Positions 1-64,000 of a stretch of DNA of 64,000 nucleotides are shown piece after piece. The notes below the pieces were generated by a model, which did not search any database, was not told the origin of the DNA, and worked only from the letters and a program-made list of their open reading frames with translations. The position numbers and the translations under genes are program-made. Origin of the DNA: Gammaproteobacteria bacterium (lineage in GTDB: Bacteria; Pseudomonadota; Gammaproteobacteria; SZUA-229); assembly GCA_029882355.1 (NCBI GenBank), contig JAOUKV010000015.1, forward strand, positions 1 to 64,000. The letters run 5' to 3'. How positions within the stretch are numbered: the stretch's first letter is position 1; each line of letters begins with the position of its first letter.

Positions 1-88
1 GTGATTCATCTGGTTTTTCACCTAACAAGAGAAGCTTTATTGTATTTGCTCTCGTGAACTCTAAATTGATTGGTTCGCTCAATTCCAT
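1..88 (-). CDS. partial cassette-type hypothetical protein
   Basis: Open frame read on the minus strand from an ATG at 88 to the window edge, 29 residues without a stop (starts MELSEPINLEF). It begins 8 bases after the GTTATGC that ends the attC-like site at 96-182. This tight spacing between recombination site and start codon is usual for integron gene cassettes. The product is not recognisable from so short a piece and the gene continues outside the window. Seen: open frame and spacing. Inferred: cassette membership. Confidence 0.4.
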   Translation of the reverse strand, partial: MELSEPINLEFTRANTIKLLLLGEKPDES

Positions 89-95
89 TTTTTAT

Positions 96-182
96 GCATA
101 ACGTTTGAGGTAAGCAGCGGCATGATGACATTTCAGGAAACACATATATGGTTAGTCCGTCTGCTTGACTGATTTGTTAGGA
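96..182 (-). repeat. attC-like recombination site
   Basis: An imperfect inverted repeat of 87 bp. The outer boxes are GCATAAC (96-102) and GTTAGGA (176-182). The inner arms AAGCAGCGG (112-120) and CCGTCTGCTT (157-166) are complementary except for one extra base, like the extrahelical base of attC sites. Length and layout fit the attC range. The stop codon of the 152-613 gene lies inside the site, so its last ten codons are encoded by the repeat, as in many cassettes. The outer boxes match the consensus RYYYAAC/GTTRRRY only partly. Confidence 0.45.
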
Positions 183-613
183 GCATTGTTGTATGTGCCC
201 CATCGCGCGGTAAGTTTACAGTCACCCATACCTCCTACCTCAATAGTTGCTTCTGTCGGTGCTTTTGTGTGATGGTAGACTATGTCTAGCCAAGTAACTG
301 TATAATTATTTAACGCAACGACTTTGTTTTTATTTAATTTAATAACAACGTACTCATCTACATTATTACCTGTTTTACAATAGTGCCATTCTTCTAGCTC
401 TTTATCGAATTCTCTTACAGCTGGCTTACCCATTATTTTTATAACTTGTTCATGATTCATGCCATGATTTATTTCAAATGCTTTATCTATGTTTTGCTGT
501 GTATATACTGAAAGATCTGCCAGTTCTGGCTCATTTGGAATTAATGAATAAATTAATATGATGGTAAGGACAATATTCAAACCTATGGATATGTAAAGTT
601 TCCTTTTCTTCAT
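152..613 (-). CDS. BamE/SmpA-like small membrane-anchored protein in a cassette
   Basis: 153 residues with an N-terminal membrane segment (about residues 7-25, no lipobox cysteine). A region with GMNHEQVIKIMGKP followed by a Trp-His-Tyr stretch recalls the 'GMTxxQVxxxLGxP ... W.Y' core of BamE/SmpA-fold proteins. It therefore looks like a periplasm-facing anchored domain, but no function can be assigned. The start at 613 is 19-25 bases from the CCTAAC of the repeat at 632, and the stop lies inside the attC-like site, so the gene sits exactly as a mobile cassette would. BamE-type relation is inferred from pattern only. Confidence 0.6.
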   Translation of the reverse strand: MKKRKLYISIGLNIVLTIILIYSLIPNEPELADLSVYTQQNIDKAFEINHGMNHEQVIKIMGKPAVREFDKELEEWHYCKTGNNVDEYVVIKLNKNKVVALNNYTVTWLDIVYHHTKAPTEATIEVGGMGDCKLTARWGTYNNAPNKSVKQTD

Positions 614-631
614 GCTTGGTTCCTGTATTGC

Positions 632-690
632 TCCTAACGTTTGAAATAAGGGGCTAGGCGGGTTTTATCGCCTAGTCCCAGCCCACGCCT
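632..690 (-). repeat. attC-like remnant upstream of the cassette gene
   Basis: TCCTAACGTTTGAAATAAG (632-650) repeats the 'TAACGTTTGA.GTAAG' outer arm seen at 99-115. It is followed by a hairpin with arms GGGGCTAGGCG (650-660) and CGCCTAGTCCC (669-679), complementary with one mismatch. A matching GTTRRRY box is not visible to the right, where a REP-like palindrome begins at 697. The site seems to have lost its distal end. Confidence 0.35.
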
Positions 691-696
691 TTTGGA

Positions 697-723
697 GGAT
701 CAAGGGGTCAGACTCCTTGATCC
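697..723. repeat. REP-like palindrome with GGGGTCAG core
   Basis: Perfect 9-bp arms GGATCAAGG (697-705) and CCTTGATCC (715-723) surround GGTCAGACT. Relatives of the GGGGTCAG core occur at 1776, 17448 and 20050. The motif resembles REP elements mobilised by REP-associated IS200-type transposases in gammaproteobacteria; no such transposase is in the window. Confidence 0.5.
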
Positions 724-1033
724 ACATACTTTATTTGAAATAACTACAGATAAGTTCAATGAAAACAAACTCGATTGATTCCCAACATCCAGTAATTTTT
801 TAGATAGTTCCAAACCGCACCCTCCCCAATAAACCCTGTGCTTTAAAATATGCAAGCATTCTCCCTTTATAACCCCACCCAATGCAAGCGTTTATTTGTT
901 TTACGATGGTCCATTTTCCCACATACATCAATAATTCCACTCTAAAAAGTGACGAAGTCTTTTGATTTCGTCATAATACGTATTCCTGAAGCTTTGCTGT
1001 GTAGTGAAGTTGTTTTCAATATTAGGAAATAAA
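724..1033. other. intergenic region, no gene supported
   Basis: AT-rich stretch between the REP-like palindrome and the SH3 protein gene. A 60-codon minus-strand frame (700-882) runs into the palindrome and has no recognisable content or good ribosome site. The promoter of the downstream gene should lie in its right part, but I see no box strong enough to mark. Confidence 0.4.
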
Positions 1034-1738
1034 ATGTTTACTAAAAAAGACCAGTCTATGCATTCTTTAATGCTATCCCTGCTTATCGTCATGCTTGCCG
1101 CAGTAAGTGCGCCTGTTCAGGCGAAAACCGCCTACATTAGTGATGAAGTTAATGTCGCTATGCGCTCTGGCGCTTCTAACCAGCATCGTATTCTCAAGTT
1201 TCTTAAGAGTGGTACGGCCTTTACCGTGCTGGGTAATTCAGACGATGAGAAGTATTTCGAGATCGAACTTGCGGATGGCAAAACAGGCTGGGTTGCCACT
1301 GAAAATGTCATGGACACGCCCAGTGCGCGAGATCGCCTGGTTTCTGCAAATGAGAAACTGGGCCAGGTTAGGCAGGAAAATAAGGAGCTAAAAAATACTG
1401 CGGCCGAATTACGGGCAGACGTTAAGAAATTAAAAAGCGAAATAAACACCTTGCAGAATGAGCGGGCCAAATTAAGTGCTACGCTGGAAGATTTGAAGGT
1501 CACCGCAGCTAATCCATTAATGTTGCGTCAGGAGAACATGCAGCTGAAGGCATCGCTGAGTAAGGCAGAAGCTAATGCAGCAGGGCTGGATAAGGAGAAT
1601 CAGCAGCTTCGCAATAACGTTGCCCAGGAATGGTTTATCATTGGTGGTGCGGTATCGCTGGGTAGTTTAATTGTCGGTCTTATACTCACCCGCATTAACT
1701 GGAAGCGCAAGCGCGGAAGCTGGGGCGATAGTTATTAA
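1034..1738 (+). CDS. TIGR04211-type SH3 domain envelope protein (YgiM-like)
   Basis: 234 residues with a signal peptide ending near VQA-K. A bacterial SH3 domain follows (about residues 30-95, with VNVAMRSGASNQHRILKFL and GWVATENV), then a long heptad-rich coiled coil (about 100-195), a C-terminal membrane helix and a basic tail. This is the layout of the TIGR04211/YgiM family: a periplasmic SH3 head on a coiled-coil stalk anchored in the inner membrane, of unsettled role. ATG at 1034 is chosen because AGGAA (1024-1028) precedes it; a frame from 1004 exists without a ribosome site. It stands alone, with a converging gene downstream. Confidence 0.85.
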   Translation: MFTKKDQSMHSLMLSLLIVMLAAVSAPVQAKTAYISDEVNVAMRSGASNQHRILKFLKSGTAFTVLGNSDDEKYFEIELADGKTGWVATENVMDTPSARDRLVSANEKLGQVRQENKELKNTAAELRADVKKLKSEINTLQNERAKLSATLEDLKVTAANPLMLRQENMQLKASLSKAEANAAGLDKENQQLRNNVAQEWFIIGGAVSLGSLIVGLILTRINWKRKRGSWGDSY

Positions 1739-1775
1739 TAGTTAAAAACTGATCGTAGTGGAAGAACGAAAGAAC

Positions 1776-1786
1776 GGGGTCAGGTC
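1776..1786 (+). repeat. REP-like motif GGGGTCAGGTC
   Basis: Single copy of the GGGGTCAGGYC motif in the short gap between two converging genes. Same family as the motifs at 697-723, 17448-17458 and 20050-20091. Confidence 0.35.
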
Positions 1787-1794
1787 ATTCATTA

Positions 1795-2553
1795 TTAAGA
1801 ATAACCACCCCAAACCATCTCAGCATAATCCCCCATGGAAACGCCCATCACCCCTCCCAACCACTCCCCTTCACTAACTAGCTGTTCTCGCGTCATCGAG
1901 GGAATGTTGTTCTTGAAGGCAAGCACGATGGTGTTGCCACTTTCGACTTCGAAACTGAGGTGTTGGTTTTCAAATTCGTGTGCGAGTAATTCATCTAACT
2001 CTTCTGGTGATTGAAGTGCCGTATGGTAGATATTGAGTACCAGCACGCCTTGTTCGTTGAGTGAATTTTTACAATCACGCAGGTAGGAGGATTGTATTTG
2101 TTTCGGTTCCATGCCCTGTGAGTTGTACAGGTCTGAAAAGATAATATCGCTTTTCATCTCGGTGTTTTTTATGTGGTTGACCGCATTGTCTATATGAATG
2201 AAAAGGCGATCGGTGTCGGGTAGGTGAAAATATTCTTTTGCGGTGTTCGCCACGGCTTTACGGTATTCAACCGCGTGTACGTTTAGCTCAGGGAAATGAC
2301 TGAGCAGGTTCTTTGCTATTGAGCCTGCGCCCAGCCCCATGATGGTGGCTGTTTTTGCTGTGGGGATAAAAAATAAACCAGCCATCATGGCCTGGGTGTA
2401 AGCGAGGTCTAAGCCATTGATGTCGTTGAGTTTCATGCTGCTTTGATAGATTTTGCCGTCAAAGCTGAGAATCCGGCTGGTTCTTGTTTGGTAAACGTAA
2501 ATGGGGCCGTGCTCATCGGTGGTTGATGAGATGCAGGTGCCTTTGATATCCAT
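1795..2553 (-). CDS. spermidine synthase-like methyltransferase-fold protein
   Basis: 252 residues. The cofactor-binding loop IMGLGAGSIAKNLL is followed by a strand ending in an acidic residue (HAVEYRK) and an IIFSDLYNSQGM segment that matches the catalytic Asp region of spermidine synthase-like proteins. There is a short N-terminal beta region. The family transfers aminopropyl groups, but many small members like this lack proven polyamine activity, so the substrate is unknown. Cytoplasmic, no signal. It is separated by 101 bases from the next minus-strand gene and may be the last gene of that run. Confidence 0.75.
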   Translation of the reverse strand: MDIKGTCISSTTDEHGPIYVYQTRTSRILSFDGKIYQSSMKLNDINGLDLAYTQAMMAGLFFIPTAKTATIMGLGAGSIAKNLLSHFPELNVHAVEYRKAVANTAKEYFHLPDTDRLFIHIDNAVNHIKNTEMKSDIIFSDLYNSQGMEPKQIQSSYLRDCKNSLNEQGVLVLNIYHTALQSPEELDELLAHEFENQHLSFEVESGNTIVLAFKNNIPSMTREQLVSEGEWLGGVMGVSMGDYAEMVWGGYS

Positions 2554-2654
2554 GGTATTTTTAATCGCCCTTAAATACGGCTAGATAACTGGCAGGGCGT
2601 TATAAGAGGCATGGGGTTCAGGGCTTTGATTGTGCGCTAATCGGAGCTACGGCA

Positions 2655-3017
2655 CTAAAGGCCGTAAAAAAACGGCATGATAGAAAAGTAGAGTACGGTG
2701 AGAATGGCGGCGATGTAAACCACGGTTCTGATGGGTGAGTGTAACGCTTTTTGCAGAAAGGTTTCTGCGGTGCCATCACGCTGCTGTTGCTGATAGAGAT
2801 CTCTGGCCTGTTGGGAGCGCTGTTGCTTATAAGTGTCGAGGAGATCTGTCGCTGGTTCCGGGTCAACACCGTCGGGTAACCAGATTGCGGCCAAAGAGAT
2901 ACCGAAGCGACCGGCATCGGTCTCGTAGTAGTTGATATCATTCTCGTCTAACAGACGTCGAACCTCTATTACTTCGTCTTCGGGAATGCCGTTTAGTTTG
3001 TATAGCAGGAGGGGCAT
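2655..3017 (-). CDS. DUF6164-type single-pass membrane protein
   Basis: 120 residues. It begins MPLLLYKLNGIPEDEVIEVR and continues with an INYYET.AGRFGISLAAIWL segment. This resembles small proteins annotated DUF6164, in which a ferredoxin-like (signal-transducing-protein-like) N-terminal domain precedes a charged linker and one C-terminal membrane helix (about 97-118). Function unknown. It lies between the desaturase and the spermidine synthase-like gene on the same strand, 49 bases from the former. Confidence 0.7.
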   Translation of the reverse strand: MPLLLYKLNGIPEDEVIEVRRLLDENDINYYETDAGRFGISLAAIWLPDGVDPEPATDLLDTYKQQRSQQARDLYQQQQRDGTAETFLQKALHSPIRTVVYIAAILTVLYFSIMPFFYGL

Positions 3018-3066
3018 AAAATAGTCACGTAGGGTGTGAACCAGGGTTAGAGAGCACGACCAGTAT

Positions 3067-3837
3067 TTACAGCGCGGCGTATTTTATAAGATGTGCTGGA
3101 ATCTTATCTTCGATCTGCTCATGTAACCTGGGCAACAAGGACCAGTGTACTCCTTGCTTGTGGTGATGGGCCGTGTGGTAACCAAGATTACCAGTGGTGA
3201 TATTGTAGAAGCGATTGAGGTTATTTCTGGAAGCCTCGAACTCATTTTCGGTATTCAGGCCTGCATGGTGTTCAAAAGTGGCCCATGAGGTTAGCAGTAA
3301 TCCAATAATCATGGGTAACACAAACAGGAACAGGGCCGGTACGGGCTTAAGCCAAATTAAAAAAGCCACAATAGCAAGCGTCAGCAGGGTATAGAAAATG
3401 AATTGCCGTTGCTGCCTGGGGTGTTTCTGGCCTACTTTGAAGCCTCGTGAATAGGCAGTACCGGTGGTATGCAGGGTATATTCAAGTTCACCCATGGGTT
3501 CACCTGACTTGCGCTGCCAGCGACTTTCGTCTCTGGTTTGATCGAGATAATTGAGGTGATGGCCCAACACATGATGCAGCAACCATAAGTTGGTGGTTAC
3601 ACCGGTGTGCAGGGCATAGAAGAATTCCAGGACGCGATTTAAAGGTTTTGGCCTAAAGGTGGGCGTGTGCTGGTGATGGTGATTCCAGGCGCAGATTTTA
3701 CCTTTAGGGATAATCATAACAAACCAGTAAGTGGCTAATACCCAGACTGTTTCGACCATAAAATACAGGTAAAAATCAAAACAGCTTATAGCAAGAATAA
3801 TGGCGACAGGAAGCCGATCAGCAGGGTATCTAAACAC
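3067..3837 (-). CDS. fatty acid desaturase family protein
   Basis: 256 residues with several hydrophobic helices and the three histidine clusters of membrane di-iron desaturases: WNHHHQHTP (about 51-59), HHVLGHHLN (about 87-95) and YHTAHHHKQGVHW (about 219-231). These bind the two irons that insert a double bond or hydroxyl in a lipid acyl chain. It is shorter than classical acyl-CoA desaturases, so the substrate cannot be told (acyl lipid, carotenoid or other). A promoter is likely in the gap to 3926. No ferredoxin partner is adjacent. Confidence 0.8.
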   Translation of the reverse strand: MFRYPADRLPVAIILAISCFDFYLYFMVETVWVLATYWFVMIIPKGKICAWNHHHQHTPTFRPKPLNRVLEFFYALHTGVTTNLWLLHHVLGHHLNYLDQTRDESRWQRKSGEPMGELEYTLHTTGTAYSRGFKVGQKHPRQQRQFIFYTLLTLAIVAFLIWLKPVPALFLFVLPMIIGLLLTSWATFEHHAGLNTENEFEASRNNLNRFYNITTGNLGYHTAHHHKQGVHWSLLPRLHEQIEDKIPAHLIKYAAL

Positions 3838-3926
3838 GGGGAAAACCTTATTTTGATTAAGTGATACGGGATTGTACAGTGATTAAGAGATTAGTCTAAT
3901 CAGCAATGAATTTGCTTTCATTCAAG

Positions 3927-4694
3927 TCAATATATTCGTAAAAACTGTTCAGGCACAGATTTTGAGGCTAGCCATAAACGGATCATTTCCGAAAATAGTT
4001 GCCGATCTTCTGCATTCCACTGGTGGCCGACTTGCGGCACAGAATATCCTGTGGCATTGGGCATTACATTTTGTAGATATCGTACAGCACGCCTGGTGGG
4101 CACGGTGTCCTTTTCACCAGCAACTGCCAAAGTAGCTACAGTAACCTGATCTAAATTTTCTGGAACTGGAGTTTTAAAAATTTCATTGGTTAAATTCCGT
4201 AATGAAATTGGATCTGTTTGCAGGGCGGTATTCATGAAGGCATCCATGGAGTCATCATCTGGAATACCGAACAGTTTTGCTATAGCTCGAGCACCCCAGG
4301 GTCGATTATAGAGTTTGAGCATAATGCTGCTTAATAGACGTAATGGAAAATTAATGTGGCCATAGGGTACGCCGGAGACAATTAGAGACTCAACAACTTC
4401 AGGATGTTGTGCAGCGACATGAAGTGCTGTTATGCCTCCCAGAGATAAGCCAACTATATGAGCTTTTCCACCAGGACATTTTGTCGAAATCATGTCTGCA
4501 ATTTTGTCACTCGTGTCAGAAAAACTAAGCCAGGGGGTCGCGGCGCTATTGCCGATACCGGGCAAATCAGGCAGCAAACAACGATATTCTGGCAGTTCAT
4601 CAACCTGCCCCATCCACATCCAGCCCGCGACCATGGAGCCATGTAGAAATACGACAGGTGTGCCGTCGTCTGGACCAAATATTTCAACATGCAT
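3927..4694 (-). CDS. alpha/beta hydrolase
   Basis: 255 residues from ATG at 4694 (begins MHVEIFGPDDGTP). The oxyanion region VVFLHGSMVAG, nucleophile elbow GLSLGG (Ser near residue 96) and a late histidine in VGHQWNAED complete the expected triad, with the acid probably in the GEKDTVP segment. It is a soluble esterase/hydrolase of unknown substrate. A longer frame to 4772 would overlap the DUF4386 gene and adds an unlikely cysteine-rich lead, so the internal start is preferred. It follows the DUF4386 gene by 31 bases on the same strand and may be co-transcribed. Confidence 0.8.
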   Translation of the reverse strand: MHVEIFGPDDGTPVVFLHGSMVAGWMWMGQVDELPEYRCLLPDLPGIGNSAATPWLSFSDTSDKIADMISTKCPGGKAHIVGLSLGGITALHVAAQHPEVVESLIVSGVPYGHINFPLRLLSSIMLKLYNRPWGARAIAKLFGIPDDDSMDAFMNTALQTDPISLRNLTNEIFKTPVPENLDQVTVATLAVAGEKDTVPTRRAVRYLQNVMPNATGYSVPQVGHQWNAEDRQLFSEMIRLWLASKSVPEQFLRIY

Positions 4695-4725
4695 ATGAAT
4701 AAACCTATTAGCGCACAGCAATATA

Positions 4726-5427
4726 TTACTTGTTTGCAGGTATAGCCTCGGCAGGCAACACCGATCGGTCAAAACCCTTGAAGATCAGCCATACCGCGAA
4801 GATCATCTCCTGCAGGAAGATTGGACCATCCAGAATGGCCATGGTATTCGATGAGAGTTCCAGGCCATATAACAGCATCAGTCGTGCAGTCAGAATAGAC
4901 GCGGCAGCCAGAAGGCCGAATACAGATATCCAGCGAGGAACGAGACGGGTCTGGTAAAGCGCATAGTTCAGTATCAGGGAGCCTAGACTGAATGCTATAA
5001 AAGCAAAGGGTGCACTGTTCCAGTCGTGACCAGCCAGCAAGGCATTGCCCAGTGTGTGAAAGTAAGAGGGTGAGGGAGATCCTGCAGCCACGAATTCATG
5101 ACTCAGGTCGATGAGATCCAGTAAGTGCATGGTGGCTATAGCGAAGAGCACCGCCTCGATAGATCTGGCCACGACATAGCCCAGTGCCAGACGTTCACTA
5201 AATGGTTTCAACACAGGGTAGATCAGCACCGAAATGCTGACGATTGCAATGTGATTGACGAGTTCGAGAAGAATCCCGACTGAAACCTGGCCTTGTACCC
5301 GTGACACCAGCGCAAGGAGGTTAGGAGCGCTAAGTACCGGTTCAAGAATTATGACAGAGAGTGAGAATGATACTGTCGCGACAATGAAAAGGATGCCAAC
5401 AATTCGAGCTACTGAACGGTGTGTCAT
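4726..5427 (-). CDS. DUF4386 family integral membrane protein
   Basis: 233 residues with about six hydrophobic helices. The start MTHRSVARIVGILFIVATV and later NYALYQTRLVPRWISVFGL match the pattern of DUF4386 proteins, which have no known activity. The start is well supported by AGGAGG eight bases upstream (minus strand). It heads a probable two-gene unit with the alpha/beta hydrolase. Confidence 0.75.
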   Translation of the reverse strand: MTHRSVARIVGILFIVATVSFSLSVIILEPVLSAPNLLALVSRVQGQVSVGILLELVNHIAIVSISVLIYPVLKPFSERLALGYVVARSIEAVLFAIATMHLLDLIDLSHEFVAAGSPSPSYFHTLGNALLAGHDWNSAPFAFIAFSLGSLILNYALYQTRLVPRWISVFGLLAAASILTARLMLLYGLELSSNTMAILDGPIFLQEMIFAVWLIFKGFDRSVLPAEAIPANK

Positions 5428-5707
5428 TACGTTATTCCTCCTGTGAAACCACTACCGCTGAAAGAGCTTAACTGTATCTCTATACGGTACTACTTAATGA
5501 CTTCAGTCCTAATGTTTCAAAAAGGTGCTGCTTCTATCGCAACAATATCTCCTGGCTGAAGAAAATTACTATCTGATTCGATGCTGTTAAATATGGGTGA
5601 CAATTTGTCCAGTCTACTCATTCCTGGCTATTTTCCAAGGGCATGAACAACAGGTGTTTGAAAGATTACGATTAATATGTTGCCTTGCCTGCTCCACGAG
5701 TTTTATT

Positions 5708-6097
5708 TTAATTTTCCTCGAACTCCACCCGACTATCCTCCATAATCAAATCCAGCTCCTTCTGTGCTTGCTTTGGATTAACCAGATCTTTTTTTTCTAT
5801 CATCTCGCATTCATCGATGACCATTTCATCGAGGGTTGAAGGGTAAAATTTGCAATCGTCCGGGCGGTCGTAGTAAATGTCACAGGTGTACATATTTTGA
5901 TCGAGCACTTTTTTTAGCCACGGACACTGTTCCAGTGGTTCGCCGGTACCAGGCTGCATCCAGAGGTTGCCGCCGTGAACATAGAGCGCTATCTCTGGCC
6001 TGTAGTTATCCCAGTAATCTAGTTGCCTGGCTGAAACGGATAAACCACCGTTGCCGTATTTGATGCAACATTTTCCGCATGAATTGCATTGTTTCAC
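5708..6097 (-). CDS. YkgJ-type cysteine cluster protein
   Basis: 129 residues. The N-terminal CNSCGKCCIKYG and the later Cys residues in LEQCPW, YTCDIY and DDCKFYP form the YkgJ/UPF0153 pattern, thought to hold zinc or an Fe-S cluster. Role in the cell unknown. It stands alone with about 70 bases to the toxin-antitoxin operon and 280 bases of featureless sequence on its other side. Confidence 0.8.
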   Translation of the reverse strand: MKQCNSCGKCCIKYGNGGLSVSARQLDYWDNYRPEIALYVHGGNLWMQPGTGEPLEQCPWLKKVLDQNMYTCDIYYDRPDDCKFYPSTLDEMVIDECEMIEKKDLVNPKQAQKELDLIMEDSRVEFEEN

Positions 6098-6167
6098 TTT
6101 ATTGCTGCACCAAATTTCGGATGTGGTTTAGATCAGTATTGTTATTATTGAGTAAAGGGCAAATTTA

Positions 6168-6452
6168 CTAACTCAACGCCTTCAAAACAGCCTTAGGTTC
6201 TTTCGCTACAACATTCAGCAAAACCAGTGCGGGGCCCTGTGGTTTGCGATCTCCCCGTTCCCAGTGACGAAGTGTGCTGACACTAATACCAAAGGCTGAG
6301 GCAAATTCGTTTTGTGACATACCGATATTGGCGCGGATGTTTTTTACGTCCACAGATGAAAATTCGTGAACGACTGCTTTTCCCTTTTTGCCTTTTGAAA
6401 ACTCTAGAGCTTCTTCCAGGCCTTGTTTAATGCTATCAAAAGCGTTACTCAT
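6168..6452 (-). CDS. HTH antitoxin, NadS/HigA-like
   Basis: 94 residues from ATG at 6452. A lambda-repressor-like HTH occupies about residues 35-85 (IRANIGMSQNEFASAFGISV, then TLRHWERGDRKP). It ends with VLLNVVAKEPKAVLKAL, typical of NadS-type antitoxins. The start is set by GGAGG five bases upstream, which lies inside the last codons of the toxin gene; the two frames overlap by 8 bp (ATGAGTAA). The antitoxin is expected to bind both the toxin and the operator at 6797-6811. Confidence 0.85.
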   Translation of the reverse strand: MSNAFDSIKQGLEEALEFSKGKKGKAVVHEFSSVDVKNIRANIGMSQNEFASAFGISVSTLRHWERGDRKPQGPALVLLNVVAKEPKAVLKALS

Positions 6453-6786
6453 TTTGGCCTCCATAGTTTTTGATAAGTAGTGACGTTAGTTTGGCTAGTT
6501 CGTTGCGTTCGGCTTTGCTGAGGTTGGCTTTCTCGCCCTTGCCAAACAGGGTTAATAAAAAGAGTGGCATAAGCTCATTATGAAAATAATAGATGATGCG
6601 AACACCACCGCTTTTGCCCTTGCCATTTGCTGACCATCGTAATTTTCGTATGCCACCGGTGCCCTGCATGATGTCGCCAGAAGCAGGATGGGATGCTAAG
6701 TAGTTGATTATGCTTCGGCTTTCGAAGGGGCTTAGCAGTTTCTCAGATTTGCTCAAATAACCAGGTAGCTCGACGATGGTTTGCAT
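6445..6786 (-). CDS. RelE/ParE-superfamily toxin (HigB-like)
   Basis: 113 residues. The core GIRKLRWSANGKGKSGGVRI, then IIYYFHNELMPLFLLTLFGK and KANLSKAERNEL, is characteristic of RelE/HigB-like toxins paired with NadS-type antitoxins. Such toxins cut mRNA, usually at the ribosome, when the antitoxin is degraded. Toxin-first order and coding overlap with the antitoxin imply translational coupling. Target specificity cannot be read from sequence. Confidence 0.85.
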   Translation of the reverse strand: MQTIVELPGYLSKSEKLLSPFESRSIINYLASHPASGDIMQGTGGIRKLRWSANGKGKSGGVRIIYYFHNELMPLFLLTLFGKGEKANLSKAERNELAKLTSLLIKNYGGQNE

Positions 6787-6796
6787 GGATTAAGTG

Positions 6797-6811
6797 TAAT
6801 CCATTGGATTA
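6797..6811 (-). promoter_or_regulatory. palindromic operator of the toxin-antitoxin operon
   Basis: TAATCCATTGGATTA is a perfect palindrome with 7-bp arms and one central base, 11 bases upstream of the toxin start. A further half-site TGGATTA lies at 6786-6792. On the minus strand a TATAAT box overlaps the palindrome, so binding by the HTH antitoxin would block transcription of its own operon. Confidence 0.6.
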
Positions 6812-6853
6812 TAGTAAGTCAATACTGGTTTAGGCAGTAGGGTCGAAACGGGT

Positions 6854-7615
6854 TTACTGTTTCACCCGATACCCGGTCCTGAACATCCAGCCCACTATCG
6901 CAATACATATCACCAGAAAGCCAACAATCATCGCCAGACTGACACCGACACTGACATCCGATACCTCAAAGAAACTCCAGCGGAATCCACTGATCAGATA
7001 AACCACCGGATTGAACAGTGTCACCGACTGCCAGAACGGTGGCAACATGTTTACCGAATAGAAACTGCCGCCGAGGAAGACCAGCGGGGTGATCACCAGC
7101 AGTGGGATGACCTGCAGTTTTTCAAAGTCGTTCGCCCACAGGCCGATGATAAAACCGAACAGGCTGAATGAAATGCAGGTGAGAATTAGAAAAGTCACCA
7201 TCCAGACTGGATGGGCAATATTCAGCTCGACAAAAAAGCTGGCGGTGAACAGGATAATGATGCCGATGATCAGTGACTTGGTGGCGGCAGCGCCGACGTA
7301 ACCGATGAGGATCTCAAAGTGGGAAATGGGGGCTGAATGTATTTCGTAAATGGTGCCGGTGAATTTGGGGAAGAAGATGCCGAACGAGGCGTTGGCGATA
7401 CTCTGTGTGAGTAAGGACAACATGGTCAGACCCGGTACAATGAACAGGCCATAAGGGACACCGTCGATATTTTCTATGCGTGAGCCGATGGCCGAACCAA
7501 ACACAATAAAGTACAGGCAGGTTGAGATGACCGGTGAGGCCAGGCTCTGGAACAGGGTTTCCCAGGCGCGCAGCATTTCCTGGTGGAAGATGACCCTTAT
7601 CGCCTGAAAGTTCAT
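6854..7615 (-). CDS. ABC-2 type transporter permease
   Basis: 253 residues with six hydrophobic helices. The segment [20 protein letters not shown] followed by [16 protein letters not shown] is the ABC-2 signature also seen in NodJ/YadH-like permeases. It forms the membrane channel for the ATPase encoded by 7612-8541; the ATGA overlap couples their translation. The pair is probably an exporter of a lipid, polysaccharide or drug, but no substrate gene is adjacent. Confidence 0.85.
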
Positions 7616-8541
7616 GGTTTAACCTCTTTAACCAGGTCGACAAAAATATCTTCCAGCGAGCTCTGTTTTATATGCATATCTTTGAGCAACAGCCCGGCGC
7701 TCTGAATGGCCTGTAGCATGTCAGTGATGCCGGTGCTGTCACTCATGGTGTCGTAGGTATAGGTGAGCTGTTCGCCGTCGTTGGATAATTCCAGGTCGTA
7801 ACCGGCGAGTGACGGCGGCAGGTGTGAGGCGGTCTGTTTTAACTCGACGATCAACTGTTTTTTACCGAGATTGTGCATCAGGGTCTTTTTGTCTTCGACC
7901 AGTAATAACTCTCCCTTGTTGATGACGCCGATACGGTCGGCAATTTCTTCGGCTTCTTCGATGTAGTGCGTAGTCAGGATGATGGTCACGCCGGAGTCGC
8001 GCAAACGTCGCACGATATTCCACATGTCCTTTCGTAGTTCGACATCGACACCGGCGGTGGGCTCATCGAGGAATAGTATTTTTGGTTCATGCGACAGGGC
8101 TTTGGCTATGAGTACCCGGCGTTTCATGCCACCGGATAAGGCTCTGAGCTCGGCATCTTTTTTGTCGAATAAGGAGAGATCCTTGAGTAACTGTTCGAGA
8201 TAGGCATTGTCCTTTTTCCTGCCAAACAGGCCGCGGCTAAAAGACACGGTATTCCAGACAGTATCAAACTGGCCCAGGGTGAGTTCCTGTGGCACCAGAC
8301 CGATCATGGCGCGGGTTTTGCGGTAGTCGCTAATGTTGTCAAAACCATTGACGCTGACCGAACCGGTGCTGGGCGTAACGATGCCGCTAATAATCGAGAT
8401 TAAGGTGGTTTTGCCGGCGCCATTTGGCCCGAGTAAGGCCAGGATTTCACCATCGGCAATGTCCAGGTTGACGTGCTTCAATGCCTGAAAACCAGACTGA
8501 TAGGTTTTTGATAGATCTTTGATTGAGACGATGGCTTGCAT
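7612..8541 (-). CDS. ABC transporter ATP-binding protein (YadG-like)
   Basis: 309 residues. Walker [10 protein letters not shown] (about 39-47), signature LSGGMKRRV, Walker [13 protein letters not shown] and the switch histidine in [12 protein letters not shown] are all present, followed by a C-terminal domain ending [13 protein letters not shown] as in the YadG/CcmA-type group. It powers the ABC-2 permease encoded just downstream. It is first in the operon and divergent from tex, with 127 bases between the start codons. Confidence 0.9.
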
Positions 8542-8668
8542 GGGGGGATATTACGTTGTTTATAGAAAAAAACAAAAATACAAGTCTGTTATAGAAATAA
8601 GCTTTTGTTAAAATCACCTCATTAGTACCCCCCTCATTTTTAAAACAAATATAAAGACCCCATCACTG

Positions 8669-10987
8669 ATGAATATAGAACAAAGTATCGCTAATGAACT
8701 TGGTGTTAAAGTTTCACAAGTTGAAGCCACCATCACATTGATTGATGAAGGTTCAACGGTTCCTTTTATTTCTCGTTATCGTAAAGAGGTGACCGGCGGT
8801 TTAGATGACACACAACTTCGAACACTAGAGGAACGTTTATACTATTTGCGTGAACTGGAAGACCGCCGCGCCACGGTTTTGAAAACCATTGAAGAACAGG
8901 GGCTGTTAGGCGATGAGTTAAAAAAATCTATTTTAGAAGCCGATACCAAAACGCGGCTTGAAGATCTTTATGCGCCTTACAAACCTAAACGCCGTACAAA
9001 AGCTCAAATCGCGCGTGAAGCGGGTATCGAACCTTTGCTCGACGCTATTCTGGATGATTATTCTTTGCAACCTGAGATTGAAGCCGAGTCTTATATTAAT
9101 GCCGAGGCAGGCTTTGATAATAGTGCGGCCGTATTAGATGGCGCTCGCCAGATTTTTGTGGAACGCGCCTCAGAAAATGCTGACTTGCTCGCCGAGTTAC
9201 GAGACACATGCTGGGCAAGGGCAGAGCTTGTTTCAAGCGTGGTCGATGGTCAGGAAAATAATGGCAGTAAATTCACCGACTATTTTGTTTTTTCTGAAGG
9301 CATTAAAAAAATCCCTTCACATCGCGCGCTGGCATTATTCCGTGGACGCAAAGAAGGCATCTTACGCGTTAAGGTGTCTATTCCGGGTCAGGATGATCTT
9401 GAGTCAGTTTTAGATATGGGGCTGTGTGATAATTTGGTGGCACGCGCTTTTTCATTTTCTCAAAAACAACGTGCCGCAGATAACTGGTTATTAGAGTGTG
9501 CGCGCTGGGCATGGCGGGTAAAGATTTCAATGCAAATTGAATCAGAATTAAATATGCGCTTACGCGAGGCAGCAGAGGAAGAAGCCATTCGTGTTTTTGG
9601 TGAAAATATGCGTGATTTGTTATTGGCAGCACCCGCTGGCGCACGCGCTACACTCGGACTCGATCCCGGATTACGTACCGGTGTGAAAGTCGTGGTGCTT
9701 GATGAGCAAGGTATGCTGGTTGATCAGGCGGTGATTTATCCGCACGCGCCGAAAAATAAATGGGATGAGTCGATTGCGGTATTAGCAGCCCTGGCTAAAA
9801 AACATAAGGTTGAATTAGTCGCTATCGGCAATGGCACGGCCTCGCGTAAAACTGACAAGTTAAGCAATGAGTTAATGAGAAAACACCCTGAATTACGTTT
9901 AACCAGTTTAGTGGTGAGTGAAGCCGGTGCATCGGTTTATTCAGCATCAGAATTAGCCGCAAAAGAATTTCCTGATCTTGATGTTACCTTCCGTGGTTCC
10001 ATTTCGATTGCCCGACGCTTACAGGATCCTTTGGCCGAGCTGGTTAAAATTGATCCTAAAGCTATCGGCGTTGGTCAATACCAGCATGATGTTAATCAAA
10101 CACGCCTGGCAAAAAAGTTAGAAGCGGTGGTTGAAGATTGTGTCAACGCAGTTGGTGTTGAAGTTAACATGGCATCGGTACCGCTATTAATGCGTGTCGC
10201 CGGTTTAAGTGAAAGCATGGCAGAGAACATTGTTGCTTACCGCGAACAAAACGGTGCATTTAAAAACCGTCAGGAGATTTTAAAGGTTTCACGCCTGGGC
10301 CCCAAAGTGTTTGAACAGGCAGCAGGTTTTTTAAAAATATCAAAGGGTGATAATCCACTGGATGCTTCTTCGGTTCACCCTGAAGCTTATCCGGTAGTTA
10401 AAAATATTTTAGAAAAAAATAAACGCGAAATGAATAAAGTTATCGGTGATCGCGCATTTTTATCATCGCTGGCGGCAAATGATTATGTCATGGAAGGTTT
10501 TGGTGAGCCTACCGTGCGCGACATTATTCAGGAACTCGAAAAACCCGGCCGTGACCCACGCCCGGAATTTAAAACCGCCAGCTTTAAAGAAGGGGTAGAA
10601 AAAGTCAGTGACCTTAAAGAAGGCATGATTCTGGAAGGCGTTATCACCAACGTGACTAACTTTGGCGCATTTGTTGATATAGGTGTGCATCAGGATGGCC
10701 TGGTACACATCTCCGTGATTGCCGATAAGTTTGTCAAAGACCCGCACGATGTCGTTAAAACCGGTGAAGTGGTTAAAGTAAAGGTGATGGATGTTGACGT
10801 TAAAAGAAACCGTATTGCATTATCAATGCGCTTAACGGAGGAAGTTGAGAGAAAAGCCGCCGAACAAAAAAATAAATCGCCGGTAAATAAAAAACAGGCG
10901 AACAGACCGCAAGGCAATAAAAATCGTCAAACTAATAATGAACCCGCAGGTGTAATGGCGCAGGCATTCGCCAATATGAAAAAATAA
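8669..10987 (+). CDS. tex: Tex family RNA-binding transcription accessory protein
   Basis: 772 residues, the usual Tex length. Order: N-terminal Tex helices, YqgF-like nuclease-fold domain starting near LGLDPGLRTGVKV (about 330), helix-hairpin-helix repeats (VAGLSESMAENIVAYREQNG, then SRLGPKVFEQAAGFL) and an S1 RNA-binding domain (about 650-720, GVITNVTNFGAFVDIGVHQD). A Lys/Asn-rich tail ends the protein. Tex is a cytoplasmic nucleic-acid-binding factor linked to transcription and stress fitness. It is monocistronic and shows no clear terminator. Confidence 0.95.
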   Translation: MNIEQSIANELGVKVSQVEATITLIDEGSTVPFISRYRKEVTGGLDDTQLRTLEERLYYLRELEDRRATVLKTIEEQGLLGDELKKSILEADTKTRLEDLYAPYKPKRRTKAQIAREAGIEPLLDAILDDYSLQPEIEAESYINAEAGFDNSAAVLDGARQIFVERASENADLLAELRDTCWARAELVSSVVDGQENNGSKFTDYFVFSEGIKKIPSHRALALFRGRKEGILRVKVSIPGQDDLESVLDMGLCDNLVARAFSFSQKQRAADNWLLECARWAWRVKISMQIESELNMRLREAAEEEAIRVFGENMRDLLLAAPAGARATLGLDPGLRTGVKVVVLDEQGMLVDQAVIYPHAPKNKWDESIAVLAALAKKHKVELVAIGNGTASRKTDKLSNELMRKHPELRLTSLVVSEAGASVYSASELAAKEFPDLDVTFRGSISIARRLQDPLAELVKIDPKAIGVGQYQHDVNQTRLAKKLEAVVEDCVNAVGVEVNMASVPLLMRVAGLSESMAENIVAYREQNGAFKNRQEILKVSRLGPKVFEQAAGFLKISKGDNPLDASSVHPEAYPVVKNILEKNKREMNKVIGDRAFLSSLAANDYVMEGFGEPTVRDIIQELEKPGRDPRPEFKTASFKEGVEKVSDLKEGMILEGVITNVTNFGAFVDIGVHQDGLVHISVIADKFVKDPHDVVKTGEVVKVKVMDVDVKRNRIALSMRLTEEVERKAAEQKNKSPVNKKQANRPQGNKNRQTNNEPAGVMAQAFANMKK

Positions 10988-11202
10988 AATTAATCCAACG
11001 TTGGAATACATAAGAATCTCGGCTCAGAGCCCTTTGAATTCATACAAATAAGAAAAGGTTAACGTGATCTACTACGGTTTTTTGTTTGCTGGTTTGGTCA
11101 AAAATTGATCAAAAATAATTTTTTTTGTATTACAGCACATTTTATTGGGTAATCTCGGCTACAATCCTGAAAATATGTTTTGATGCTTTTCAAGGAGTAC
11201 TT

Positions 11203-11799
11203 ATGTTCGAGCAAAAATTTAAACCCTTCTTAAAGATATTTATCGCAGCATTTCTTGTCTTCGGGCTGGTCAGCTGCACATTTTATTGGAGTAAAAGTAA
11301 GTACTTAGATGATCGTGAAGAACAAGGCTCTATTCTTATATATGGCTATATAAATGATAAAGAAGCTCCGTTCACGATGAAATGGGGTGATGTGAAACAG
11401 GTAAGGCCGGTATCTGATGAGCCTTATAAAGAGCTGAGAAGTAACAACGAAGGTTTATTTTATCTAGAAAACCTGCCAACTGGTTTATACAAGATAGCGA
11501 CATTGAGTGGTCCTGAAAAGGGACTTTCAGAGAGTTATTGGGACTGGACTATGCCGTCACCTAGTGATGATAAGGCATTTAAACGTATGGAATTGAAGGC
11601 GAATAAACCGGGTTTATATTTTGTTGGTTCGTACAAGATTGATAAGGTTAAAGATGGCGGATTATTTGGTACAGATAAATATGAAACGATTGCGACAAAG
11701 GAAGTTTCTGAAAAGGAAGCGCTCCAGATGCTACTTGTTTATGCCGATAATACAAAATGGAAAAAAATAATACAGAAGAGAATTAAGCAATTAAAGTAA
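11203..11799 (+). CDS. unrecognised lipoprotein
   Basis: 198 residues from ATG at 11203, preceded by AAGGAG (11191-11196). The hydrophobic signal ends in the lipobox LVSC near residue 25, predicting a lipid-anchored envelope protein. The body contains a beta-rich segment (LYKIATLSGPEKG, then KPGLYFVGSYKID) like a carboxypeptidase-regulatory-type fold, but I do not recognise the family. It is followed after 15 bases by a second lipoprotein gene; the two are probably co-transcribed. Confidence 0.7.
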   Translation: MFEQKFKPFLKIFIAAFLVFGLVSCTFYWSKSKYLDDREEQGSILIYGYINDKEAPFTMKWGDVKQVRPVSDEPYKELRSNNEGLFYLENLPTGLYKIATLSGPEKGLSESYWDWTMPSPSDDKAFKRMELKANKPGLYFVGSYKIDKVKDGGLFGTDKYETIATKEVSEKEALQMLLVYADNTKWKKIIQKRIKQLK

Positions 11800-11814
11800 A
11801 TGGAGTAGATTGCG

Positions 11815-12429
11815 ATGAAAATAATATTAAAAATAAAAGGTGTTTTAGTTCTGTTCTTTGCGCTGTCATTAACGGGCTGTGTTTTACCGAAGTATTCAGT
11901 GGAGAACTTAAATGAGGTGGCCGCTGACGAAATCCTCTTTATAGGCCGGGTGTCAATGAATCCGCCGATAACAAAAGAGGAGATTCAGATAGAAAACGTT
12001 ATCAATCTCTCAGATGTTGAGATGCATAAAGTCCTGGTTATGAAAGCATCGGATGTATATTATGAACTGGGAGGGCAGCATGCGACTGACTATCAGGATA
12101 CTGTTGCCGCTATTGATGGTGAATATTATTATTTCACCTGGAATAAAAATAAGCCTCTGAACTTTCTTGGCGTCACATTTATCACCCGGATGACATCAAG
12201 GAATCGTGAATATATGACCTTCACAATTGATAAAGGAATAAAGGTAAACCACAGTGGAAAATCAAAAGCAGTGTATGTCGGCGATATTACTTTTGTCCGT
12301 GATGAATTTTTCAATATAAAAGATATCGATATCAACCAGAAAAATTACAAGAAGGCTGTAAAAGAATTCCGAAAAAAATACAAAACGGACTGGAAAGTTG
12401 AGAAAGCAAAGCTGACTTCCTCGAAGTAA
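11815..12429 (+). CDS. unrecognised lipoprotein, partner of the upstream gene
   Basis: 204 residues. The signal peptide ends in the lipobox LTGC (about residue 22). The mature part has EILFIGRVSMNPPI near its start, and the DVYYEL and ITFVRDEFFNIKDI segments suggest a beta-sandwich. It is not recognisably homologous to the preceding lipoprotein beyond general size and anchoring. It ends 19 bases before a converging methyltransferase gene. Confidence 0.7.
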   Translation: MKIILKIKGVLVLFFALSLTGCVLPKYSVENLNEVAADEILFIGRVSMNPPITKEEIQIENVINLSDVEMHKVLVMKASDVYYELGGQHATDYQDTVAAIDGEYYYFTWNKNKPLNFLGVTFITRMTSRNREYMTFTIDKGIKVNHSGKSKAVYVGDITFVRDEFFNIKDIDINQKNYKKAVKEFRKKYKTDWKVEKAKLTSSK

Positions 12430-12448
12430 GCGACTGACACGGAATTAA

Positions 12449-13063
12449 TTAAGTAAGATTACAGTTTTTAGTAGCAGTAACTAGAAATATAGGATATTCA
12501 TTATTTTCCTTCACTACAGTATGTGCGGTGATAAAATGAACATCCTCAAAACCCTGTGATTCCAATACGGCTTTCAAATGCTCGCGCTCAAAGCCCGAAT
12601 GATAAACGCCCTGCACATCGGTGGGATGAAAACTGCCGTCCTCTTTATCGAGATCAGCAAGGGCTAGCACACCGCCGGGAGATAAATGTTCAAAAAATGT
12701 TTGAATGAGTTTGTCAGTGTCTTCGACGTGATGCATGGCCATGGCGCTCATAATCAGGTCGAACTGCGCGGTCAGTGGCATATCTATAATGTTCTGACAG
12801 ATAGCTTCAACCTTGCCCTGTAATTCTGGCTTGGCGACTAGCTTGTCGAGCATGGCCTGAGAGATATCTACCGCGATAATTTTATTTACAAAGGGCGCGA
12901 CATGATAGCTGATCAGACCGGTGCCTGCACCGAAGTCCATTACATCCATATTGTCATTGAGGCTGGTACTTTCCAGTACTGAGGCACCAATGGCGGATGA
13001 GAGCTTTTTGACCATTTCATCAGCATCCCAGTTTTTAGCTTTTTCATTAAAGTGGTCAGACAT
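12449..13063 (-). CDS. class I SAM-dependent methyltransferase
   Basis: 204 residues. Motif I VMDFGAGTGLISYHVA (about 41-56), the acidic motif II end IIAVDISQAML and motif IV FDLIMSAMAMHHVEDTD identify the Rossmann-fold methyltransferase, closest in style to UbiE/BioC-like small-molecule enzymes. Substrate unknown. It has its own upstream gap (13064-13157) and converges with the lipoprotein pair. Confidence 0.85.
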   Translation of the reverse strand: MSDHFNEKAKNWDADEMVKKLSSAIGASVLESTSLNDNMDVMDFGAGTGLISYHVAPFVNKIIAVDISQAMLDKLVAKPELQGKVEAICQNIIDMPLTAQFDLIMSAMAMHHVEDTDKLIQTFFEHLSPGGVLALADLDKEDGSFHPTDVQGVYHSGFEREHLKAVLESQGFEDVHFITAHTVVKENNEYPIFLVTATKNCNLT

Positions 13064-13157
13064 TGCAGGACTCCTGAAGGCATCGCCTGTGGTTTATACA
13101 ATATGTGAATATTAAATTAATAGTGTGAAGTTGATTAATTGTCGCTGGATTACATCT

Positions 13158-14999
13158 TTATGTGGGTATGGCGTTGATGTCCAGGTTTTCACATTCACCA
13201 TATCTACGGTCATACATGTTGAGTGGTATTGTTGATTTGCATTTTTTTAGTATTTCCCCTTCTGATAGATATGATTCAACGGATACCCAGTCACTGTCGT
13301 AATTTATAAAAAATACACCACCTTTCTGGGCAGAGGCACAGGCCACTTCCATTCGTTTAAATGGATCTGTGCATCGAATGTCAGATATTGATTTTGGAAG
13401 TATTTTGTTTTTCTTGTAATAACGGCTGATAGCGTTACTAAACAATATAACTTTGTTTCTCAAGGACTGTTCGATCATCATATGGCTCATGCCAGCAGGT
13501 TTATTTTTTACTGGCTGTGATGGTTGTGATGGCGATGAAGTGGCAATGGGCATGCTCTTGTCTGAGATAATGGCCTCTTCATAGTTAAACTTAATATGCT
13601 CTGATTTGCCATTGTCATCAGTCAGGAAAAGATCGCACCACTTGCGAGATTCTTTAATTGAATCAAGTTTGAGTATTTTCATACTGGCCTTTCGCATTAC
13701 TTTTACTATTTGTTCGTCATTAGGGCACATGCCATCTTTTCTGCCATAGCCGCCCATCATTCTTCGTTGCATATGTACCCGAAGCATTGTTTTAAGATTA
13801 AACAATTCATTTTTACGCATCATAGTGACGACAGCGTTCATGCTGTCTGCTGATATCATAAGTGTGTCGAGTTTTTGTTTTATTTCTGCGCGTTTTTCAA
13901 ATAGAACGTCGGGTCTTTCCAGGACTCTCTCATAGAGGCTTCTGATGCGATTAACTGTTTTTTCATACTTATCACCCTTAACCTGATCCATAAAGGCATA
14001 AGATAGTTCTGTTTTTTTAGTGTCAGCCTCATAAAGTGGAAGATTAATAAAAAGCTCCTCCTCAATAGCGCGTTTAAACAATTTGGATATGCGTTTGGCT
14101 TTAACGACTTTAGATAAAATATTGGAAGCACCAGAAAAGTCCTTTTTATATTTTAATTTTATTGCGCTATCAACGATCGGTAATAACTTAACATCGAAAG
14201 AGCTTAATTGGCGTACATCTGGTGGAGCGTTGCTAGTGTTAGAGCCAATGTTTAATTTTTGTAATTCCGAGTATATAGAGTCAAGTTTTTCATTTTGCAC
14301 TTCATTGGATTTTTTCACATAGTCATGATGCGCATCTAACTTGTTTATTATTGTATCGAGTTTGCCAAGTCGTGTATAAATCGCCTTATTATGTGAGCCC
14401 GCAGCACTATCACTTATATTATTATAGATAGTGATATCACTACCTGTATCGGTATTCTTATGTTCCTTGAGATCATTGTGTAGCTTGATCACATTTTTAT
14501 TCAACAACAAAATTTCGTTATAGATTATATTGCTTTGCTTGTCGCTGTCATCGTTGTTTTCTATAGCACTGGCCGATAAATTTAGCTGGTCAGCGGCAGC
14601 ACCGCCTAATTCCTGTAGTGATTCGTATATTTGTTTATGATTCTTATTGCCTAAGGAAACGGAAGCTGAAGATACATAACTGCCCTTGTTGCCTGGCAGG
14701 CTTAACTTAATGGTTAGTTGAGCGGATTCAGCAGGTTCAACTAATGTAACCGCGAGATTTAGAGAGCCCGCGCTTATGGTCTTATCTTTTGAGTCATACA
14801 AAAAGGCGAATTTTTTCGTGCTAGAAATCTTCATTAAAGCTGTATCAACAGCGGCGGACTTCATTTGCTCAACAGGTAGCGGGTACCAGAGGTCGTTGGT
14901 AAATGTAGATTTAATGACCAATGGGAATATTTTAGCTTCAGCGACACCTAGCATGCTTATAAAACAAAATAATGTAAGTGTTAGCGATTTCTTCATCAT
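13158..14999 (-). CDS. large exported protein of unknown family
   Basis: 613 residues with a signal peptide ending VAEA-K, supported by GGAGG four bases before the ATG at 14999. The N-terminal 150 residues look like a beta-rich domain (SLNLAVTLVEPAESAQLTIK). A helical, probably coiled middle follows (about 155-260), then a long helical region with a cysteine-bearing C-terminal part (CPNDEQIVKVMRKA, then KWCDLFLTDD). I recognise no domain. It is AT-rich, with SUMF1-like and BFD-like genes upstream on the same strand. Confidence 0.7.
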   Translation of the reverse strand: MMKKSLTLTLFCFISMLGVAEAKIFPLVIKSTFTNDLWYPLPVEQMKSAAVDTALMKISSTKKFAFLYDSKDKTISAGSLNLAVTLVEPAESAQLTIKLSLPGNKGSYVSSASVSLGNKNHKQIYESLQELGGAAADQLNLSASAIENNDDSDKQSNIIYNEILLLNKNVIKLHNDLKEHKNTDTGSDITIYNNISDSAAGSHNKAIYTRLGKLDTIINKLDAHHDYVKKSNEVQNEKLDSIYSELQKLNIGSNTSNAPPDVRQLSSFDVKLLPIVDSAIKLKYKKDFSGASNILSKVVKAKRISKLFKRAIEEELFINLPLYEADTKKTELSYAFMDQVKGDKYEKTVNRIRSLYERVLERPDVLFEKRAEIKQKLDTLMISADSMNAVVTMMRKNELFNLKTMLRVHMQRRMMGGYGRKDGMCPNDEQIVKVMRKASMKILKLDSIKESRKWCDLFLTDDNGKSEHIKFNYEEAIISDKSMPIATSSPSQPSQPVKNKPAGMSHMMIEQSLRNKVILFSNAISRYYKKNKILPKSISDIRCTDPFKRMEVACASAQKGGVFFINYDSDWVSVESYLSEGEILKKCKSTIPLNMYDRRYGECENLDINAIPT

Positions 15000-15050
15000 G
15001 TTACCTCCAAGTTGTATGATATTTTTAGTCGAAAGAGAAGAGTGTTGCTT

Positions 15051-15350
15051 CTACATATCGGGTGAACAAAGGCACTCGATCAATCGCTCTATCTGCTTAG
15101 TGCAGCAGCCGCTTCCCATTGTGGCATAGGTCTGCTTTTGAATCTCTGCCACTGTTGTAGCGCCACTCACAATGGCATTGATAATATCCATCTTAACAAC
15201 CTGATTACAGACACATAAATTTTGGTCTAAATTCTTCTTAAGAATGGGTGGAAGTTTGTCCAGAGGATTTGTGAGAGGATGATTTTTCAAAGTGTAAGAA
15301 GTATAAAGAGACTTTCTAGTCATAGTCAAATCAAATGAGGCTGTCCACAT
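15051..15350 (-). CDS. BFD-like [2Fe-2S] small protein with altered cysteine set
   Basis: 99 residues as read. The core LCVCNQVVKMDIINAIVSGA ... GSGCCTKQIERLIECL matches bacterioferritin-associated ferredoxin/NirB-type [2Fe-2S] domains. The CxC pair is intact, but the second pair, normally CxxC, reads S-G-C-C, so one expected ligand is serine and an extra cysteine sits next to the last. The first 40 residues have no homology I can see and no ribosome site marks the start, so the true protein may be shorter. Likely role: iron release or redox partner. Confidence 0.6.
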   Translation of the reverse strand: MWTASFDLTMTRKSLYTSYTLKNHPLTNPLDKLPPILKKNLDQNLCVCNQVVKMDIINAIVSGATTVAEIQKQTYATMGSGCCTKQIERLIECLCSPDM

Positions 15351-15362
15351 GGCCCGCGAAAA

Positions 15363-15449
15363 CTATGAAGAAAGATTGTAGAAGGTTATTGCAATAACGG
15401 CGCAAATGAAAAAAAACGCAAGAATTGGAATGATTTTAAATTTATCCAT
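15363..15449 (-). CDS. possible 28-residue membrane miniprotein
   Basis: ATG at 15449 opens a 28-codon frame ending TAG at 15363. The peptide MDKFKIIPILAFFFICAVIA, plus eight more residues, is a single charged-then-hydrophobic helix like many bacterial small membrane proteins. No convincing ribosome site precedes it and the composition is AT-rich, so chance is a real alternative. It lies alone between the BFD-like and SUMF1-like genes. Confidence 0.25.
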   Translation of the reverse strand: MDKFKIIPILAFFFICAVIAITFYNLSS

Positions 15450-15517
15450 GTAAAGAAAAGGCCATTGTTATTAATTTAGTTAAACAAATGATCGGAGCAG
15501 ATCATATTTGATAGCAC

Positions 15518-16315
15518 TTACTGAGGTGTCATAGCAATACGAAAACCGAAAGTGGGATATCGTATTGTAAATTTTGCCTTTGTACGGAATGTTGCAAGGG
15601 CATCCTCAGCGTTGTCGGCATAGGCGCCACCGCGAAGCACGCGTTCACCATTCATGTTTTGTTGTGTCCAGGCGCTGCCATCGGCTGGTGCGCCCTGATA
15701 ATTAGCATGATAAGTATCCTCAACCCATTCCCATACGTTACCACTCATATCATACAAGCCAAAGGCATTGGGCTGTAATTTTCCCACCGAATGAGGCTGT
15801 TTATTGCTGTTGGTTTTATGCCATGCTAACTGTTTCACCTGTCCATCGCCGCAATACGTTTTATGTTTGCCGCCGGCCCTGCAGGCGTAATCCCATTCTG
15901 CCTCACTGGGTAATCTCAATTTGGCGCTGCCGCTTTTATTAAGTTTCTGAATGTATTGATCTGCCATGAACCAGGCAATATTGTTCGCTGGTATGCCGAC
16001 TCCTTCTAAAGAACTACTGCCCTTATGATCTGATACCTGCTCGTATTGCGCTGCAGTGACTTCATATTTACCTAGATAAAAGCCATTGACGCAAACCTGA
16101 TGTACGGGTTGTTCATTTGTTTCGAGGGTAGAGCCCATATCGAAACAGCCACCGGGCACCCAGACTAATTGCATGCCAGTTGCAGGTTCAGTCCAGAAAG
16201 AACCAGCAGCAGGTTCAGTCGTTGCCGATGAGGTTTTATTTTTTTCTTCCGTTTTTGTGGAAAAGAATAAGAATATTACTAGTACTACAACAATTAGGAT
16301 GAGCTTCAGATTCAT
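15518..16315 (-). CDS. SUMF1/formylglycine-generating-enzyme-like protein, membrane anchored
   Basis: 265 residues from ATG at 16315 (AAGGAG seven bases upstream). An N-terminal membrane helix is followed by a linker and a full SUMF1 fold: LVWVPGGCFDMGS, FYLGKYEVTAAQYEQV, KLRLPSEAEWDYACRAG, MSGNVWEWVEDT, RVLRGGAY and FGFRIAM. The family includes sulfatase activators, ergothioneine enzymes and many non-catalytic binding domains. No sulfatase gene is in the window and the copper-binding cysteine pair of true FGE is not evident, so activity is doubtful. It faces the periplasm. Confidence 0.8.
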   Translation of the reverse strand: MNLKLILIVVVLVIFLFFSTKTEEKNKTSSATTEPAAGSFWTEPATGMQLVWVPGGCFDMGSTLETNEQPVHQVCVNGFYLGKYEVTAAQYEQVSDHKGSSSLEGVGIPANNIAWFMADQYIQKLNKSGSAKLRLPSEAEWDYACRAGGKHKTYCGDGQVKQLAWHKTNSNKQPHSVGKLQPNAFGLYDMSGNVWEWVEDTYHANYQGAPADGSAWTQQNMNGERVLRGGAYADNAEDALATFRTKAKFTIRYPTFGFRIAMTPQ

Positions 16316-16564
16316 TATTTTCTCCTTATACAATCCAGTCCAAGTAAGATCAGATTCAAATTAACGAAGCCAGGTGAGAAGAGGCTTGATTCTATATGCT
16401 CAGCGAATTTTTAGATATAATCAACTTCGCGCTCCCCCCGGTAATCCTGTACTGTTTTAAACGTGTAACCAGTTTTTACGCGAATACCTTGAAGATAGCA
16501 AGGTTTATGGCCGTGCCCAAATTAATTTCTAAAACCAAAAAAATCAGATCGAGTCAGACCCTAC

Positions 16565-17110
16565 TTATTCGTCTTTGGATTGTAATTCCCTGGTTTTATT
16601 TATTTTATCCAGAAGTGCCTTTTTGAGTTCATTATATTCTTGAGTGAGAGCACGAATTTTTTTCTCAAGTGCTTTGTTCTCAGATGATAAATTAAAAGCC
16701 TTCTTGTTTAGTGATTCTAGTTCAACAATTTCTTCGTTTGGCGCAGGGATAAGGGGTTGATCTTCGAGTGTAATATCCTCTTTGGATTCCTCTACAACTT
16801 CCTCTACAACTTCCTCTACAGCTTCCTCTGCAGCATCATCTATAACATCATCAATAACATTATCTATAACATTATCTATAACATTATCTATAACATTATC
16901 TATAACATTATCTATAACATTATCTATAACATTATCTATAACATTATCTATAACATCATCGCTGGTTTCCTCTTTCACTTCCTCTAACAAATCCATTGGG
17001 TTAATAAGGGTATCAATCGGTTCTTCCTGGATAAGGCGCTTTTCACATGATGATAAAGTTGAGACAAGGAATAAAGGGAGCAGGAGGATATATGTTTTGT
17101 TGAATAGCAT
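16565..17110 (-). CDS. repeat-bearing coiled-coil lipoprotein
   Basis: 181 residues. The signal peptide ends in the lipobox LSSC (about residue 22). Residues about 52-90 are eight VIDN units plus VIDD variants, then a Glu/Val-rich EEVVEEVVEES stretch. The C-terminal 50 residues form a heptad coiled coil (about 130-175). The acidic repeat is encoded by a 12-bp tandem repeat, so copy-number change would lengthen the protein without breaking the frame. The protein is probably an envelope spacer or surface lipoprotein; I know no homologue. Confidence 0.7.
   Translation of the reverse strand: MLFNKTYILLLPLFLVSTLSSCEKRLIQEEPIDTLINPMDLLEEVKEETSDDVIDNVIDNVIDNVIDNVIDNVIDNVIDNVIDNVIDDVIDDAAEEAVEEVVEEVVEESKEDITLEDQPLIPAPNEEIVELESLNKKAFNLSSENKALEKKIRALTQEYNELKKALLDKINKTRELQSKDE
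16854..16949. repeat. 12-bp tandem repeat, eight perfect copies
   Basis: Unit ATAACATTATCT repeated eight times without mismatch, flanked by degenerate copies (16842-16853 and 16950-16960). It lies inside the lipoprotein gene and encodes VIDN on the minus strand. A second 12-bp series based on ACTTCCTCTACA lies at about 16797-16833. Perfect identity points to recent slippage expansion. Confidence 0.9.
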
Positions 17111-17222
17111 TTCTTTAAGCTTTTATATTAGTTCGGTAGCGAGTAGTTAGAAGTATAGCAATAATGGTGGGAGTTGTTATTGAGTACTAAAGTGATGATA
17201 TATACGGTGCTGAAGTAGGGGT

Positions 17223-17299
17223 GTAGGGTGGATAAAGTTTTTGTTCCCACGCGTATGTAGTGATGTCAAACGTGGGCACAAATGCGGTGCCCAACCTAC
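17223..17299. repeat. MITE-like imperfect inverted repeat
   Basis: Two 29-bp arms, GTAGGGTGGATAAAG... (17223-17251) and the reverse complement of ...GGTGCCCAACCTAC (17271-17299), agree at about 20 of 29 positions. They are strongest at the outer GTAGG.TGG and inner CCCACG ends. This is the form of the widespread 'GTGGGC.. GCCCAACCTAC' intergenic repeats of proteobacteria. Confidence 0.5.
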
Positions 17300-17447
17300 C
17301 TGGCTGCAAGATATGAAAGGCAAAGGACAAGACATGAATCCTGTGTTCGTTGCAATACAAAGGTATTTTACCGCAATCACATTGTAATGAGTTGAAGGAG
17401 CAGTATGTTTGGGCGCATGAGTGAGAGTGGGTGTGGTATGAAGGTAA

Positions 17448-17458
17448 GGCCTGACCCC
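17448..17458 (-). repeat. REP-like motif GGGGTCAGGCC
   Basis: On the minus strand this reads GGGGTCAGGCC, matching the core at 1776-1786. It lies 19 bases past the stop codon of the M48 peptidase gene. Confidence 0.35.
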
Positions 17459-17476
17459 GTGGTTCAGCTTCAAAAA

Positions 17477-19870
17477 TTAAACAAGTTTGATAGGTGCGAT
17501 ATTGTTATCTGATTCGACTGTTAATGCTAAATTACAGACGTCTGCAAAGACCCAATAATAGTGATATCTTATAGCCTTCAATACTTGAGATGAAAATTCT
17601 AAAGTATTATCTGGGTTGCATGTGCTGTGTTCACTGGGTGGCTCATTACACCAAGTTAGTGCAAAATCGTAAAGAGTATCGCAGTCACTTTTATCATAAG
17701 AAATAAGCTTACTTATTCCTAAAATATTTTTTGCCTCGCTTATGCAATACTCACCATATCGGTTTATTGACTTGTTCACAGATGCAAGAAGATCCTCATC
17801 ATTGCTTAACAATGCCTCAAGAACATTAGTGTAACGTTCTAAATCATCAAGCTTGTCAGACATGGCTCCGATTCTCTTTAGAGTGTTCAACCTGGACTTA
17901 AGTGAAGACAACTGATCTTTGTTCATGAGTTGTGCATCATGTTGTATGCGATGAAAAAACATCCTGTCAGTTAATTTTAATTTATTAGAAAGCTTAATGA
18001 TACGTTCTCGTATATTTTCAAGGCTGGAATTGATCTGGTTTAAATCTTTTGATTGAAGTTTAAAATCGGCAGCATCTATGTCGACTCCATCACTTAAATA
18101 TGCCTGACCCATTGTCATGACCGAATATTTATTTGTAAGCTTTTGGTAGTCCTCGTTATCTTTGGAGTATTCAATCATGGATACTCTTAGAGCAGAAATA
18201 GTGGCATCAAGATTTACTGGCAAGGTCTTCTTGTCCTGTACGGGCTCAAGAGTCAAACATCTACCATAGAAGTTTTCATTAAAAAAACTAGCAAGTGCAG
18301 CGCTGGCATTCTCTTTATTTTTATTTATATTAAGTATGGTGTTGTTGCTGGTTATAAAGTTCTCTGGCTTTTCAATGCCGTATTGACTATAGGTAAATAA
18401 CGTCACTTTTTCACATAGGGTGTCTATATCCTTGCATAATAAATGAGCAGGGTAGTCAGCAGTAATGGCTCCAGCATCATTTCTTTTTAATACATTGGCA
18501 ATACGGTCATTATCAGCGGGATGAGAGTCCCATGTACTTGTCTCAGCTTCATTCATATCATTTTTAATGTGATCATTGATTTTGTCATCAAAACTATCAG
18601 ACATGCTTGCAATAGCGGAGGGTAAATTTTTTAATAGTTTATTGTCATTCCATGAATCACTGTTTATTGCATATATTTCATTTGATGCATAGGAAAGTCT
18701 GCGTAGTTGAACAGCTGTTTTTTCAAAGTTAACGCTACCAGAAAAAATACTTTCATAAGAATCAGCATCGTATTCCATGTGCCTGGACATGAACTGAGTT
18801 GTTTTATGATTTAAAACAAAAAGGACTGCAAACAATTTACGAGTAAGAAATATGCCTAATTTTGCACCCATAATCGCAATAGTAATAAGAAAGTGCCAGT
18901 CTGCTTTTTCGAACCATGTTTCAAGACGCTTATCCCAAGTGTCAGGTTCATAAGCACGATTATAGAACCAGTAGTTAATAGTATTGACCAGATAGTAAGC
19001 TGTCATTGCAGAGGCCTGAGAAAAATGGCCGAACTCATGCGCAAGAACCCCTGTTAATTGGCGTAGGCTCATACCTGTTATTAATGGTAGGCCAACGGTC
19101 AACTTTAATTGACCACGGATGAGGCTTAATAAGCCATGCATTGAGCTAGCAGAAGCATTTACATCATTATTAACAGATATTTGTACAGGCACAGGCACGC
19201 CAATTTTATTGCACATGACATCAACAAGATTAAATAATGCTGGAAATTGATTCCGTTTTAATATGTATTCTCGGCGTGCAGGGTGGCGTGCAAATAAAGG
19301 TTTGATAAGAAACAATAATAATATTGATGGAATGAAAGTAGGAATGATGATTGTTGCAAGTTTAGCAGTGCCACCAGAGATTTCTGAGAGTATATCTGGC
19401 AGATTGTTTATGTAGGCAACAATGCCTGCAATCAGGCCTGCAATAATTCCCAAATAGATTAGTGGTGCAATAGTACTAATTATAATAGCTAAGAGTAGGC
19501 CTAGTTTATATTTGCCCGCAACCTTAACCTTAGGTATATCTTTATTTATCAGGGCTTCAAAATCCTTGAGCGTCTCTGGTGCTGCAATATTATTTTGGCC
19601 TGATTCTAATTTCTCCTGAGGAGCTGCGGCGTTATTAACTACTGCTACCTGAACACCTAAACCAACAAATAATTTTTTATATTTGTTTGCGGATGCAGCT
19701 GAAAGACCTTTTTTGATAATGACTTTAGGGCTAAGAATTTTTTCTGCAACTGTTTTATTAATTGACAGGTGCTCACAAAGCGATTCTATTACAGAGGATT
19801 TATCAAAATCTTTTACCAGCGACCCTGTGCTGATAACTAAAAAGTTGTCGATAGCATTATTGCTTTCCAT
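17477..19870 (-). CDS. M48 family zinc metallopeptidase, large form
   Basis: 797 residues. The N-terminal about 80 residues (ISTGSLVKDFDKSSVIESL, later VIIKKGLSAASANKYKKLF) form a small domain seen ahead of membrane segments in other gammaproteobacterial proteins. Two helices follow (about 120-200), then the peptidase with zinc motif HEFGH in LAHEFGHFSQASAM (about 275-290) and a further acidic ligand expected near MEYDADSYES. Another membrane segment follows, then a 350-residue helical C-terminal part without known fold. HtpX/Ste24-like members cut membrane or exported proteins. The unusual length suggests a specialised role. Confidence 0.85.
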   Translation of the reverse strand: MESNNAIDNFLVISTGSLVKDFDKSSVIESLCEHLSINKTVAEKILSPKVIIKKGLSAASANKYKKLFVGLGVQVAVVNNAAAPQEKLESGQNNIAAPETLKDFEALINKDIPKVKVAGKYKLGLLLAIIISTIAPLIYLGIIAGLIAGIVAYINNLPDILSEISGGTAKLATIIIPTFIPSILLLFLIKPLFARHPARREYILKRNQFPALFNLVDVMCNKIGVPVPVQISVNNDVNASASSMHGLLSLIRGQLKLTVGLPLITGMSLRQLTGVLAHEFGHFSQASAMTAYYLVNTINYWFYNRAYEPDTWDKRLETWFEKADWHFLITIAIMGAKLGIFLTRKLFAVLFVLNHKTTQFMSRHMEYDADSYESIFSGSVNFEKTAVQLRRLSYASNEIYAINSDSWNDNKLLKNLPSAIASMSDSFDDKINDHIKNDMNEAETSTWDSHPADNDRIANVLKRNDAGAITADYPAHLLCKDIDTLCEKVTLFTYSQYGIEKPENFITSNNTILNINKNKENASAALASFFNENFYGRCLTLEPVQDKKTLPVNLDATISALRVSMIEYSKDNEDYQKLTNKYSVMTMGQAYLSDGVDIDAADFKLQSKDLNQINSSLENIRERIIKLSNKLKLTDRMFFHRIQHDAQLMNKDQLSSLKSRLNTLKRIGAMSDKLDDLERYTNVLEALLSNDEDLLASVNKSINRYGEYCISEAKNILGISKLISYDKSDCDTLYDFALTWCNEPPSEHSTCNPDNTLEFSSQVLKAIRYHYYWVFADVCNLALTVESDNNIAPIKLV

Positions 19871-19959
19871 AATTCTATTGTTCCTGATTTGTTATATCTG
19901 AGACGTAGAACTTGTTCCTTGTGCCGAAAAATTATTTATTAGTTCATCTGTTCCATTAA

Positions 19960-20032
19960 CCGCGCCATCCCTCAAAAGTGGCAGAAGATATTTGTGAGCT
20001 TGATAATCTCAGGCTTTGAACTAATCATCAAG
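19960..20032 (-). promoter_or_regulatory. two-hairpin leader element A
   Basis: Reading on the minus strand, a stem-loop with CTTGAT...ATCAAG ends (20032-19999) is followed by a second stem-loop GCCACTTTTGAGGGATGGC (19982-19964). TTAATGGA follows. The same order and much of the sequence recur at 22943-23017, directly upstream of the thrombospondin-repeat gene. Here the downstream text reads ATG GAA CAG ATG AAC TAA, close to the start of that other gene but ending at once. It looks like a leftover leader and start of a lost paralogue, 90 bases upstream of the M48 gene. Confidence 0.4.
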
Positions 20033-20049
20033 AAAAAACGCTATCTGTG

Positions 20050-20091
20050 GGATCAGGGAGTCTGACTCCTTGATCCTTGATCCATTGATCC
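20050..20091. repeat. REP-like palindrome with TGATCC tandem units
   Basis: GGATCAGGGAG and the facing CTCCTTGATCC form an imperfect palindrome around TCTGA, closely related to the element at 697-723. TGATCC is then repeated three times at 7- to 8-base steps (20071-20091). The surrounding gap 19871-20176 contains no supported gene. Confidence 0.45.
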
Positions 20092-20176
20092 ACAAAGCCA
20101 AACGGTGAGGTCAGCACCGATGGCATCTGCTTTAATTATTTAAACCGCTTTTGTAGAGAGAGCTAATGAGTCCGGT

Positions 20177-22930
20177 TTAGTTAATGAAAGCAATGTTATC
20201 AATCCAGACTGCATCAGCACCTGTGTTAACACTGCCGTCTTTCTTGTAACGCCACTCAAGAGTATGTTCGCCGAAAGTTAGAGTTGTCTGGTAACTGGCC
20301 CAACCACCATTTGCACTTGTGTTGTGCACTATGACACCGTCAACATAGAACTCAAGCTTGTCACAACATGATTCAGCATCTATCCATGCTGAATAACTTA
20401 AGGTTCCCGCTGCAAATAATGCTGTGTATTCGATGCCGCTATTCTGGTTATGGGTGATTACTCCAGAACGAAGACTGATCGTGCCATCACTCGCCCTACT
20501 GCTATCGATGGTCCAGTTTGACGTACTGGTGGCGGCTGCTACCCAGGCTGCTGGTATTGCACCTCCTTCAAATGATTCGTTATAACTGGTTATTGCTACG
20601 GGTACCGATAAAGCATCAAGCGGATCTGTGCCGTATTGATTTATTTCTGTATTATCATCAAAACCATCAGAATCAGTATCCTGTAGTAGCGGACTGGTAA
20701 GATGGGTAAGTATTTCGACGCCATCATCCAGTCCATCACCATCAGTATCAGCCTGAACCGGGCTGGTTAAATACACATTGACTTCATCGCCATCGGTGAT
20801 AGCGTCAGAATCTGTATCGTCAATATTTGGATTGGTAAAGTTATTATATTCTTCAAGGTTAGTTAGCCCATCGATATCAGCATCTAGTGCCGCATCGGTA
20901 GCATCTGCATCATCCAGACCATAACTATTCTCCCACCAGCCCGGCATGCCGTCGTTATCTCCATCACCACTTATATTGATTGCAGTTAAGGTGCCATTTT
21001 GAGAGGCAATATATAATGCACCTTCATTGCTCAGCGTCAGTTGTCCTGAAGCAGGATAGCTCCATACGGTCGCTCGTGTATTAATGTCAATGGCATAAGT
21101 TGCCACTGTATCGCTGACAAAAACATGATTCATGGTGACTATTATATTGCTTGATATACTGCCACTTGCTGGCGGTTCCCAGGTCCAGACAAAGTTACCG
21201 GTTATTTCGTCAACAACTTTCAACGCACCGCCACTGACTGTATAAATATGACCAAGCCCCAAAGACGGCTGACCGGTATAGTTACCTAGCTGCTCCCAGC
21301 CTATTGCCTGGTTTTGTAAATCAAAGTTGAGTAATCTTCCGCTGTTGATAGTCAGCACATTATTATTACTGCCAAGCACGGGCGCCAGGTTCATTGAATA
21401 GCCTGACCAGCTATATCCGAGATCTGCGATGGTATAACTCACAGAACCTGTTGTACGGTCTATTACCGAAAGACTGGCGCTGGTATTGCCCCCGGTGTAG
21501 GCATATACGTTTTGTAGGTCAACAGCCGGTGTCCAGCTATCGTACTGACTTAAGCCTGTAAACCAGAGTTGATCGCCACTGGTGCCATTAAATCCATAAG
21601 CACCTCCATAATAACCACCGTTAATATAGATATTTCCGCCGTATGGTGTAGGTGCATAATATCTCGACCACTGATTGCCATAGATGCTGCTGAAAACAAG
21701 AGCGCCTGTGTTGGCATCCACTGCACGCAGATAAGAATCTTCGTGACCACCCGTCTGGAAGTAAACTTTTCCATTGTCATAAGCAGGTGGATCAATTGAA
21801 TTAATAGAGCCATACGAGTTTAACCAGACCTGGCTACCATCAACAGCATTTAGTGCAGCTACAGACTGATCACCATAATAGGTATTATTAGAAACAAATA
21901 CCTTATTGTTTGCAGCAACAACAGGATGCAACTGTTGACCCGCTAATGGCGAAACACTCCAGCGTAGAGAAAAATCGTTATAGTCGAGCAACAATGGCAT
22001 AAATCCAGTGTGCTTCGCCCCGCCCTGGTAGGTTGCCCATGTGGGAACTTGCGGTATAGACAACGCGTCATTAGGATCGGATCCAAGAAAATATTCGGCG
22101 TTATCACCAAAGCCATCACTGTCGGTATCGGTTGTTTGCCTTGCGTCATACGGAAAGGCATCACTCGCATTTAGAAAGCCATCGTTATCGATATCCGGAT
22201 CGGTATTATCGCCGATGCCGTCACCATCGGTATCGGTGGTCTCTGTTGCATCGTAGGGAAAAGCATCATCCGCGTTTAAAGCACCGTCATTATCGATATC
22301 CGGATCGGTATTATCGCCGATGCCGTCACCATCGGTATCGGTGGTCTCTGTTGCATCGTAGGGAAAAGCATCATCCGCGTTTAAAACACCGTCATTATCG
22401 ATATCCAGATCGGTATTATCGCCGATGCCGTCACCATCGGTATCGGTGGTCTCCGTTGCATCATAAGGAAAAGCATCATCCGCATTTAAAACGCCATCAT
22501 CATCGATATCCGGATCGGTGTTATCACCGACACCATCACTATCTGTATCGGTTGTTTCCGTTGCGTCATAAGGAAAAGCATCATCCGCATTTAAAACGCC
22601 ATCATCATCGATATCCGGATCGGTGTTATCGCCGACACCGTCACTATCCGTATCGGCTGTCTCGGATGCATCGTAGGGAAAAGCATCACTCGCATTTAGA
22701 GCACTATCATTATCGATATCCGGATCGGAGTTATCACCGATGCCATCACTATCCGTATCGGTTGTCTCTGTTGCATCGTAGGGAAAAGCATCGTTAGTAT
22801 TTAAAACGCCATCAGCATCGCTATCGATGTTGGTGTCATTTGCACCATCATCGCCTGCAGATCCACATGCACTGAGAGTTATCAGTAGTAGCGCAAATAT
22901 AAAAAACTTTAAAAAATGATTAAAATTCAT
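20177..22930 (-). CDS. thrombospondin type 3 repeat / PQQ-like beta-propeller lipoprotein
   Basis: 917 residues from ATG at 22930 (GGAG seven bases upstream). The lipobox LSAC comes near residue 22. About seven calcium-binding thrombospondin type 3 units follow (residues about 40-285), each like DGVLNADDAFPYDATETTDT plus DxDSDGxGDN. Then come a quinoprotein-alcohol-dehydrogenase-like beta-propeller (about 300-680, with repeated VWxN and GxxYxxS strands), more TSP3-type Asp repeats, and a C-terminal jelly-roll-like domain ending KKDGSVNTGADAVWIDNIAF. It is a surface or secreted calcium-stabilised protein of unknown ligand. Confidence 0.85.
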   Translation of the reverse strand: MNFNHFLKFFIFALLLITLSACGSAGDDGANDTNIDSDADGVLNTNDAFPYDATETTDTDSDGIGDNSDPDIDNDSALNASDAFPYDASETADTDSDGVGDNTDPDIDDDGVLNADDAFPYDATETTDTDSDGVGDNTDPDIDDDGVLNADDAFPYDATETTDTDGDGIGDNTDLDIDNDGVLNADDAFPYDATETTDTDGDGIGDNTDPDIDNDGALNADDAFPYDATETTDTDGDGIGDNTDPDIDNDGFLNASDAFPYDARQTTDTDSDGFGDNAEYFLGSDPNDALSIPQVPTWATYQGGAKHTGFMPLLLDYNDFSLRWSVSPLAGQQLHPVVAANNKVFVSNNTYYGDQSVAALNAVDGSQVWLNSYGSINSIDPPAYDNGKVYFQTGGHEDSYLRAVDANTGALVFSSIYGNQWSRYYAPTPYGGNIYINGGYYGGAYGFNGTSGDQLWFTGLSQYDSWTPAVDLQNVYAYTGGNTSASLSVIDRTTGSVSYTIADLGYSWSGYSMNLAPVLGSNNNVLTINSGRLLNFDLQNQAIGWEQLGNYTGQPSLGLGHIYTVSGGALKVVDEITGNFVWTWEPPASGSISSNIIVTMNHVFVSDTVATYAIDINTRATVWSYPASGQLTLSNEGALYIASQNGTLTAINISGDGDNDGMPGWWENSYGLDDADATDAALDADIDGLTNLEEYNNFTNPNIDDTDSDAITDGDEVNVYLTSPVQADTDGDGLDDGVEILTHLTSPLLQDTDSDGFDDNTEINQYGTDPLDALSVPVAITSYNESFEGGAIPAAWVAAATSTSNWTIDSSRASDGTISLRSGVITHNQNSGIEYTALFAAGTLSYSAWIDAESCCDKLEFYVDGVIVHNTSANGGWASYQTTLTFGEHTLEWRYKKDGSVNTGADAVWIDNIAFIN
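22096..22818. repeat. 105-bp in-gene tandem repeats
   Basis: The thrombospondin units are repeated at exactly 105-bp steps (for example the CGGTATTATC word starts at 22201, 22306 and 22411). Neighbouring copies are nearly identical, while the outer copies differ more. Recombination between units could change the number of calcium-binding modules in frame. Confidence 0.85.
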
Positions 22931-22942
22931 TTTATTCTCCAT

Positions 22943-23017
22943 TAGTACGCCATCCCTTAGAAATGGGCGAAAAGATTATTTGTTGATAGTCTCTTAGTTT
23001 TACTAAATTATCAACAA
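22943..23017 (-). promoter_or_regulatory. two-hairpin leader element B
   Basis: On the minus strand a stem-loop with perfect 9-bp ends TTGTTGATA/TATCAACAA (23017-22980) and an inner TTAGT/ACTAA stem is followed after 10 bases by CGCCCATTTCTAAGGGATGGCG (22969-22948). The Shine-Dalgarno and start of the thrombospondin-repeat gene come next. The AGGGA in the second loop and the ATGGA at the ribosome site fit the ANGGA motif bound by CsrA/RsmA. A match to element A over about 75 bases argues for a conserved RNA structure. Confidence 0.4.
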
Positions 23018-23029
23018 AAAACTAAATCA

Positions 23030-24403
23030 TTAATTCAGTTTCGAAGGAAGCCAAACCGCTATCCCCGGCCAATAAGCAATCAACCCCAACGCCACCAACT
23101 GTATAATAATAAACGGCATAACCCCCTTATAAATCTGCGTAGTCTTAATTTCCACCGGCGCAACCCCACGCAAATAAAATAACGCAAAACCAAACGGCGG
23201 AGTAAGGAAAGAAGTTTGCAGGTTAATCGCGATCATGATGCCAAGCCAGATTGGGTCGATGCCCATGGCCAGCAGCACCGGCGCGACAATCGGTACAACC
23301 ACAAAAGTGATTTCGATGAAGTCGAGCACGAAGCCGAGCAGGAACATGACCAGCATGACGGCGAACAGGGCGTGGTATTTTCCGCCGCTGAGATCGCCGA
23401 GCATTTCCTGTACTAGTTCTTCGCCGCCGTAGCCGCGGAAAACTAATGAGAATAAAGATGCGCCGATAAAAATCATGAACACCATGCTGGTGACGCGGGT
23501 GGTGCTGCGCATGACTTCGCGCAGGTTTTCTAAATTGAGCTGGTTTTTTGAGGCGGCCAGTAGCATCGCACCAACGGCGCCGATGGCAGCAGCTTCGGTG
23601 GGGGTGGCGAGGCCGCCGATGATGGAACCGAGCACCGCAATGATCAGAAACAAAGGTGGTAACAGGCTTTGCAGAACGGCCCGTAGCACAGGCGTGATGT
23701 CGTCTTCGCTATTCTGTTCCATCGCTGGCATGGCGTTGGGTTTGGTGTAGGCGATGAAGGCGATATAAATGAGGTACAAACCGACCAGCATAAAACCCGG
23801 AATCAGTGCGCCGATAAACAGGTCACCGACTGATAAAGTCTCCGGTGAGAAGATGCCCATGTCGAGCTGCGCCTGTTGATAGGCCGAAGATAAAACATCA
23901 CCCAGTAACACCAGAACAATTGAAGGCGGGATGATTTGCCCGAGCGTACCCGAAGCACAAATCATGCCGGTTGATATTTCTGGGTCGTAACCGCGTTTCA
24001 GCATGGTTGGCAGCGACAGCAGGCCCATGGTGACCACGGTAGCGCCGACGATGCCGGTGCTGGCGGCGAGCAGCATACCAACCAGGATCACCGAGAAACC
24101 CAGGCCGCCGCGTTTCTTGCCGAATAATCGCGCCATGGTTTCGAGCAGGTCTTCGGCGATTTTCGAGCGTTCCAGCATCACGCCCATAAAGACGAACAGC
24201 GGCACTGCGGTCAGGATCTGGTTGGTCATGATGCCGTACAGGCGATTGGGCAGGGCTTCTAAAAAGGCGGAATCGAAAGAGCCGGTGGTCTGGCCGATGC
24301 CTGCGAATAATAAAGCCGTGCCTGCCAGGGTAAAGGCGACCGGATAACCCGCCAGTAAAAATACGAACACGGTGGCGAACAGGTAAAAAGGCATGAACTC
24401 CAT
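23030..24403 (-). CDS. TRAP transporter large permease, DctM type
   Basis: 457 residues, about 12 membrane helices. Typical DctM segments include the GIVGATVVTMGLLSLPTML region, then GYDPEISTGMICASGTLGQI followed by IPPSIVLV, and the late DFIEITFVVVPIVAPVL segment. It forms the ion-coupled channel of a TRAP uptake system for organic acids or related solutes. Its ATG overlaps the stop of the small subunit gene (TAATG). No binding-protein gene (DctP/TAXI) is adjacent, so the substrate is unknown. Confidence 0.9.
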   Translation of the reverse strand: MEFMPFYLFATVFVFLLAGYPVAFTLAGTALLFAGIGQTTGSFDSAFLEALPNRLYGIMTNQILTAVPLFVFMGVMLERSKIAEDLLETMARLFGKKRGGLGFSVILVGMLLAASTGIVGATVVTMGLLSLPTMLKRGYDPEISTGMICASGTLGQIIPPSIVLVLLGDVLSSAYQQAQLDMGIFSPETLSVGDLFIGALIPGFMLVGLYLIYIAFIAYTKPNAMPAMEQNSEDDITPVLRAVLQSLLPPLFLIIAVLGSIIGGLATPTEAAAIGAVGAMLLAASKNQLNLENLREVMRSTTRVTSMVFMIFIGASLFSLVFRGYGGEELVQEMLGDLSGGKYHALFAVMLVMFLLGFVLDFIEITFVVVPIVAPVLLAMGIDPIWLGIMIAINLQTSFLTPPFGFALFYLRGVAPVEIKTTQIYKGVMPFIIIQLVALGLIAYWPGIAVWLPSKLN

Positions 24404-24927
24404 TAGCGCCCACCCTCATTATTATCAGCTGGGGGATTCAAAACCACGGTCAGCGCGCGTAGCACCTGTGCGCCCGCCTGCAGCATCAGCAGTCCAGCCA
24501 TTACCAGCATCAAACTTTTCAGCAGGAACACCCCGGGCAGGCCGCCGGCTTCGCGTGAGCCTTCGAGTACATCCCAGCTATCAATCACGTATTCCCAGCT
24601 CATCCAGCCGATGAAGAACATGAACGGCATCAGCATGAACAGCGCGCCGCACAAATTGACCCAGGCGCGGGCCTGTTCACCGAAGCGGCTGTAGAAAATG
24701 TCAACGCGCACGTGGGCATCCTGTTGCAGGGTATAGGCCGCGCCGATCAGGAAGACGGCGGCGTGCATGTAGCTGATCGATTCCTGCAGCGCAATCCAGC
24801 CTTCGTTGAGGGCGTAGCGCAGCACCACCACGGCAAAGGTGATAATGACCATGAACAGGGTCAGCCATGAAACAGCGCGGCCACACCAGTTGATAAATCG
24901 TTCAATGATGTCGGCGATGCGGTTCAT
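24403..24927 (-). CDS. TRAP transporter small permease, DctQ type
   Basis: 174 residues with four helices and the DctQ-typical VLRYALNEGWIALQESISYM region, then AAYTLQQDAHVRVDIFYSRF. It pairs with the DctM protein encoded immediately after it. It is preceded by thrB with only 6 bases between, so the TRAP genes may be transcribed from the homoserine kinase promoter. Confidence 0.9.
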   Translation of the reverse strand: MNRIADIIERFINWCGRAVSWLTLFMVIITFAVVVLRYALNEGWIALQESISYMHAAVFLIGAAYTLQQDAHVRVDIFYSRFGEQARAWVNLCGALFMLMPFMFFIGWMSWEYVIDSWDVLEGSREAGGLPGVFLLKSLMLVMAGLLMLQAGAQVLRALTVVLNPPADNNEGGR

Positions 24928-24933
24928 GCCGGT

Positions 24934-25899
24934 TTAGGAAATCCAGTAGTTTTTGTAGTCGGCCTGTCTGGCGATACGGTCGGCGAGTATCGCCCTGAAC
25001 TCGTCCGGATTTTTGGTGTGCACCAGTTCACCTTCACGCGGGAAATGTTTGTCGTACAAACGCGATAGCCAGAAACGCAATGCGCCGGTGCGCAGTATGA
25101 CTGGCCAGTATTCTTGCTCGACGTCAGTCAGCGGGCGGTGCTGGTGGTAGCCGCTGAGAAAAGCCTGCACCTTGTCCTTGTCCAGGCTGAAATCCTCACA
25201 GATGCACCAGTCGTTGGCGGTAACCGCGAGATCGTAGAGCAGGGCATCGTCATTGGCGTAGTAAAAATCGATGATGCCGCTGAGCTGTCCGTCATCCCAT
25301 AAAGAATTATCGCGGAACAGGTCAGCATGCACCGTGCCGCGTGGCAGCTGGGCATCGCGATTGGCCTTCTGGAAGGCGATTTCATCGTTGAGCATTTGCA
25401 GGTCTTCGGCGGGCAGTTTTTCCTGCAGGGCATTGGCGGTCTCGACGAACCAGTGCGGGCCGCGTGGATTGGGCTGGTGTGCATCGTAGCTGAGGCCAGC
25501 GGTGTGCATCTTGCCCATGGCAGCACCGATCTGTTCGCAGATATCAACCGTGGTTTCGGTGATGCTGCCACCGGCGAGGCGTTCGACCAGCGCAATCGGC
25601 TTACCGGCAAACAGGCGCAGATAATGGCCTTCGTTATCAGCAACCGGATTAGCGCTGGGTACTTTGTGGTCGGCCAGGTGGTGCATCAGGTTGAGGTAGT
25701 ACTGCATCTCGTCCAGGTCGTGGTGCTCGAATATGGTCAGTACGAAACGCTGCTCAACGCCGTCTTTAATAGTGTCGACGAAATAATTGGTGTTTTCGAT
25801 ACCGTCACTGATGCCGCGGTAATCCCTGAGTTGACCGACATTGTAGTGGGTCAGGAATTGTTCCAGTTGGTCGCGTTCGATAGTGGTGTAAACAGACAT
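24934..25899 (-). CDS. thrB: homoserine kinase, type II
   Basis: 321 residues of the aminoglycoside-phosphotransferase fold. Catalytic loop GTVHADLFRDNSLW (about 192-205) and metal-binding GIIDFYYAND are those of the type II homoserine kinase that phosphorylates homoserine on the way to threonine. The start MSVYTTIERDQLEQFLTHYN is typical. It is divergent from polA, 134 bases apart. The other threonine genes are not nearby. Confidence 0.9.
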   Translation of the reverse strand: MSVYTTIERDQLEQFLTHYNVGQLRDYRGISDGIENTNYFVDTIKDGVEQRFVLTIFEHHDLDEMQYYLNLMHHLADHKVPSANPVADNEGHYLRLFAGKPIALVERLAGGSITETTVDICEQIGAAMGKMHTAGLSYDAHQPNPRGPHWFVETANALQEKLPAEDLQMLNDEIAFQKANRDAQLPRGTVHADLFRDNSLWDDGQLSGIIDFYYANDDALLYDLAVTANDWCICEDFSLDKDKVQAFLSGYHQHRPLTDVEQEYWPVILRTGALRFWLSRLYDKHFPREGELVHTKNPDEFRAILADRIARQADYKNYWIS

Positions 25900-26033
25900 A
25901 ATCGGTCAGTGATTCTTTGGGGTATTAAAAAGTGGGGGCATTTTAGCCTATACAGCGAGAAGATTCAGGTGCGGGTGCTTTGGCCATGTGGTTTGGGATA
26001 AACTCTCGCCAGATTATTTAAACTGGAACCCGT

Positions 26034-28736
26034 ATGTCAGATTCTGAAAATCCGCCCATTATCCTGGTCGATGGCTCGTCCTATCTTTACCGTGCCTACC
26101 ACGTGCCGCAGCTGCAGCGCCTGACCAATGCCAAAGGCGAGATGACCGGTGCGGTCTACGGCGTGATCAATATGCTGCGCAAGCTGCGTGACGACTACCA
26201 GCCCGAATACATGGCGGTGGTGTTCGATGCCAAGGGCAAGACCTTCCGCCACGAGCTTTATGAAGACTACAAGGGCACGCGACCGACCATGCCGGATGAC
26301 CTGCGCAACCAGATCGAACCGTTGCATGAGCTGGTGAAAGCGCTGGGTTTCAAGCTGATTATGGTGTCGGGCGTGGAAGCCGATGATGTCATCGGCACAC
26401 TGGCGAAACAGGCCAGCGCACAGGGTAAGGAGCTGCTGGTTTCCACCGGCGACAAGGACATGGCGCAGCTGGTCAGCCCGCATGTCACACTGATCAACAC
26501 CATGACCAACAAGCTGATGGATGAAGCCGGTGTCGAAGAAAAATTTGGGGTGAAGCCGGAGCAGATTATCGACTACCTGGCGCTGATGGGCGACACCTCG
26601 GACAATATTCCCGGCGTGCCCAAGGTCGGGCCAAAGACCGCGGCGAAATGGCTTGTGGAATATGAAACGCTGGATAATCTGGTCGAGCACGCCGAGGAGA
26701 TCAAGGGCAAGGTTGGTGAGAATCTGCGTGGTGCTCTGGATCAGCTGCCGCTGTCGAAAGAGCTGACCACGATCCTTTGTGACCTTGAACTGGAAGAATC
26801 GCTGGACGATTTAAAAATCGGTGCCGCCGATAAAGGCACACTGGAAAAAATTTACACCGAAATGCAATTCCACAAGTGGCTGGATGAACTTGCTGGCGGG
26901 GTTGAAGAGAAAGCCGAAAGGGCGAAGCAGGCAGTGAATTATGAAACCGTGCTCGACAAAAAATCCTTCGATGCCTGGATTAAAAAATTAGACACAGCCG
27001 AGCTGATCGCCTTCGATACTGAAACCACCAGCCTGGATTATCTGCAGGCACGCATTGTCGGTGTCTCGTTTGCGGTCGAAGAAAACGAGGCGGCCTATGT
27101 GCCGTTCGGTCACGATTATCCAGGAGCGCCCGAGCAGTTAGATGAAGCGACTGTGTTGGGTGCGTTGAAACCCATTCTCGAAGATGCCACAAAAGCCAAG
27201 CTCGGCCAGAATTTAAAATACGACGCGCACATTTTGCAGAACCATGGCATAAAAATGCTGGGCATCGCCGAAGACACCATGCTGGAATCCTATGTACTGG
27301 ATTCAACCCAGCGCCATGATATGGACAACATGTCACTGCGCGTGCTTGGCCACAACACCATCCATTTTGAAGACATCGCCGGTAAGGGTAAAAAGCAGCT
27401 GACCTTTAATGAGATTGCACTGGAAGAAGCCGGGCCATATGCCGCCGAAGATGCCGACATTACTCTGCAGCTGCACAAAGTGCTGAGTACAGAATTAAAA
27501 GCGAATGACCGTCTGATGAAAGTTTATCGCGAAATTGAAATGCCGCTGTTGCCGGTATTGCAGTCTATCGAACGCAATGGCGTAAAGATCGATGTCGCCA
27601 TGCTCAACAAACAGAGCAAGCAGTTGCAGACGCGCATGGCCGAAGTTGAGAAGCAGGTGTTCGAAGCCGCTGGTGAAACGTTTAACCTGGCCTCACCAAA
27701 ACAGCTGGGCGTGATTTTATTTGAGAAGCTTGAAATACCGCCGGTGAAAAAAACCAAAACCGGTCAGTACTCCACCGCCGAAGAAGTTTTGCAGCAACTG
27801 GCGGAAGATTACGAAATTCCAAAAATGATTCTCGAGCACCGCAGTCTGAGCAAATTAAAATCGACCTACACCGACAAGCTGCCGCTGCAGGTTGATGCCG
27901 ATACTGGTCGTGTGCACACTTCTTATAACCAGACTGGTGCAGCCACCGGACGTTTGTCCTCGTCCGATCCCAATCTGCAAAACATTCCGGTGCGCAGTGA
28001 AGAAGGCCGTCGCATTCGACAGGCCTTTATCGCCGATGACGGCAAGTGCCTGGTCGCCGCCGACTATTCACAAATTGAACTGCGCATCATGGCGCACCTC
28101 TCGCAGGATGAAAGTTTATTAAAAGCTTTTGCCGAAGGCATCGACGTGCATAAGGCAACCGCCGCCGAAGTCTTCGGTGTGCCGCTGGACGAAGTCGAAA
28201 ACGAACAGCGCCGTGCCGCCAAGGCAATCAACTTTGGCCTGATCTACGGCATGTCCGCTTTCGGCCTGGCCAAACAACTGGGCATCGGGCGATTTGAAGC
28301 GCAGGACTATGTCGACCTTTATTTTGAACGCTACCCCGGCGTAAAAAATTACATGGACAGCACGCGCGAGAAAGCCGCCGAACAGGGTTTTGTTGAAACG
28401 GTTTATGGTCGCCGTTTGTACCTGCCGGAAATTAATGCACGCAACGCCATGCGCCGGCAATACGCGGAGCGCACCGCGATCAATGCGCCTATGCAGGGCA
28501 CGGCAGCAGACATTATTAAACGCGCGATGATTAATGTGGATAACGCACTGCAAAGCAGCAAACTCGATGCTATCGTTGTCATGCAGGTGCACGATGAGCT
28601 GGTGGTGGAAGTGGCCGAGTCGCAGGTCGAGCAGTTATCTAAATTGCTGCGAACCAATATGGAATCGGCGGCTGACCTCAGCGTGAATCTGGTGGTGGAT
28701 ATCGGTGTCGGTAGTAACTGGGATGAAGCGCATTAA
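26034..28736 (+). CDS. polA: DNA polymerase I
   Basis: 900 residues, full length. The 5'-3' exonuclease/flap domain (1-about 290) starts IILVDGSSYLYRAYH. The 3'-5' exonuclease (about 310-500) keeps its acidic residues in LIAFDTETTSLD and YAAEDADITL, so proofreading is probably active. The polymerase domain (about 520-900) has motif A VAADYSQIELRIMAHLS, the O-helix RRAAKAINFGLIYGMSAFG and motif C VMQVHDELVVEV. It repairs and matures lagging-strand DNA. The gene is G+C-rich relative to flanks and is followed by the probable sRNA. Confidence 0.97.
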   Translation: MSDSENPPIILVDGSSYLYRAYHVPQLQRLTNAKGEMTGAVYGVINMLRKLRDDYQPEYMAVVFDAKGKTFRHELYEDYKGTRPTMPDDLRNQIEPLHELVKALGFKLIMVSGVEADDVIGTLAKQASAQGKELLVSTGDKDMAQLVSPHVTLINTMTNKLMDEAGVEEKFGVKPEQIIDYLALMGDTSDNIPGVPKVGPKTAAKWLVEYETLDNLVEHAEEIKGKVGENLRGALDQLPLSKELTTILCDLELEESLDDLKIGAADKGTLEKIYTEMQFHKWLDELAGGVEEKAERAKQAVNYETVLDKKSFDAWIKKLDTAELIAFDTETTSLDYLQARIVGVSFAVEENEAAYVPFGHDYPGAPEQLDEATVLGALKPILEDATKAKLGQNLKYDAHILQNHGIKMLGIAEDTMLESYVLDSTQRHDMDNMSLRVLGHNTIHFEDIAGKGKKQLTFNEIALEEAGPYAAEDADITLQLHKVLSTELKANDRLMKVYREIEMPLLPVLQSIERNGVKIDVAMLNKQSKQLQTRMAEVEKQVFEAAGETFNLASPKQLGVILFEKLEIPPVKKTKTGQYSTAEEVLQQLAEDYEIPKMILEHRSLSKLKSTYTDKLPLQVDADTGRVHTSYNQTGAATGRLSSSDPNLQNIPVRSEEGRRIRQAFIADDGKCLVAADYSQIELRIMAHLSQDESLLKAFAEGIDVHKATAAEVFGVPLDEVENEQRRAAKAINFGLIYGMSAFGLAKQLGIGRFEAQDYVDLYFERYPGVKNYMDSTREKAAEQGFVETVYGRRLYLPEINARNAMRRQYAERTAINAPMQGTAADIIKRAMINVDNALQSSKLDAIVVMQVHDELVVEVAESQVEQLSKLLRTNMESAADLSVNLVVDIGVGSNWDEAH

Positions 28737-28802
28737 GTTGGTTTTCGCATTTTTTTCTTTTTACACTTCATTCCTCAATTTCGACCATCTATCGAGAGTG
28801 TT

Positions 28803-28830
28803 TTGACTTCTTCGCCGCTTTGTTTTTAAT
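28803..28830 (+). promoter_or_regulatory. sigma-70-type promoter of the polA-engB sRNA
   Basis: TTGACT (28803-28808) and TTTAAT (28825-28830) are separated by 16 bases; five of six bases match the consensus in each box. Transcription should start near 28837. Confidence 0.55.
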
Positions 28831-28836
28831 TAGGGC

Positions 28837-28963
28837 TGCATCCTTTTTGTACTGCGCCACCGTTTGGCGCAGGCTTGTCCACTTTTTGGACGGGTTGATG
28901 ATGGAGCCGATTTTCCCCAATCCGGTTCCACTTACTGCCCGGTCGTAATGGCCGGGTATTTTT
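28837..28963 (+). ncRNA. probable small RNA at the Spot 42/ErsA position
   Basis: About 127 nt between a good promoter and an intrinsic terminator, in the gap between polA and engB. Enterobacteria encode Spot 42 and pseudomonads encode ErsA at this same locus. Predicted structure by eye: hairpin TGCGCCA/TGGCGCA (28851-28870), hairpin GTCCA/TGGAC (28878-28892), an unpaired purine-rich stretch GGGTTGATGATGGAGCC, and the terminator stem CCCGGTC/GGCCGGG with loop GTAAT. No reading frame of note exists. The position and signals are seen; homology to Spot 42 in sequence is not evident. Confidence 0.6.
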
Positions 28964-28964
28964 T
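28938..28964 (+). terminator. intrinsic terminator of the sRNA
   Basis: Seven-base stem CCCGGTC/GGCCGGG (one G-U pair), five-base loop and a run of six T interrupted once. It ends at the engB stop codon, so it also bounds engB transcription from the other side. Confidence 0.7.
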
Positions 28965-29592
28965 ATTCGGGCGCTTTTGTTTCCAGTTCCATCCAGCTGT
29001 TTAGTTTCCTGACCAGCTCATCAAGCCCATCCTTTTTCAGCGAGGAAAAAGTCTGAATAGTGGCTTCATAACCTTCTTCTTTCAAAAACTTACGGCATTT
29101 GAGCAGGGTTGCCTGCTGGGGGCCACGTTTAAGCTTGTCGGACTTGGTGAGCAAAACATGGGCAGGTATTTTGAAGTGGTCGCACCAGTCCAGCATCTGT
29201 AAATCGAATTCTTTGAGCGGATGACGGATGTCCATGATAACGACCAGGCCACGTAGGACTTCCTGTTGTTCCAGATATTGGCCCATCAGTTTCTGCCATT
29301 CTTCTTTGACGGCAAGGGGGACTTTGGCGAAGCCGTAGCCGGGCAAATCGACCAGGCGGCGCTTTTCGTCCAGTTCAAAGTAGTTGACCAGACGGGTGCG
29401 GCCGGGTGTTTTGGAGATTTTGGCCAGGCCTTTGTTGTCACATAAGGTGTTGATTGAGCTGGATTTTCCTGCATTTGATCTGCCGGCAAAGGCGACTTCG
29501 ATGCTTTCGCCTTTGGGGAATTGTTTAGGTGCCGCGGCGCTGATCAGAAATTTGGCCTGACGGTAGTAGTGATTGATGGCTTGATTGCTCAT
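28963..29592 (-). CDS. engB: ribosome biogenesis GTPase EngB/YsxC
   Basis: 209 residues. G1 GRSNAGKSSSINTL (about 32-45), G3 VDLPGYGFAKV, and G4 LTKSDKL define the EngB/YihA family, a cytoplasmic GTPase needed for assembly of the large ribosomal subunit. The gene converges on polA and the sRNA, as in many gammaproteobacteria. Confidence 0.96.
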   Translation of the reverse strand: MSNQAINHYYRQAKFLISAAAPKQFPKGESIEVAFAGRSNAGKSSSINTLCDNKGLAKISKTPGRTRLVNYFELDEKRRLVDLPGYGFAKVPLAVKEEWQKLMGQYLEQQEVLRGLVVIMDIRHPLKEFDLQMLDWCDHFKIPAHVLLTKSDKLKRGPQQATLLKCRKFLKEEGYEATIQTFSSLKKDGLDELVRKLNSWMELETKAPE

Positions 29593-29781
29593 GGTGTGGT
29601 TTTATACCGGGGAATTAGGGTTTGTTGCGCATTTTACGCCATAGTGGTGTTAAAAAAAGTCCTAATAAGGTGATTTCAATCAGGATGTTGTGATGTCCAG
29701 CTTTATGAATTTTGTTGGTTGGTGTAGAATCGCGTCACTTTTTGCCCACTAGCGGGCTGATATGCTCGGAGTTTTTAAGTA

Positions 29782-30399
29782 ATGAAGAAAATAATCGTAT
29801 CAAGTTTGGTTTTATTTATGTCATTGGCTGGCGTGGCTCACGCAGCGGGTGATGCTGAAGCTGGTAAGGAAATGGCAACCACTGTCTGTGCTGGTTGTCA
29901 TGGTGCTGATGGTAATAGCATGGTGCCGTTGTTCCCTAGTCTGGCTGGTCAGGGCGAGAAATATATCGCCAAGCAAATCGCTGATTTTAAAGCGATGACT
30001 ACACGTAAAGATGACACTATGGTTGGTATGGCTGCGATGCTGGCAACCGAACAGGATGCGCTTAATGTAGGTGCTTTTTATGCTTCTCAGAAGCTGAACA
30101 GCACAGCACCAGTAGATGAAAGTAAACTGGCTTTGGGTCGTGAGATTTATAAAGGTGGCAATTTGCAAACTGGCGTTCCAGCCTGCCAGGGTTGTCATGG
30201 CCCTGACGGTGCGGGTAATTCAGCAGCAGGTTATCCTCAATTGGCTGGTCAGTTTACTGATTACACCATAAAACAAATGCGTGCCTTTAAAGACGGTTCA
30301 CGCAGCAATGATGACCGTAAAATAATGCGCAATGCGTTGCAATCTATGACTGAAGCAGAGCTTGAAGCTGTCGCACAGTACATAGCAAGTCTTAAATAA
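29782..30399 (+). CDS. cytochrome c4, di-haem
   Basis: 205 residues. The signal peptide ends VAHA-A. Two haem sites, CAGCH (about 37-41) and CQGCH (about 135-139), each lie in a class I cytochrome c domain with later methionine ligands; the tandem layout and length fit cytochrome c4. It carries electrons in the periplasm, often to terminal oxidases. It is divergent from engB, ends at a strong terminator, and precedes the ccm operon that matures such proteins. Confidence 0.93.
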   Translation: MKKIIVSSLVLFMSLAGVAHAAGDAEAGKEMATTVCAGCHGADGNSMVPLFPSLAGQGEKYIAKQIADFKAMTTRKDDTMVGMAAMLATEQDALNVGAFYASQKLNSTAPVDESKLALGREIYKGGNLQTGVPACQGCHGPDGAGNSAAGYPQLAGQFTDYTIKQMRAFKDGSRSNDDRKIMRNALQSMTEAELEAVAQYIASLK

Positions 30400-30426
30400 T
30401 CGATTAACGATTAGAGCATTTGCTGG

Positions 30427-30455
30427 AAAAGGATGGCCTGGCCATCCTTTTTTTT
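30427..30455 (+). terminator. intrinsic terminator after cytochrome c4
   Basis: AAAAGGATGGCC/GGCCATCC stem with a two-base loop followed by eight T. It separates the cytochrome gene from the ccm operon. Confidence 0.9.
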
Positions 30456-30533
30456 GCCTAAAAGATTAGAGCCATTAGGCATGGGTGCATCTAGCAGATA
30501 CAATACGATGAAATTTTGAATTGATGATTGATA

Positions 30534-31184
30534 ATGCCTGAATCTGAATCTACAAATACAACGTTGCTAGAGACGCGCCAGCTCGAGTGTGTGCGTGATG
30601 ATCGTTTGTTGTTCCGTGATTTATCGATTAATTTGTCAGAGGGTGAAATACTACAGGTTGAAGGTGCCAATGGCAGCGGTAAGACCAGCCTGCTGCGTAT
30701 TCTTTGTGGTTTACGCCTCGCTGAGGCCGGTCAGGTGCTGTGGCAGGGCGAGGATGTTAGCGATGTGCGCGAAGATTATTATGCGAGCATGATTTATATC
30801 GGCCATCTGCCCTGTATTAAAGGTGATTTGACCACGCTGGAGAATATTCGCTCCTTACTTGATACCCGTTCGCAATCGGCACCGATTGAAGAAATTGATG
30901 CCGCTTTGACAAAAGTGGGGCTTTCAGGCTTTGATGATGTACCTTCTAAAGCGCTTTCATCAGGGCAGCGCCGTCGTATCCTGCTGGCTTTTTTGCTGTT
31001 GTCTAAAACCAGGCTGTGGATTCTGGATGAGCCTTTGACGGCACTGGATGTTCAGGGTGTAGCGCTGGTGGAGTCCATGTTAATGGAGCACCGAGAAGCG
31101 GGTGGTAGCGCGATATTCACCACCCATCATGGTATGCAGCTGCCCTGTGAAATGAGTTCAGTGACTCTGGGTGTCCAATGTTAA
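30534..31184 (+). CDS. ccmA: haem exporter ATPase CcmA
   Basis: 216 residues from ATG at 30534 (a TTG lies two codons earlier; neither has a strong ribosome site). Walker A GANGSGKTSLL, signature LSSGQRRRI and Walker B LWILDEPLTALD are present. CcmA drives release of holo-CcmE from the CcmABCD complex. First gene of the ccm operon; overlaps ccmB by 7 bp. Confidence 0.95.
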   Translation: MPESESTNTTLLETRQLECVRDDRLLFRDLSINLSEGEILQVEGANGSGKTSLLRILCGLRLAEAGQVLWQGEDVSDVREDYYASMIYIGHLPCIKGDLTTLENIRSLLDTRSQSAPIEEIDAALTKVGLSGFDDVPSKALSSGQRRRILLAFLLLSKTRLWILDEPLTALDVQGVALVESMLMEHREAGGSAIFTTHHGMQLPCEMSSVTLGVQC

Positions 31185-31849
31185 AAGCATTTTATCATTT
31201 GCTGGCGAGAGACTTACGTCTGGCGTTTCGTTCTCGCCATGAACTGGCTAATCCACTGATATTTTTTGTGCTGGTAGTGACTTTGTTTCCGCTGGCGGTA
31301 TCACCCAGCGCAGAAGTATTAAGGGTGATGGCTCCGGGCGTTATCTGGGTGTCAGCACTGCTTTCAGTGTTGTTATCATTGGATCGCTTATTTAAGCAGG
31401 ATTATGAAGACGGCTCGCTGGATCAATTAATGCTGAGTCCAAATCCATTGGTGATTCTGGTATTGGCAAAGGTCTGTGCGCACTGGCTGTTAACCGGCTT
31501 ACCGCTGGTATTGGTTGCACCATTGCTGGCTATGTTTATGTATGTACCGGATGAAGCCATAGGCGTTTTGATGCTGAGCTTGCTACTGGGCACGCCAGTA
31601 TTGAGTTTGGTCGGTGCAATTGGAGTTTCATTAACGGTTGCAGTGAACCGTGGCGGTGTTTTATTGTCTTTAATCATTCTTCCGTTGTATATTCCGATAT
31701 TAATTTTTGGGGCTAATGCAGTAGATGTTGCCAGTGATGGTATGAGTGTGCGCGGACAAATGTTATTTTTGGGCGCTGTATTGGCTTTAGCCTTATCGTT
31801 AGCGCCTTTGGCAACGGCGGTAGCTTTGCGCATAACAGCGTCAAGATAG
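31178..31849 (+). CDS. ccmB: haem exporter membrane protein CcmB
   Basis: 223 residues, six hydrophobic helices. The DYEDGSLDQLMLSPNPLVIL loop and LSLLLGTPVLSLVGAIGVSL segments are characteristic. It is the membrane partner of CcmA in the ABC complex that handles haem-loaded CcmE. Frame overlap with ccmA implies coupled translation. Confidence 0.95.
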   Translation: MLKAFYHLLARDLRLAFRSRHELANPLIFFVLVVTLFPLAVSPSAEVLRVMAPGVIWVSALLSVLLSLDRLFKQDYEDGSLDQLMLSPNPLVILVLAKVCAHWLLTGLPLVLVAPLLAMFMYVPDEAIGVLMLSLLLGTPVLSLVGAIGVSLTVAVNRGGVLLSLIILPLYIPILIFGANAVDVASDGMSVRGQMLFLGAVLALALSLAPLATAVALRITASR

Positions 31850-31871
31850 ATTTATAGGGTGTATCAATTTT

Positions 31872-32621
31872 ATGTTTAAAAGAATATGGGCCTGGATTCA
31901 GAAATTTTCGTCGCCTAAGCATTTTTATCGAATTTCCGGAAAAATGATTCCATGGTTTGCAGTGCCGGCGGCTGTGCTGGGTGTTTACGCTTTATACATG
32001 GGTCTATTTGTGGCGCCGACAGATTATCAACAGGGCGAAAGTTATCGCATTATTTTTATCCACGTGCCAGCTGCGTGGATGTCGATGTTTATTTATATGG
32101 TGATGGCTGTGTCGGCGGGTATTGGCCTTATCTGGCAGATTAAACTGGCAGATATGATTGCTGCGGCTAGCGCACCGATTGGTGCCTGGTTTGCCTTTCT
32201 GGCTCTGGTTACCGGTTCGCTCTGGGGTAAACCCATGTGGGGTGCGTACTGGGTTTGGGATGCGCGTTTAACTTCGGAATTAATTCTATTGTTTTTGTAT
32301 TTTGGTTATATGGCGTTGCAGTCTGCGATTGAAGATCAGCGCACCGCCGATAAAGCCAGTGGCTTGTTAGCGATTGTCGGTGTAGTGAATATCCCGATTA
32401 TTCATTACTCCGTTGAGTGGTGGAATACTTTGCATCAGGGTGCCACGGTGGCCAAGTTTGATAAACCTTCGATGCACATCGATATGTTAATCCCTTTATT
32501 ACTAATGGCGATTGCGGCAAAACTTTTTTATGCAGCGATTGTGTTGATTCGAGCAAGAAACGAAGTGCTCTATCGTGAACGCAATCGTCAATGGGTTAAA
32601 GAACTGGTAGAAAAATTATGA
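31872..32621 (+). CDS. ccmC: cytochrome c biogenesis protein CcmC
   Basis: 249 residues, six helices. The haem-handling WWD-type motif reads WGAYWVWDARLTSELILLF (about 124-142), flanked by the conserved histidines in IFIHVPAAWMS and NIPIIHYSVEWWNTLHQG. CcmC attaches haem to CcmE at the periplasmic face. Its last codon overlaps ccmD (ATGA). Confidence 0.97.
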   Translation: MFKRIWAWIQKFSSPKHFYRISGKMIPWFAVPAAVLGVYALYMGLFVAPTDYQQGESYRIIFIHVPAAWMSMFIYMVMAVSAGIGLIWQIKLADMIAAASAPIGAWFAFLALVTGSLWGKPMWGAYWVWDARLTSELILLFLYFGYMALQSAIEDQRTADKASGLLAIVGVVNIPIIHYSVEWWNTLHQGATVAKFDKPSMHIDMLIPLLLMAIAAKLFYAAIVLIRARNEVLYRERNRQWVKELVEKL

Positions 32622-32812
32622 ATGGTTCTGAATTTAGCTGGTCAGAGTTTTTGCACATGGGCGGTTACGCGACCTTTGTCTGGTCGTCATACGGCTTAGC
32701 TTTGGTTATGGTGGTATTCAATATAGTGTCACCAATGATCGAGCGGAAACGTGTGATAGCAAGAGTGAAACGCGCCATAAAACGTGAAGCCAATAGCAGG
32801 CAAACGAGTTAA
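32618..32812 (+). CDS. ccmD: CcmD small membrane protein
   Basis: 64 residues. A single helix (about 16-40) follows an MGGYATFVWSSYGLALVMV motif, then a basic tail. This is the usual CcmD pattern. It helps release of holo-CcmE from CcmC and CcmAB. Overlaps ccmC by 4 bp and precedes ccmE by 5. Confidence 0.92.
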   Translation: MNGSEFSWSEFLHMGGYATFVWSSYGLALVMVVFNIVSPMIERKRVIARVKRAIKREANSRQTS

Positions 32813-32817
32813 TTATT

Positions 32818-33255
32818 ATGAGTATGAATAAACGTAGTAAAAGAAAATTATTGGTGATTATGGTGGTGATGGGAGTGGCGCTTGCGACCGTTCTGGGTTT
32901 AACCGCCTTTGAAGAAAATATGATGTATTTTTATAGCCCGACTGAAGTTAATAATGGCACCGCACCGGATACTCGTACAATTCGTGTTGGCGGTTTGGTG
33001 GTTGAAGGTACAGTCGAGCGTGCAACAGAAAGTTTATTGGTGAAATTTGATTTAACCGATGGTGCTGAGGTAGTGAAGCTGGAGTACAGCGGTATTCTGC
33101 CTGATTTGTTTCGTGAAGGTCAGGGTATTGTTGCTATGGGTAAGCTGAATGATAAAAGAGTTTTTGTTGCCAATGAAGTGTTGGCTAAACATGATGAAAA
33201 TTATATGCCACCCGAAGTGGCTGATGCACTAGAAGCAGCGGAGCAAGAAAAATGA
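32818..33255 (+). CDS. ccmE: haem chaperone CcmE
   Basis: 145 residues: N-terminal anchor helix (about 9-27) and OB-fold. The histidine that bonds covalently to haem lies in LAKHDENYMPP (about residue 127). CcmE carries haem from CcmC to the CcmF/H ligase. Overlaps ccmF by 4 bp. Confidence 0.96.
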   Translation: MSMNKRSKRKLLVIMVVMGVALATVLGLTAFEENMMYFYSPTEVNNGTAPDTRTIRVGGLVVEGTVERATESLLVKFDLTDGAEVVKLEYSGILPDLFREGQGIVAMGKLNDKRVFVANEVLAKHDENYMPPEVADALEAAEQEK

Positions 33256-35171
33256 TTCCTGAAATTGGGCTGTTCGCTCTGATTATTGCTTTTGGTATTG
33301 CGATTGTACAAGGTGTTGTGCCGCTAGTCGGCGCTGCGCGTAATGACGCAACCATGATCTCGTTGGCCCGACCCGCAGCCTGGGCGCAATTACTGTTTGT
33401 CAGTATTGCTTATGCCGCGCTGACACATGCCTTTGTGGTACATGATTTTTCTGTTTTATATGTTTCCAGGCATTCGAATTTGGTGCAGCCCTTGATGTAT
33501 CGTATTTCAGGTGTCTGGGGTTCACACGAAGGTTCGATGCTTTTGTGGGCATTGATTCTTTCTATCTGGACTACAGCGGTGGCTATTTATAGCCGAGGTT
33601 TACCCGCTGCTTTAATGGCAAGAGTACTGGCAGTCATGGGTTTGATCAGCGTTGGTTTTTACGCTTTTATGCTCTGGACCTCAAACCCTTTTGAACGAAT
33701 TTTCCCTGCGCCTGCCGATGGCAATGCGCTCAATCCTTTGTTGCAGGATCCCGGCCTGGCATTCCATCCACCAATGTTGTACATGGGGTATGTCGGTTTC
33801 TCAGTTGCCTTTGCTTTTGCTGTAGCGGCTTTGTTAGGCGGCAAACTGGATGCGACCTGGGCGCGTTGGTCACGACCATGGACGACAGTAGCGTGGAGTT
33901 TCTTAACCTTTGGTATCGCGCTGGGTAGTTGGTGGGCGTATAACGAATTAGGCTGGGGTGGCTGGTGGTTCTGGGATCCGGTCGAAAATGCTTCGTTCAT
34001 GCCATGGTTGGTCGGTACCGCTTTGATTCATTCATTGGCGAGTACAGAAAAACGTGGTGTCTTTAAAAGCTGGACGGTGTTGCTGGCGATACTCGCTTTC
34101 TCGATGAGCTTACTGGGCACCTTCATTGTACGTTCCGGTGTGCTGGTCTCGGTGCATGCTTTTGCGACTGATCCATCACGCGGTGTATTTATTCTCATTT
34201 TCCTTTGTATCGTTATTGGAAGCTCACTGGCTCTGTATGCATGGCGTTCAGGCTCTGTGGTCTCAACAGGTCGATTCACCTGGTTCTCCAGAGAAACCGC
34301 TTTGTTGTTGAATAATGTTATTTTGTTGACGGCGACCACTGCTGTGTTTGTCGGCACCATGTATCCGCTGGTAGTGGATGCACTGGGCATTGGTAAGATT
34401 TCTGTGGGCCGCCCTTATTTCGATACTATGTTTGCGCTGGTTTCAATGCCTTTAATTCTGTTGTTGGGTATTGGCCCGGCAATGCGATGGAAGAGTGACA
34501 ATTCACAGCGGATAATAAAATCACTAGCAATAATTTTTGCGGCTTCATTATCAGTGGGCATCATGCTGCCTTTTGTTATTGATGGTGTGTTTAATATTGC
34601 GACGGGCTTAGGTCTGGCCGGTGCATTGTGGATTGCTATTACCACGCTGCAAAGTTTGTATCATAGAATAAAAACCAGTTCACGTTTGCCGTTATCATTT
34701 CTTGGCATGATTTTGGCGCATCTGGGTATGGCGATGTTTGTTGCGGGTGTCACCATGGTGATGACTTATCATCAGGAAAAGGATGTGAGACTGGAGCCTG
34801 GTGCCACTTATGAACTCTCCGGTTATGAGTTTAAATTTATCGGTGTAAAAAATGTAGATGGACCAAATTATACTGCTCAGGAAGGTCATCTTGAAGTGAG
34901 AGATCAGGGTGAAAAAATTGCTGATTTGTATCCGCAGAAACGAGCTTATTCAGGTATGGGAAGCCCTATGCCTATGACTGAGGCATCAGTTGATACAAAC
35001 ATGGTGCGTGATTTATACGCGGCTATGGGGGAACAACTGGGTGATACAGCCTGGAGTTTGCGTTTGTATTACAAACCGATGATTAGCTGGATTTGGCTGG
35101 GCTGTTTGTTTATGACGGTAGGTGGCGTTCTGGCGGTTAGTGATCGACGTTATCGACAGAAGCGTTCTTAG
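33252..35171 (+). CDS. ccmF: haem lyase membrane subunit CcmF
   Basis: 639 residues, about 15 helices. The WWD-domain WGGWWFWDPVENASFMPWL (about 235-253) and conserved histidines (VQPLMYRISGVWGSHEG and surrounding helices) are present. CcmF with CcmH/I attaches haem to the CXXCH of exported apocytochromes. Full length, no lesions seen. Confidence 0.97.
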   Translation: MIPEIGLFALIIAFGIAIVQGVVPLVGAARNDATMISLARPAAWAQLLFVSIAYAALTHAFVVHDFSVLYVSRHSNLVQPLMYRISGVWGSHEGSMLLWALILSIWTTAVAIYSRGLPAALMARVLAVMGLISVGFYAFMLWTSNPFERIFPAPADGNALNPLLQDPGLAFHPPMLYMGYVGFSVAFAFAVAALLGGKLDATWARWSRPWTTVAWSFLTFGIALGSWWAYNELGWGGWWFWDPVENASFMPWLVGTALIHSLASTEKRGVFKSWTVLLAILAFSMSLLGTFIVRSGVLVSVHAFATDPSRGVFILIFLCIVIGSSLALYAWRSGSVVSTGRFTWFSRETALLLNNVILLTATTAVFVGTMYPLVVDALGIGKISVGRPYFDTMFALVSMPLILLLGIGPAMRWKSDNSQRIIKSLAIIFAASLSVGIMLPFVIDGVFNIATGLGLAGALWIAITTLQSLYHRIKTSSRLPLSFLGMILAHLGMAMFVAGVTMVMTYHQEKDVRLEPGATYELSGYEFKFIGVKNVDGPNYTAQEGHLEVRDQGEKIADLYPQKRAYSGMGSPMPMTEASVDTNMVRDLYAAMGEQLGDTAWSLRLYYKPMISWIWLGCLFMTVGGVLAVSDRRYRQKRS

Positions 35172-35188
35172 GTGATGGGTGAAAAGCG

Positions 35189-35746
35189 ATGACAGAAATA
35201 AAACAAAACAATAAATCCATGATGCAGCGTTTCATGCCGCTGATTATTTTTGGGTTACTGGTGGTGCTGTTGGCTGTCGGTCTGACTATGGATCCTCGTC
35301 TTGTACCTTCGCCATTGATTGGCAAGCCTGCGCCTGCATTTGAATTACCTTTGTTGAATGGAGAAGGTGTTTTCAATAGTGAAGAGTTAAAAGGCAAGAT
35401 TACTTTGCTCAATGTTTGGGCGAGCTGGTGTTATGCCTGTCGTCAGGAGCATGAGGTGGTAAAGCAGTTGGCGCGTTCAGGTATGAATATAGTCGGTTTT
35501 AATTACAAGGATAAAAAACAGGATGCACAGCAGTGGTTGGCGCAATTAGGTAATCCTTATCAGGTGGTGGTGGCTGATGAGGACGGTCGCGCTGCAATTG
35601 ATTGGGGTGTCTATGGTGCACCAGAAACTTTTTTGATCGATAAAGATGGAATAATTCGACACAAGGTTATCGGTCCGGTTTCAGATCAAAAGAATTTCGA
35701 TGATTTGATGGCGGTGGTTAAGGAAATTTCAGGCGATAATTTATGA
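35189..35746 (+). CDS. ccmG: thiol:disulfide interchange protein CcmG/DsbE
   Basis: 185 residues. Signal anchor (about 12-32) and a thioredoxin fold with active site WASWCYACRQEH (about 78-89) plus the cis-Pro region VYGAPETFLID. It reduces apocytochrome or CcmH cysteines. Starts 17 bases after ccmF and overlaps ccmH by 4 bp. Confidence 0.95.
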   Translation: MTEIKQNNKSMMQRFMPLIIFGLLVVLLAVGLTMDPRLVPSPLIGKPAPAFELPLLNGEGVFNSEELKGKITLLNVWASWCYACRQEHEVVKQLARSGMNIVGFNYKDKKQDAQQWLAQLGNPYQVVVADEDGRAAIDWGVYGAPETFLIDKDGIIRHKVIGPVSDQKNFDDLMAVVKEISGDNL

Positions 35747-36258
35747 AGATACTATTGGCTCTTGCTCTATTAGCTTTTAATTTCAGTGCATGTGCGGCAC
35801 CTATGGATGCTTTTGAATTTGATACCAAAGCACAGGAAAAAATATTTAATAAACTGAACAATGAACTTCGTTGTCTGGTTTGTCAAAACCAGGCCATCGC
35901 TGAGTCTAATGCGGGTTTGGCGAAAGATTTGCGCGCAGAAATACACAGCATGCTGCTGGCCGGTAAAACCGAGGAACAGATCAAAGAATTCATGGTTGAC
36001 CGTTATGGCGATTATGTTTTGTATGATCCACCCTTTAAACCTATGACATGGTTGTTGTGGATAGGCCCTATGGCAATATTTTTAATGGGCTTGTTTTATG
36101 CCCGTCGTTTTATCTTTCAGCAGAAATCATCGGAAGCACCCGGTGAATTATCTGATGAAGAATCTGCACGGCTACGCGAACTGCAGTCAGAATTGAAGTT
36201 GACAGACCGTGATGACGCGGGAAAGACAGACAATACGAAAAAAGAGAATCGTTCATGA
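35743..36258 (+). CDS. ccmH: cytochrome c maturation protein CcmH
   Basis: 171 residues. Signal peptide, then the redox motif RCLVCQNQAIAESNAGLAKD (about 43-62) and one helix (about 100-118) with a charged cytoplasmic tail. This is the short CcmH; the TPR part is the separate ccmI. It presents reduced apocytochrome to CcmF. Overlaps ccmI by 4 bp. Confidence 0.95.
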   Translation: MKILLALALLAFNFSACAAPMDAFEFDTKAQEKIFNKLNNELRCLVCQNQAIAESNAGLAKDLRAEIHSMLLAGKTEEQIKEFMVDRYGDYVLYDPPFKPMTWLLWIGPMAIFLMGLFYARRFIFQQKSSEAPGELSDEESARLRELQSELKLTDRDDAGKTDNTKKENRS

Positions 36259-37517
36259 ATATATCGTTTTGGGTTGTAATGCTGTTGTCATTACTGGTGG
36301 CAATTACTATCGTGATCCGTCCTTTGTTGAGAGTTCGGCCGCATCGTTCAGTGGCCTATAAAACAAGTAATATCCAACTGCATGAAGAAAAAATGAATGA
36401 GTTGAATATTGATTTGGAAGAAGATCGAATAGATCTGGCTGATTATAAAATAGCCAGGCAGGAATTAGATAGGGAGCTGTTAGTTGATACGCCTGTTGAT
36501 AGCAAGGAAACAGCGAGACTGCATTACAAGACTGAGGCAAAAAAGCATCCAGCACTGGCATTAGCTATCGCTGTGTTTTTACCTGCGATGAGTTTGCTGG
36601 TTTATATGCAATTAGGTATGCATTCGAATGCTCCGCAGGAAGTGCCAGCAACTGCAGCTGATAAGAATATGCCGTCAGTAGAAGAAATGGTGGCAAAGCT
36701 CGAGAAATACCTGCAGGAGAATAAAGGTGAATTAAAAGATTGGGTCATGTTAGGTCGATCTTATAAACATTTGAAGCGATATGGTGAGGCGGCTAATGCT
36801 TTTATTGCAGCAGGAAAATTCGAACAGAACCCACAGGTTATGCTGGAGCATGCCGAAGTGCTGGCATTAATGAATGGCCAGAAATTTAATGCGGAAGCGC
36901 GCGAGCTAGTGCTCAAGGCTCTGGCCTTATCTCCCGATAATGTAAACGCACTATGGTTTGCCGGTATCGCTGAGCTTCAGTTTGGGCAGTTTAGGAAAAG
37001 TATTGAATATTTGACACAGCTTTCATCTGTGGCTGCAGAAGATGCCGAAGTTGATCACTCTATAAGACTTTTTATTGGGGAGGCTCGTAAGCAGTTGATT
37101 GCTGCAGGTGAAACAGTGGCATCAATGGATGAGTTGTTGCCACCAGTGAAAAAGACGCCTGTAGCCAATGCCGCTAGCCTGATGGTGAAGGTTGATATTA
37201 GTGCTGAAGCTCGACAACATTTTTCAACTACAGATATCGTCTTTGTCTATGCCAAAGCAGTAAATGGCCCGAAGATGCCTTTGGCTGCGCAAAGGTTAAC
37301 GCTGGCTGATTTGCCTGCGAGCGTAGTGCTGGATGATAGTATGGCCATGATGGAAGGCATGAATATGAGTTCCTTTAAACAAGTAATGGTTTCGGCGCGT
37401 GCGAGCAAAACCGGTGCAGCGATTGCGCAAAGTGGAGACTATATTGGCCAGGCCGTGGTGGACGATGTCACCGTGACAAAAGATCTGAGTATCAACATTG
37501 ATAGTATTGTGCCTTAA
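36255..37517 (+). CDS. ccmI: CcmI (TPR part of the haem ligase)
   Basis: 420 residues. An N-terminal helix, a charged cytoplasmic segment and a second helix (about 96-117) precede TPR repeats (about 140-290, with WVMLGRSYKHLKRYGEAANA and VNALWFAGIAELQFGQFRKS). A beta-rich C-terminal domain ends SGDYIGQAVVDDVTV. It recruits apocytochrome C-termini. Last of the ccm genes, 38 bases before dsbA. Confidence 0.93.
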   Translation: MNISFWVVMLLSLLVAITIVIRPLLRVRPHRSVAYKTSNIQLHEEKMNELNIDLEEDRIDLADYKIARQELDRELLVDTPVDSKETARLHYKTEAKKHPALALAIAVFLPAMSLLVYMQLGMHSNAPQEVPATAADKNMPSVEEMVAKLEKYLQENKGELKDWVMLGRSYKHLKRYGEAANAFIAAGKFEQNPQVMLEHAEVLALMNGQKFNAEARELVLKALALSPDNVNALWFAGIAELQFGQFRKSIEYLTQLSSVAAEDAEVDHSIRLFIGEARKQLIAAGETVASMDELLPPVKKTPVANAASLMVKVDISAEARQHFSTTDIVFVYAKAVNGPKMPLAAQRLTLADLPASVVLDDSMAMMEGMNMSSFKQVMVSARASKTGAAIAQSGDYIGQAVVDDVTVTKDLSINIDSIVP

Positions 37518-37555
37518 AATAAAATAATTAATTTTTCAGTACGGAGTTACAGCAT

Positions 37556-38188
37556 ATGATTAGAAAATTAGCTTTTATTAGTTTATTTCTGTTTACGGCG
37601 GGCAGTTACGTCCACGCTGAGGAATTCACCGAGGGTGTCGAATATAAACGCGTCACAGATCAGCCTACTGAGGTTGCCGATAAAATCGAAGTGCTGGAGT
37701 TCTTTTGGTACGGTTGCCCGCATTGTTACAAATTCGAGCCGATATTAAAAAACTGGCAAAAAACAAAATCATCAAATGTTGAATTTGTGAGAGTGCCTGC
37801 CGTATTTCGGCCTGAATGGAAAGTGCATGCTCGTGCTTATTATGCGTTGCAGTCTATGGGTTTAATTGAGAAATACCATTCCATTATATTTGACGCTATT
37901 CATAAAGATAAAAAAGACCTGAATAATGAAGATGAGATAATAAAATTTCTGGTCTCGAAGGGTGTAAACGAAACAGAATTTAAGGCGGCGTATAGCGCTT
38001 TTTCAGTTGATGGTCAGGTGCGTAAGGCAATCAAGAAAGTGAAGGGTTATGGCATCGAAGGTGTGCCAGCAATGGGTGTTAATGGCAAATACCTGATATC
38101 TGGTAAAAGTGCAGGTAGTTACGAAAAGATGTTAAGAATTGTAGATTATCTGGTCAAAAAGGAAGCTGCCGCAGCCGCTAAGAAATAG
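37556..38188 (+). CDS. dsbA: thiol:disulfide interchange protein DsbA
   Basis: 210 residues. Signal peptide ends VHA-E. Active site CPHC in FFWYGCPHCYKFEP (about 50-63) and cis-Pro loop GIEGVPAMGVNGKYLISG identify DsbA, the periplasmic oxidant. Close spacing to ccmI suggests it is transcribed with the ccm genes, which need oxidised and then reduced cysteines in cytochromes. Confidence 0.94.
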   Translation: MIRKLAFISLFLFTAGSYVHAEEFTEGVEYKRVTDQPTEVADKIEVLEFFWYGCPHCYKFEPILKNWQKTKSSNVEFVRVPAVFRPEWKVHARAYYALQSMGLIEKYHSIIFDAIHKDKKDLNNEDEIIKFLVSKGVNETEFKAAYSAFSVDGQVRKAIKKVKGYGIEGVPAMGVNGKYLISGKSAGSYEKMLRIVDYLVKKEAAAAAKK

Positions 38189-38220
38189 CAGTTGAGACGG
38201 CCCAGGTCAGAGAAGAAACT

Positions 38221-38601
38221 CTAATTGATTGGGTAGATCCAAACCCAAAGCTCATCACGCTGGGTGTCGTGCCAAGTTGCACGGACCTGAGCTTTAACTT
38301 CCTGATTTTTAATGGACTGACTGATTTGCTTGTCAGAAGTGACATAGGCCTTATCATTAATCACCCGCTCGTTGATTGTTTGCACGCTGCTGATTTCTAC
38401 ACCAAGTTGGGCAGCTAGTTTCTCACGAGCACGCGAAATGGCCAGATCTTCCTGATAATGTCGGCCTCTGACGTGTGTGGTTGAAGAGCCAACTGCACCT
38501 TGTTCGGGATTATTTATCCAGGCGGGTATATCTTGTTTGACTGTCTTAGAGCCACAGGCAGAGGTAAAGAATATCAGGAGGAAGGGTAATATTTTGTACA
38601 T
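38221..38601 (-). CDS. LPP20-like lipoprotein
   Basis: 126 residues. Lipobox TSAC near residue 16. The mature part begins DIPAWINNPEQGAVGSS and contains DLAISRAREKLAAQLGVEIS, the layout of LPP20/FlgP-type lipoproteins. Function unknown; relatives occur with outer membrane or flagellar functions. It is divergent from a second LPP20-like gene at 38820 and converges with dsbA. Confidence 0.75.
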   Translation of the reverse strand: MYKILPFLLIFFTSACGSKTVKQDIPAWINNPEQGAVGSSTTHVRGRHYQEDLAISRAREKLAAQLGVEISSVQTINERVINDKAYVTSDKQISQSIKNQEVKAQVRATWHDTQRDELWVWIYPIN

Positions 38602-38819
38602 ATACGATCCACTTTTTTAGTTGGGTTGCTAATTTTTTAGGATTATAGCAATGAAAGTGGGGCACTATGAGTGTTTTTGTGAGGTACTTAACAGAGTTTA
38701 ATATAAAATCGTATAAATTAAGGCTCAAATGTGATGATAATAATTGCATACGAGAGTTATCTCGGTTATGTTTATGCAACAAGAATATAACTACCGATTA
38801 AATGATGGAGAGTAAAACA

Positions 38820-39407
38820 ATGAAAGTAAGAAATAGTCTATTTGCTGTAAGTGGTGCGGCGTTAACCTTGATGCTGTCAGCCTGTGGTTCAGGTGATGTT
38901 AAGCCAGTTGCCGATTGTGTGTTTCCAGATGCAACATCAGTCCCCGCTCCAGGCTGGGTATGCGATGAGCCTGTAGAAGGCGTAGAGGTTTCAGCTGTAG
39001 GTGCTGCAGAGAAATCAGCTGCAGGTAATAGCTTCATGAAAAATATGGCTGCGACTGATGCACGAGTACAGTTGGCACAGAGCATGAAAGTACATGTTCA
39101 AAACATGGTAAAACAGTATGCTGAAACAACCGGTGCAGCCAGTACAGAAACAGTTGATAAAGTGAATACTTCGGTAACAAAACAGATTACAGATCAAACG
39201 CTGGTTGGTACCAAAATTTTCAAATCACGAGTAAGTCCAAACGGTACCTTATATGTGCTGTTAGGAATGGATAAAAATTCAACAGCAACAGCAACACAGG
39301 AAGCTTTGCGTTCAAGCATGAATAACGATAAAGCATTGTGGCAGCAGTTTAAAGCACAAAAAGGTCAGGATGAGCTAGCAGCTTCTATTGCTGCGGGTAA
39401 GCAGTAA
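38820..39407 (+). CDS. LPP20-like lipoprotein, longer form
   Basis: 195 residues from ATG at 38820 (GGAGAG upstream). Lipobox LSAC near residue 20. PAPGWVCDEPVEGVEVSAVG followed by the AATDARVQLAQSMKVHVQNM helix gives the LPP20 pattern in a longer form with an extra cysteine pair. It is divergent from the shorter relative, so both are probably controlled from the AT-rich 38602-38819 gap. It is followed by a terminator and then a transglutaminase-like gene. Confidence 0.75.
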   Translation: MKVRNSLFAVSGAALTLMLSACGSGDVKPVADCVFPDATSVPAPGWVCDEPVEGVEVSAVGAAEKSAAGNSFMKNMAATDARVQLAQSMKVHVQNMVKQYAETTGAASTETVDKVNTSVTKQITDQTLVGTKIFKSRVSPNGTLYVLLGMDKNSTATATQEALRSSMNNDKALWQQFKAQKGQDELAASIAAGKQ

Positions 39408-39443
39408 AAACCTCGAATTTATTCGAAAATGCTTATGAATGAA

Positions 39444-39481
39444 AGCTGGTGCCTGATTTGATTCGGGTGCCGGCTTTTTTT
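39444..39481 (+). terminator. intrinsic terminator after the LPP20-like gene
   Basis: A 13-bp stem AGCTGGTGCCTGA/TCGGGTGCCGGCT, closed with several G-U pairs, is followed by seven T. Confidence 0.75.
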
Positions 39482-39498
39482 ATTTAAGGGGATTAAAA

Positions 39499-40989
39499 AT
39501 GTACAGGCTGAGTAAACGTTTGGGTATATTAAGTAGTGTGGTATTTTTTGTTGCATTAAGCCAGCCATCTCATGCTGAGGATGATTTTGCGAAATGGAAA
39601 CAGCAAACTCAGAGTGACTTTCAGGAATACAAAGATAAGAGGGATAAGGAGTTCACAGCATTTTTAGAAATGCATTGGAAAGAGATGGATTTACTGAAGG
39701 GTGTTGTGCGTGATCCCAAGCCAAAGCCAGTAGCTATACCAGTGGCTAAGCCTCAGCCAGTTGTTAAAGTTCCACAGCCTGTAGTAAAGATACCATCCGT
39801 GCCTGAAAGTAAGCCGGAACCAGTGGTTATTAGACCGGTTCCTGTGCCGGTTGTCAGGCCGGTAGTGGTGCCTGAGAAGAAAGTCGTACGTAAGGGAAGA
39901 AAACTTGTCGTCACCTACTTAGGTGGCAAGCACGATTTTTATTATGACCCGAAAATGAAAACAGGCTTAACGCAGCGTATTAATGAAAAAGCCGTTAGTA
40001 AATTTTGGTCGGCAATGAGTTTGGCGGACTACGATGATTTAATTGCGCAGGTAGATGAGAAGTCTAAATTGCTACAGCTTAATGACTGGGCGTATGCTTT
40101 ATTGGTTCATGATATTTCAAGAAAACTCTATCCGTCTTCAGAAGCAGGTCAGTCTTTATTTACATGGTTTGTACTTGCCAAGGCAGGCTATCAGTCACGT
40201 ATTGCTTACAATGATCACAAAGTTTATTTACTAGTGCCATCACAGCAACCCTTATACGCAGTACCTTATTTCACTTTCGACAAGGTGCGCTACTATGCTG
40301 TTCGTTTTGATGGTAAAGGTCAAAAACTGGGACAGGTTTATACCTACGACGGCAATTATCCAGATGCAGTAAAAGCGCTGAATATGCAGCTGAATAATGA
40401 AGTATTGATCGATGCTAAATCATCCCGCAGAGATTTATCTTTTGATTTTGAAGGTAAGAATTATGTCATTCGAGCAGCTTATGATAATGAGCGTATCCGG
40501 TTTATGGAAACCTATCCACAGCTCGATTTGGAGTGGTACTTTAAAGGTAAGGTGGGTGCGGTAGCATCAACGCCACTACAGCGACAGCTTAGTGATTATA
40601 TGAAAGGAATGGATGAGCAGAAAGCGGTTAATTTTTTATTGAGGTTTGTTCAAACTTCTTTACGATATAAAACTGATGAAGTTCAATTTGGTAAAGAGAA
40701 TTATTTGTTTGCTGAAGAGACTTTGTATTATCCTTATTCAGACTGTGAGGATCGATCCATCCTTTTTGCATGGCTAGTGCATAGTTTGCTGGGAATGGAC
40801 GTGGTTGGTCTGGATTACCCAGGGCATGTTGCAACCGCTGTAAGGTTTAAAGGACATGTAGACGGCGATTCCATTATGCATAATGGAAAACGATATGTAG
40901 TGACAGACCCTACCTATATTAATGCTTCGGCTGGTATGGCTATGCCTGCTTTTAAGAAGGAAAAGCCTGGGGTGATAAAAATACGTTAA
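39499..40989 (+). CDS. periplasmic transglutaminase-like cysteine protein
   Basis: 496 residues. The signal peptide ends SHA-E. A helical segment (to about 75) is followed by a Pro/Val/Lys-rich linker (about 75-133, TonB-like PVVKVPQPVVKIP) that could span the periplasm. The C-terminal transglutaminase-like core keeps the triad: Cys416 in YSDCEDRSILFAW, His443 in GHVATAV and Asp470 in VVTDPTY. Such domains are often proteases or peptide ligases. Substrate unknown. It sits between an LPP20-like lipoprotein and a barrel-like protein, suggesting an envelope-assembly role. Confidence 0.75.
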   Translation: MYRLSKRLGILSSVVFFVALSQPSHAEDDFAKWKQQTQSDFQEYKDKRDKEFTAFLEMHWKEMDLLKGVVRDPKPKPVAIPVAKPQPVVKVPQPVVKIPSVPESKPEPVVIRPVPVPVVRPVVVPEKKVVRKGRKLVVTYLGGKHDFYYDPKMKTGLTQRINEKAVSKFWSAMSLADYDDLIAQVDEKSKLLQLNDWAYALLVHDISRKLYPSSEAGQSLFTWFVLAKAGYQSRIAYNDHKVYLLVPSQQPLYAVPYFTFDKVRYYAVRFDGKGQKLGQVYTYDGNYPDAVKALNMQLNNEVLIDAKSSRRDLSFDFEGKNYVIRAAYDNERIRFMETYPQLDLEWYFKGKVGAVASTPLQRQLSDYMKGMDEQKAVNFLLRFVQTSLRYKTDEVQFGKENYLFAEETLYYPYSDCEDRSILFAWLVHSLLGMDVVGLDYPGHVATAVRFKGHVDGDSIMHNGKRYVVTDPTYINASAGMAMPAFKKEKPGVIKIR

Positions 40990-41016
40990 GAGTAATAAAG
41001 TTTTATTTTTTAATAA

Positions 41017-41043
41017 TAAAAACCTGCTATATGCAGGTTTTTA
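41017..41043. terminator. bidirectional intrinsic terminator
   Basis: AAAAACCTGC/GCAGGTTTTT with loop TATAT, symmetric A and T runs, located 28 bases after the transglutaminase-like gene. Confidence 0.8.
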
Positions 41044-41067
41044 TTTAAGGTGAATTAATAAATACAA

Positions 41068-42087
41068 ATGATTAGTTTTATTTTAAAAAATATGAAATTT
41101 TATATCCTGGTGGTATTTATTTTTATAATTCCAGTAAAAAATACTTTTGCTGAAGTAGAAGCAGTAGAAGCAGTAGAAGCAGTAGAAGCAGTAGAAGCAG
41201 TAGAAGCAGTAGAAGCAGTAGAAGATCCGGATGTATGTGAGAAATTAAAGGCGGAGGGCGATGACTGGATAGATGATGTGCATACCTTTTTAAGTGTTCA
41301 GTTTTGTGAGCCAGCAGTCTGGTTTGATTCATTTTTCTCTGACCCACGTATTGATGAAGAAATTCGCGCAGGAACTCATGTGCGTTGGCAGAATGATTAT
41401 GTTTTGACTAGGGGTGGTGCATGGACGTATTTATCTAATATTAAAGCTAGCTTTAAATTGCCCAAAACAAAGAAAAAACTCCATGTTGTGTTCGAGGGTG
41501 AGGAAGAGGAGAAGTTACGTGATATTGTGCCGAGAGATAAGGAAGAGACCAAATCAGATCTTGGTCTATTGTATGAAATAACAGAATCAGAGAGGGCAAA
41601 CTTTAGTGTCAGGGTGAAACTTTCACCAAGTATTCTGTTTCGATATCGCTATCAGTATCCAGTCAGTGATACATTCATAATTCGATTTACGAAGGAGTGG
41701 TACAGGCGTGACAATGCAGATAATCATGCCTCAAGGTTAGATTTTGAAAAAAACCTGAATGATAATTTTTTTTTACGGCAGAGTAACTTAGTAACACATT
41801 CACAACTTTTTATGGGAGAAGAATGGGAGCATAGCCTGGTTTTGTATCAGCGCTTAACAGATAAACGTGCACTGTCTTACGAGAGCAGTATGAGCAGAGT
41901 TACTTCGCCAACAACATATGCAACTAACTCACGTCTGGGTGTGCGATATAGGGAAAACATTTATCGTAAATGGCTTTTCTACGAAGTAGCCCCCGCCTTT
42001 AACTGGCCAAGAGAACTAGTTACTGATAAGCGAGAATCAGCCTGGGAGATATTGTTCAGGCTGGAAGTGAATTTTGTTAATCTGTAA
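41068..42087 (+). CDS. putative outer membrane barrel protein with N-terminal EAV repeats
   Basis: 339 residues. The signal peptide ends TFA-E, then seven EAV units come straight after the cleavage point. The rest alternates polar and aromatic/hydrophobic residues (SILFRYRYQYPVSDTFIIRF, ending EILFRLEVNFVNL), the form of a small outer membrane barrel with a C-terminal strand. I cannot name the family. ATG at 41068 is closest to AAGG at 41047; ATG at 41092 would give a shorter signal. No other gene shares its strand before the tRNA. Confidence 0.6.
   Translation: MISFILKNMKFYILVVFIFIIPVKNTFAEVEAVEAVEAVEAVEAVEAVEAVEDPDVCEKLKAEGDDWIDDVHTFLSVQFCEPAVWFDSFFSDPRIDEEIRAGTHVRWQNDYVLTRGGAWTYLSNIKASFKLPKTKKKLHVVFEGEEEEKLRDIVPRDKEETKSDLGLLYEITESERANFSVRVKLSPSILFRYRYQYPVSDTFIIRFTKEWYRRDNADNHASRLDFEKNLNDNFFLRQSNLVTHSQLFMGEEWEHSLVLYQRLTDKRALSYESSMSRVTSPTTYATNSRLGVRYRENIYRKWLFYEVAPAFNWPRELVTDKRESAWEILFRLEVNFVNL
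41161..41223. repeat. 9-bp tandem repeat, seven perfect copies
   Basis: GCAGTAGAA repeated seven times without mismatch, in frame, encoding the EAV repeats next to the signal cleavage site of the barrel-like protein. Length changes would keep the frame. Confidence 0.9.
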
Positions 42088-42111
42088 TTTGAATATACAG
42101 CAAATAAAAAA

Positions 42112-42188
42112 TGGTGCGCCCGAGTGGAATTGAACCACCGACCTTTGGCTTCGGAGGCCAACACTCTATCCAACTGAGCTACGGGCGC
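42112..42188 (-). tRNA. tRNA-Arg (anticodon CCG)
   Basis: 77 nt including an encoded CCA. Acceptor GCGCCCG/CGGGCGC, D-arm with AGCTCAGTTGGATAGAGT, anticodon stem TTGGC/GCCAA with loop CTCCGAA, and T-loop GGTTCAATTCC all fold as expected. Reads CGG codons. Confidence 0.97.
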
Positions 42189-42236
42189 ATGTCGTGGAGC
42201 GTAGTTTATCAGGCTTATGCTGACTTGTAAGAGTCT

Positions 42237-43745
42237 TTATTCGAGAAAACGATCGACGCTACGATAGGTGATTGCCTCGGCGAGATGTGACATTTCAATC
42301 TGTTCGCTTTCTGAAATATCGGCAATGGTACGTGCCAGTTTTAAAATTCGATGATAGGCACGGGCTGAGAGTTTAAGTTTGTCCATAGCCTGATTGAGTA
42401 CCTGCTTTTCGTTTTCACCGAGTTGGCAGAATTGATCGATTTCTTTGTTGTTGAGTTGTGCGTTGCTCTTTCCACAGCGTTGCAGTTGTCGCTGGTATGC
42501 CCGATTAACACGTTCAAGTATTTGCACACTGCTTTCGCCTTTAGGCGCATTGCTGTCGAGTGCCGATTTATCAAGCCTTGGCACTTCGATATGTATGTCG
42601 ATGCGGTCGAGTAGGGGTGCGGAAATACTACTGCGGTGGCGTTTCTGTTGTTCGATAGTGCATTGGCATAAGGATTTACCATCACAGGTATAGCCTTGCG
42701 GGCAGGGATTCATCGCCGCGATTAGCTGAAAACGTGCGGGAAATTCAGCCTGTCGGGCAGCGCGGGAGATTATGATGGTGCCAGTTTCAAGCGGTTCGCG
42801 TAATACATCTAGAACATGCCGATCAAATTGAGTGAGCTCATCCAGAAATAACACGCCATTATGGGCGAGTGAGATTTCACCTGGAGATGGGTGAGAGCCT
42901 CCACCCACCAGCGCAACCCCGGATGCGGTGTGATGCGGATTACGGAAGGGGCGACGCTTCCAGTTGCTAATGCTGAAGCCTTGATGACTGATGGATTGAA
43001 CAGAAGCACTTTCAAGTGCTTGCTCATCGGTTAAAGGGGGAAGAATGCCGGGCAGGCGTGAAGCCAGCATAGATTTTCCGGTGCCAGGAGGGCCGACCAT
43101 AATGAGATTATGTCCACCGGCTGCAGCTATTTCGAGGGCTCGACGTGCATGGTGCTGGCCACGAACGTCAGACATATCTGCGATGGTAGATGCTTCATGA
43201 TGAATGTTCTGTATGTCGGGTTCATCCAGTTCCCCCTGCTGACGAAGATACTGGCAGATACTGAGTAAATCCTTAGCGGATTTAACATTGGTTTTCTGGA
43301 CTAGAGCAGCTTCCATCGCACTTTCTGTTGGTAGTACCAGTGTTCGGTTACAGGAGCTGGCGGCAAGTGAAGAAGGTAAGCAACCGTTAACTGGGCGGAG
43401 TTCACCAGAAAGAGCCAGCTCGCCGTGAAACTCGTGTGAGCTAAGTAGGCTGTGATCAATCTGGCCAGAAGCCGCTAGTATGCCAAGGGCAATGGGCAGG
43501 TCGTAGCGGCCACCATCTTTGGGTAAATCAGCCGGCGCCATGTTAACGGTAATTCTACGGGCTGGAAATTCAAAGTGAGAATTGATGATAGCCGCACGCA
43601 CACGGTCTTTGCTTTCTCTTACCGCAGCTTCTGGCAGGCCAACGATAGAGAGTGCCGGCAAGCCATTGGATATGTGGACTTCAACAATGACTTCAGGAGC
43701 CTTGATTCCAACTAGAGCGCGGGTATAAACGGTGGCGAGCTGCAT
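42237..43745 (-). CDS. comM: ComM/YifB Mg-chelatase-like AAA+ helicase
   Basis: 502 residues. The N-terminal YifB domain (GLPALSIVGLPEAAVRESKD, DLPKDGGRYDLPIALG) precedes an AAA+ core with Walker A MVGPPGTGKSML, Walker B LFLDELTQF and a zinc-type cysteine group (CPQGYTCDGKSLCQC). ComM promotes branch migration of incoming DNA during natural transformation. Intact, with no insertion, although this gene is an island hotspot in some genera. No competence pilus genes in the window. Confidence 0.95.
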   Translation of the reverse strand: MQLATVYTRALVGIKAPEVIVEVHISNGLPALSIVGLPEAAVRESKDRVRAAIINSHFEFPARRITVNMAPADLPKDGGRYDLPIALGILAASGQIDHSLLSSHEFHGELALSGELRPVNGCLPSSLAASSCNRTLVLPTESAMEAALVQKTNVKSAKDLLSICQYLRQQGELDEPDIQNIHHEASTIADMSDVRGQHHARRALEIAAAGGHNLIMVGPPGTGKSMLASRLPGILPPLTDEQALESASVQSISHQGFSISNWKRRPFRNPHHTASGVALVGGGSHPSPGEISLAHNGVLFLDELTQFDRHVLDVLREPLETGTIIISRAARQAEFPARFQLIAAMNPCPQGYTCDGKSLCQCTIEQQKRHRSSISAPLLDRIDIHIEVPRLDKSALDSNAPKGESSVQILERVNRAYQRQLQRCGKSNAQLNNKEIDQFCQLGENEKQVLNQAMDKLKLSARAYHRILKLARTIADISESEQIEMSHLAEAITYRSVDRFLE

Positions 43746-43810
43746 GGTGTCCTTTCCAAACTTCTATAGAGCTGACCATTGTAGGTAAAACTACAGGCTT
43801 ATGAAAGCGA

Positions 43811-44053
43811 CTATTTAGCGTTTTCGATTTTAGATAATTGTTTTTCCAGTTGATCTAATTTTTTTCGGGTACGAGCCAGCAGTGCCGATTGAACATCAAA
43901 CTCTTCCCGGGTCACAAGATTCATTTTGGATAAGGAGTTTTGCAATAGATTTTTAATGCTGGATTCGAGATCCTGTTGTATTTGCTGAATGTTTCCCGGA
44001 AGTAGGCCGGTAATTTTTTTTGCAAGATCATCAAATGTATTTTTATTTTCCAT
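43811..44053 (-). CDS. ubiK: ubiquinone biosynthesis accessory factor UbiK
   Basis: 80 residues from ATG at 44053. The start NTFDDLAKKITGLLPGNI and the C-terminal coiled coil (ALLARTRKKLDQLEKQLSKI) are those of the UbiK/YqiC (BMFP) family, which assists ubiquinone assembly under oxygen. The frame extends ten codons upstream without family similarity. It lies between comM and the nitrogen-control region. Confidence 0.88.
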   Translation of the reverse strand: MENKNTFDDLAKKITGLLPGNIQQIQQDLESSIKNLLQNSLSKMNLVTREEFDVQSALLARTRKKLDQLEKQLSKIENAK

Positions 44054-44129
44054 ATTTATTCTGCCTGTAATGATTGGTTTCATTTTACGTCAAAATGACG
44101 CACGAAAATAAGGCATTAGTAATTTTTGG

Positions 44130-44144
44130 GCACCAACTCGGTGC
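44130..44144. promoter_or_regulatory. NtrC binding site
   Basis: GCACCAACTCGGTGC matches the NtrC palindrome GCACC-N5-GGTGC exactly. It lies about 90 bp upstream of the sigma-54 promoter that serves the torF-like/glnK/amtB genes. Confidence 0.7.
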
Positions 44145-44219
44145 GTGTTATATAAGTAAAAAATCAGAATATTAACCGATATCATTTATAACTCTCTGTT
44201 TTTATTGGGATAACTATTT

Positions 44220-44235
44220 CTGGCACACAGTCTGC
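44220..44235 (+). promoter_or_regulatory. sigma-54 promoter (-24/-12)
   Basis: CTGGCACACAGTCTGC carries TGGCAC and CTGC with GG-N10-GC spacing, close to the consensus TGGCAC-N5-TTGC. Transcription would start near 44246, 57 bases before the porin start codon. Confidence 0.75.
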
Positions 44236-44302
44236 ATTAGAAGCGTCATAGTTGAATGAATTTCAATTAATTTTTTTAATACAAATTTTAGGAGTCGTAG
44301 TT

Positions 44303-45393
<1,091 letters not shown>

Positions 45394-45412
45394 CTAATAG
45401 AGGTATATAAAG

Positions 45413-46681
45413 ATGGAAAATCAAATTTTTCAACTGCAATACGCAATGGATACCTTTTACTTTCTAGTAATGGGTGCTTTCGTAATGTGGATGGCGGCTG
45501 GCTTTGCGATGTTAGAAGCAGGTCTGGTTCGTTCAAAAAATACAACAGAAATTCTGACTAAAAATGTAATGCTTTACGCGGTGGCCTGTATCATGTATCT
45601 GGTTTGTGGTTATCAAATCATGTACGGCGGTGGTTACTTTCTAGAAGGCATAGCAGGTGGTGACACATTGGTTGCTGATGCGCTTAAAGCTTCAGCAGAA
45701 AATGGCTTTGATGGTGACTCGGTGTATTCCAAAGCATCAGACTTTTTCTTCCAGGTAGTATTTGTCGCCACAGCAATGTCGATTGTTTCAGGGGCAGTAG
45801 CTGAACGTATGAAGTTATGGTCTTTCATTCTGTTCGCAGTTGTTATGACTGGCATCATCTATCCCATGGAAGGTGCATGGACATGGGGCGGCGAGTCTGT
45901 CTTCGGTCTGTACAGTCTTGGCGATGATTTTGGCTTCTCTGACTTTGCCGGCTCAGGCATTGTGCATATGGCGGGTGCTATGGCTGCGTTGGCTGGCGTA
46001 CTGGTACTGGGTGCTCGTAAAGGCAAATATGGTCCAAATGGTCAGGTCAATGCGATCCCGGGTGCAAACCTGCCAATGGCGACGCTTGGCACATTCATTT
46101 TGTGGATGGGCTGGTTCGGTTTCAATGGTGGCTCAGTTTTGAAACTCGGCGATATTGCTAACTCAAACGCAGTTGCTATGGTCTTTCTGAATACCAATGC
46201 AGCTGCTGCCGGTGGTGTAGTTGCTGCCATTGTCCTGGCTCGTATTATGTTCGGTAAAGCAGATTTAACTATGGCATTGAATGGTGCTTTGGCTGGTCTG
46301 GTTGCTATTACAGCGGGACCGGATACACCAACACCTTTGGTGGCTACTTCAATTGGTGCTGTTGGTGGTTTGTTGGTTGTGTTCTCAATCATCACTTTAG
46401 ACAAGCTGCGCATTGATGATCCGGTGGGTGCTATCTCAGTTCACGGTGTGGTTGGATTGTGGGGCTTATTAGCTGTTCCATTGACCAATGATGGCGCGAC
46501 ATTTGGTGGCCAGATTGTTGGTGCATTGACTATCGGCATCTGGGTATTTTGTACCAGTCTGGTCGTTTGGCTAGCAATCAAATTCCTCATGGGCGTACGC
46601 GTTAGTGAAGAAGAAGAGTATGAAGGCGTCGATCTTGCAGAATGTGGGATGGAGGCATACCCTGAATTTACTGGCAAATAA
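45413..46681 (+). CDS. amtB: ammonium transporter AmtB, first copy
   Basis: 422 residues, about 11 helices, no cleaved signal. GFAMLEAGLVRSKNTTEILT, GAVAERMKLWSFILFAVVMT, the pore histidine region GSGIVHMAGAMAALAGVLVL and the late ISVHGVVGLWGLLAVPL segment identify the Amt family. It conducts ammonium/ammonia through the inner membrane under GlnK control. Differs clearly from the second copy (leader and loops), so the pair is not a fresh duplication. Confidence 0.95.
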   Translation: MENQIFQLQYAMDTFYFLVMGAFVMWMAAGFAMLEAGLVRSKNTTEILTKNVMLYAVACIMYLVCGYQIMYGGGYFLEGIAGGDTLVADALKASAENGFDGDSVYSKASDFFFQVVFVATAMSIVSGAVAERMKLWSFILFAVVMTGIIYPMEGAWTWGGESVFGLYSLGDDFGFSDFAGSGIVHMAGAMAALAGVLVLGARKGKYGPNGQVNAIPGANLPMATLGTFILWMGWFGFNGGSVLKLGDIANSNAVAMVFLNTNAAAAGGVVAAIVLARIMFGKADLTMALNGALAGLVAITAGPDTPTPLVATSIGAVGGLLVVFSIITLDKLRIDDPVGAISVHGVVGLWGLLAVPLTNDGATFGGQIVGALTIGIWVFCTSLVVWLAIKFLMGVRVSEEEEYEGVDLAECGMEAYPEFTGK

Positions 46682-46705
46682 ATAGACTCCTGCTGGTAAT
46701 GTTTG

Positions 46706-46735
46706 GCTGGGCACTTTGGTGCCCGGCTTTTTTTG
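46706..46735 (+). terminator. intrinsic terminator after first amtB
   Basis: GCTGGGCAC/GTGCCCGGC hairpin with loop TTTG followed by seven T, 25 bases past the stop codon. A second perfect inverted repeat, AGGCCTGAT/ATCAGGCCT, lies at 46791-46810 without a clear T run. Confidence 0.85.
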
Positions 46736-46862
46736 CTTAATGCCATTATGTAATTTATGTGGTAAAAAGCTTGTTAGAGATATGTATTTGAGGCCTGATT
46801 GATCAGGCCTTGTTGCGTTTTATGATTTGTGAAGCGTCGTGAGTTGAAAAAATTGAAAATAG

Positions 46863-47213
<351 letters not shown>

Positions 47214-47239
47214 AAATAAAGAATATAGAGGATAGAGAA

Positions 47240-48535
47240 ATGAAATTATTATCAAGCTTAAGTAAGCTTGCTGGTGTTGTGTTGTTATTATTACCGCAAC
47301 TGGTTTTTGCAGAGGGCATTGATAGCGGTGATACCGCATGGATACTCACGTCTACTGCGTTGGTATTATTTATGTCATTGCCCGGTTTAGCATTGTTCTA
47401 TGGCGGACTGGTTCGGGCAAAAAATGTCCTGTCAGTTTTGATGCAGTGTTTTGCTATCGCCTGTGTGGTTACTGTTCTGTGGATGATTTATGGTTATAGT
47501 CTGTCATTTGGAAATGGCGGCGACATGAATGCATGGATTGGTGGTCTGGACAATATATTTCTCGGTGGTGTTAGTCGTATTTCGACGAATGGCACATTAC
47601 CCGAAACAGTTTTTGTTATGTTCCAGATGACCTTCGCCATTATTACACCCGCCTTGATTGTCGGTGGTTTTGCAGAGCGCATGAAGTTTTCATCTATGTT
47701 GATGTTTAGCGTGTTGTGGTCAACGCTGGTTTATTTCCCAATTTGCCATTGGGTTTGGGGTGGCGGCTGGTTGGCTCAAATGGGCCTACTTGATTATGCG
47801 GGTGGAACGGTAGTTCACATTACTGCAGGTGTTGCTGCTATTGTGGCAGCGATGGTGCTGGGTAATCGTAAGGGTTTTCCTGGAACACCAATGATGCCGC
47901 ATAACATGACCATGACGCTTACTGGTGCAGGTATGCTCTGGGTTGGCTGGTTTGGTTTTAATGGTGGTAGTGCTGTTGCAGCTAATGGCGATGCAGGTAT
48001 GGCAATTCTTGTTACGCATATCAGTGCCGCTTGTGGTGCATTGACATGGTCTGCAATTGAGTGGGTTAAATATGGTAAGCCGAGTGCTTTAGGTATTGTA
48101 ACGGGCATGGTGGCGGGTTTGGGAACGATCACGCCTGCTTCAGGTTTTGTCGGTCCTGCAGGCGCTTTGTTCATTGGTATATCTGCAGGTTTTGTTTGTT
48201 TCACGTGTACGGTATTTATCAAGCGTACATTGAAAATTGACGATTCTCTGGATGTTTTCCCCGTTCATGGTGTTGGTGGTATTTTAGGTACATTTCTGGC
48301 TGGTATATTTGTTGCATCAGGGTTTGGTGGAGCGGGTCTGGCAGAGGGTGTGACCATGAGCGAGCAGGTGGGTGTACAACTGATTGGTATTCTTGCAACT
48401 CTGGTATGGACTGCGGTGATCAGCTACGGCATTCTAAAACTGGTTGATAAGTTGATTGGACTCAGAGTCAGCGAAGAAGAAGAAACAGAAGGACTGGATA
48501 TCTCGCAGCATGAAGAGCGTGGTTATATCCTGTAA
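47240..48535 (+). CDS. amtB: ammonium transporter AmtB, second copy
   Basis: 431 residues. It has a signal peptide (ends VFA-E) like Escherichia coli AmtB, then 11 helices with SLPGLALFYGGLVRAKNVLS, GGFAERMKFSSMLM, YAGGTVVHITAGVAAIVAAM and FPVHGVGGILGTFLAGIF. Typical of the AmtB type paired with GlnK. It ends with a Glu-rich cytoplasmic tail and is followed by a strong terminator. Confidence 0.95.
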   Translation: MKLLSSLSKLAGVVLLLLPQLVFAEGIDSGDTAWILTSTALVLFMSLPGLALFYGGLVRAKNVLSVLMQCFAIACVVTVLWMIYGYSLSFGNGGDMNAWIGGLDNIFLGGVSRISTNGTLPETVFVMFQMTFAIITPALIVGGFAERMKFSSMLMFSVLWSTLVYFPICHWVWGGGWLAQMGLLDYAGGTVVHITAGVAAIVAAMVLGNRKGFPGTPMMPHNMTMTLTGAGMLWVGWFGFNGGSAVAANGDAGMAILVTHISAACGALTWSAIEWVKYGKPSALGIVTGMVAGLGTITPASGFVGPAGALFIGISAGFVCFTCTVFIKRTLKIDDSLDVFPVHGVGGILGTFLAGIFVASGFGGAGLAEGVTMSEQVGVQLIGILATLVWTAVISYGILKLVDKLIGLRVSEEEETEGLDISQHEERGYIL

Positions 48536-48555
48536 TACTGAATTATTTGAGAAAT

Positions 48556-48587
48556 AAAAAAGCCGGATATGATATCCGGCTTTTTTA
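48556..48587. terminator. intrinsic terminator after second amtB
   Basis: AAAAAGCCGGATAT/ATATCCGGCTTTTTT hairpin with a two-base loop, symmetrical enough to act for the converging DUF1631 gene as well. Confidence 0.88.
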
Positions 48588-48617
48588 TTGTCTGTAGATT
48601 ATGGAAATGAATAGTAT

Positions 48618-50978
48618 TTAGTGAATTTTTTGAAGATTGTTTACTACTGAACTCAAAGCATGGTCAAAAACAGAGTGCCCCATAATTACTTTTGATTTAC
48701 CGTCAGCCATTTCTTCCAGGAATTCTGACAGCCCTTTTTCGACAATCACTTCACCATGATAATTCACGAAAACCAACTTTTGATCATCTAGAATAACAAC
48801 CGAAAGTTTGCAGCGACGTTGTGCTTTATCCTCGCCAGTGTAAACTTGAAACCACATTCCCGGTACGATACTGGAAGGCAGTTGTAATTTTACAGGCTCG
48901 TCTTGCGTGCTTTCGGTTGGCTCATCTTTAGCAGGTGCTATTTTGTCATCGGCAGAATCAATGGTTTCATCAGATTCTGGTGATAAATCAAAATTAGCGT
49001 TATCAATAAGTGACTGATGTATATTAATCAGATCCTGAGTTACTTGCTCAATATCTTCCTCAGATTGATTGGTTTTCTGAAGATAAGTGCGTGTGCTTTC
49101 AATTAAATACTCGCGAGTGGTAGCTAGATGCTCAAGATCATTAGAATTTTTTAAGGGTTGTACGCTATTAATAATTGATCTGAGTGTGTCAACGATATTT
49201 ACCCATTCGTCATTTTCCTTGCCCTGCTTCAGGTAATGGTTGTACATCATGGTAGGCCAACGTTTTAAAACCAGGGCGTGAATAGTTTCGGGTAAAACTT
49301 TTCCACGAGTTGCCATACGTAATGATTTAAGAACGGTACTTCTGGCATGTTCTCGTAATACTTTCTTTTGTTCTTCTTCTTCTTTTTTAAGTGCTTCTGT
49401 TTCCTGTTTCTCAAGCAGGAGGTTAAGTGTATCTAATGCGACCTGGAAAGAATCGGCTTGAAGTTCAAATTCATTAACTAAAGTAGTGACAATTTTATCA
49501 AGGTAGCTATAGATTTCATTGTGTCGATCGGAAACACTTATACCAACATGGGCAATTTTATCCAGTAACACACGCGCTGGATGATCATCATAGATAAAAA
49601 ATTCCTGATCAATCATTGAAGCTTTAATTACTGGAATTTGCAGGCGCAGAAGAAGCGTTTTAATGGTGTCAGAAATATTGTCATCATCAATAATGGCGTC
49701 AAAAATAAGCTCGATAAAATCGATTGTTTTTTCGGCTATACGATTGATGCTCTTTGTAACCACTCCACCTGAGGTCCTGGCAATTTCCGAGAGCACAGCC
49801 TGTTTGATGGCTTCACCATCGTATTGAGCATTTTCAGCATTACTGAAAGCAGGATTTTGTTGAACATTTGAAAGCGCGTTCAAAATTTCCTGATGGCCAT
49901 AATATTGGCCTGTGGAGACGGGGAAGAATTTTTGACCGTCAGCCGCTAGTTCATCGGTGCTGGCCGTAGGGCTGGTTGGCATCAGCGGAGCACCGCCTAA
50001 AAACTCTCCAACCACTTCACCAATTTGGCTAGCTGGCATGCCAGCTGTGGTGTGTTGGTAACCGACGGGCGCAGACCCATCCGCAGAACCACCTTGAGCA
50101 CCATTTTGAGCAGAAGCCTGACCTCCTCCTCCAGATTGTGCGTTTTGAGCAGCAGCTGGTGCTCCGCCCTGACCCTGGTAGCCACCGTGATGGTCGTGAC
50201 CAGGGGGGGCGGTCATGGCATAACCGCCCTGATTCATATCTTGTTCGGGATTATATTGTCCTTCGTCTTCAGTATTTTGAGTTGATTGCTCCGCCGCAGG
50301 AGGCGTGTGCCCTGAGGCGCGTCCTGTTGATCTGTTCGTATGGAATTTGATCTGTGGAAGAATATCGGCTTCAATTAACAGATTATTAATGGCATCGTAA
50401 GACTTGCCCAGTTTCAGTGCGACAAAATCATTGAAAAAATTAAACAGTGTTTTTTTGTTGGCGATGTCAAAGTCATTGCCCAGCGCGTCGTCGAAAGCCT
50501 GAAAGATATTAACGGGGTACAAAGACTTTTTGTAAAAAATATCAGGGGTTCGTATAGCCAGGTTTTCAAGCCTGGCTTCAAGTTGAGATAAAGGCTCACT
50601 GAAGAAATTGGTGACGCTGTCACTCATGCTTTTGATCAGAACCATTTCCTCCAGTTCTGTCCGTCCCACCAGACTTAGTTCTCCTTCGCTGTCTTTTTTG
50701 GACTTCTCTTTTATAGCGGCAGTTTCTGCAAAGGGTCGTAGATATAGGCCGATAGCGTTAATGAAATCGGTAGAGATATTGTTTTTGAGTGCACGTACAT
50801 CGCGCATCAATTCAAAGTAACGGTTTTGATCTTTGTTGCTATCAGCAGATTCAGCCATCTCAAATAGCGCTTCATCGGCCTTGATGAACATTTCCGCGAT
50901 AGATTCTTTCAGGTGGGTGTTGAGGTTATTTTTAACCTCAGAAATCAAATTTCCGTATTGACGATTTGTAGATGACAT
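48618..50978 (-). CDS. DUF1631 family protein
   Basis: 786 residues from ATG at 50978 (a TTG-initiated frame begins 13 codons earlier). The N-terminal helical part, then a Gly/Gln/Ala-rich low-complexity stretch (about residues 235-325), a long helical DUF1631 core (FDAIIDDDNISDTIKTLLLR, then LQIPVIKASMIDQEFFIYDD) and a C-terminal small beta domain (VPGMWFQVYTGEDKAQRRCK, then LSVVILDDQKLVFVN). The C-terminal domain resembles PilZ-like modules found with DUF1631 in pseudomonads. Cytoplasmic, function unknown; the company of GGDEF genes hints at c-di-GMP. Confidence 0.85.
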   Translation of the reverse strand: MSSTNRQYGNLISEVKNNLNTHLKESIAEMFIKADEALFEMAESADSNKDQNRYFELMRDVRALKNNISTDFINAIGLYLRPFAETAAIKEKSKKDSEGELSLVGRTELEEMVLIKSMSDSVTNFFSEPLSQLEARLENLAIRTPDIFYKKSLYPVNIFQAFDDALGNDFDIANKKTLFNFFNDFVALKLGKSYDAINNLLIEADILPQIKFHTNRSTGRASGHTPPAAEQSTQNTEDEGQYNPEQDMNQGGYAMTAPPGHDHHGGYQGQGGAPAAAQNAQSGGGGQASAQNGAQGGSADGSAPVGYQHTTAGMPASQIGEVVGEFLGGAPLMPTSPTASTDELAADGQKFFPVSTGQYYGHQEILNALSNVQQNPAFSNAENAQYDGEAIKQAVLSEIARTSGGVVTKSINRIAEKTIDFIELIFDAIIDDDNISDTIKTLLLRLQIPVIKASMIDQEFFIYDDHPARVLLDKIAHVGISVSDRHNEIYSYLDKIVTTLVNEFELQADSFQVALDTLNLLLEKQETEALKKEEEEQKKVLREHARSTVLKSLRMATRGKVLPETIHALVLKRWPTMMYNHYLKQGKENDEWVNIVDTLRSIINSVQPLKNSNDLEHLATTREYLIESTRTYLQKTNQSEEDIEQVTQDLINIHQSLIDNANFDLSPESDETIDSADDKIAPAKDEPTESTQDEPVKLQLPSSIVPGMWFQVYTGEDKAQRRCKLSVVILDDQKLVFVNYHGEVIVEKGLSEFLEEMADGKSKVIMGHSVFDHALSSVVNNLQKIH

Positions 50979-51325
50979 AATTTTAGCATTTAAGTGTTTA
51001 TCAGATTGAAGTAACAATTAGTTGAAGATTATACGTATTTAGATACGGTTTAGGTCAATACAGAGTGAATAAAATTTTAACCTGTGTGAAATAAAATGCT
51101 TGAGTTTAGTGCTAAAAACCTAGTTTTAAAGAGGTTTTGTGTATTTCATGGATAATTGGACTAAGTATCGACTGCCTTTATTGGTATATTAGCTATATAG
51201 TTGCGTAGAACTACCTGACTACTATATTGTAAGTGGTAGTTCATTTGTTCATCCTGGGCGATTGCTCTGTAAAATGTAAAAAATTGTATTCATTACCATT
51301 AAGTATTAAACCAAGAGTTATTGAG

Positions 51326-52453
51326 ATGGGCGAGCAGTCGAGCCAAAAACCAGAAATATTGATTGTTGATGACTCCAAAGTTATCCGTAAGGCCGCAACA
51401 AAAATGTTGGGTGATGGTTATATCATCCATGAAGCGGTTGATGGGCGTGATGGATGGCAGCAAATTCAGCAGAATAGCGATATATCAGTCATATTTACCG
51501 ATGTGCAGATGCCTGTAATGGATGGCATGGAGCTGTTGTCCAGTATTCGTAGTGCAGATGATGAGCGTATAGTTAATCTTCCAGTGATTATGATCACGGG
51601 ACAGGGAGATACAGAAGAGGTTAAGCGGGAGGTGTTTGAGGCAGGCGCCACGGACTTTATCGCCAAGCCATTTAGCTCAATTGATCTATTAACACGTGCT
51701 AAATCCTATGCGCAGTTCAATACCAAGGTAGTTGAGCTTGAGAAGCAAACAGGTCATGACAAGCTGACTGGTTTATTTAATGCCAAGAGCTTTGAGGGAC
51801 AGGGTGATAAGGCTTTGTCGTTTGCCTTACGTCATAGCGTCAGTATTTCTGCAGTCTATCTCGAAATAGATGGCTTTCAGGATGTTTTTTTATCGCACGG
51901 CAAGTCGGTAGCGACACAAATTATCATTGCTGTTGCCAAGCGATTTGACAATGTTCTTCGCACCGAAGATGTCGCGGCTAGAGTCGGTGTGGCCAAATAT
52001 GCCCTGTTATTACCCTTAACCAATCACACACATGCCAAAATTGTGGTTGACAGAATTAGAGAATCTATCAATAAGTTAGTATTTGATACGGGTAAGGAAA
52101 AGATTCGAATTTCTCTGGCTGCGGGTATGACTTCTCCTGAGATCAAAGAAGAAATGCGGTTTGTCGATATCATGGAGCAGGCAGATACTTCATTGAAGCG
52201 TGCTTTAGCAAAGGCAGGTGAAAAAGTAGCCAGTTATGTGAATGAGCAGGTAAAGCTGAATGAAGACGCAATTGTAGAAGATGAAAAAACACATCTTGAT
52301 CAGGATATGCAGCGTGCCTTTAAACTTATTCTTGAAGGTGATTATTTCAGAATAGAAAGAGATCATTTAAAGCCTTTGGTTGAGCGGCTACTGCCATTTA
52401 TTGAATATGTGAAAAACCAGGATGATCCAATAATTGAAGATGATTATAGGTAA
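51326..52453 (+). CDS. response regulator with degenerate GGDEF domain
   Basis: 375 residues from ATG at 51326 (a GTG frame to 51233 is less likely). Receiver domain (1-about 130) with phospho-acceptor Asp59 in FTDVQMPVMDG and Lys in DFIAKPFSS. The GGDEF-like domain (about 140-310) starts DKLTGLFNAKSF, but its active loop reads RVGVAKYALLL where RYGGDEFAL is expected, so it cannot make c-di-GMP. It may bind GTP or a partner instead. An acidic helical tail follows. It is spaced 9 bases from the rhodanese gene. Confidence 0.88.
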   Translation: MGEQSSQKPEILIVDDSKVIRKAATKMLGDGYIIHEAVDGRDGWQQIQQNSDISVIFTDVQMPVMDGMELLSSIRSADDERIVNLPVIMITGQGDTEEVKREVFEAGATDFIAKPFSSIDLLTRAKSYAQFNTKVVELEKQTGHDKLTGLFNAKSFEGQGDKALSFALRHSVSISAVYLEIDGFQDVFLSHGKSVATQIIIAVAKRFDNVLRTEDVAARVGVAKYALLLPLTNHTHAKIVVDRIRESINKLVFDTGKEKIRISLAAGMTSPEIKEEMRFVDIMEQADTSLKRALAKAGEKVASYVNEQVKLNEDAIVEDEKTHLDQDMQRAFKLILEGDYFRIERDHLKPLVERLLPFIEYVKNQDDPIIEDDYR

Positions 52454-52462
52454 ATAAAAAAG

Positions 52463-52885
52463 ATGACATCTGAACTACAAAGCATTTCTCCAAAAGAAGC
52501 CTGGCAGATCTGTCAGCAAAGCTCACGTGCATTGCTAATAGATGTTCGCTCTAGTATGGAATATTTATTTGTTGGGCATCCAGTTGGCTCTGTGCATGTG
52601 CCCTGGATTGATGAGCCAGATTGGGTGGTCAATGAAAATTTTGTTACCGACATTAGAAAATTAATATTGGGTGGCGTCGGCGACAGTTCCGATAATGGCG
52701 TGCCTATTATTTTGATTTGTCGTAGCGGCAAGCGTTCGAAAGAAGCAGGTGTGAAATTAATTGAAGCGGGTTTTTCAAAAGTGCATAACATTGATGAAGG
52801 CTTTGAAGGGGAGCTGGATGAAAAACACCATCGAAGCACTCTTGGTGGCTGGCGGTATCATAATCTTCCCTGGGAACAATGCTGA
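52463..52885 (+). CDS. rhodanese-like domain protein
   Basis: 140 residues. A single rhodanese fold: ALLIDVRSSMEYLFVGHPVG near the start and active cysteine in ILICRSGKRSKEAG (about residue 92). It moves sulfane sulfur or senses persulfide; single-domain forms often serve in redox networks. Likely in one transcript with the response regulator before it and perhaps msrB after it (85 bases). Confidence 0.88.
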   Translation: MTSELQSISPKEAWQICQQSSRALLIDVRSSMEYLFVGHPVGSVHVPWIDEPDWVVNENFVTDIRKLILGGVGDSSDNGVPIILICRSGKRSKEAGVKLIEAGFSKVHNIDEGFEGELDEKHHRSTLGGWRYHNLPWEQC

Positions 52886-52970
52886 AGAATTTCTGAATGG
52901 AGTCATATAATGGTAGAAGTGAAGTGATAGGTAAATATTAATTAGTGGCAGGCATTACATATGTTGCATC

Positions 52971-53369
52971 ATGACAGATAAAATAAAAAAAACAAACGAC
53001 GAATGGAAAGCATGTTTAACAGAAGAGCAATTTCATATTGCGAGAGAAGCTGGCACTGAGCCAGCCTTTACCGGAAAGTACAACGATAATAAAGATAGTG
53101 GTATCTACCATTGCGTCTGCTGTAGGGAACCATTGTTTAATTCAAATGAAAAATATGATTCTGGTTCGGGCTGGCCAAGTTTTTGGCAGCCGCTAAATAA
53201 TAATAAATTACAGGAAATAAAAGATATTAGTCACGGTATGGTCCGAATCGAAGTGCGCTGCCCGGTATGTGATGCGCATCTGGGCCATGTTTTTGAAGAC
53301 GGGCCGCGGCCAACAGGGTTACGTTATTGTATAAATTCAGCATCATTGAGTTTTGAGAATAAAAAATGA
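52971..53369 (+). CDS. msrB: peptide methionine-(R)-S-oxide reductase MsrB
   Basis: 132 residues. Zinc pairs CVCC and CPVC, substrate loop [11 protein letters not shown] and catalytic RYCINSASL (Cys near residue 123) make a complete MsrB. It repairs methionine-R-sulfoxide in the cytoplasm (no signal seen). The stop overlaps the start of the desaturase-PAS-GGDEF gene by 4 bp (ATGA), so the two are translated together. Confidence 0.95.
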
Positions 53370-55195
53370 TAGAAACTCTATATCAGAATGAAGCCGCAAT
53401 TCGACTCAGTATTTTTCTGGGAGCTTTTCTATTGTTAGCGCTTTGGGAATGGCGCTGGCCAAAACGAGTTTTAACGCAAAATAAAATCAAGCGATGGTTT
53501 AATAATATCGCCCTGATGATAACCGGTACGCTAGTGGTTCGTGTGGTGATACCCGTGGCAGCGATTGGTGTGTCTTATATTGCCGCGCAACAACATCTGG
53601 GGTTTGCCAATCATTTTGAATTACCTTTGTGGCTGGAAGTTATAATAGTTTTTGTGATTCTGGATCTGGCAATTTATTTTCAACACGCCATGTTTCATGT
53701 TTTGCCTGTGATGTGGCGTTTTCATCGAGTCCATCATTCTGATCTGGATTATGATATTACCACCGGAGTGCGTTTTCATCCGATAGAAATTCTTATTTCT
53801 GTATTTATTAAGATGTTTCTGATCGTGGCACTAGGTGCACCCGTGCTGGTTGTTATTCTGTTTGAGATTGCTCTCAATTTTATGTCGATGTTTACGCATA
53901 GCAATATTTATTTAAATGAAAAAGTAGAGCGTTTGTTGCGTTGGTTTATTGTTACGCCGGACATGCATAGAGTGCATCATTCTATTCAGGAAAATGAAAC
54001 TAATAGTAATTTCGCATTTAATATATCTGCCTGGGATCGAATTTTTGGCACCTACAGGGCTGAGCCAAAAGCAGGTCAGCTGGGCATGACGATAGGCCTG
54101 ACACAATTTCGTGAAAAGAAATGGCAAAATTACGGTGGTTTATTATCGACACCCTTTTCGAGCAACGTTAGGGGATATGCGATTAATTATCGTGACACTG
54201 TAAATGCCAGAGAGCTGACACAAGCCAAAGAAATTGCCTTGCAGAATGAAGAGAAAGCAAAGTTAGCGATAGAACTGGATAGTTATTTAGAGGCAATAGG
54301 TCAGCATGCGCTAGTTTCTGCTGCTGACAGTGATGGCAATATTATTGAGGTGAATGATAAGTTCTGTGAAGTCAGCGGTTATAGCCGTGAGGAGATGCTG
54401 GGGCAGAATCATCGAATTATTAATTCAGGCATTCACGATAAAGATTTTTTTGAAAAAATGTGGTCAACCATCACCAGTGGTAAAAAATGGCATGGTGAGA
54501 TTTGTAACCGAGCTAAAAATGGCGAGCTCTACTGGGTGGATGGTGCGATTGTGCCTGTTAGAGGAGTAGATGGGGAAATAGAACGTTATGTCTCTGTCAG
54601 GCTTGATATTAGCAAACGTAAAAAATACGAGCTGAGTATTGAGAGGGTTAATCAGGCATTGACCGATGCAAATATGCAGCTAGAAACTCTGAGCCAGATA
54701 GATTCGCTAACCGGTATAGCCAATCGTCGCAGGTTTGATGATGTTTTATCTGAATATATGAGTACGATGAGCCGCTCTGGTGCATCGCTAACACTGATGC
54801 TTTGTGATGTTGATTATTTTAAAAATTACAACGATCTATATGGTCATCAAGCCGGTGATAATTGTCTGTGCAAAGTGGCTAAATCAATCGAAGAAAATTT
54901 TACCCGTTCAGGTGATTTAGTTGCACGTTATGGCGGCGAAGAATTTGCTGTGATATTGCCAAATATCAACAAGGAAACGGCATTGATGTTGGCTGAGCGT
55001 ATGCGTGCAAATGTTGAACAATTGGCGCTGGAGCATGGCAATTCTCCTATAACTGAGGTAGTTACAATAAGTGCGGGTGTAGTAACTCTGCTGCTGGATA
55101 AGAATATCAAGACAGAAACCATTATTGCGAAAGCAGATAAGGCGCTTTATCGGGCAAAAGAAATTGGCCGCAACAGAATAGAAATTTCCAGTTAG
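53366..55195 (+). CDS. fatty acid hydroxylase/sterol desaturase-PAS-diguanylate cyclase fusion
   Basis: 609 residues in one uninterrupted frame. Residues 1-about 270 are a multi-helix membrane domain of the fatty acid hydroxylase superfamily with its di-iron histidines: His107/111 (FQHAMFH), His120/123/124 (FHRVHHS), His138, His178 and His201/204/205 (MHRVHHS). A short helix links to a PAS domain (about 305-415) and a GGDEF domain (about 435-609) with intact GGEEF at 523-527, so it should make c-di-GMP. Both activities look retained. It may sense oxygen, redox or lipid state through the di-iron part. Translationally coupled to msrB. Confidence 0.92.
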
Positions 55196-55214
55196 AAAAT
55201 AACGGTGAAAAAAT

Positions 55215-55253
55215 AAAAAAGGGGTGTGACTGTCCAGGTTACACCCCTTTTTA
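55215..55253. terminator. bidirectional intrinsic terminator
   Basis: AAAAAAGGGGTGTGAC/GTTACACCCCTTTTT hairpin 20 bases past the fusion gene; it also lies just beyond the end of the converging arsM gene. Confidence 0.88.
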
Positions 55254-55261
55254 TTTATAAA

Positions 55262-56092
55262 CTAACAGCCACCGCCGCAACAGCCACCTGGTTTAACCGC
55301 TTCGATGCTGGCAGATAAAACAAAATCTTCAACGCCCCGGCCCGGTGCCCAGTCTTTGATGAATTCTTTGGATTCATCTTTGGGTGTGATTTTTATATCA
55401 GTGAAACCACAGTCAGCCAGAATGGTTTCAAGATCTGATATTAAAGAGGCGCCCGCCATGCAGCCAGAATAGAGCATCAGGTCTTTACGTATTTCACCGG
55501 GCAATTCGGTGCTGGCAACCACGTCTGAAATGGCCAGACGACCACCGACTTTAAGTACGCGAAAAGTTTCTTCGAAAACGCGGGCTTTGTTGGGCGAAAG
55601 GTTGATCACGCAGTTTGAGATGATGACATCAACCGTGTTGTCGGCCACCGGCAAGTTCTCAATTTCACCAAGCCGAAATTCCACATGATTGTATTTGCCA
55701 CGTGAAGCATTATCTCGGGCTTTGCTGATCATCGTCGGTGTCATATCTACCCCAATGACACGACCGGTATTGCCAGTTTCAGCGGCGGCCAGGAAACAGT
55801 CAAAGCCACCACCACTGCCAAGATCAACAATGGTTTCACCGGCTTTTATGCTGGCGATTGCACGTGGGTTGCCGCAGCCGAGTCCCATGTCAGCACCTTT
55901 AGGTACAGCAGCAAGGTCATCTTCACTATAACCCAGACGGGTGGAAACCAGTGTGTTGATGGCGTCATCAGAAGAGACGCCGCAGCAACTGGAGGTTTCT
56001 CCACAGCAGTCACCGCTATTACTGGCTTCGGCAACCTGTGAGTAGCTGGCACGTACGTTTTGGCGAATTTCGTCGGCTTGTTTTTGGTCCAT
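55262..56092 (-). CDS. arsM: arsenite methyltransferase ArsM
   Basis: 276 residues. N-terminal CCGE..SCCG cysteine pairs (about 28-37), SAM motif IVDLGSGGGFDCFLAA (about 90-105), and the As(III)-binding cysteines in ISNCVINLSP (about 157) and YSGCMAGA (about 206) mark ArsM. The C-terminal tail KPGGCCGGGC adds further thiols. It methylates arsenite. It is encoded directly downstream of the ArsR-type regulator, 14 bases apart. Confidence 0.93.
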   Translation of the reverse strand: MDQKQADEIRQNVRASYSQVAEASNSGDCCGETSSCCGVSSDDAINTLVSTRLGYSEDDLAAVPKGADMGLGCGNPRAIASIKAGETIVDLGSGGGFDCFLAAAETGNTGRVIGVDMTPTMISKARDNASRGKYNHVEFRLGEIENLPVADNTVDVIISNCVINLSPNKARVFEETFRVLKVGGRLAISDVVASTELPGEIRKDLMLYSGCMAGASLISDLETILADCGFTDIKITPKDESKEFIKDWAPGRGVEDFVLSASIEAVKPGGCCGGGC

Positions 56093-56106
56093 GGGATTCC
56101 TCCTGT

Positions 56107-56445
56107 TTATGGGTTATTGGTCTGGCATGCCGTGGAGAATAAATTCATCACTTCTGCCAGAGTCGATGGGTTAATCGAGCAAAATACCTGCTTGCCCTCG
56201 CGTTGCATCTCTATTAATCCAGCGCGGTTAAGTTCTTTAAGGTGATGAGATAGCGTTGATGAAGCGATATTTAACTGGGTATCCAGATCACCTACACAGC
56301 AGCTCATTACGTCATCGGTAGAACAAAGGCTGCCGGGCTCGCAACAACCGGTCAGAATATTAAAAATCTGAAGTCGGTGCGGGTTTGAGAGCGCCTTAAA
56401 AATGGTCGCATAATGGTCAAGGTTAATATTTCTATAATTCGACAT
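56107..56445 (-). CDS. ArsR-family As(III)-responsive repressor
   Basis: 112 residues from ATG at 56445; a longer frame would run through the operator and into the next gene. The winged helix (about 10-100) includes TLSHHLKELNRAGLIEM and REGKQVFCSI. Cysteines cluster at TGCCEPGSLC and VMSCCVGDL, with the last pair at the usual As(III)-sensing ELCVCDL position. It represses itself and arsM until arsenite binds. Confidence 0.9.
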   Translation of the reverse strand: MSNYRNINLDHYATIFKALSNPHRLQIFNILTGCCEPGSLCSTDDVMSCCVGDLDTQLNIASSTLSHHLKELNRAGLIEMQREGKQVFCSINPSTLAEVMNLFSTACQTNNP

Positions 56446-56459
56446 GTTTCGAATTATAG
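56432..56459. promoter_or_regulatory. ArsR operator over the start codon
   Basis: Perfect 10-bp inverted repeat CTATAATTCG (56432-56441) and CGAATTATAG (56450-56459) with an 8-base spacer containing the ATG of the arsR gene. Binding here would block both transcription and ribosome access. Confidence 0.7.
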
Positions 56460-56539
56460 TATAGATCAGACATTTATGGCAAACGTTATTTACCGCCGAT
56501 AATGCTTTGTGATACCGTACCAAGACATTTGGAGAAGTC

Positions 56540-56758
56540 ATGTCAGCCAGTCTTTCAGAAGAAGAAATCAAACAAATTAAGGCGAGTATTGTCGAGCTTG
56601 AGTTAGAGCATCGCGATCTGAACCAATTGATAGAGCAGCTGGTGCGTGATCCCAGTTTTGAGGAGCTTCATATCAAGCGTTTGAAGAAACGTAAATTACA
56701 GTTGAAGGATCAAATGGCCCGGCTGGAAAATGATTTGATCCCCGATTTTTTGGCTTGA
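56540..56758 (+). CDS. YdcH-like DUF465 small protein
   Basis: 72 residues, almost wholly charged helix: ELEHRDLNQLIEQLVRDPSF then RLKKRKLQLKDQMARLENDL. This is the DUF465/YdcH pattern, a small cytoplasmic coiled-coil family of unknown role. GGAG lies seven bases before the ATG. Followed after 28 bases by the NUDIX gene. Confidence 0.85.
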   Translation: MSASLSEEEIKQIKASIVELELEHRDLNQLIEQLVRDPSFEELHIKRLKKRKLQLKDQMARLENDLIPDFLA

Positions 56759-56786
56759 TGCTAAACAGACCTAAAAAGAAAATATT

Positions 56787-57353
56787 ATGAATTTTTGTAG
56801 TTTATGTGGTGAAAAAGTAGCTCAGTTAATTCCTGAAGGTGATAACCGTCTTCGTTATGTTTGTAACAGTTGTGGTGAGATTCATTACCAGAACCCTAAA
56901 ATTGTCACTGGCTGTATTCCTGAATGGGAAAACAATATTTTATTGTGCCGACGTGCGATTGAACCACAAAGTGGATTGTGGACGCTACCCGCAGGTTTTA
57001 TGGAAAACCAGGAAAGCAATCTTGAAGGTGCAGCACGGGAAGCACAGGAAGAAGCCAATGCGGATATGCGCGATATGAAACTATTCAGTATGTTCAGTAT
57101 TCCGCACAGAAATCAGATTTACACCATGTATAGAGGTGTCCTGCACGAAGGTAAAGCCAGTGCAGGTGAAGAAACACTGGAAGTAGCAATGGTGAGTGAA
57201 GAAGACATGCCCTGGCAGGAAATGGCGTTTCCCGTCGTGGTAGAAAATTTAAAACTGTATTTTGAAGATCGTCGTAAAGGAGAGTTTGGAACTCATTATG
57301 GCGAGATAGTCAGACAGAATGATGGTGAGTTGATTGTTACCATGATTGGCTGA
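56787..57353 (+). CDS. NUDIX hydrolase with N-terminal zinc ribbon
   Basis: 188 residues. A zinc ribbon (CSLCGEKV ... CNSCGEIHYQNP) precedes a NUDIX domain with box GFMENQESNLEGAAREAQEE (about 72-91); the glycine usually after EE is Asn. This zinc-ribbon class hydrolyses nucleoside diphosphate compounds such as ADP-ribose or NADH-like substrates. Cytoplasmic. Converges with the S9 peptidase gene, 13 bases apart. Confidence 0.88.
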   Translation: MNFCSLCGEKVAQLIPEGDNRLRYVCNSCGEIHYQNPKIVTGCIPEWENNILLCRRAIEPQSGLWTLPAGFMENQESNLEGAAREAQEEANADMRDMKLFSMFSIPHRNQIYTMYRGVLHEGKASAGEETLEVAMVSEEDMPWQEMAFPVVVENLKLYFEDRRKGEFGTHYGEIVRQNDGELIVTMIG

Positions 57354-57366
57354 ATCTAGAATATGC

Positions 57367-59292
57367 TTACCTATCATCTAAGTTTTCAATATGCAATTGG
57401 ATGCTTGATTCAACGGGTATATCAAAGATTTTTGCATAAAAAGCATACTCCGAATCCAATGCCCGTTGAATCGTCTCTGCCTTCCTGAAACCATGTTGCT
57501 CTCCTTCAAACGGAACATATGCTACCGGAATTCCCTTGTCTTTAAGCGCGGCAAACATTTTCTCAGCCTGTTCTTTGGGCACCACCTTGTCTTCCGTACC
57601 CTGAAAGAAAATTACTGGGCAATTAAGCAGTTCAACATAGTTGATGGGTGAACGTTGCTGATAGACGTCCTTACGTTCAGGATAAGGCCCTACAAGATGA
57701 TCCAGATAACGAGATTCAAATTTATGAGTGTCAGCGAGCAGTGATTCCAGTTCACCAATACCGTAATAACTGGCGCCAGCGGAAAAAGTATCGTGAAAAG
57801 TGAGCGCACATAAAACAGTATAGCCACCAGCACTGCCACCTTTGATGATTAGTCGTTCTGAGTCGGCCAGGCCTAAATCAACCAGATGTTGTGCGGCATC
57901 ACAGCAATCCTCAGCATCACGTAAACCCCAGTTGCCATTAAGCCTTTCTCGATAGGTGCGTCCAAAACCAGTGCTGCCACTGTAATTAACATCCAGCAGA
58001 GCAAAACCACGTGAGGTCCAGTATTGCTTGCGCATATCTAAAGAGGGATCGGCCATGGCGGTAGGGCCACCGTGGCATAAAACGACTAGTGGTGGTTTCT
58101 CGTCGATGGCAGCAGCAAAATCTTTATTGGCCGGTGCATAGTAGATGGCAAAAGCATCATCATTATGGCGAGTTCTGAATTGGATAGTCTGGCCGTAAGA
58201 ATAATAGCCAGTATCAAGCTGCGTTTGACAGGATTGACGAAGTGATTGTGAATGGCCTGATTGCATGCTGATGACTTCGGGAAAACTTTTGGGTGATGCG
58301 GCGATAAAGCTGTAGTGATCGCCAAGCGCCTGAATTGAGGAGAAGCTATTCCAGTCGGTCGGGAGTGTTTTTAATGCGCCACTGACGGTATCAATTAATG
58401 CCAGACTGGCAATGCCATTATCTATGGGAGCGCAAAGGATGGTATTGTTACTGGTGAAAGCGTAAATGGATTGAGCAAACACCCACTGCGGCAGGCCAAA
58501 ATCAAGTTGTTCATGGCTTATGGTTTGAATAGAGCCATGCTGATAACAGTACAAATTCCACCAGCCTGATAAATCTGAAACAAAAAAAAGTTGGTTATCG
58601 GGAGACCATTGCGGCTGAAAAAATGAAACATCATTCGAATCAGGATGTTGAATAGTCCTGATGTTGTTGAGTTGATAATCGTCATCATTATCAGCAAGCC
58701 AGAGTTGGGATTTATCCCAGGGCATATCGGGATGATTCCAGCATAGCCAGCTAAGTTTTGTGCCGCAGGGGCTAAGTCGCGGGCTGGCGTAAAAATCATG
58801 GCCCGAATGCAGGATGTTAATTGTACCGGTGGTCAGGTCGATTGAAATCAGGCTATTAATATCTTCGTTATCATCGGTTTGTTGCTGTATACAGATTAGT
58901 CGTTGTCTGTGTTCATCAAATTGTAAATCTGCGTAGCAACAGTTTGAAGTTTGTGTAATGGCAACAGGCACACAATCAGTAGGGCAGAAGTAAATATTTT
59001 GATCATTATCATTGACGAAATAGATGCCATTGTCAGCAATGCAATAGACACCGCCACCATATTCATGGACACGTGATCTCGCGCTATAAGGTTTGGGTAT
59101 CAGATCACAATAATTTTGATTGTAATGCTTTACTATGACGCAACGACCTTGCTCATCAGGTCGCCGTTCAAGCCAGTAAGTACCTGATGAATGTAATTGA
59201 AGCTCGTCGAGAGAAACGCTGTCGGCTGTTATCAGGCTACTTTCAATCGGTGATATCCATGTGCCATAGGGGGCTTTGTTTATATAGGTCAT
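57367..59292 (-). CDS. S9 family prolyl oligopeptidase
   Basis: 641 residues. An N-terminal seven-bladed beta-propeller (about 50-370) with repeated SPxxxxLxW strands precedes an alpha/beta hydrolase domain with oxyanion region LVVLCHGGPTA, nucleophile GGSAGGYT (Ser about 489), Asp in FQGTEDKVVP and His in EGEQHGFR. No signal peptide, so probably a cytoplasmic dipeptidyl or acyl-aminoacyl peptidase. Divergent from the GGDEF-EAL gene, 94 bases apart. Confidence 0.92.
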   Translation of the reverse strand: MTYINKAPYGTWISPIESSLITADSVSLDELQLHSSGTYWLERRPDEQGRCVIVKHYNQNYCDLIPKPYSARSRVHEYGGGVYCIADNGIYFVNDNDQNIYFCPTDCVPVAITQTSNCCYADLQFDEHRQRLICIQQQTDDNEDINSLISIDLTTGTINILHSGHDFYASPRLSPCGTKLSWLCWNHPDMPWDKSQLWLADNDDDYQLNNIRTIQHPDSNDVSFFQPQWSPDNQLFFVSDLSGWWNLYCYQHGSIQTISHEQLDFGLPQWVFAQSIYAFTSNNTILCAPIDNGIASLALIDTVSGALKTLPTDWNSFSSIQALGDHYSFIAASPKSFPEVISMQSGHSQSLRQSCQTQLDTGYYSYGQTIQFRTRHNDDAFAIYYAPANKDFAAAIDEKPPLVVLCHGGPTAMADPSLDMRKQYWTSRGFALLDVNYSGSTGFGRTYRERLNGNWGLRDAEDCCDAAQHLVDLGLADSERLIIKGGSAGGYTVLCALTFHDTFSAGASYYGIGELESLLADTHKFESRYLDHLVGPYPERKDVYQQRSPINYVELLNCPVIFFQGTEDKVVPKEQAEKMFAALKDKGIPVAYVPFEGEQHGFRKAETIQRALDSEYAFYAKIFDIPVESSIQLHIENLDDR

Positions 59293-59386
59293 GGTTACTA
59301 TTGTAATAGTAAATGATAAAGGAGTGGTTGATACACAGGCGAACTGTTAGTATTTATCATGGACGAAAAAAGAATAAACGGGATAA

Positions 59387-62383
59387 ATGGGATCAAAGAT
59401 GTTAATTGAACTTGCAGGGCTTTTAGTTGGTATTGGGCTTGTGATGCTGGTAATCGGCATCTTTGTTGCGAGGCAATATACATTACGCGCCAAACTGCTC
59501 ACAGCCTTTCTAATGATAGTTATGATCTCGTTAGGAGTATTGGTCCTGCTTGATGGTCACATCATGCAGAAAATTCTCAATAAAAGCGCGCAGCAATCAT
59601 TAACTTCAGCCAGTCGACAATATGCAAATCGCCTGGATGAGTTTAATCTCATCCATCTTGGATCAATAGAGGCAGAGTCTAAATTACCCGCAATCATCAA
59701 GTTTTTAGAGAAAGAAAATAATAATAATTCACAGTTAATGCGTGATTTTTTACAGGCATTACAGGCCAAGCAGAATAGTCAGGTTTTTTCATATGCCATA
59801 CTGAATACAGGTGGTATCAATATATTGGATACCGATGACATTAGGATTGGTGGTGATGAAAGTACCAGGTCATATTTTATTGGCACGATAGAAAATAAAA
59901 AACCTTATCGCTCATCTGTAGAATTTGATGAAAATGGTGAAGCTGTTATTTACTTTAGTAGTTCTATTTTTGATGAAAACGGCATGCTTCTTGGTGTCTT
60001 GCGTGCAGGCCATAAAGCGGATGTGTTAAATCAAATTATATTAAGCGCACGTGGGTTGGCGGGGCAGGGTTCATTTGCCATGTTGCTTGATGAAAATATG
60101 CTAAGACTGGTTCATGGTCGCCGTAGTGATTTGCAGTATACGCTGGCATCAAAAATAGAAGATAAAAAAGCGGCGGAATTGTATAAGAAGGCACGATTGC
60201 CAGCTGGGATTTCAGAGCAGTTTGTAGAGCTGCCAGCATGGCTGAAAGGTGTGCAATCGGCGGAAAGCGGAGGTGTTTTTTTAGAGACAAGATTTTATGG
60301 GATGGGTACTGATCCATTTTTAGCGTCGGCAATAAGTCTGGAAACAGCGCCGTGGTTATTGATATTTGCTCAGCCACAGGATGTATATTTACAGCCGATG
60401 GATGAGCAGTTAAGTAGCTCGCTGATGCTGGCAGCCGCGGTCGCGGTCATTGTGCTATTTATCATGCTGGGTGCTACTCAATTTTTGTTGGGCCCCATCC
60501 GACGACTAACAGAAGTGGTGCAGAAAATTGGTAAAGGAGATTTTAAAGTAATTGCCAATGTTGAAGCTAATGATGAAGTGGGAGGGCTAGCTAAAGCATT
60601 CAATAGCATGACGCTAAATATAAATGAATTAGTCATGGATCTTGAAAGTGAGGTTGAGAAGCATAAATTGACCGCAGATAACATGAGAAAGTTATCTCAG
60701 GCTATAGAGCATAGCCCAGTATCGATAATGATAACTGACCTTGAGGGCGATATCGAATATGTAAATCCTGAATTTACCCGGGTTACAGGTTATGAGGCTG
60801 AAGAAGTCATGGGTGAAAATCCAAGATTTTTAAATACAGGGGAAACACCACCGCAGCAGTATGTGAGCATGTGGAATGCCATGAAGGAAGGGCGCTCATG
60901 GAGTGGTGAGATTTATAATAAAAAGAAAAATGGGGAATGTTATTGGGAAAGCATGACCATTTCCCCAGTGAAGAATGCTGCTGGAGAAAAAACAAATTAT
61001 CTGGCAATCAGAGAAGATATTACTCTACGTAAAGATTATGAAGATCGATTGTTGTACCAGGCAAGTTACGACAAATTAACTGATTTACCTAATCGTTCGC
61101 TCGCATATGATCGACTTCAGCAGGCTATTGCTAACGCCAATCGTACAAAAAAACATGTGGCAGTTTTGTATCTTGATTTTGATCATTTCAAAAATATCAA
61201 TGATACGTTGGGTCATGCTGCAGGCGATAAGTTTCTTATAAGAATGGCCGCGAGACTGACCAGTTGTGTACGTGATGTAGATACGGTAGCTAGACTGGGC
61301 GGCGATGAATTCCTGATTCTGCTTGCTGAGCTAGGAAATGGTAGCAAGGAGAGTGAGGCTGAATACGAGCAATTTATTCAGCAGAAAACAACAGAAATAC
61401 TCGAAAGTGTTGCGCAACCATTTACCATCGATAATATGGAGTTTTCAGTAACCGTGAGCATTGGAGTGGCGCTTTTCCCAAGAGATGGCGAAGATCCGCA
61501 TATATTACTGCGAAATTCAGATACGGCCATGTACCGGAGTAAGAGCAAAGGCAGGAATACCTATGAAATGTTCTCGCCTGAAATGAGTGATACGGTTATC
61601 AAACGCGTAGAAATAGAAAACCGTTTACGTAACGCTTTGGAAAATGAAGAGTTCAGTTTGAAATATCAACCGCTGATGGATGCACATTCGAAGAAGGTGG
61701 TGGGTGCTGAAGCTTTAATTCGCTGGGACGATGACGAGTTAGGTAGTGTCTCTCCTGAAATATTTATTCCACTGGCGGAAGAAAGTGGTCTAATCGTGGG
61801 CATAGGTGAGTGGGTACTGGATACGGCCTGTCGTGATATAAAGCAATTACAAAATGAAGGCTTTGGTACAGAATTTTATTTTGCGATTAATCTTTCAAGT
61901 CGTCAGGTTCGGGATAAGGGTTTCTCTGAGTTGATTGCCAGAATGTTAGTTAAACATGAAATATCCGGTGATTGTCTCGAGCTCGAAATTACTGAACGTT
62001 TATTGATGAAAGATGTGCCTGAAGTTGTAGCGACATTGAATAGCTTTAAGGCGATGAATATCAGGTTATCTATTGATGACTTTGGAACAGGTTATTCATC
62101 CTTGAGTTATTTAAAACGATTCCCCTTTGATGTCTTAAAAATTGACCAGTCATTTGTTCGTGATATTGGTAAGGACAAGGATGATACCGCTTTATGCGAA
62201 GCGATTATTTCGATGGCGCATAGTTTAGGATTAAGTTTGATTGCCGAGGGTGTAGAGACCAGGGAGCAGTATGAATTTCTGCGAGCGCGTGGTACAGAAA
62301 CTTTGCAGGGATATTATATGGGTAAGCCTGCAGGTTTTTCAGAATTCAAAAAATTACTGGGTTGTACGCTCGATCATTGTTGA
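59387..62383 (+). CDS. dCache-HAMP-PAS-GGDEF-EAL c-di-GMP enzyme
   Basis: 998 residues. Two N-terminal helices (about 5-60) and a helix at about 345-368 bracket a periplasmic dCache sensor (with [17 protein letters not shown]). HAMP (about 370-425) and PAS (about 440-550) follow. GGDEF is intact at 638-642 ([10 protein letters not shown]), and the EAL domain is intact at 775-777 with [14 protein letters not shown]. Both synthesis and breakdown of c-di-GMP are possible, often with one dominant. An ATG at 59399 is an equal choice of start. The end overlaps the converging def gene by 10 bp. Confidence 0.94.
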
Positions 62384-62889
62384 ATCAGCTCTTCGGTATA
62401 GGCAAACTGTTTAAGATCTTTTATGCGTTGCGGGTAAAGAATGCCGTCAAGATGGTCGCATTCATGCTGAACGACCCGTGCATGGAAGTCCGAAGCCTCT
62501 ATTTCGAAGGGCTCACCCCTGACGTCAAAGCCCGAATATTTTATGTGTTTATAACGTGGCACCAGACCGCGCAAACCCGGCAAACTCAGACAGCCCTCCC
62601 ATGCTTCTTCCATGACGTCATCAAGAGGCGTAATGATGGGGTTAATCAAAATAGTATTGCTAATTACTGGCGCTTCAGGATATCTCGGGTTCTCATCAAT
62701 ACCAAAAATAACCAGACGTAGACTGGCACCAATTTGTGGTGCAGCGAGTCCTGCCCCATCTTCGGCTTGCATGGTGTCGTGCATATCCTGTATTAACATA
62801 TTTAATTGCGGGGTATTGAATTCGGTAATTTCTTTAGCGCGTTGCAGTAATAAAGTATTTCCCATGCGTAATACAGGTTTTATAGCCAT
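62374..62889 (-). CDS. def: peptide deformylase
   Basis: 171 residues with all three deformylase motifs: [10 protein letters not shown] (about 45-54), EGCLSLPG (metal Cys, about 97-104) and QHECDHLDG (metal His pair, about 140-148). It removes the formyl group from new proteins. It is not beside fmt, as def usually is, so this may be an extra copy. Divergent from the ParS-like gene. Confidence 0.95.
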
Positions 62890-62908
62890 CGCTTCATAAT
62901 TTAGAATA

Positions 62909-63373
62909 GTGTTAAAATTTGATGATACAACATTTCAGATCGCCCACGAAGTCATTACGAGCATGCTTATGAAAGAATTAACAGAATCTCAGCGATTATC
63001 TGCCACGCTTAAAATAATGGAGGCAGTTGATGAATGGGGGTTAACCGGTGATCAAATTATAGCCGTGATGGCTTTACCTGAGGAGCAGCGTACACGTCAT
63101 TTGCAAAAATTTCGTGATGACACGCCATTTCCCGATTTGGAGCAAACTAATATTAGAATGGCTTCACTATTGGGCATTGTTGATGCTCTGCGTACCTCTT
63201 ATCCTAGAAACTTGAAAATGGGTGCACGCTGGATGAACATGCCACATCGTCGTTTTCAACAGCGCACACCCATAAGAGCGATGTTGGAAGATGGTGGCGA
63301 TGGCGTTATCGCGGTGCTATCAGAACTGGATTGTGTTTATGCCTGGGAATTGAGTGGCTCCACACGCAGCTAA
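62909..63373 (+). CDS. Xre/MbcA/ParS-type antitoxin-like protein, solitary
   Basis: 154 residues. A helical N-terminal part ([20 protein letters not shown]) resembles an Xre-type HTH region, and the C-terminal [20 protein letters not shown] segment resembles the DUF2384 toxin-binding domain of RES-Xre systems. No RES toxin gene lies next to it, so it may be an orphan regulator. The start is uncertain: GTG at 62909 has no clear ribosome site. Confidence 0.6.
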
Positions 63374-63423
63374 TCATTAGTGATCAATGCCATCCCTGGT
63401 ATTGGTATTATTAGGCAGTTTTT

Positions 63424-63747
63424 TTACGATTTAATTTCTATATTGCCAAAAGGCCTGTCTGCCTGAATGTTGACAACAATGGCATCTTCAAGCGGAATCT
63501 CATTCGATTCGATGTGGGGCAATAGTTGCTCGGCAATTTGTTGAATGGTTAACATGCCATGGCGATTAGGATCTGATTCTTCCAGTATGTCAATTTCTGT
63601 TTTCATGTAATGAATAAACTCATGAAAGGAATCACACTGCTGATTATGTTTTAGCGATTTGAACTCGGCTGAAAACTTCAGATGCAATTCACGATCACCT
63701 GTATCAGTGTCTACTACGCTTACGGTGAGTGGGCCTTTTATTAACAT
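63424..63747 (-). CDS. unrecognised small protein downstream of djlA-like gene
   Basis: 107 residues, acidic, no signal or helix. LKFSAEFKSLKHNQQCDSFH and LTIQQIAEQLLPHIESNEIP give it a soluble alpha/beta look, but I do not know the family. AGGCAGGT before the ATG and the 11-base gap to the preceding DjlA-like gene suggest a shared transcript. Confidence 0.6.
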   Translation of the reverse strand: MLIKGPLTVSVVDTDTGDRELHLKFSAEFKSLKHNQQCDSFHEFIHYMKTEIDILEESDPNRHGMLTIQQIAEQLLPHIESNEIPLEDAIVVNIQADRPFGNIEIKS

Positions 63748-63758
63748 ACAATACCTGC

Positions 63759-64000
63759 CTAATTTCTATTTGATTTTATAAGGTCGTAGGCCTTATGGAT
63801 TTCCTGGGTTTTTTCGGTGGCAACTTTTACCATTTCTTCGGGTAAGCCTTTAGCGACTAATTTGTCGGGGTGATGCTGGCTCATTAAACGCCGATATGAT
63901 TTTTTAATATCTGCGTCAGTGTCCGTGGCCTTAACGCCTAGAATATCATAAGCATCACTAAGCGAATGCGTTTTGTTCTGTCGGGTATGTGCTGAACCAG
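63759..64000 (-). CDS. DjlA-like J-domain co-chaperone, C-terminal part
   Basis: About 80 codons, cut by the window edge. [20 protein letters not shown] followed by [20 protein letters not shown] carries the HPD tripeptide of J-domains. The 'HPDKLxxKGLPEEM' form and the C-terminal location with a short tail are typical of DjlA, a membrane-anchored DnaK partner. The N-terminal TerB part is outside the window. Confidence 0.85.

Follow-up and report, generated by a model that had tools for sequence, protein, structure and literature searches.

A predicted, divergent member of a class-wide C-loop small RNA family in the polA–engB gap of a gammaproteobacterium

We analyzed a 64,000-nucleotide stretch of a gammaproteobacterial genome (contig JAOUKV010000015.1 of assembly GCA_029882355.1), referred to below as the window, and focused on the gap between two convergent genes. 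The upstream neighbor, homologous to Escherichia coli polA, occupies positions 26034–28736 of the forward strand, and engB (also yihA or ysxC) lies on the reverse strand at 28963–29592, with 226 bases between the polA end and position 28963. A preliminary description had placed a promoter, three stem-loops and an intrinsic terminator in this gap, and their presence was confirmed by coordinates, folds and conservation. The forward strand contains a −35 box TTGACT (28803–28808) and, after a 16-base spacer, a −10 box TTTAAT (28825–28830), each matching the consensus at five of six positions; a generic scanner missed this promoter because it demands an A at the second −10 position. In the alignment of congeners, all six positions of the −35 box and the whole of 28825–28831 are invariant, compared with 31% of the spacer, 24% of the sequence further upstream and 29% of the 5′ leader. 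Boxes with the same 16-base spacing were found at the same place in the gaps of most relatives.

About eight bases 5′ of the −35 box, at 28784–28794 of the forward strand, lies a conserved element, ACCATCTATCG (consensus ACC..Y.RTCG), that is a candidate regulator site. Within the genus, 14 of the 20 positions in 28783–28802 are invariant vs. 11 of 46 further upstream. The distance of the element to the −35 box is fixed, and it takes the same position in loci L014, L020, L022, L026, L028, L032 and L073, while no second exact site of the combined element and −35 pattern was found elsewhere in the genome. The element is palindromic in some relatives (TACCGTTCGTCGGT) and present in two copies in L026.

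With the start placed 6–8 nt past the −10 box, the predicted small RNA (sRNA) spans 28837–28964 of the forward strand and is ∼128 nt long. Hairpin 1 (28852–28872) consists of stem halves CUGCGCCA and UGGCGCAG around the loop CCGUU and lacks the loop motif GCCC seen elsewhere in the family introduced below. Hairpin 2 (28873–28895) has retained its stem through compensatory change, and its loop motif CCUCCC has been lost in the genus. Hairpin 3 (28902–28930) carries a conserved C-rich loop, UUCCCCAA, with CCCC at 28915–28918, and is the proposed site of the seed. The intrinsic terminator (28936–28964) is formed by the hairpin GCCCGG..CCGGGU at 28936–28958 and a run of six T, which touches the engB stop codon (28963–28965). 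In the predicted fold nearly the whole RNA is paired, with the exception of the 5′ leader, which is U-rich; a U tail ends the molecule. Folding of 28839–28966 gave −54.9 kcal/mol in comparison with −34.0 ± 3.4 for dinucleotide shuffles (z = −6.1), and across tests z ranged from −4.6 to −6.1, with none of 200 shuffles being equally stable. The conservation of the promoter, the stems and the terminator in relatives argues against a chance arrangement.

The Rfam search of the window at curated cut-offs returned no match for the sRNA stretch. Below the cut-offs, the osmY model scored 22.7 bits (E = 0.003, cut-off 46.9), which we took as a chance likeness of two hairpins and a terminator, as we did the remaining weak Rfam matches in the window. 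No tRNA was detected. A 16-codon ATG frame runs over hairpin 3, but we rejected it as a small protein, its start codon being absent, as judged by eye, in genomes G001 and G006.

Plain DNA similarity reached four members of the same genus and elsewhere gave weak matches. We fetched engB from 58 genomes and read the adjacent polA–engB gaps; other genera of the window's family contained a much clearer RNA there, with a hairpin 1 of the form GCGCU-(G/A)(U/A)AGCCC-GGCGC, a hairpin 2 loop CCUCCCUGA, a hairpin 3 loop UCCCCAA and then a terminator. Carriers identified in an engB scan included Ectothiorhodospira mobilis, Sedimenticola, Candidatus Thiodiazotropha, Spiribacter and metagenome-assembled genomes of Ectothiorhodospiraceae; Ectothiorhodospira has two copies, located next to engB. 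The closest records of that scan were gammaproteobacterial metagenome-assembled genomes, so that the host probably belongs to an uncultivated lineage. From such sequences, we built two covariance models that both left out the window's genus, one (R1) from 19 aligned relatives and the other (R2) from 91 class-wide sequences. The sole R1 match in the 64-kb window was at 28849–28965 (52.8 bits, E = 6.9e-13), and the same sRNA was the sole match in the whole genome (E = 3.1e-11). R2 matched it with 47.3 bits (E = 1e-10); the E-values of both models are rough owing to a short calibration, yet the margin is large. The three congeners scored 59–70 bits with R1, making the window's copy the lowest of the four.

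We assessed base pairing in the 19-sequence alignment, which was built without structure information, using a structure derived from folds. In this alignment, 92.8% of cells pair in comparison with 31–46% when the partners are slid, and 21 of the 31 pairs show two-sided changes. In the alignment of the window's genus and two relatives, hairpin 2 is fully paired (100% of cells) even though its sequence has been almost wholly replaced, five pairs having changed on both sides; these counts lean towards the structure because the alignments were fitted to the model, a bias from which the 19-sequence alignment is free. A lack of stem conservation in relatives had been named beforehand as evidence against the gene, and the comparison of the gap found the stems conserved, with compensatory changes.

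Across the class, the members share a pattern of loop motifs: hairpin 2 contains CUCCC in 77 of 91 members, hairpin 3 contains CCCC in 86 and the terminator loop contains CCCC in 46. Apical loops rich in C are the hallmark of the class-wide family, with CTCCC in the second hairpin and CCCC in the third, as in Xanthomonas sX13. The window's genus departs from this pattern in that all four species have lost the C motifs of the first two hairpins, while the UCCCCAA loop of hairpin 3 is kept in all four. Membership of the window sRNA is supported by its significant match to models built without its genus, its adjacency to polA and engB and its loop 3 CCCC; CUCCC in loop 2, missing from the window and the three congeners, is not universal in the family and therefore was not required. 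The window RNA is, by computation, homologous to the family, with the structure, promoter and terminator conserved and the UCCCCAA loop retained, and its genus carries a reduced variant of the class-wide C-loop family.

The family is widespread. R1 matched 43 of the 54 genomes of the window's family and 139 of the 370 sampled class genomes, representing 106 of 273 genera. Among the 87 R1 loci that we read, a few genomes giving two, polA and/or engB were found within ∼2 kb in 73 (26 of 27 and 47 of 60 in the two sets); 13 R1 loci in other genomes lay away from both genes, and one, L114, showed just a neighboring cytochrome gene. In three genomes (G018, G038 and G041), the RNA and polA are encoded on opposite strands, which indicates an autonomous gene. 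Tandem copies occur in several genomes: L100 has five, L132 and L133 have four each, and L107, L134, L138 and L206 have two.

The reading of loci yielded further observations. Strong or moderate family matches off polA and engB occurred in L103, L113, L117, L135, L138, L139, L147 and L157, the match in L117 being near an apparent hslU (by eye) and L138 holding two copies plus a tmRNA. In L015, L025 and L036, the orientation of the sRNA between the two genes is reversed, making it codirectional with engB, and its structure is kept. Tandem arrays in the polA–engB region span 2059–2802 in L100, 2050–2804 in L132, 2059–2994 in L133 and 3654–3964 in L206, and in several genera the loop motifs differ between the copies of an array. 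One member of the window's genus (G004, loci L006 and L012) has kept the promoter region of the sRNA with an unrecognizable body, a possible gene loss. In L088, a c-di-GMP-I riboswitch (2037–2121, 77.9 bits) lies between the family sRNA and polA.

Among the described RNAs, sX13 is a known virulence regulator of Xanthomonas. Its gene is chromosomal and lies downstream of polA; the RNA contains three loops rich in C and represses mRNAs having G-rich motifs near the start codon, loop 2 (CCCC) being needed for the repression of two reporters (PMC3771888). It was reported to be exclusive to Xanthomonadaceae and independent of Hfq, and the same study raised the question of whether similarly acting sRNAs are encoded at the polA loci of other bacteria (PMC3771888). 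Both sX13 (RF02232) and the window RNA lie directly 3′ of polA, form a chain of stable hairpins and carry a CCCCAA loop in the pre-terminator hairpin, but C-rich loops are found in three hairpins of sX13 and in one of the window RNA. By order and sequence, we read loop 2 of sX13 (UCCUCCCCAAG, in the pre-terminator hairpin) as the probable counterpart of hairpin 3. The window falls below the curated RF02232 cut-off (50 bits), with no match even at E = 10, and we rejected direct membership. Over 276 genomes, the same model recovered three true sX13 genes and, below its cut-off but at E ≤ 1e-4, five further matches. Four of these are polA-downstream RNAs of the C-loop family, one of them in G010, a genome of the window's own family (36.9 bits, E = 3e-5); the remaining match, in G161, lies away from polA. 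In the reverse direction, R2 matched the real sX13 genes with 32.4–36.2 bits (E = 6e-7 to 6e-6).

A similar connection was found for anti-hemB (RF02837). Its Burkholderia representative ncS04 is an expressed 105-nt RNA supported by RACE and Northern blots, was reported to bind Hfq and showed no significant change across the tested conditions; some members of the sRNA set to which it belongs have anti-RBS stretches (PMC5688073). The CCUCCCUGAGCGGG hairpin and the terminator of anti-hemB match the polA–engB C-loop family, whereas its CCUCCC loop is missing in the window RNA and, in the anti-hemB carriers of f135, the gene lies away from polA. For most relatives outside the genus, RF02837 scored higher on the polA–engB sRNA than anywhere else in the genome (E down to 4e-10), and several class members passed the curated cut-off. 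The window itself scored 18.1 bits (E = 0.05) against a cut-off of 49.5, and direct membership was rejected.

The position in the polA–engB gap is shared with two further sRNAs, ErsA (Pseudomon-1, RF01719) and Spot 42; the latter, E. coli spf, also agrees in strand. The proposal of an sRNA gene at the Spot 42/ErsA position was supported by these loci, and the lack of likeness to Spot 42 that had been noted by eye was borne out by covariance searches with the Spot 42 (RF00021, cut-off 80 bits) and ErsA (cut-off 50 bits) models, neither of which matched the window. ErsA depends on sigma22, and its first two hairpins are separated by an unstructured domain rich in U (PMC8575079). RF01719 found, at E ≤ 1e-4 in 276 genomes, one full-score ErsA and sub-threshold matches in G207 and G309, both to polA-downstream members of the C-loop family, and R2 matched ErsA itself weakly (20–27 bits). 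Spot 42 differs from the family in not being based on C-loops; R2 scored 20.4 bits on spf, a marginal value near background, and when 370 genomes were searched for Spot 42, a single weak match (G361 of f135, 34 bits) and no intermediate linking Spot 42 to the family came to light.

As the window fails the curated cut-offs of all four Rfam families, we do not file the sRNA under any of their names. The sub-threshold matches of the sX13, ErsA and anti-hemB models fall on one family, however, and these three therefore look like its branches, most strongly so for sX13 and anti-hemB and less securely for ErsA. No paper joining sX13, ErsA and anti-hemB was found in the literature collection searched, and the C-loop RNAs have apparently not been described before as one family. 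The preliminary description's suggestion of a mere positional analog was not supported: by computational evidence, the window RNA is homologous, more than analogous, to the described polA-locus sRNAs, as a reduced form of the class-wide polA–engB family. We regard as evenly balanced the wider proposal that the polA–engB sRNAs, comprising sX13, anti-hemB, ErsA, the window's and possibly Spot 42, share a C-loop ancestor that was rewired lineage by lineage as loop motifs were lost or gained and copies were duplicated in tandem, with the window's genus as a naturally minimal form that has just one seed loop.

All computational evidence points to the window stretch being a real, independently promoted sRNA gene. 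We consider it probable that 28837–28964 encodes an independently transcribed, trans-acting sRNA, a divergent member of the polA–engB C-loop family that includes anti-hemB, sX13 and probably ErsA, and that its loop 3 is the seed for G-rich ribosome-binding sites. Expression would be driven by the RNA's own sigma-70-type promoter, and a factor acting at the ACC..TCG element might tune it. From the loop action of sX13 and the properties of ncS04, we infer action in trans through UUCCCCAA: loop 3, as the one remaining seed, would pair through UCCCCAA with ribosome-binding sites that contain G-rich, GGGG-type sequence, thereby blocking translation and silencing the mRNAs. Hfq, the gene for which is present in the genome, might act at the U tail. 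The idea that the RNA has targets of its own could not be substantiated: a scan for TTGGGGA just before ATG in the four congeners found no excess over a reversed-pattern control and no conserved start site, and the sole instance identical in three species is antisense within a coding sequence.

The stretch could also be read as the transcription terminator of polA with extra 3′ UTR hairpins and no separate gene. Lying 100 bases past polA on the same strand, it has a good terminator at which polA read-through could end. We find this reading very improbable, as it is opposed by the invariance of the −35 and −10 boxes in the genus next to a varying spacer (31%) and upstream sequence (24%), by RNAs on the strand opposite to polA in three genomes, by family stems and loops conserved over ∼100 genera and by the up to five tandem copies in one genome.

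Two other explanations were weighed. One sees an Hfq-type sRNA in the style of Spot 42 and ErsA, which pairs through unstructured regions and has targets unrelated to GGGG ribosome-binding sites. The shared locus, the presence of hfq and the U-rich leader and U tail fit this, and with two of its three C-rich loops gone, the genus could be abandoning the C-loop mechanism; neither RF00021 nor RF01719 matches, however, nearly all of the RNA save the 5′ leader is paired, and conservation of that leader is low (29%) whereas all four species retain CCCCAA, leaving the explanation unlikely. The other holds that an ancestral C-loop sRNA is a decaying relic, losing its function in the window's genus. 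It draws on the loss of the hairpin 1 and 2 C motifs in all four species, on the congener without a recognizable body and on the window's copy scoring lowest of the four; but stems kept through compensatory change, and promoter boxes and a loop 3 kept in all four species, would not be expected of a relic, and we consider decay improbable. Our preferred reading is a divergent family member with loop 3 as its probable seed.

For the class as a whole, C-loop sRNAs are found at the polA locus in more than a third of the sampled genomes, which answers the first half of the question asked by the sX13 authors with yes, and in most of the carriers checked the RNA has no Rfam annotation. The data also tie sX13 and anti-hemB, and less securely ErsA, to one family. 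The window's genus, having lost two C-rich loops and retained the third, singles out loop 3.
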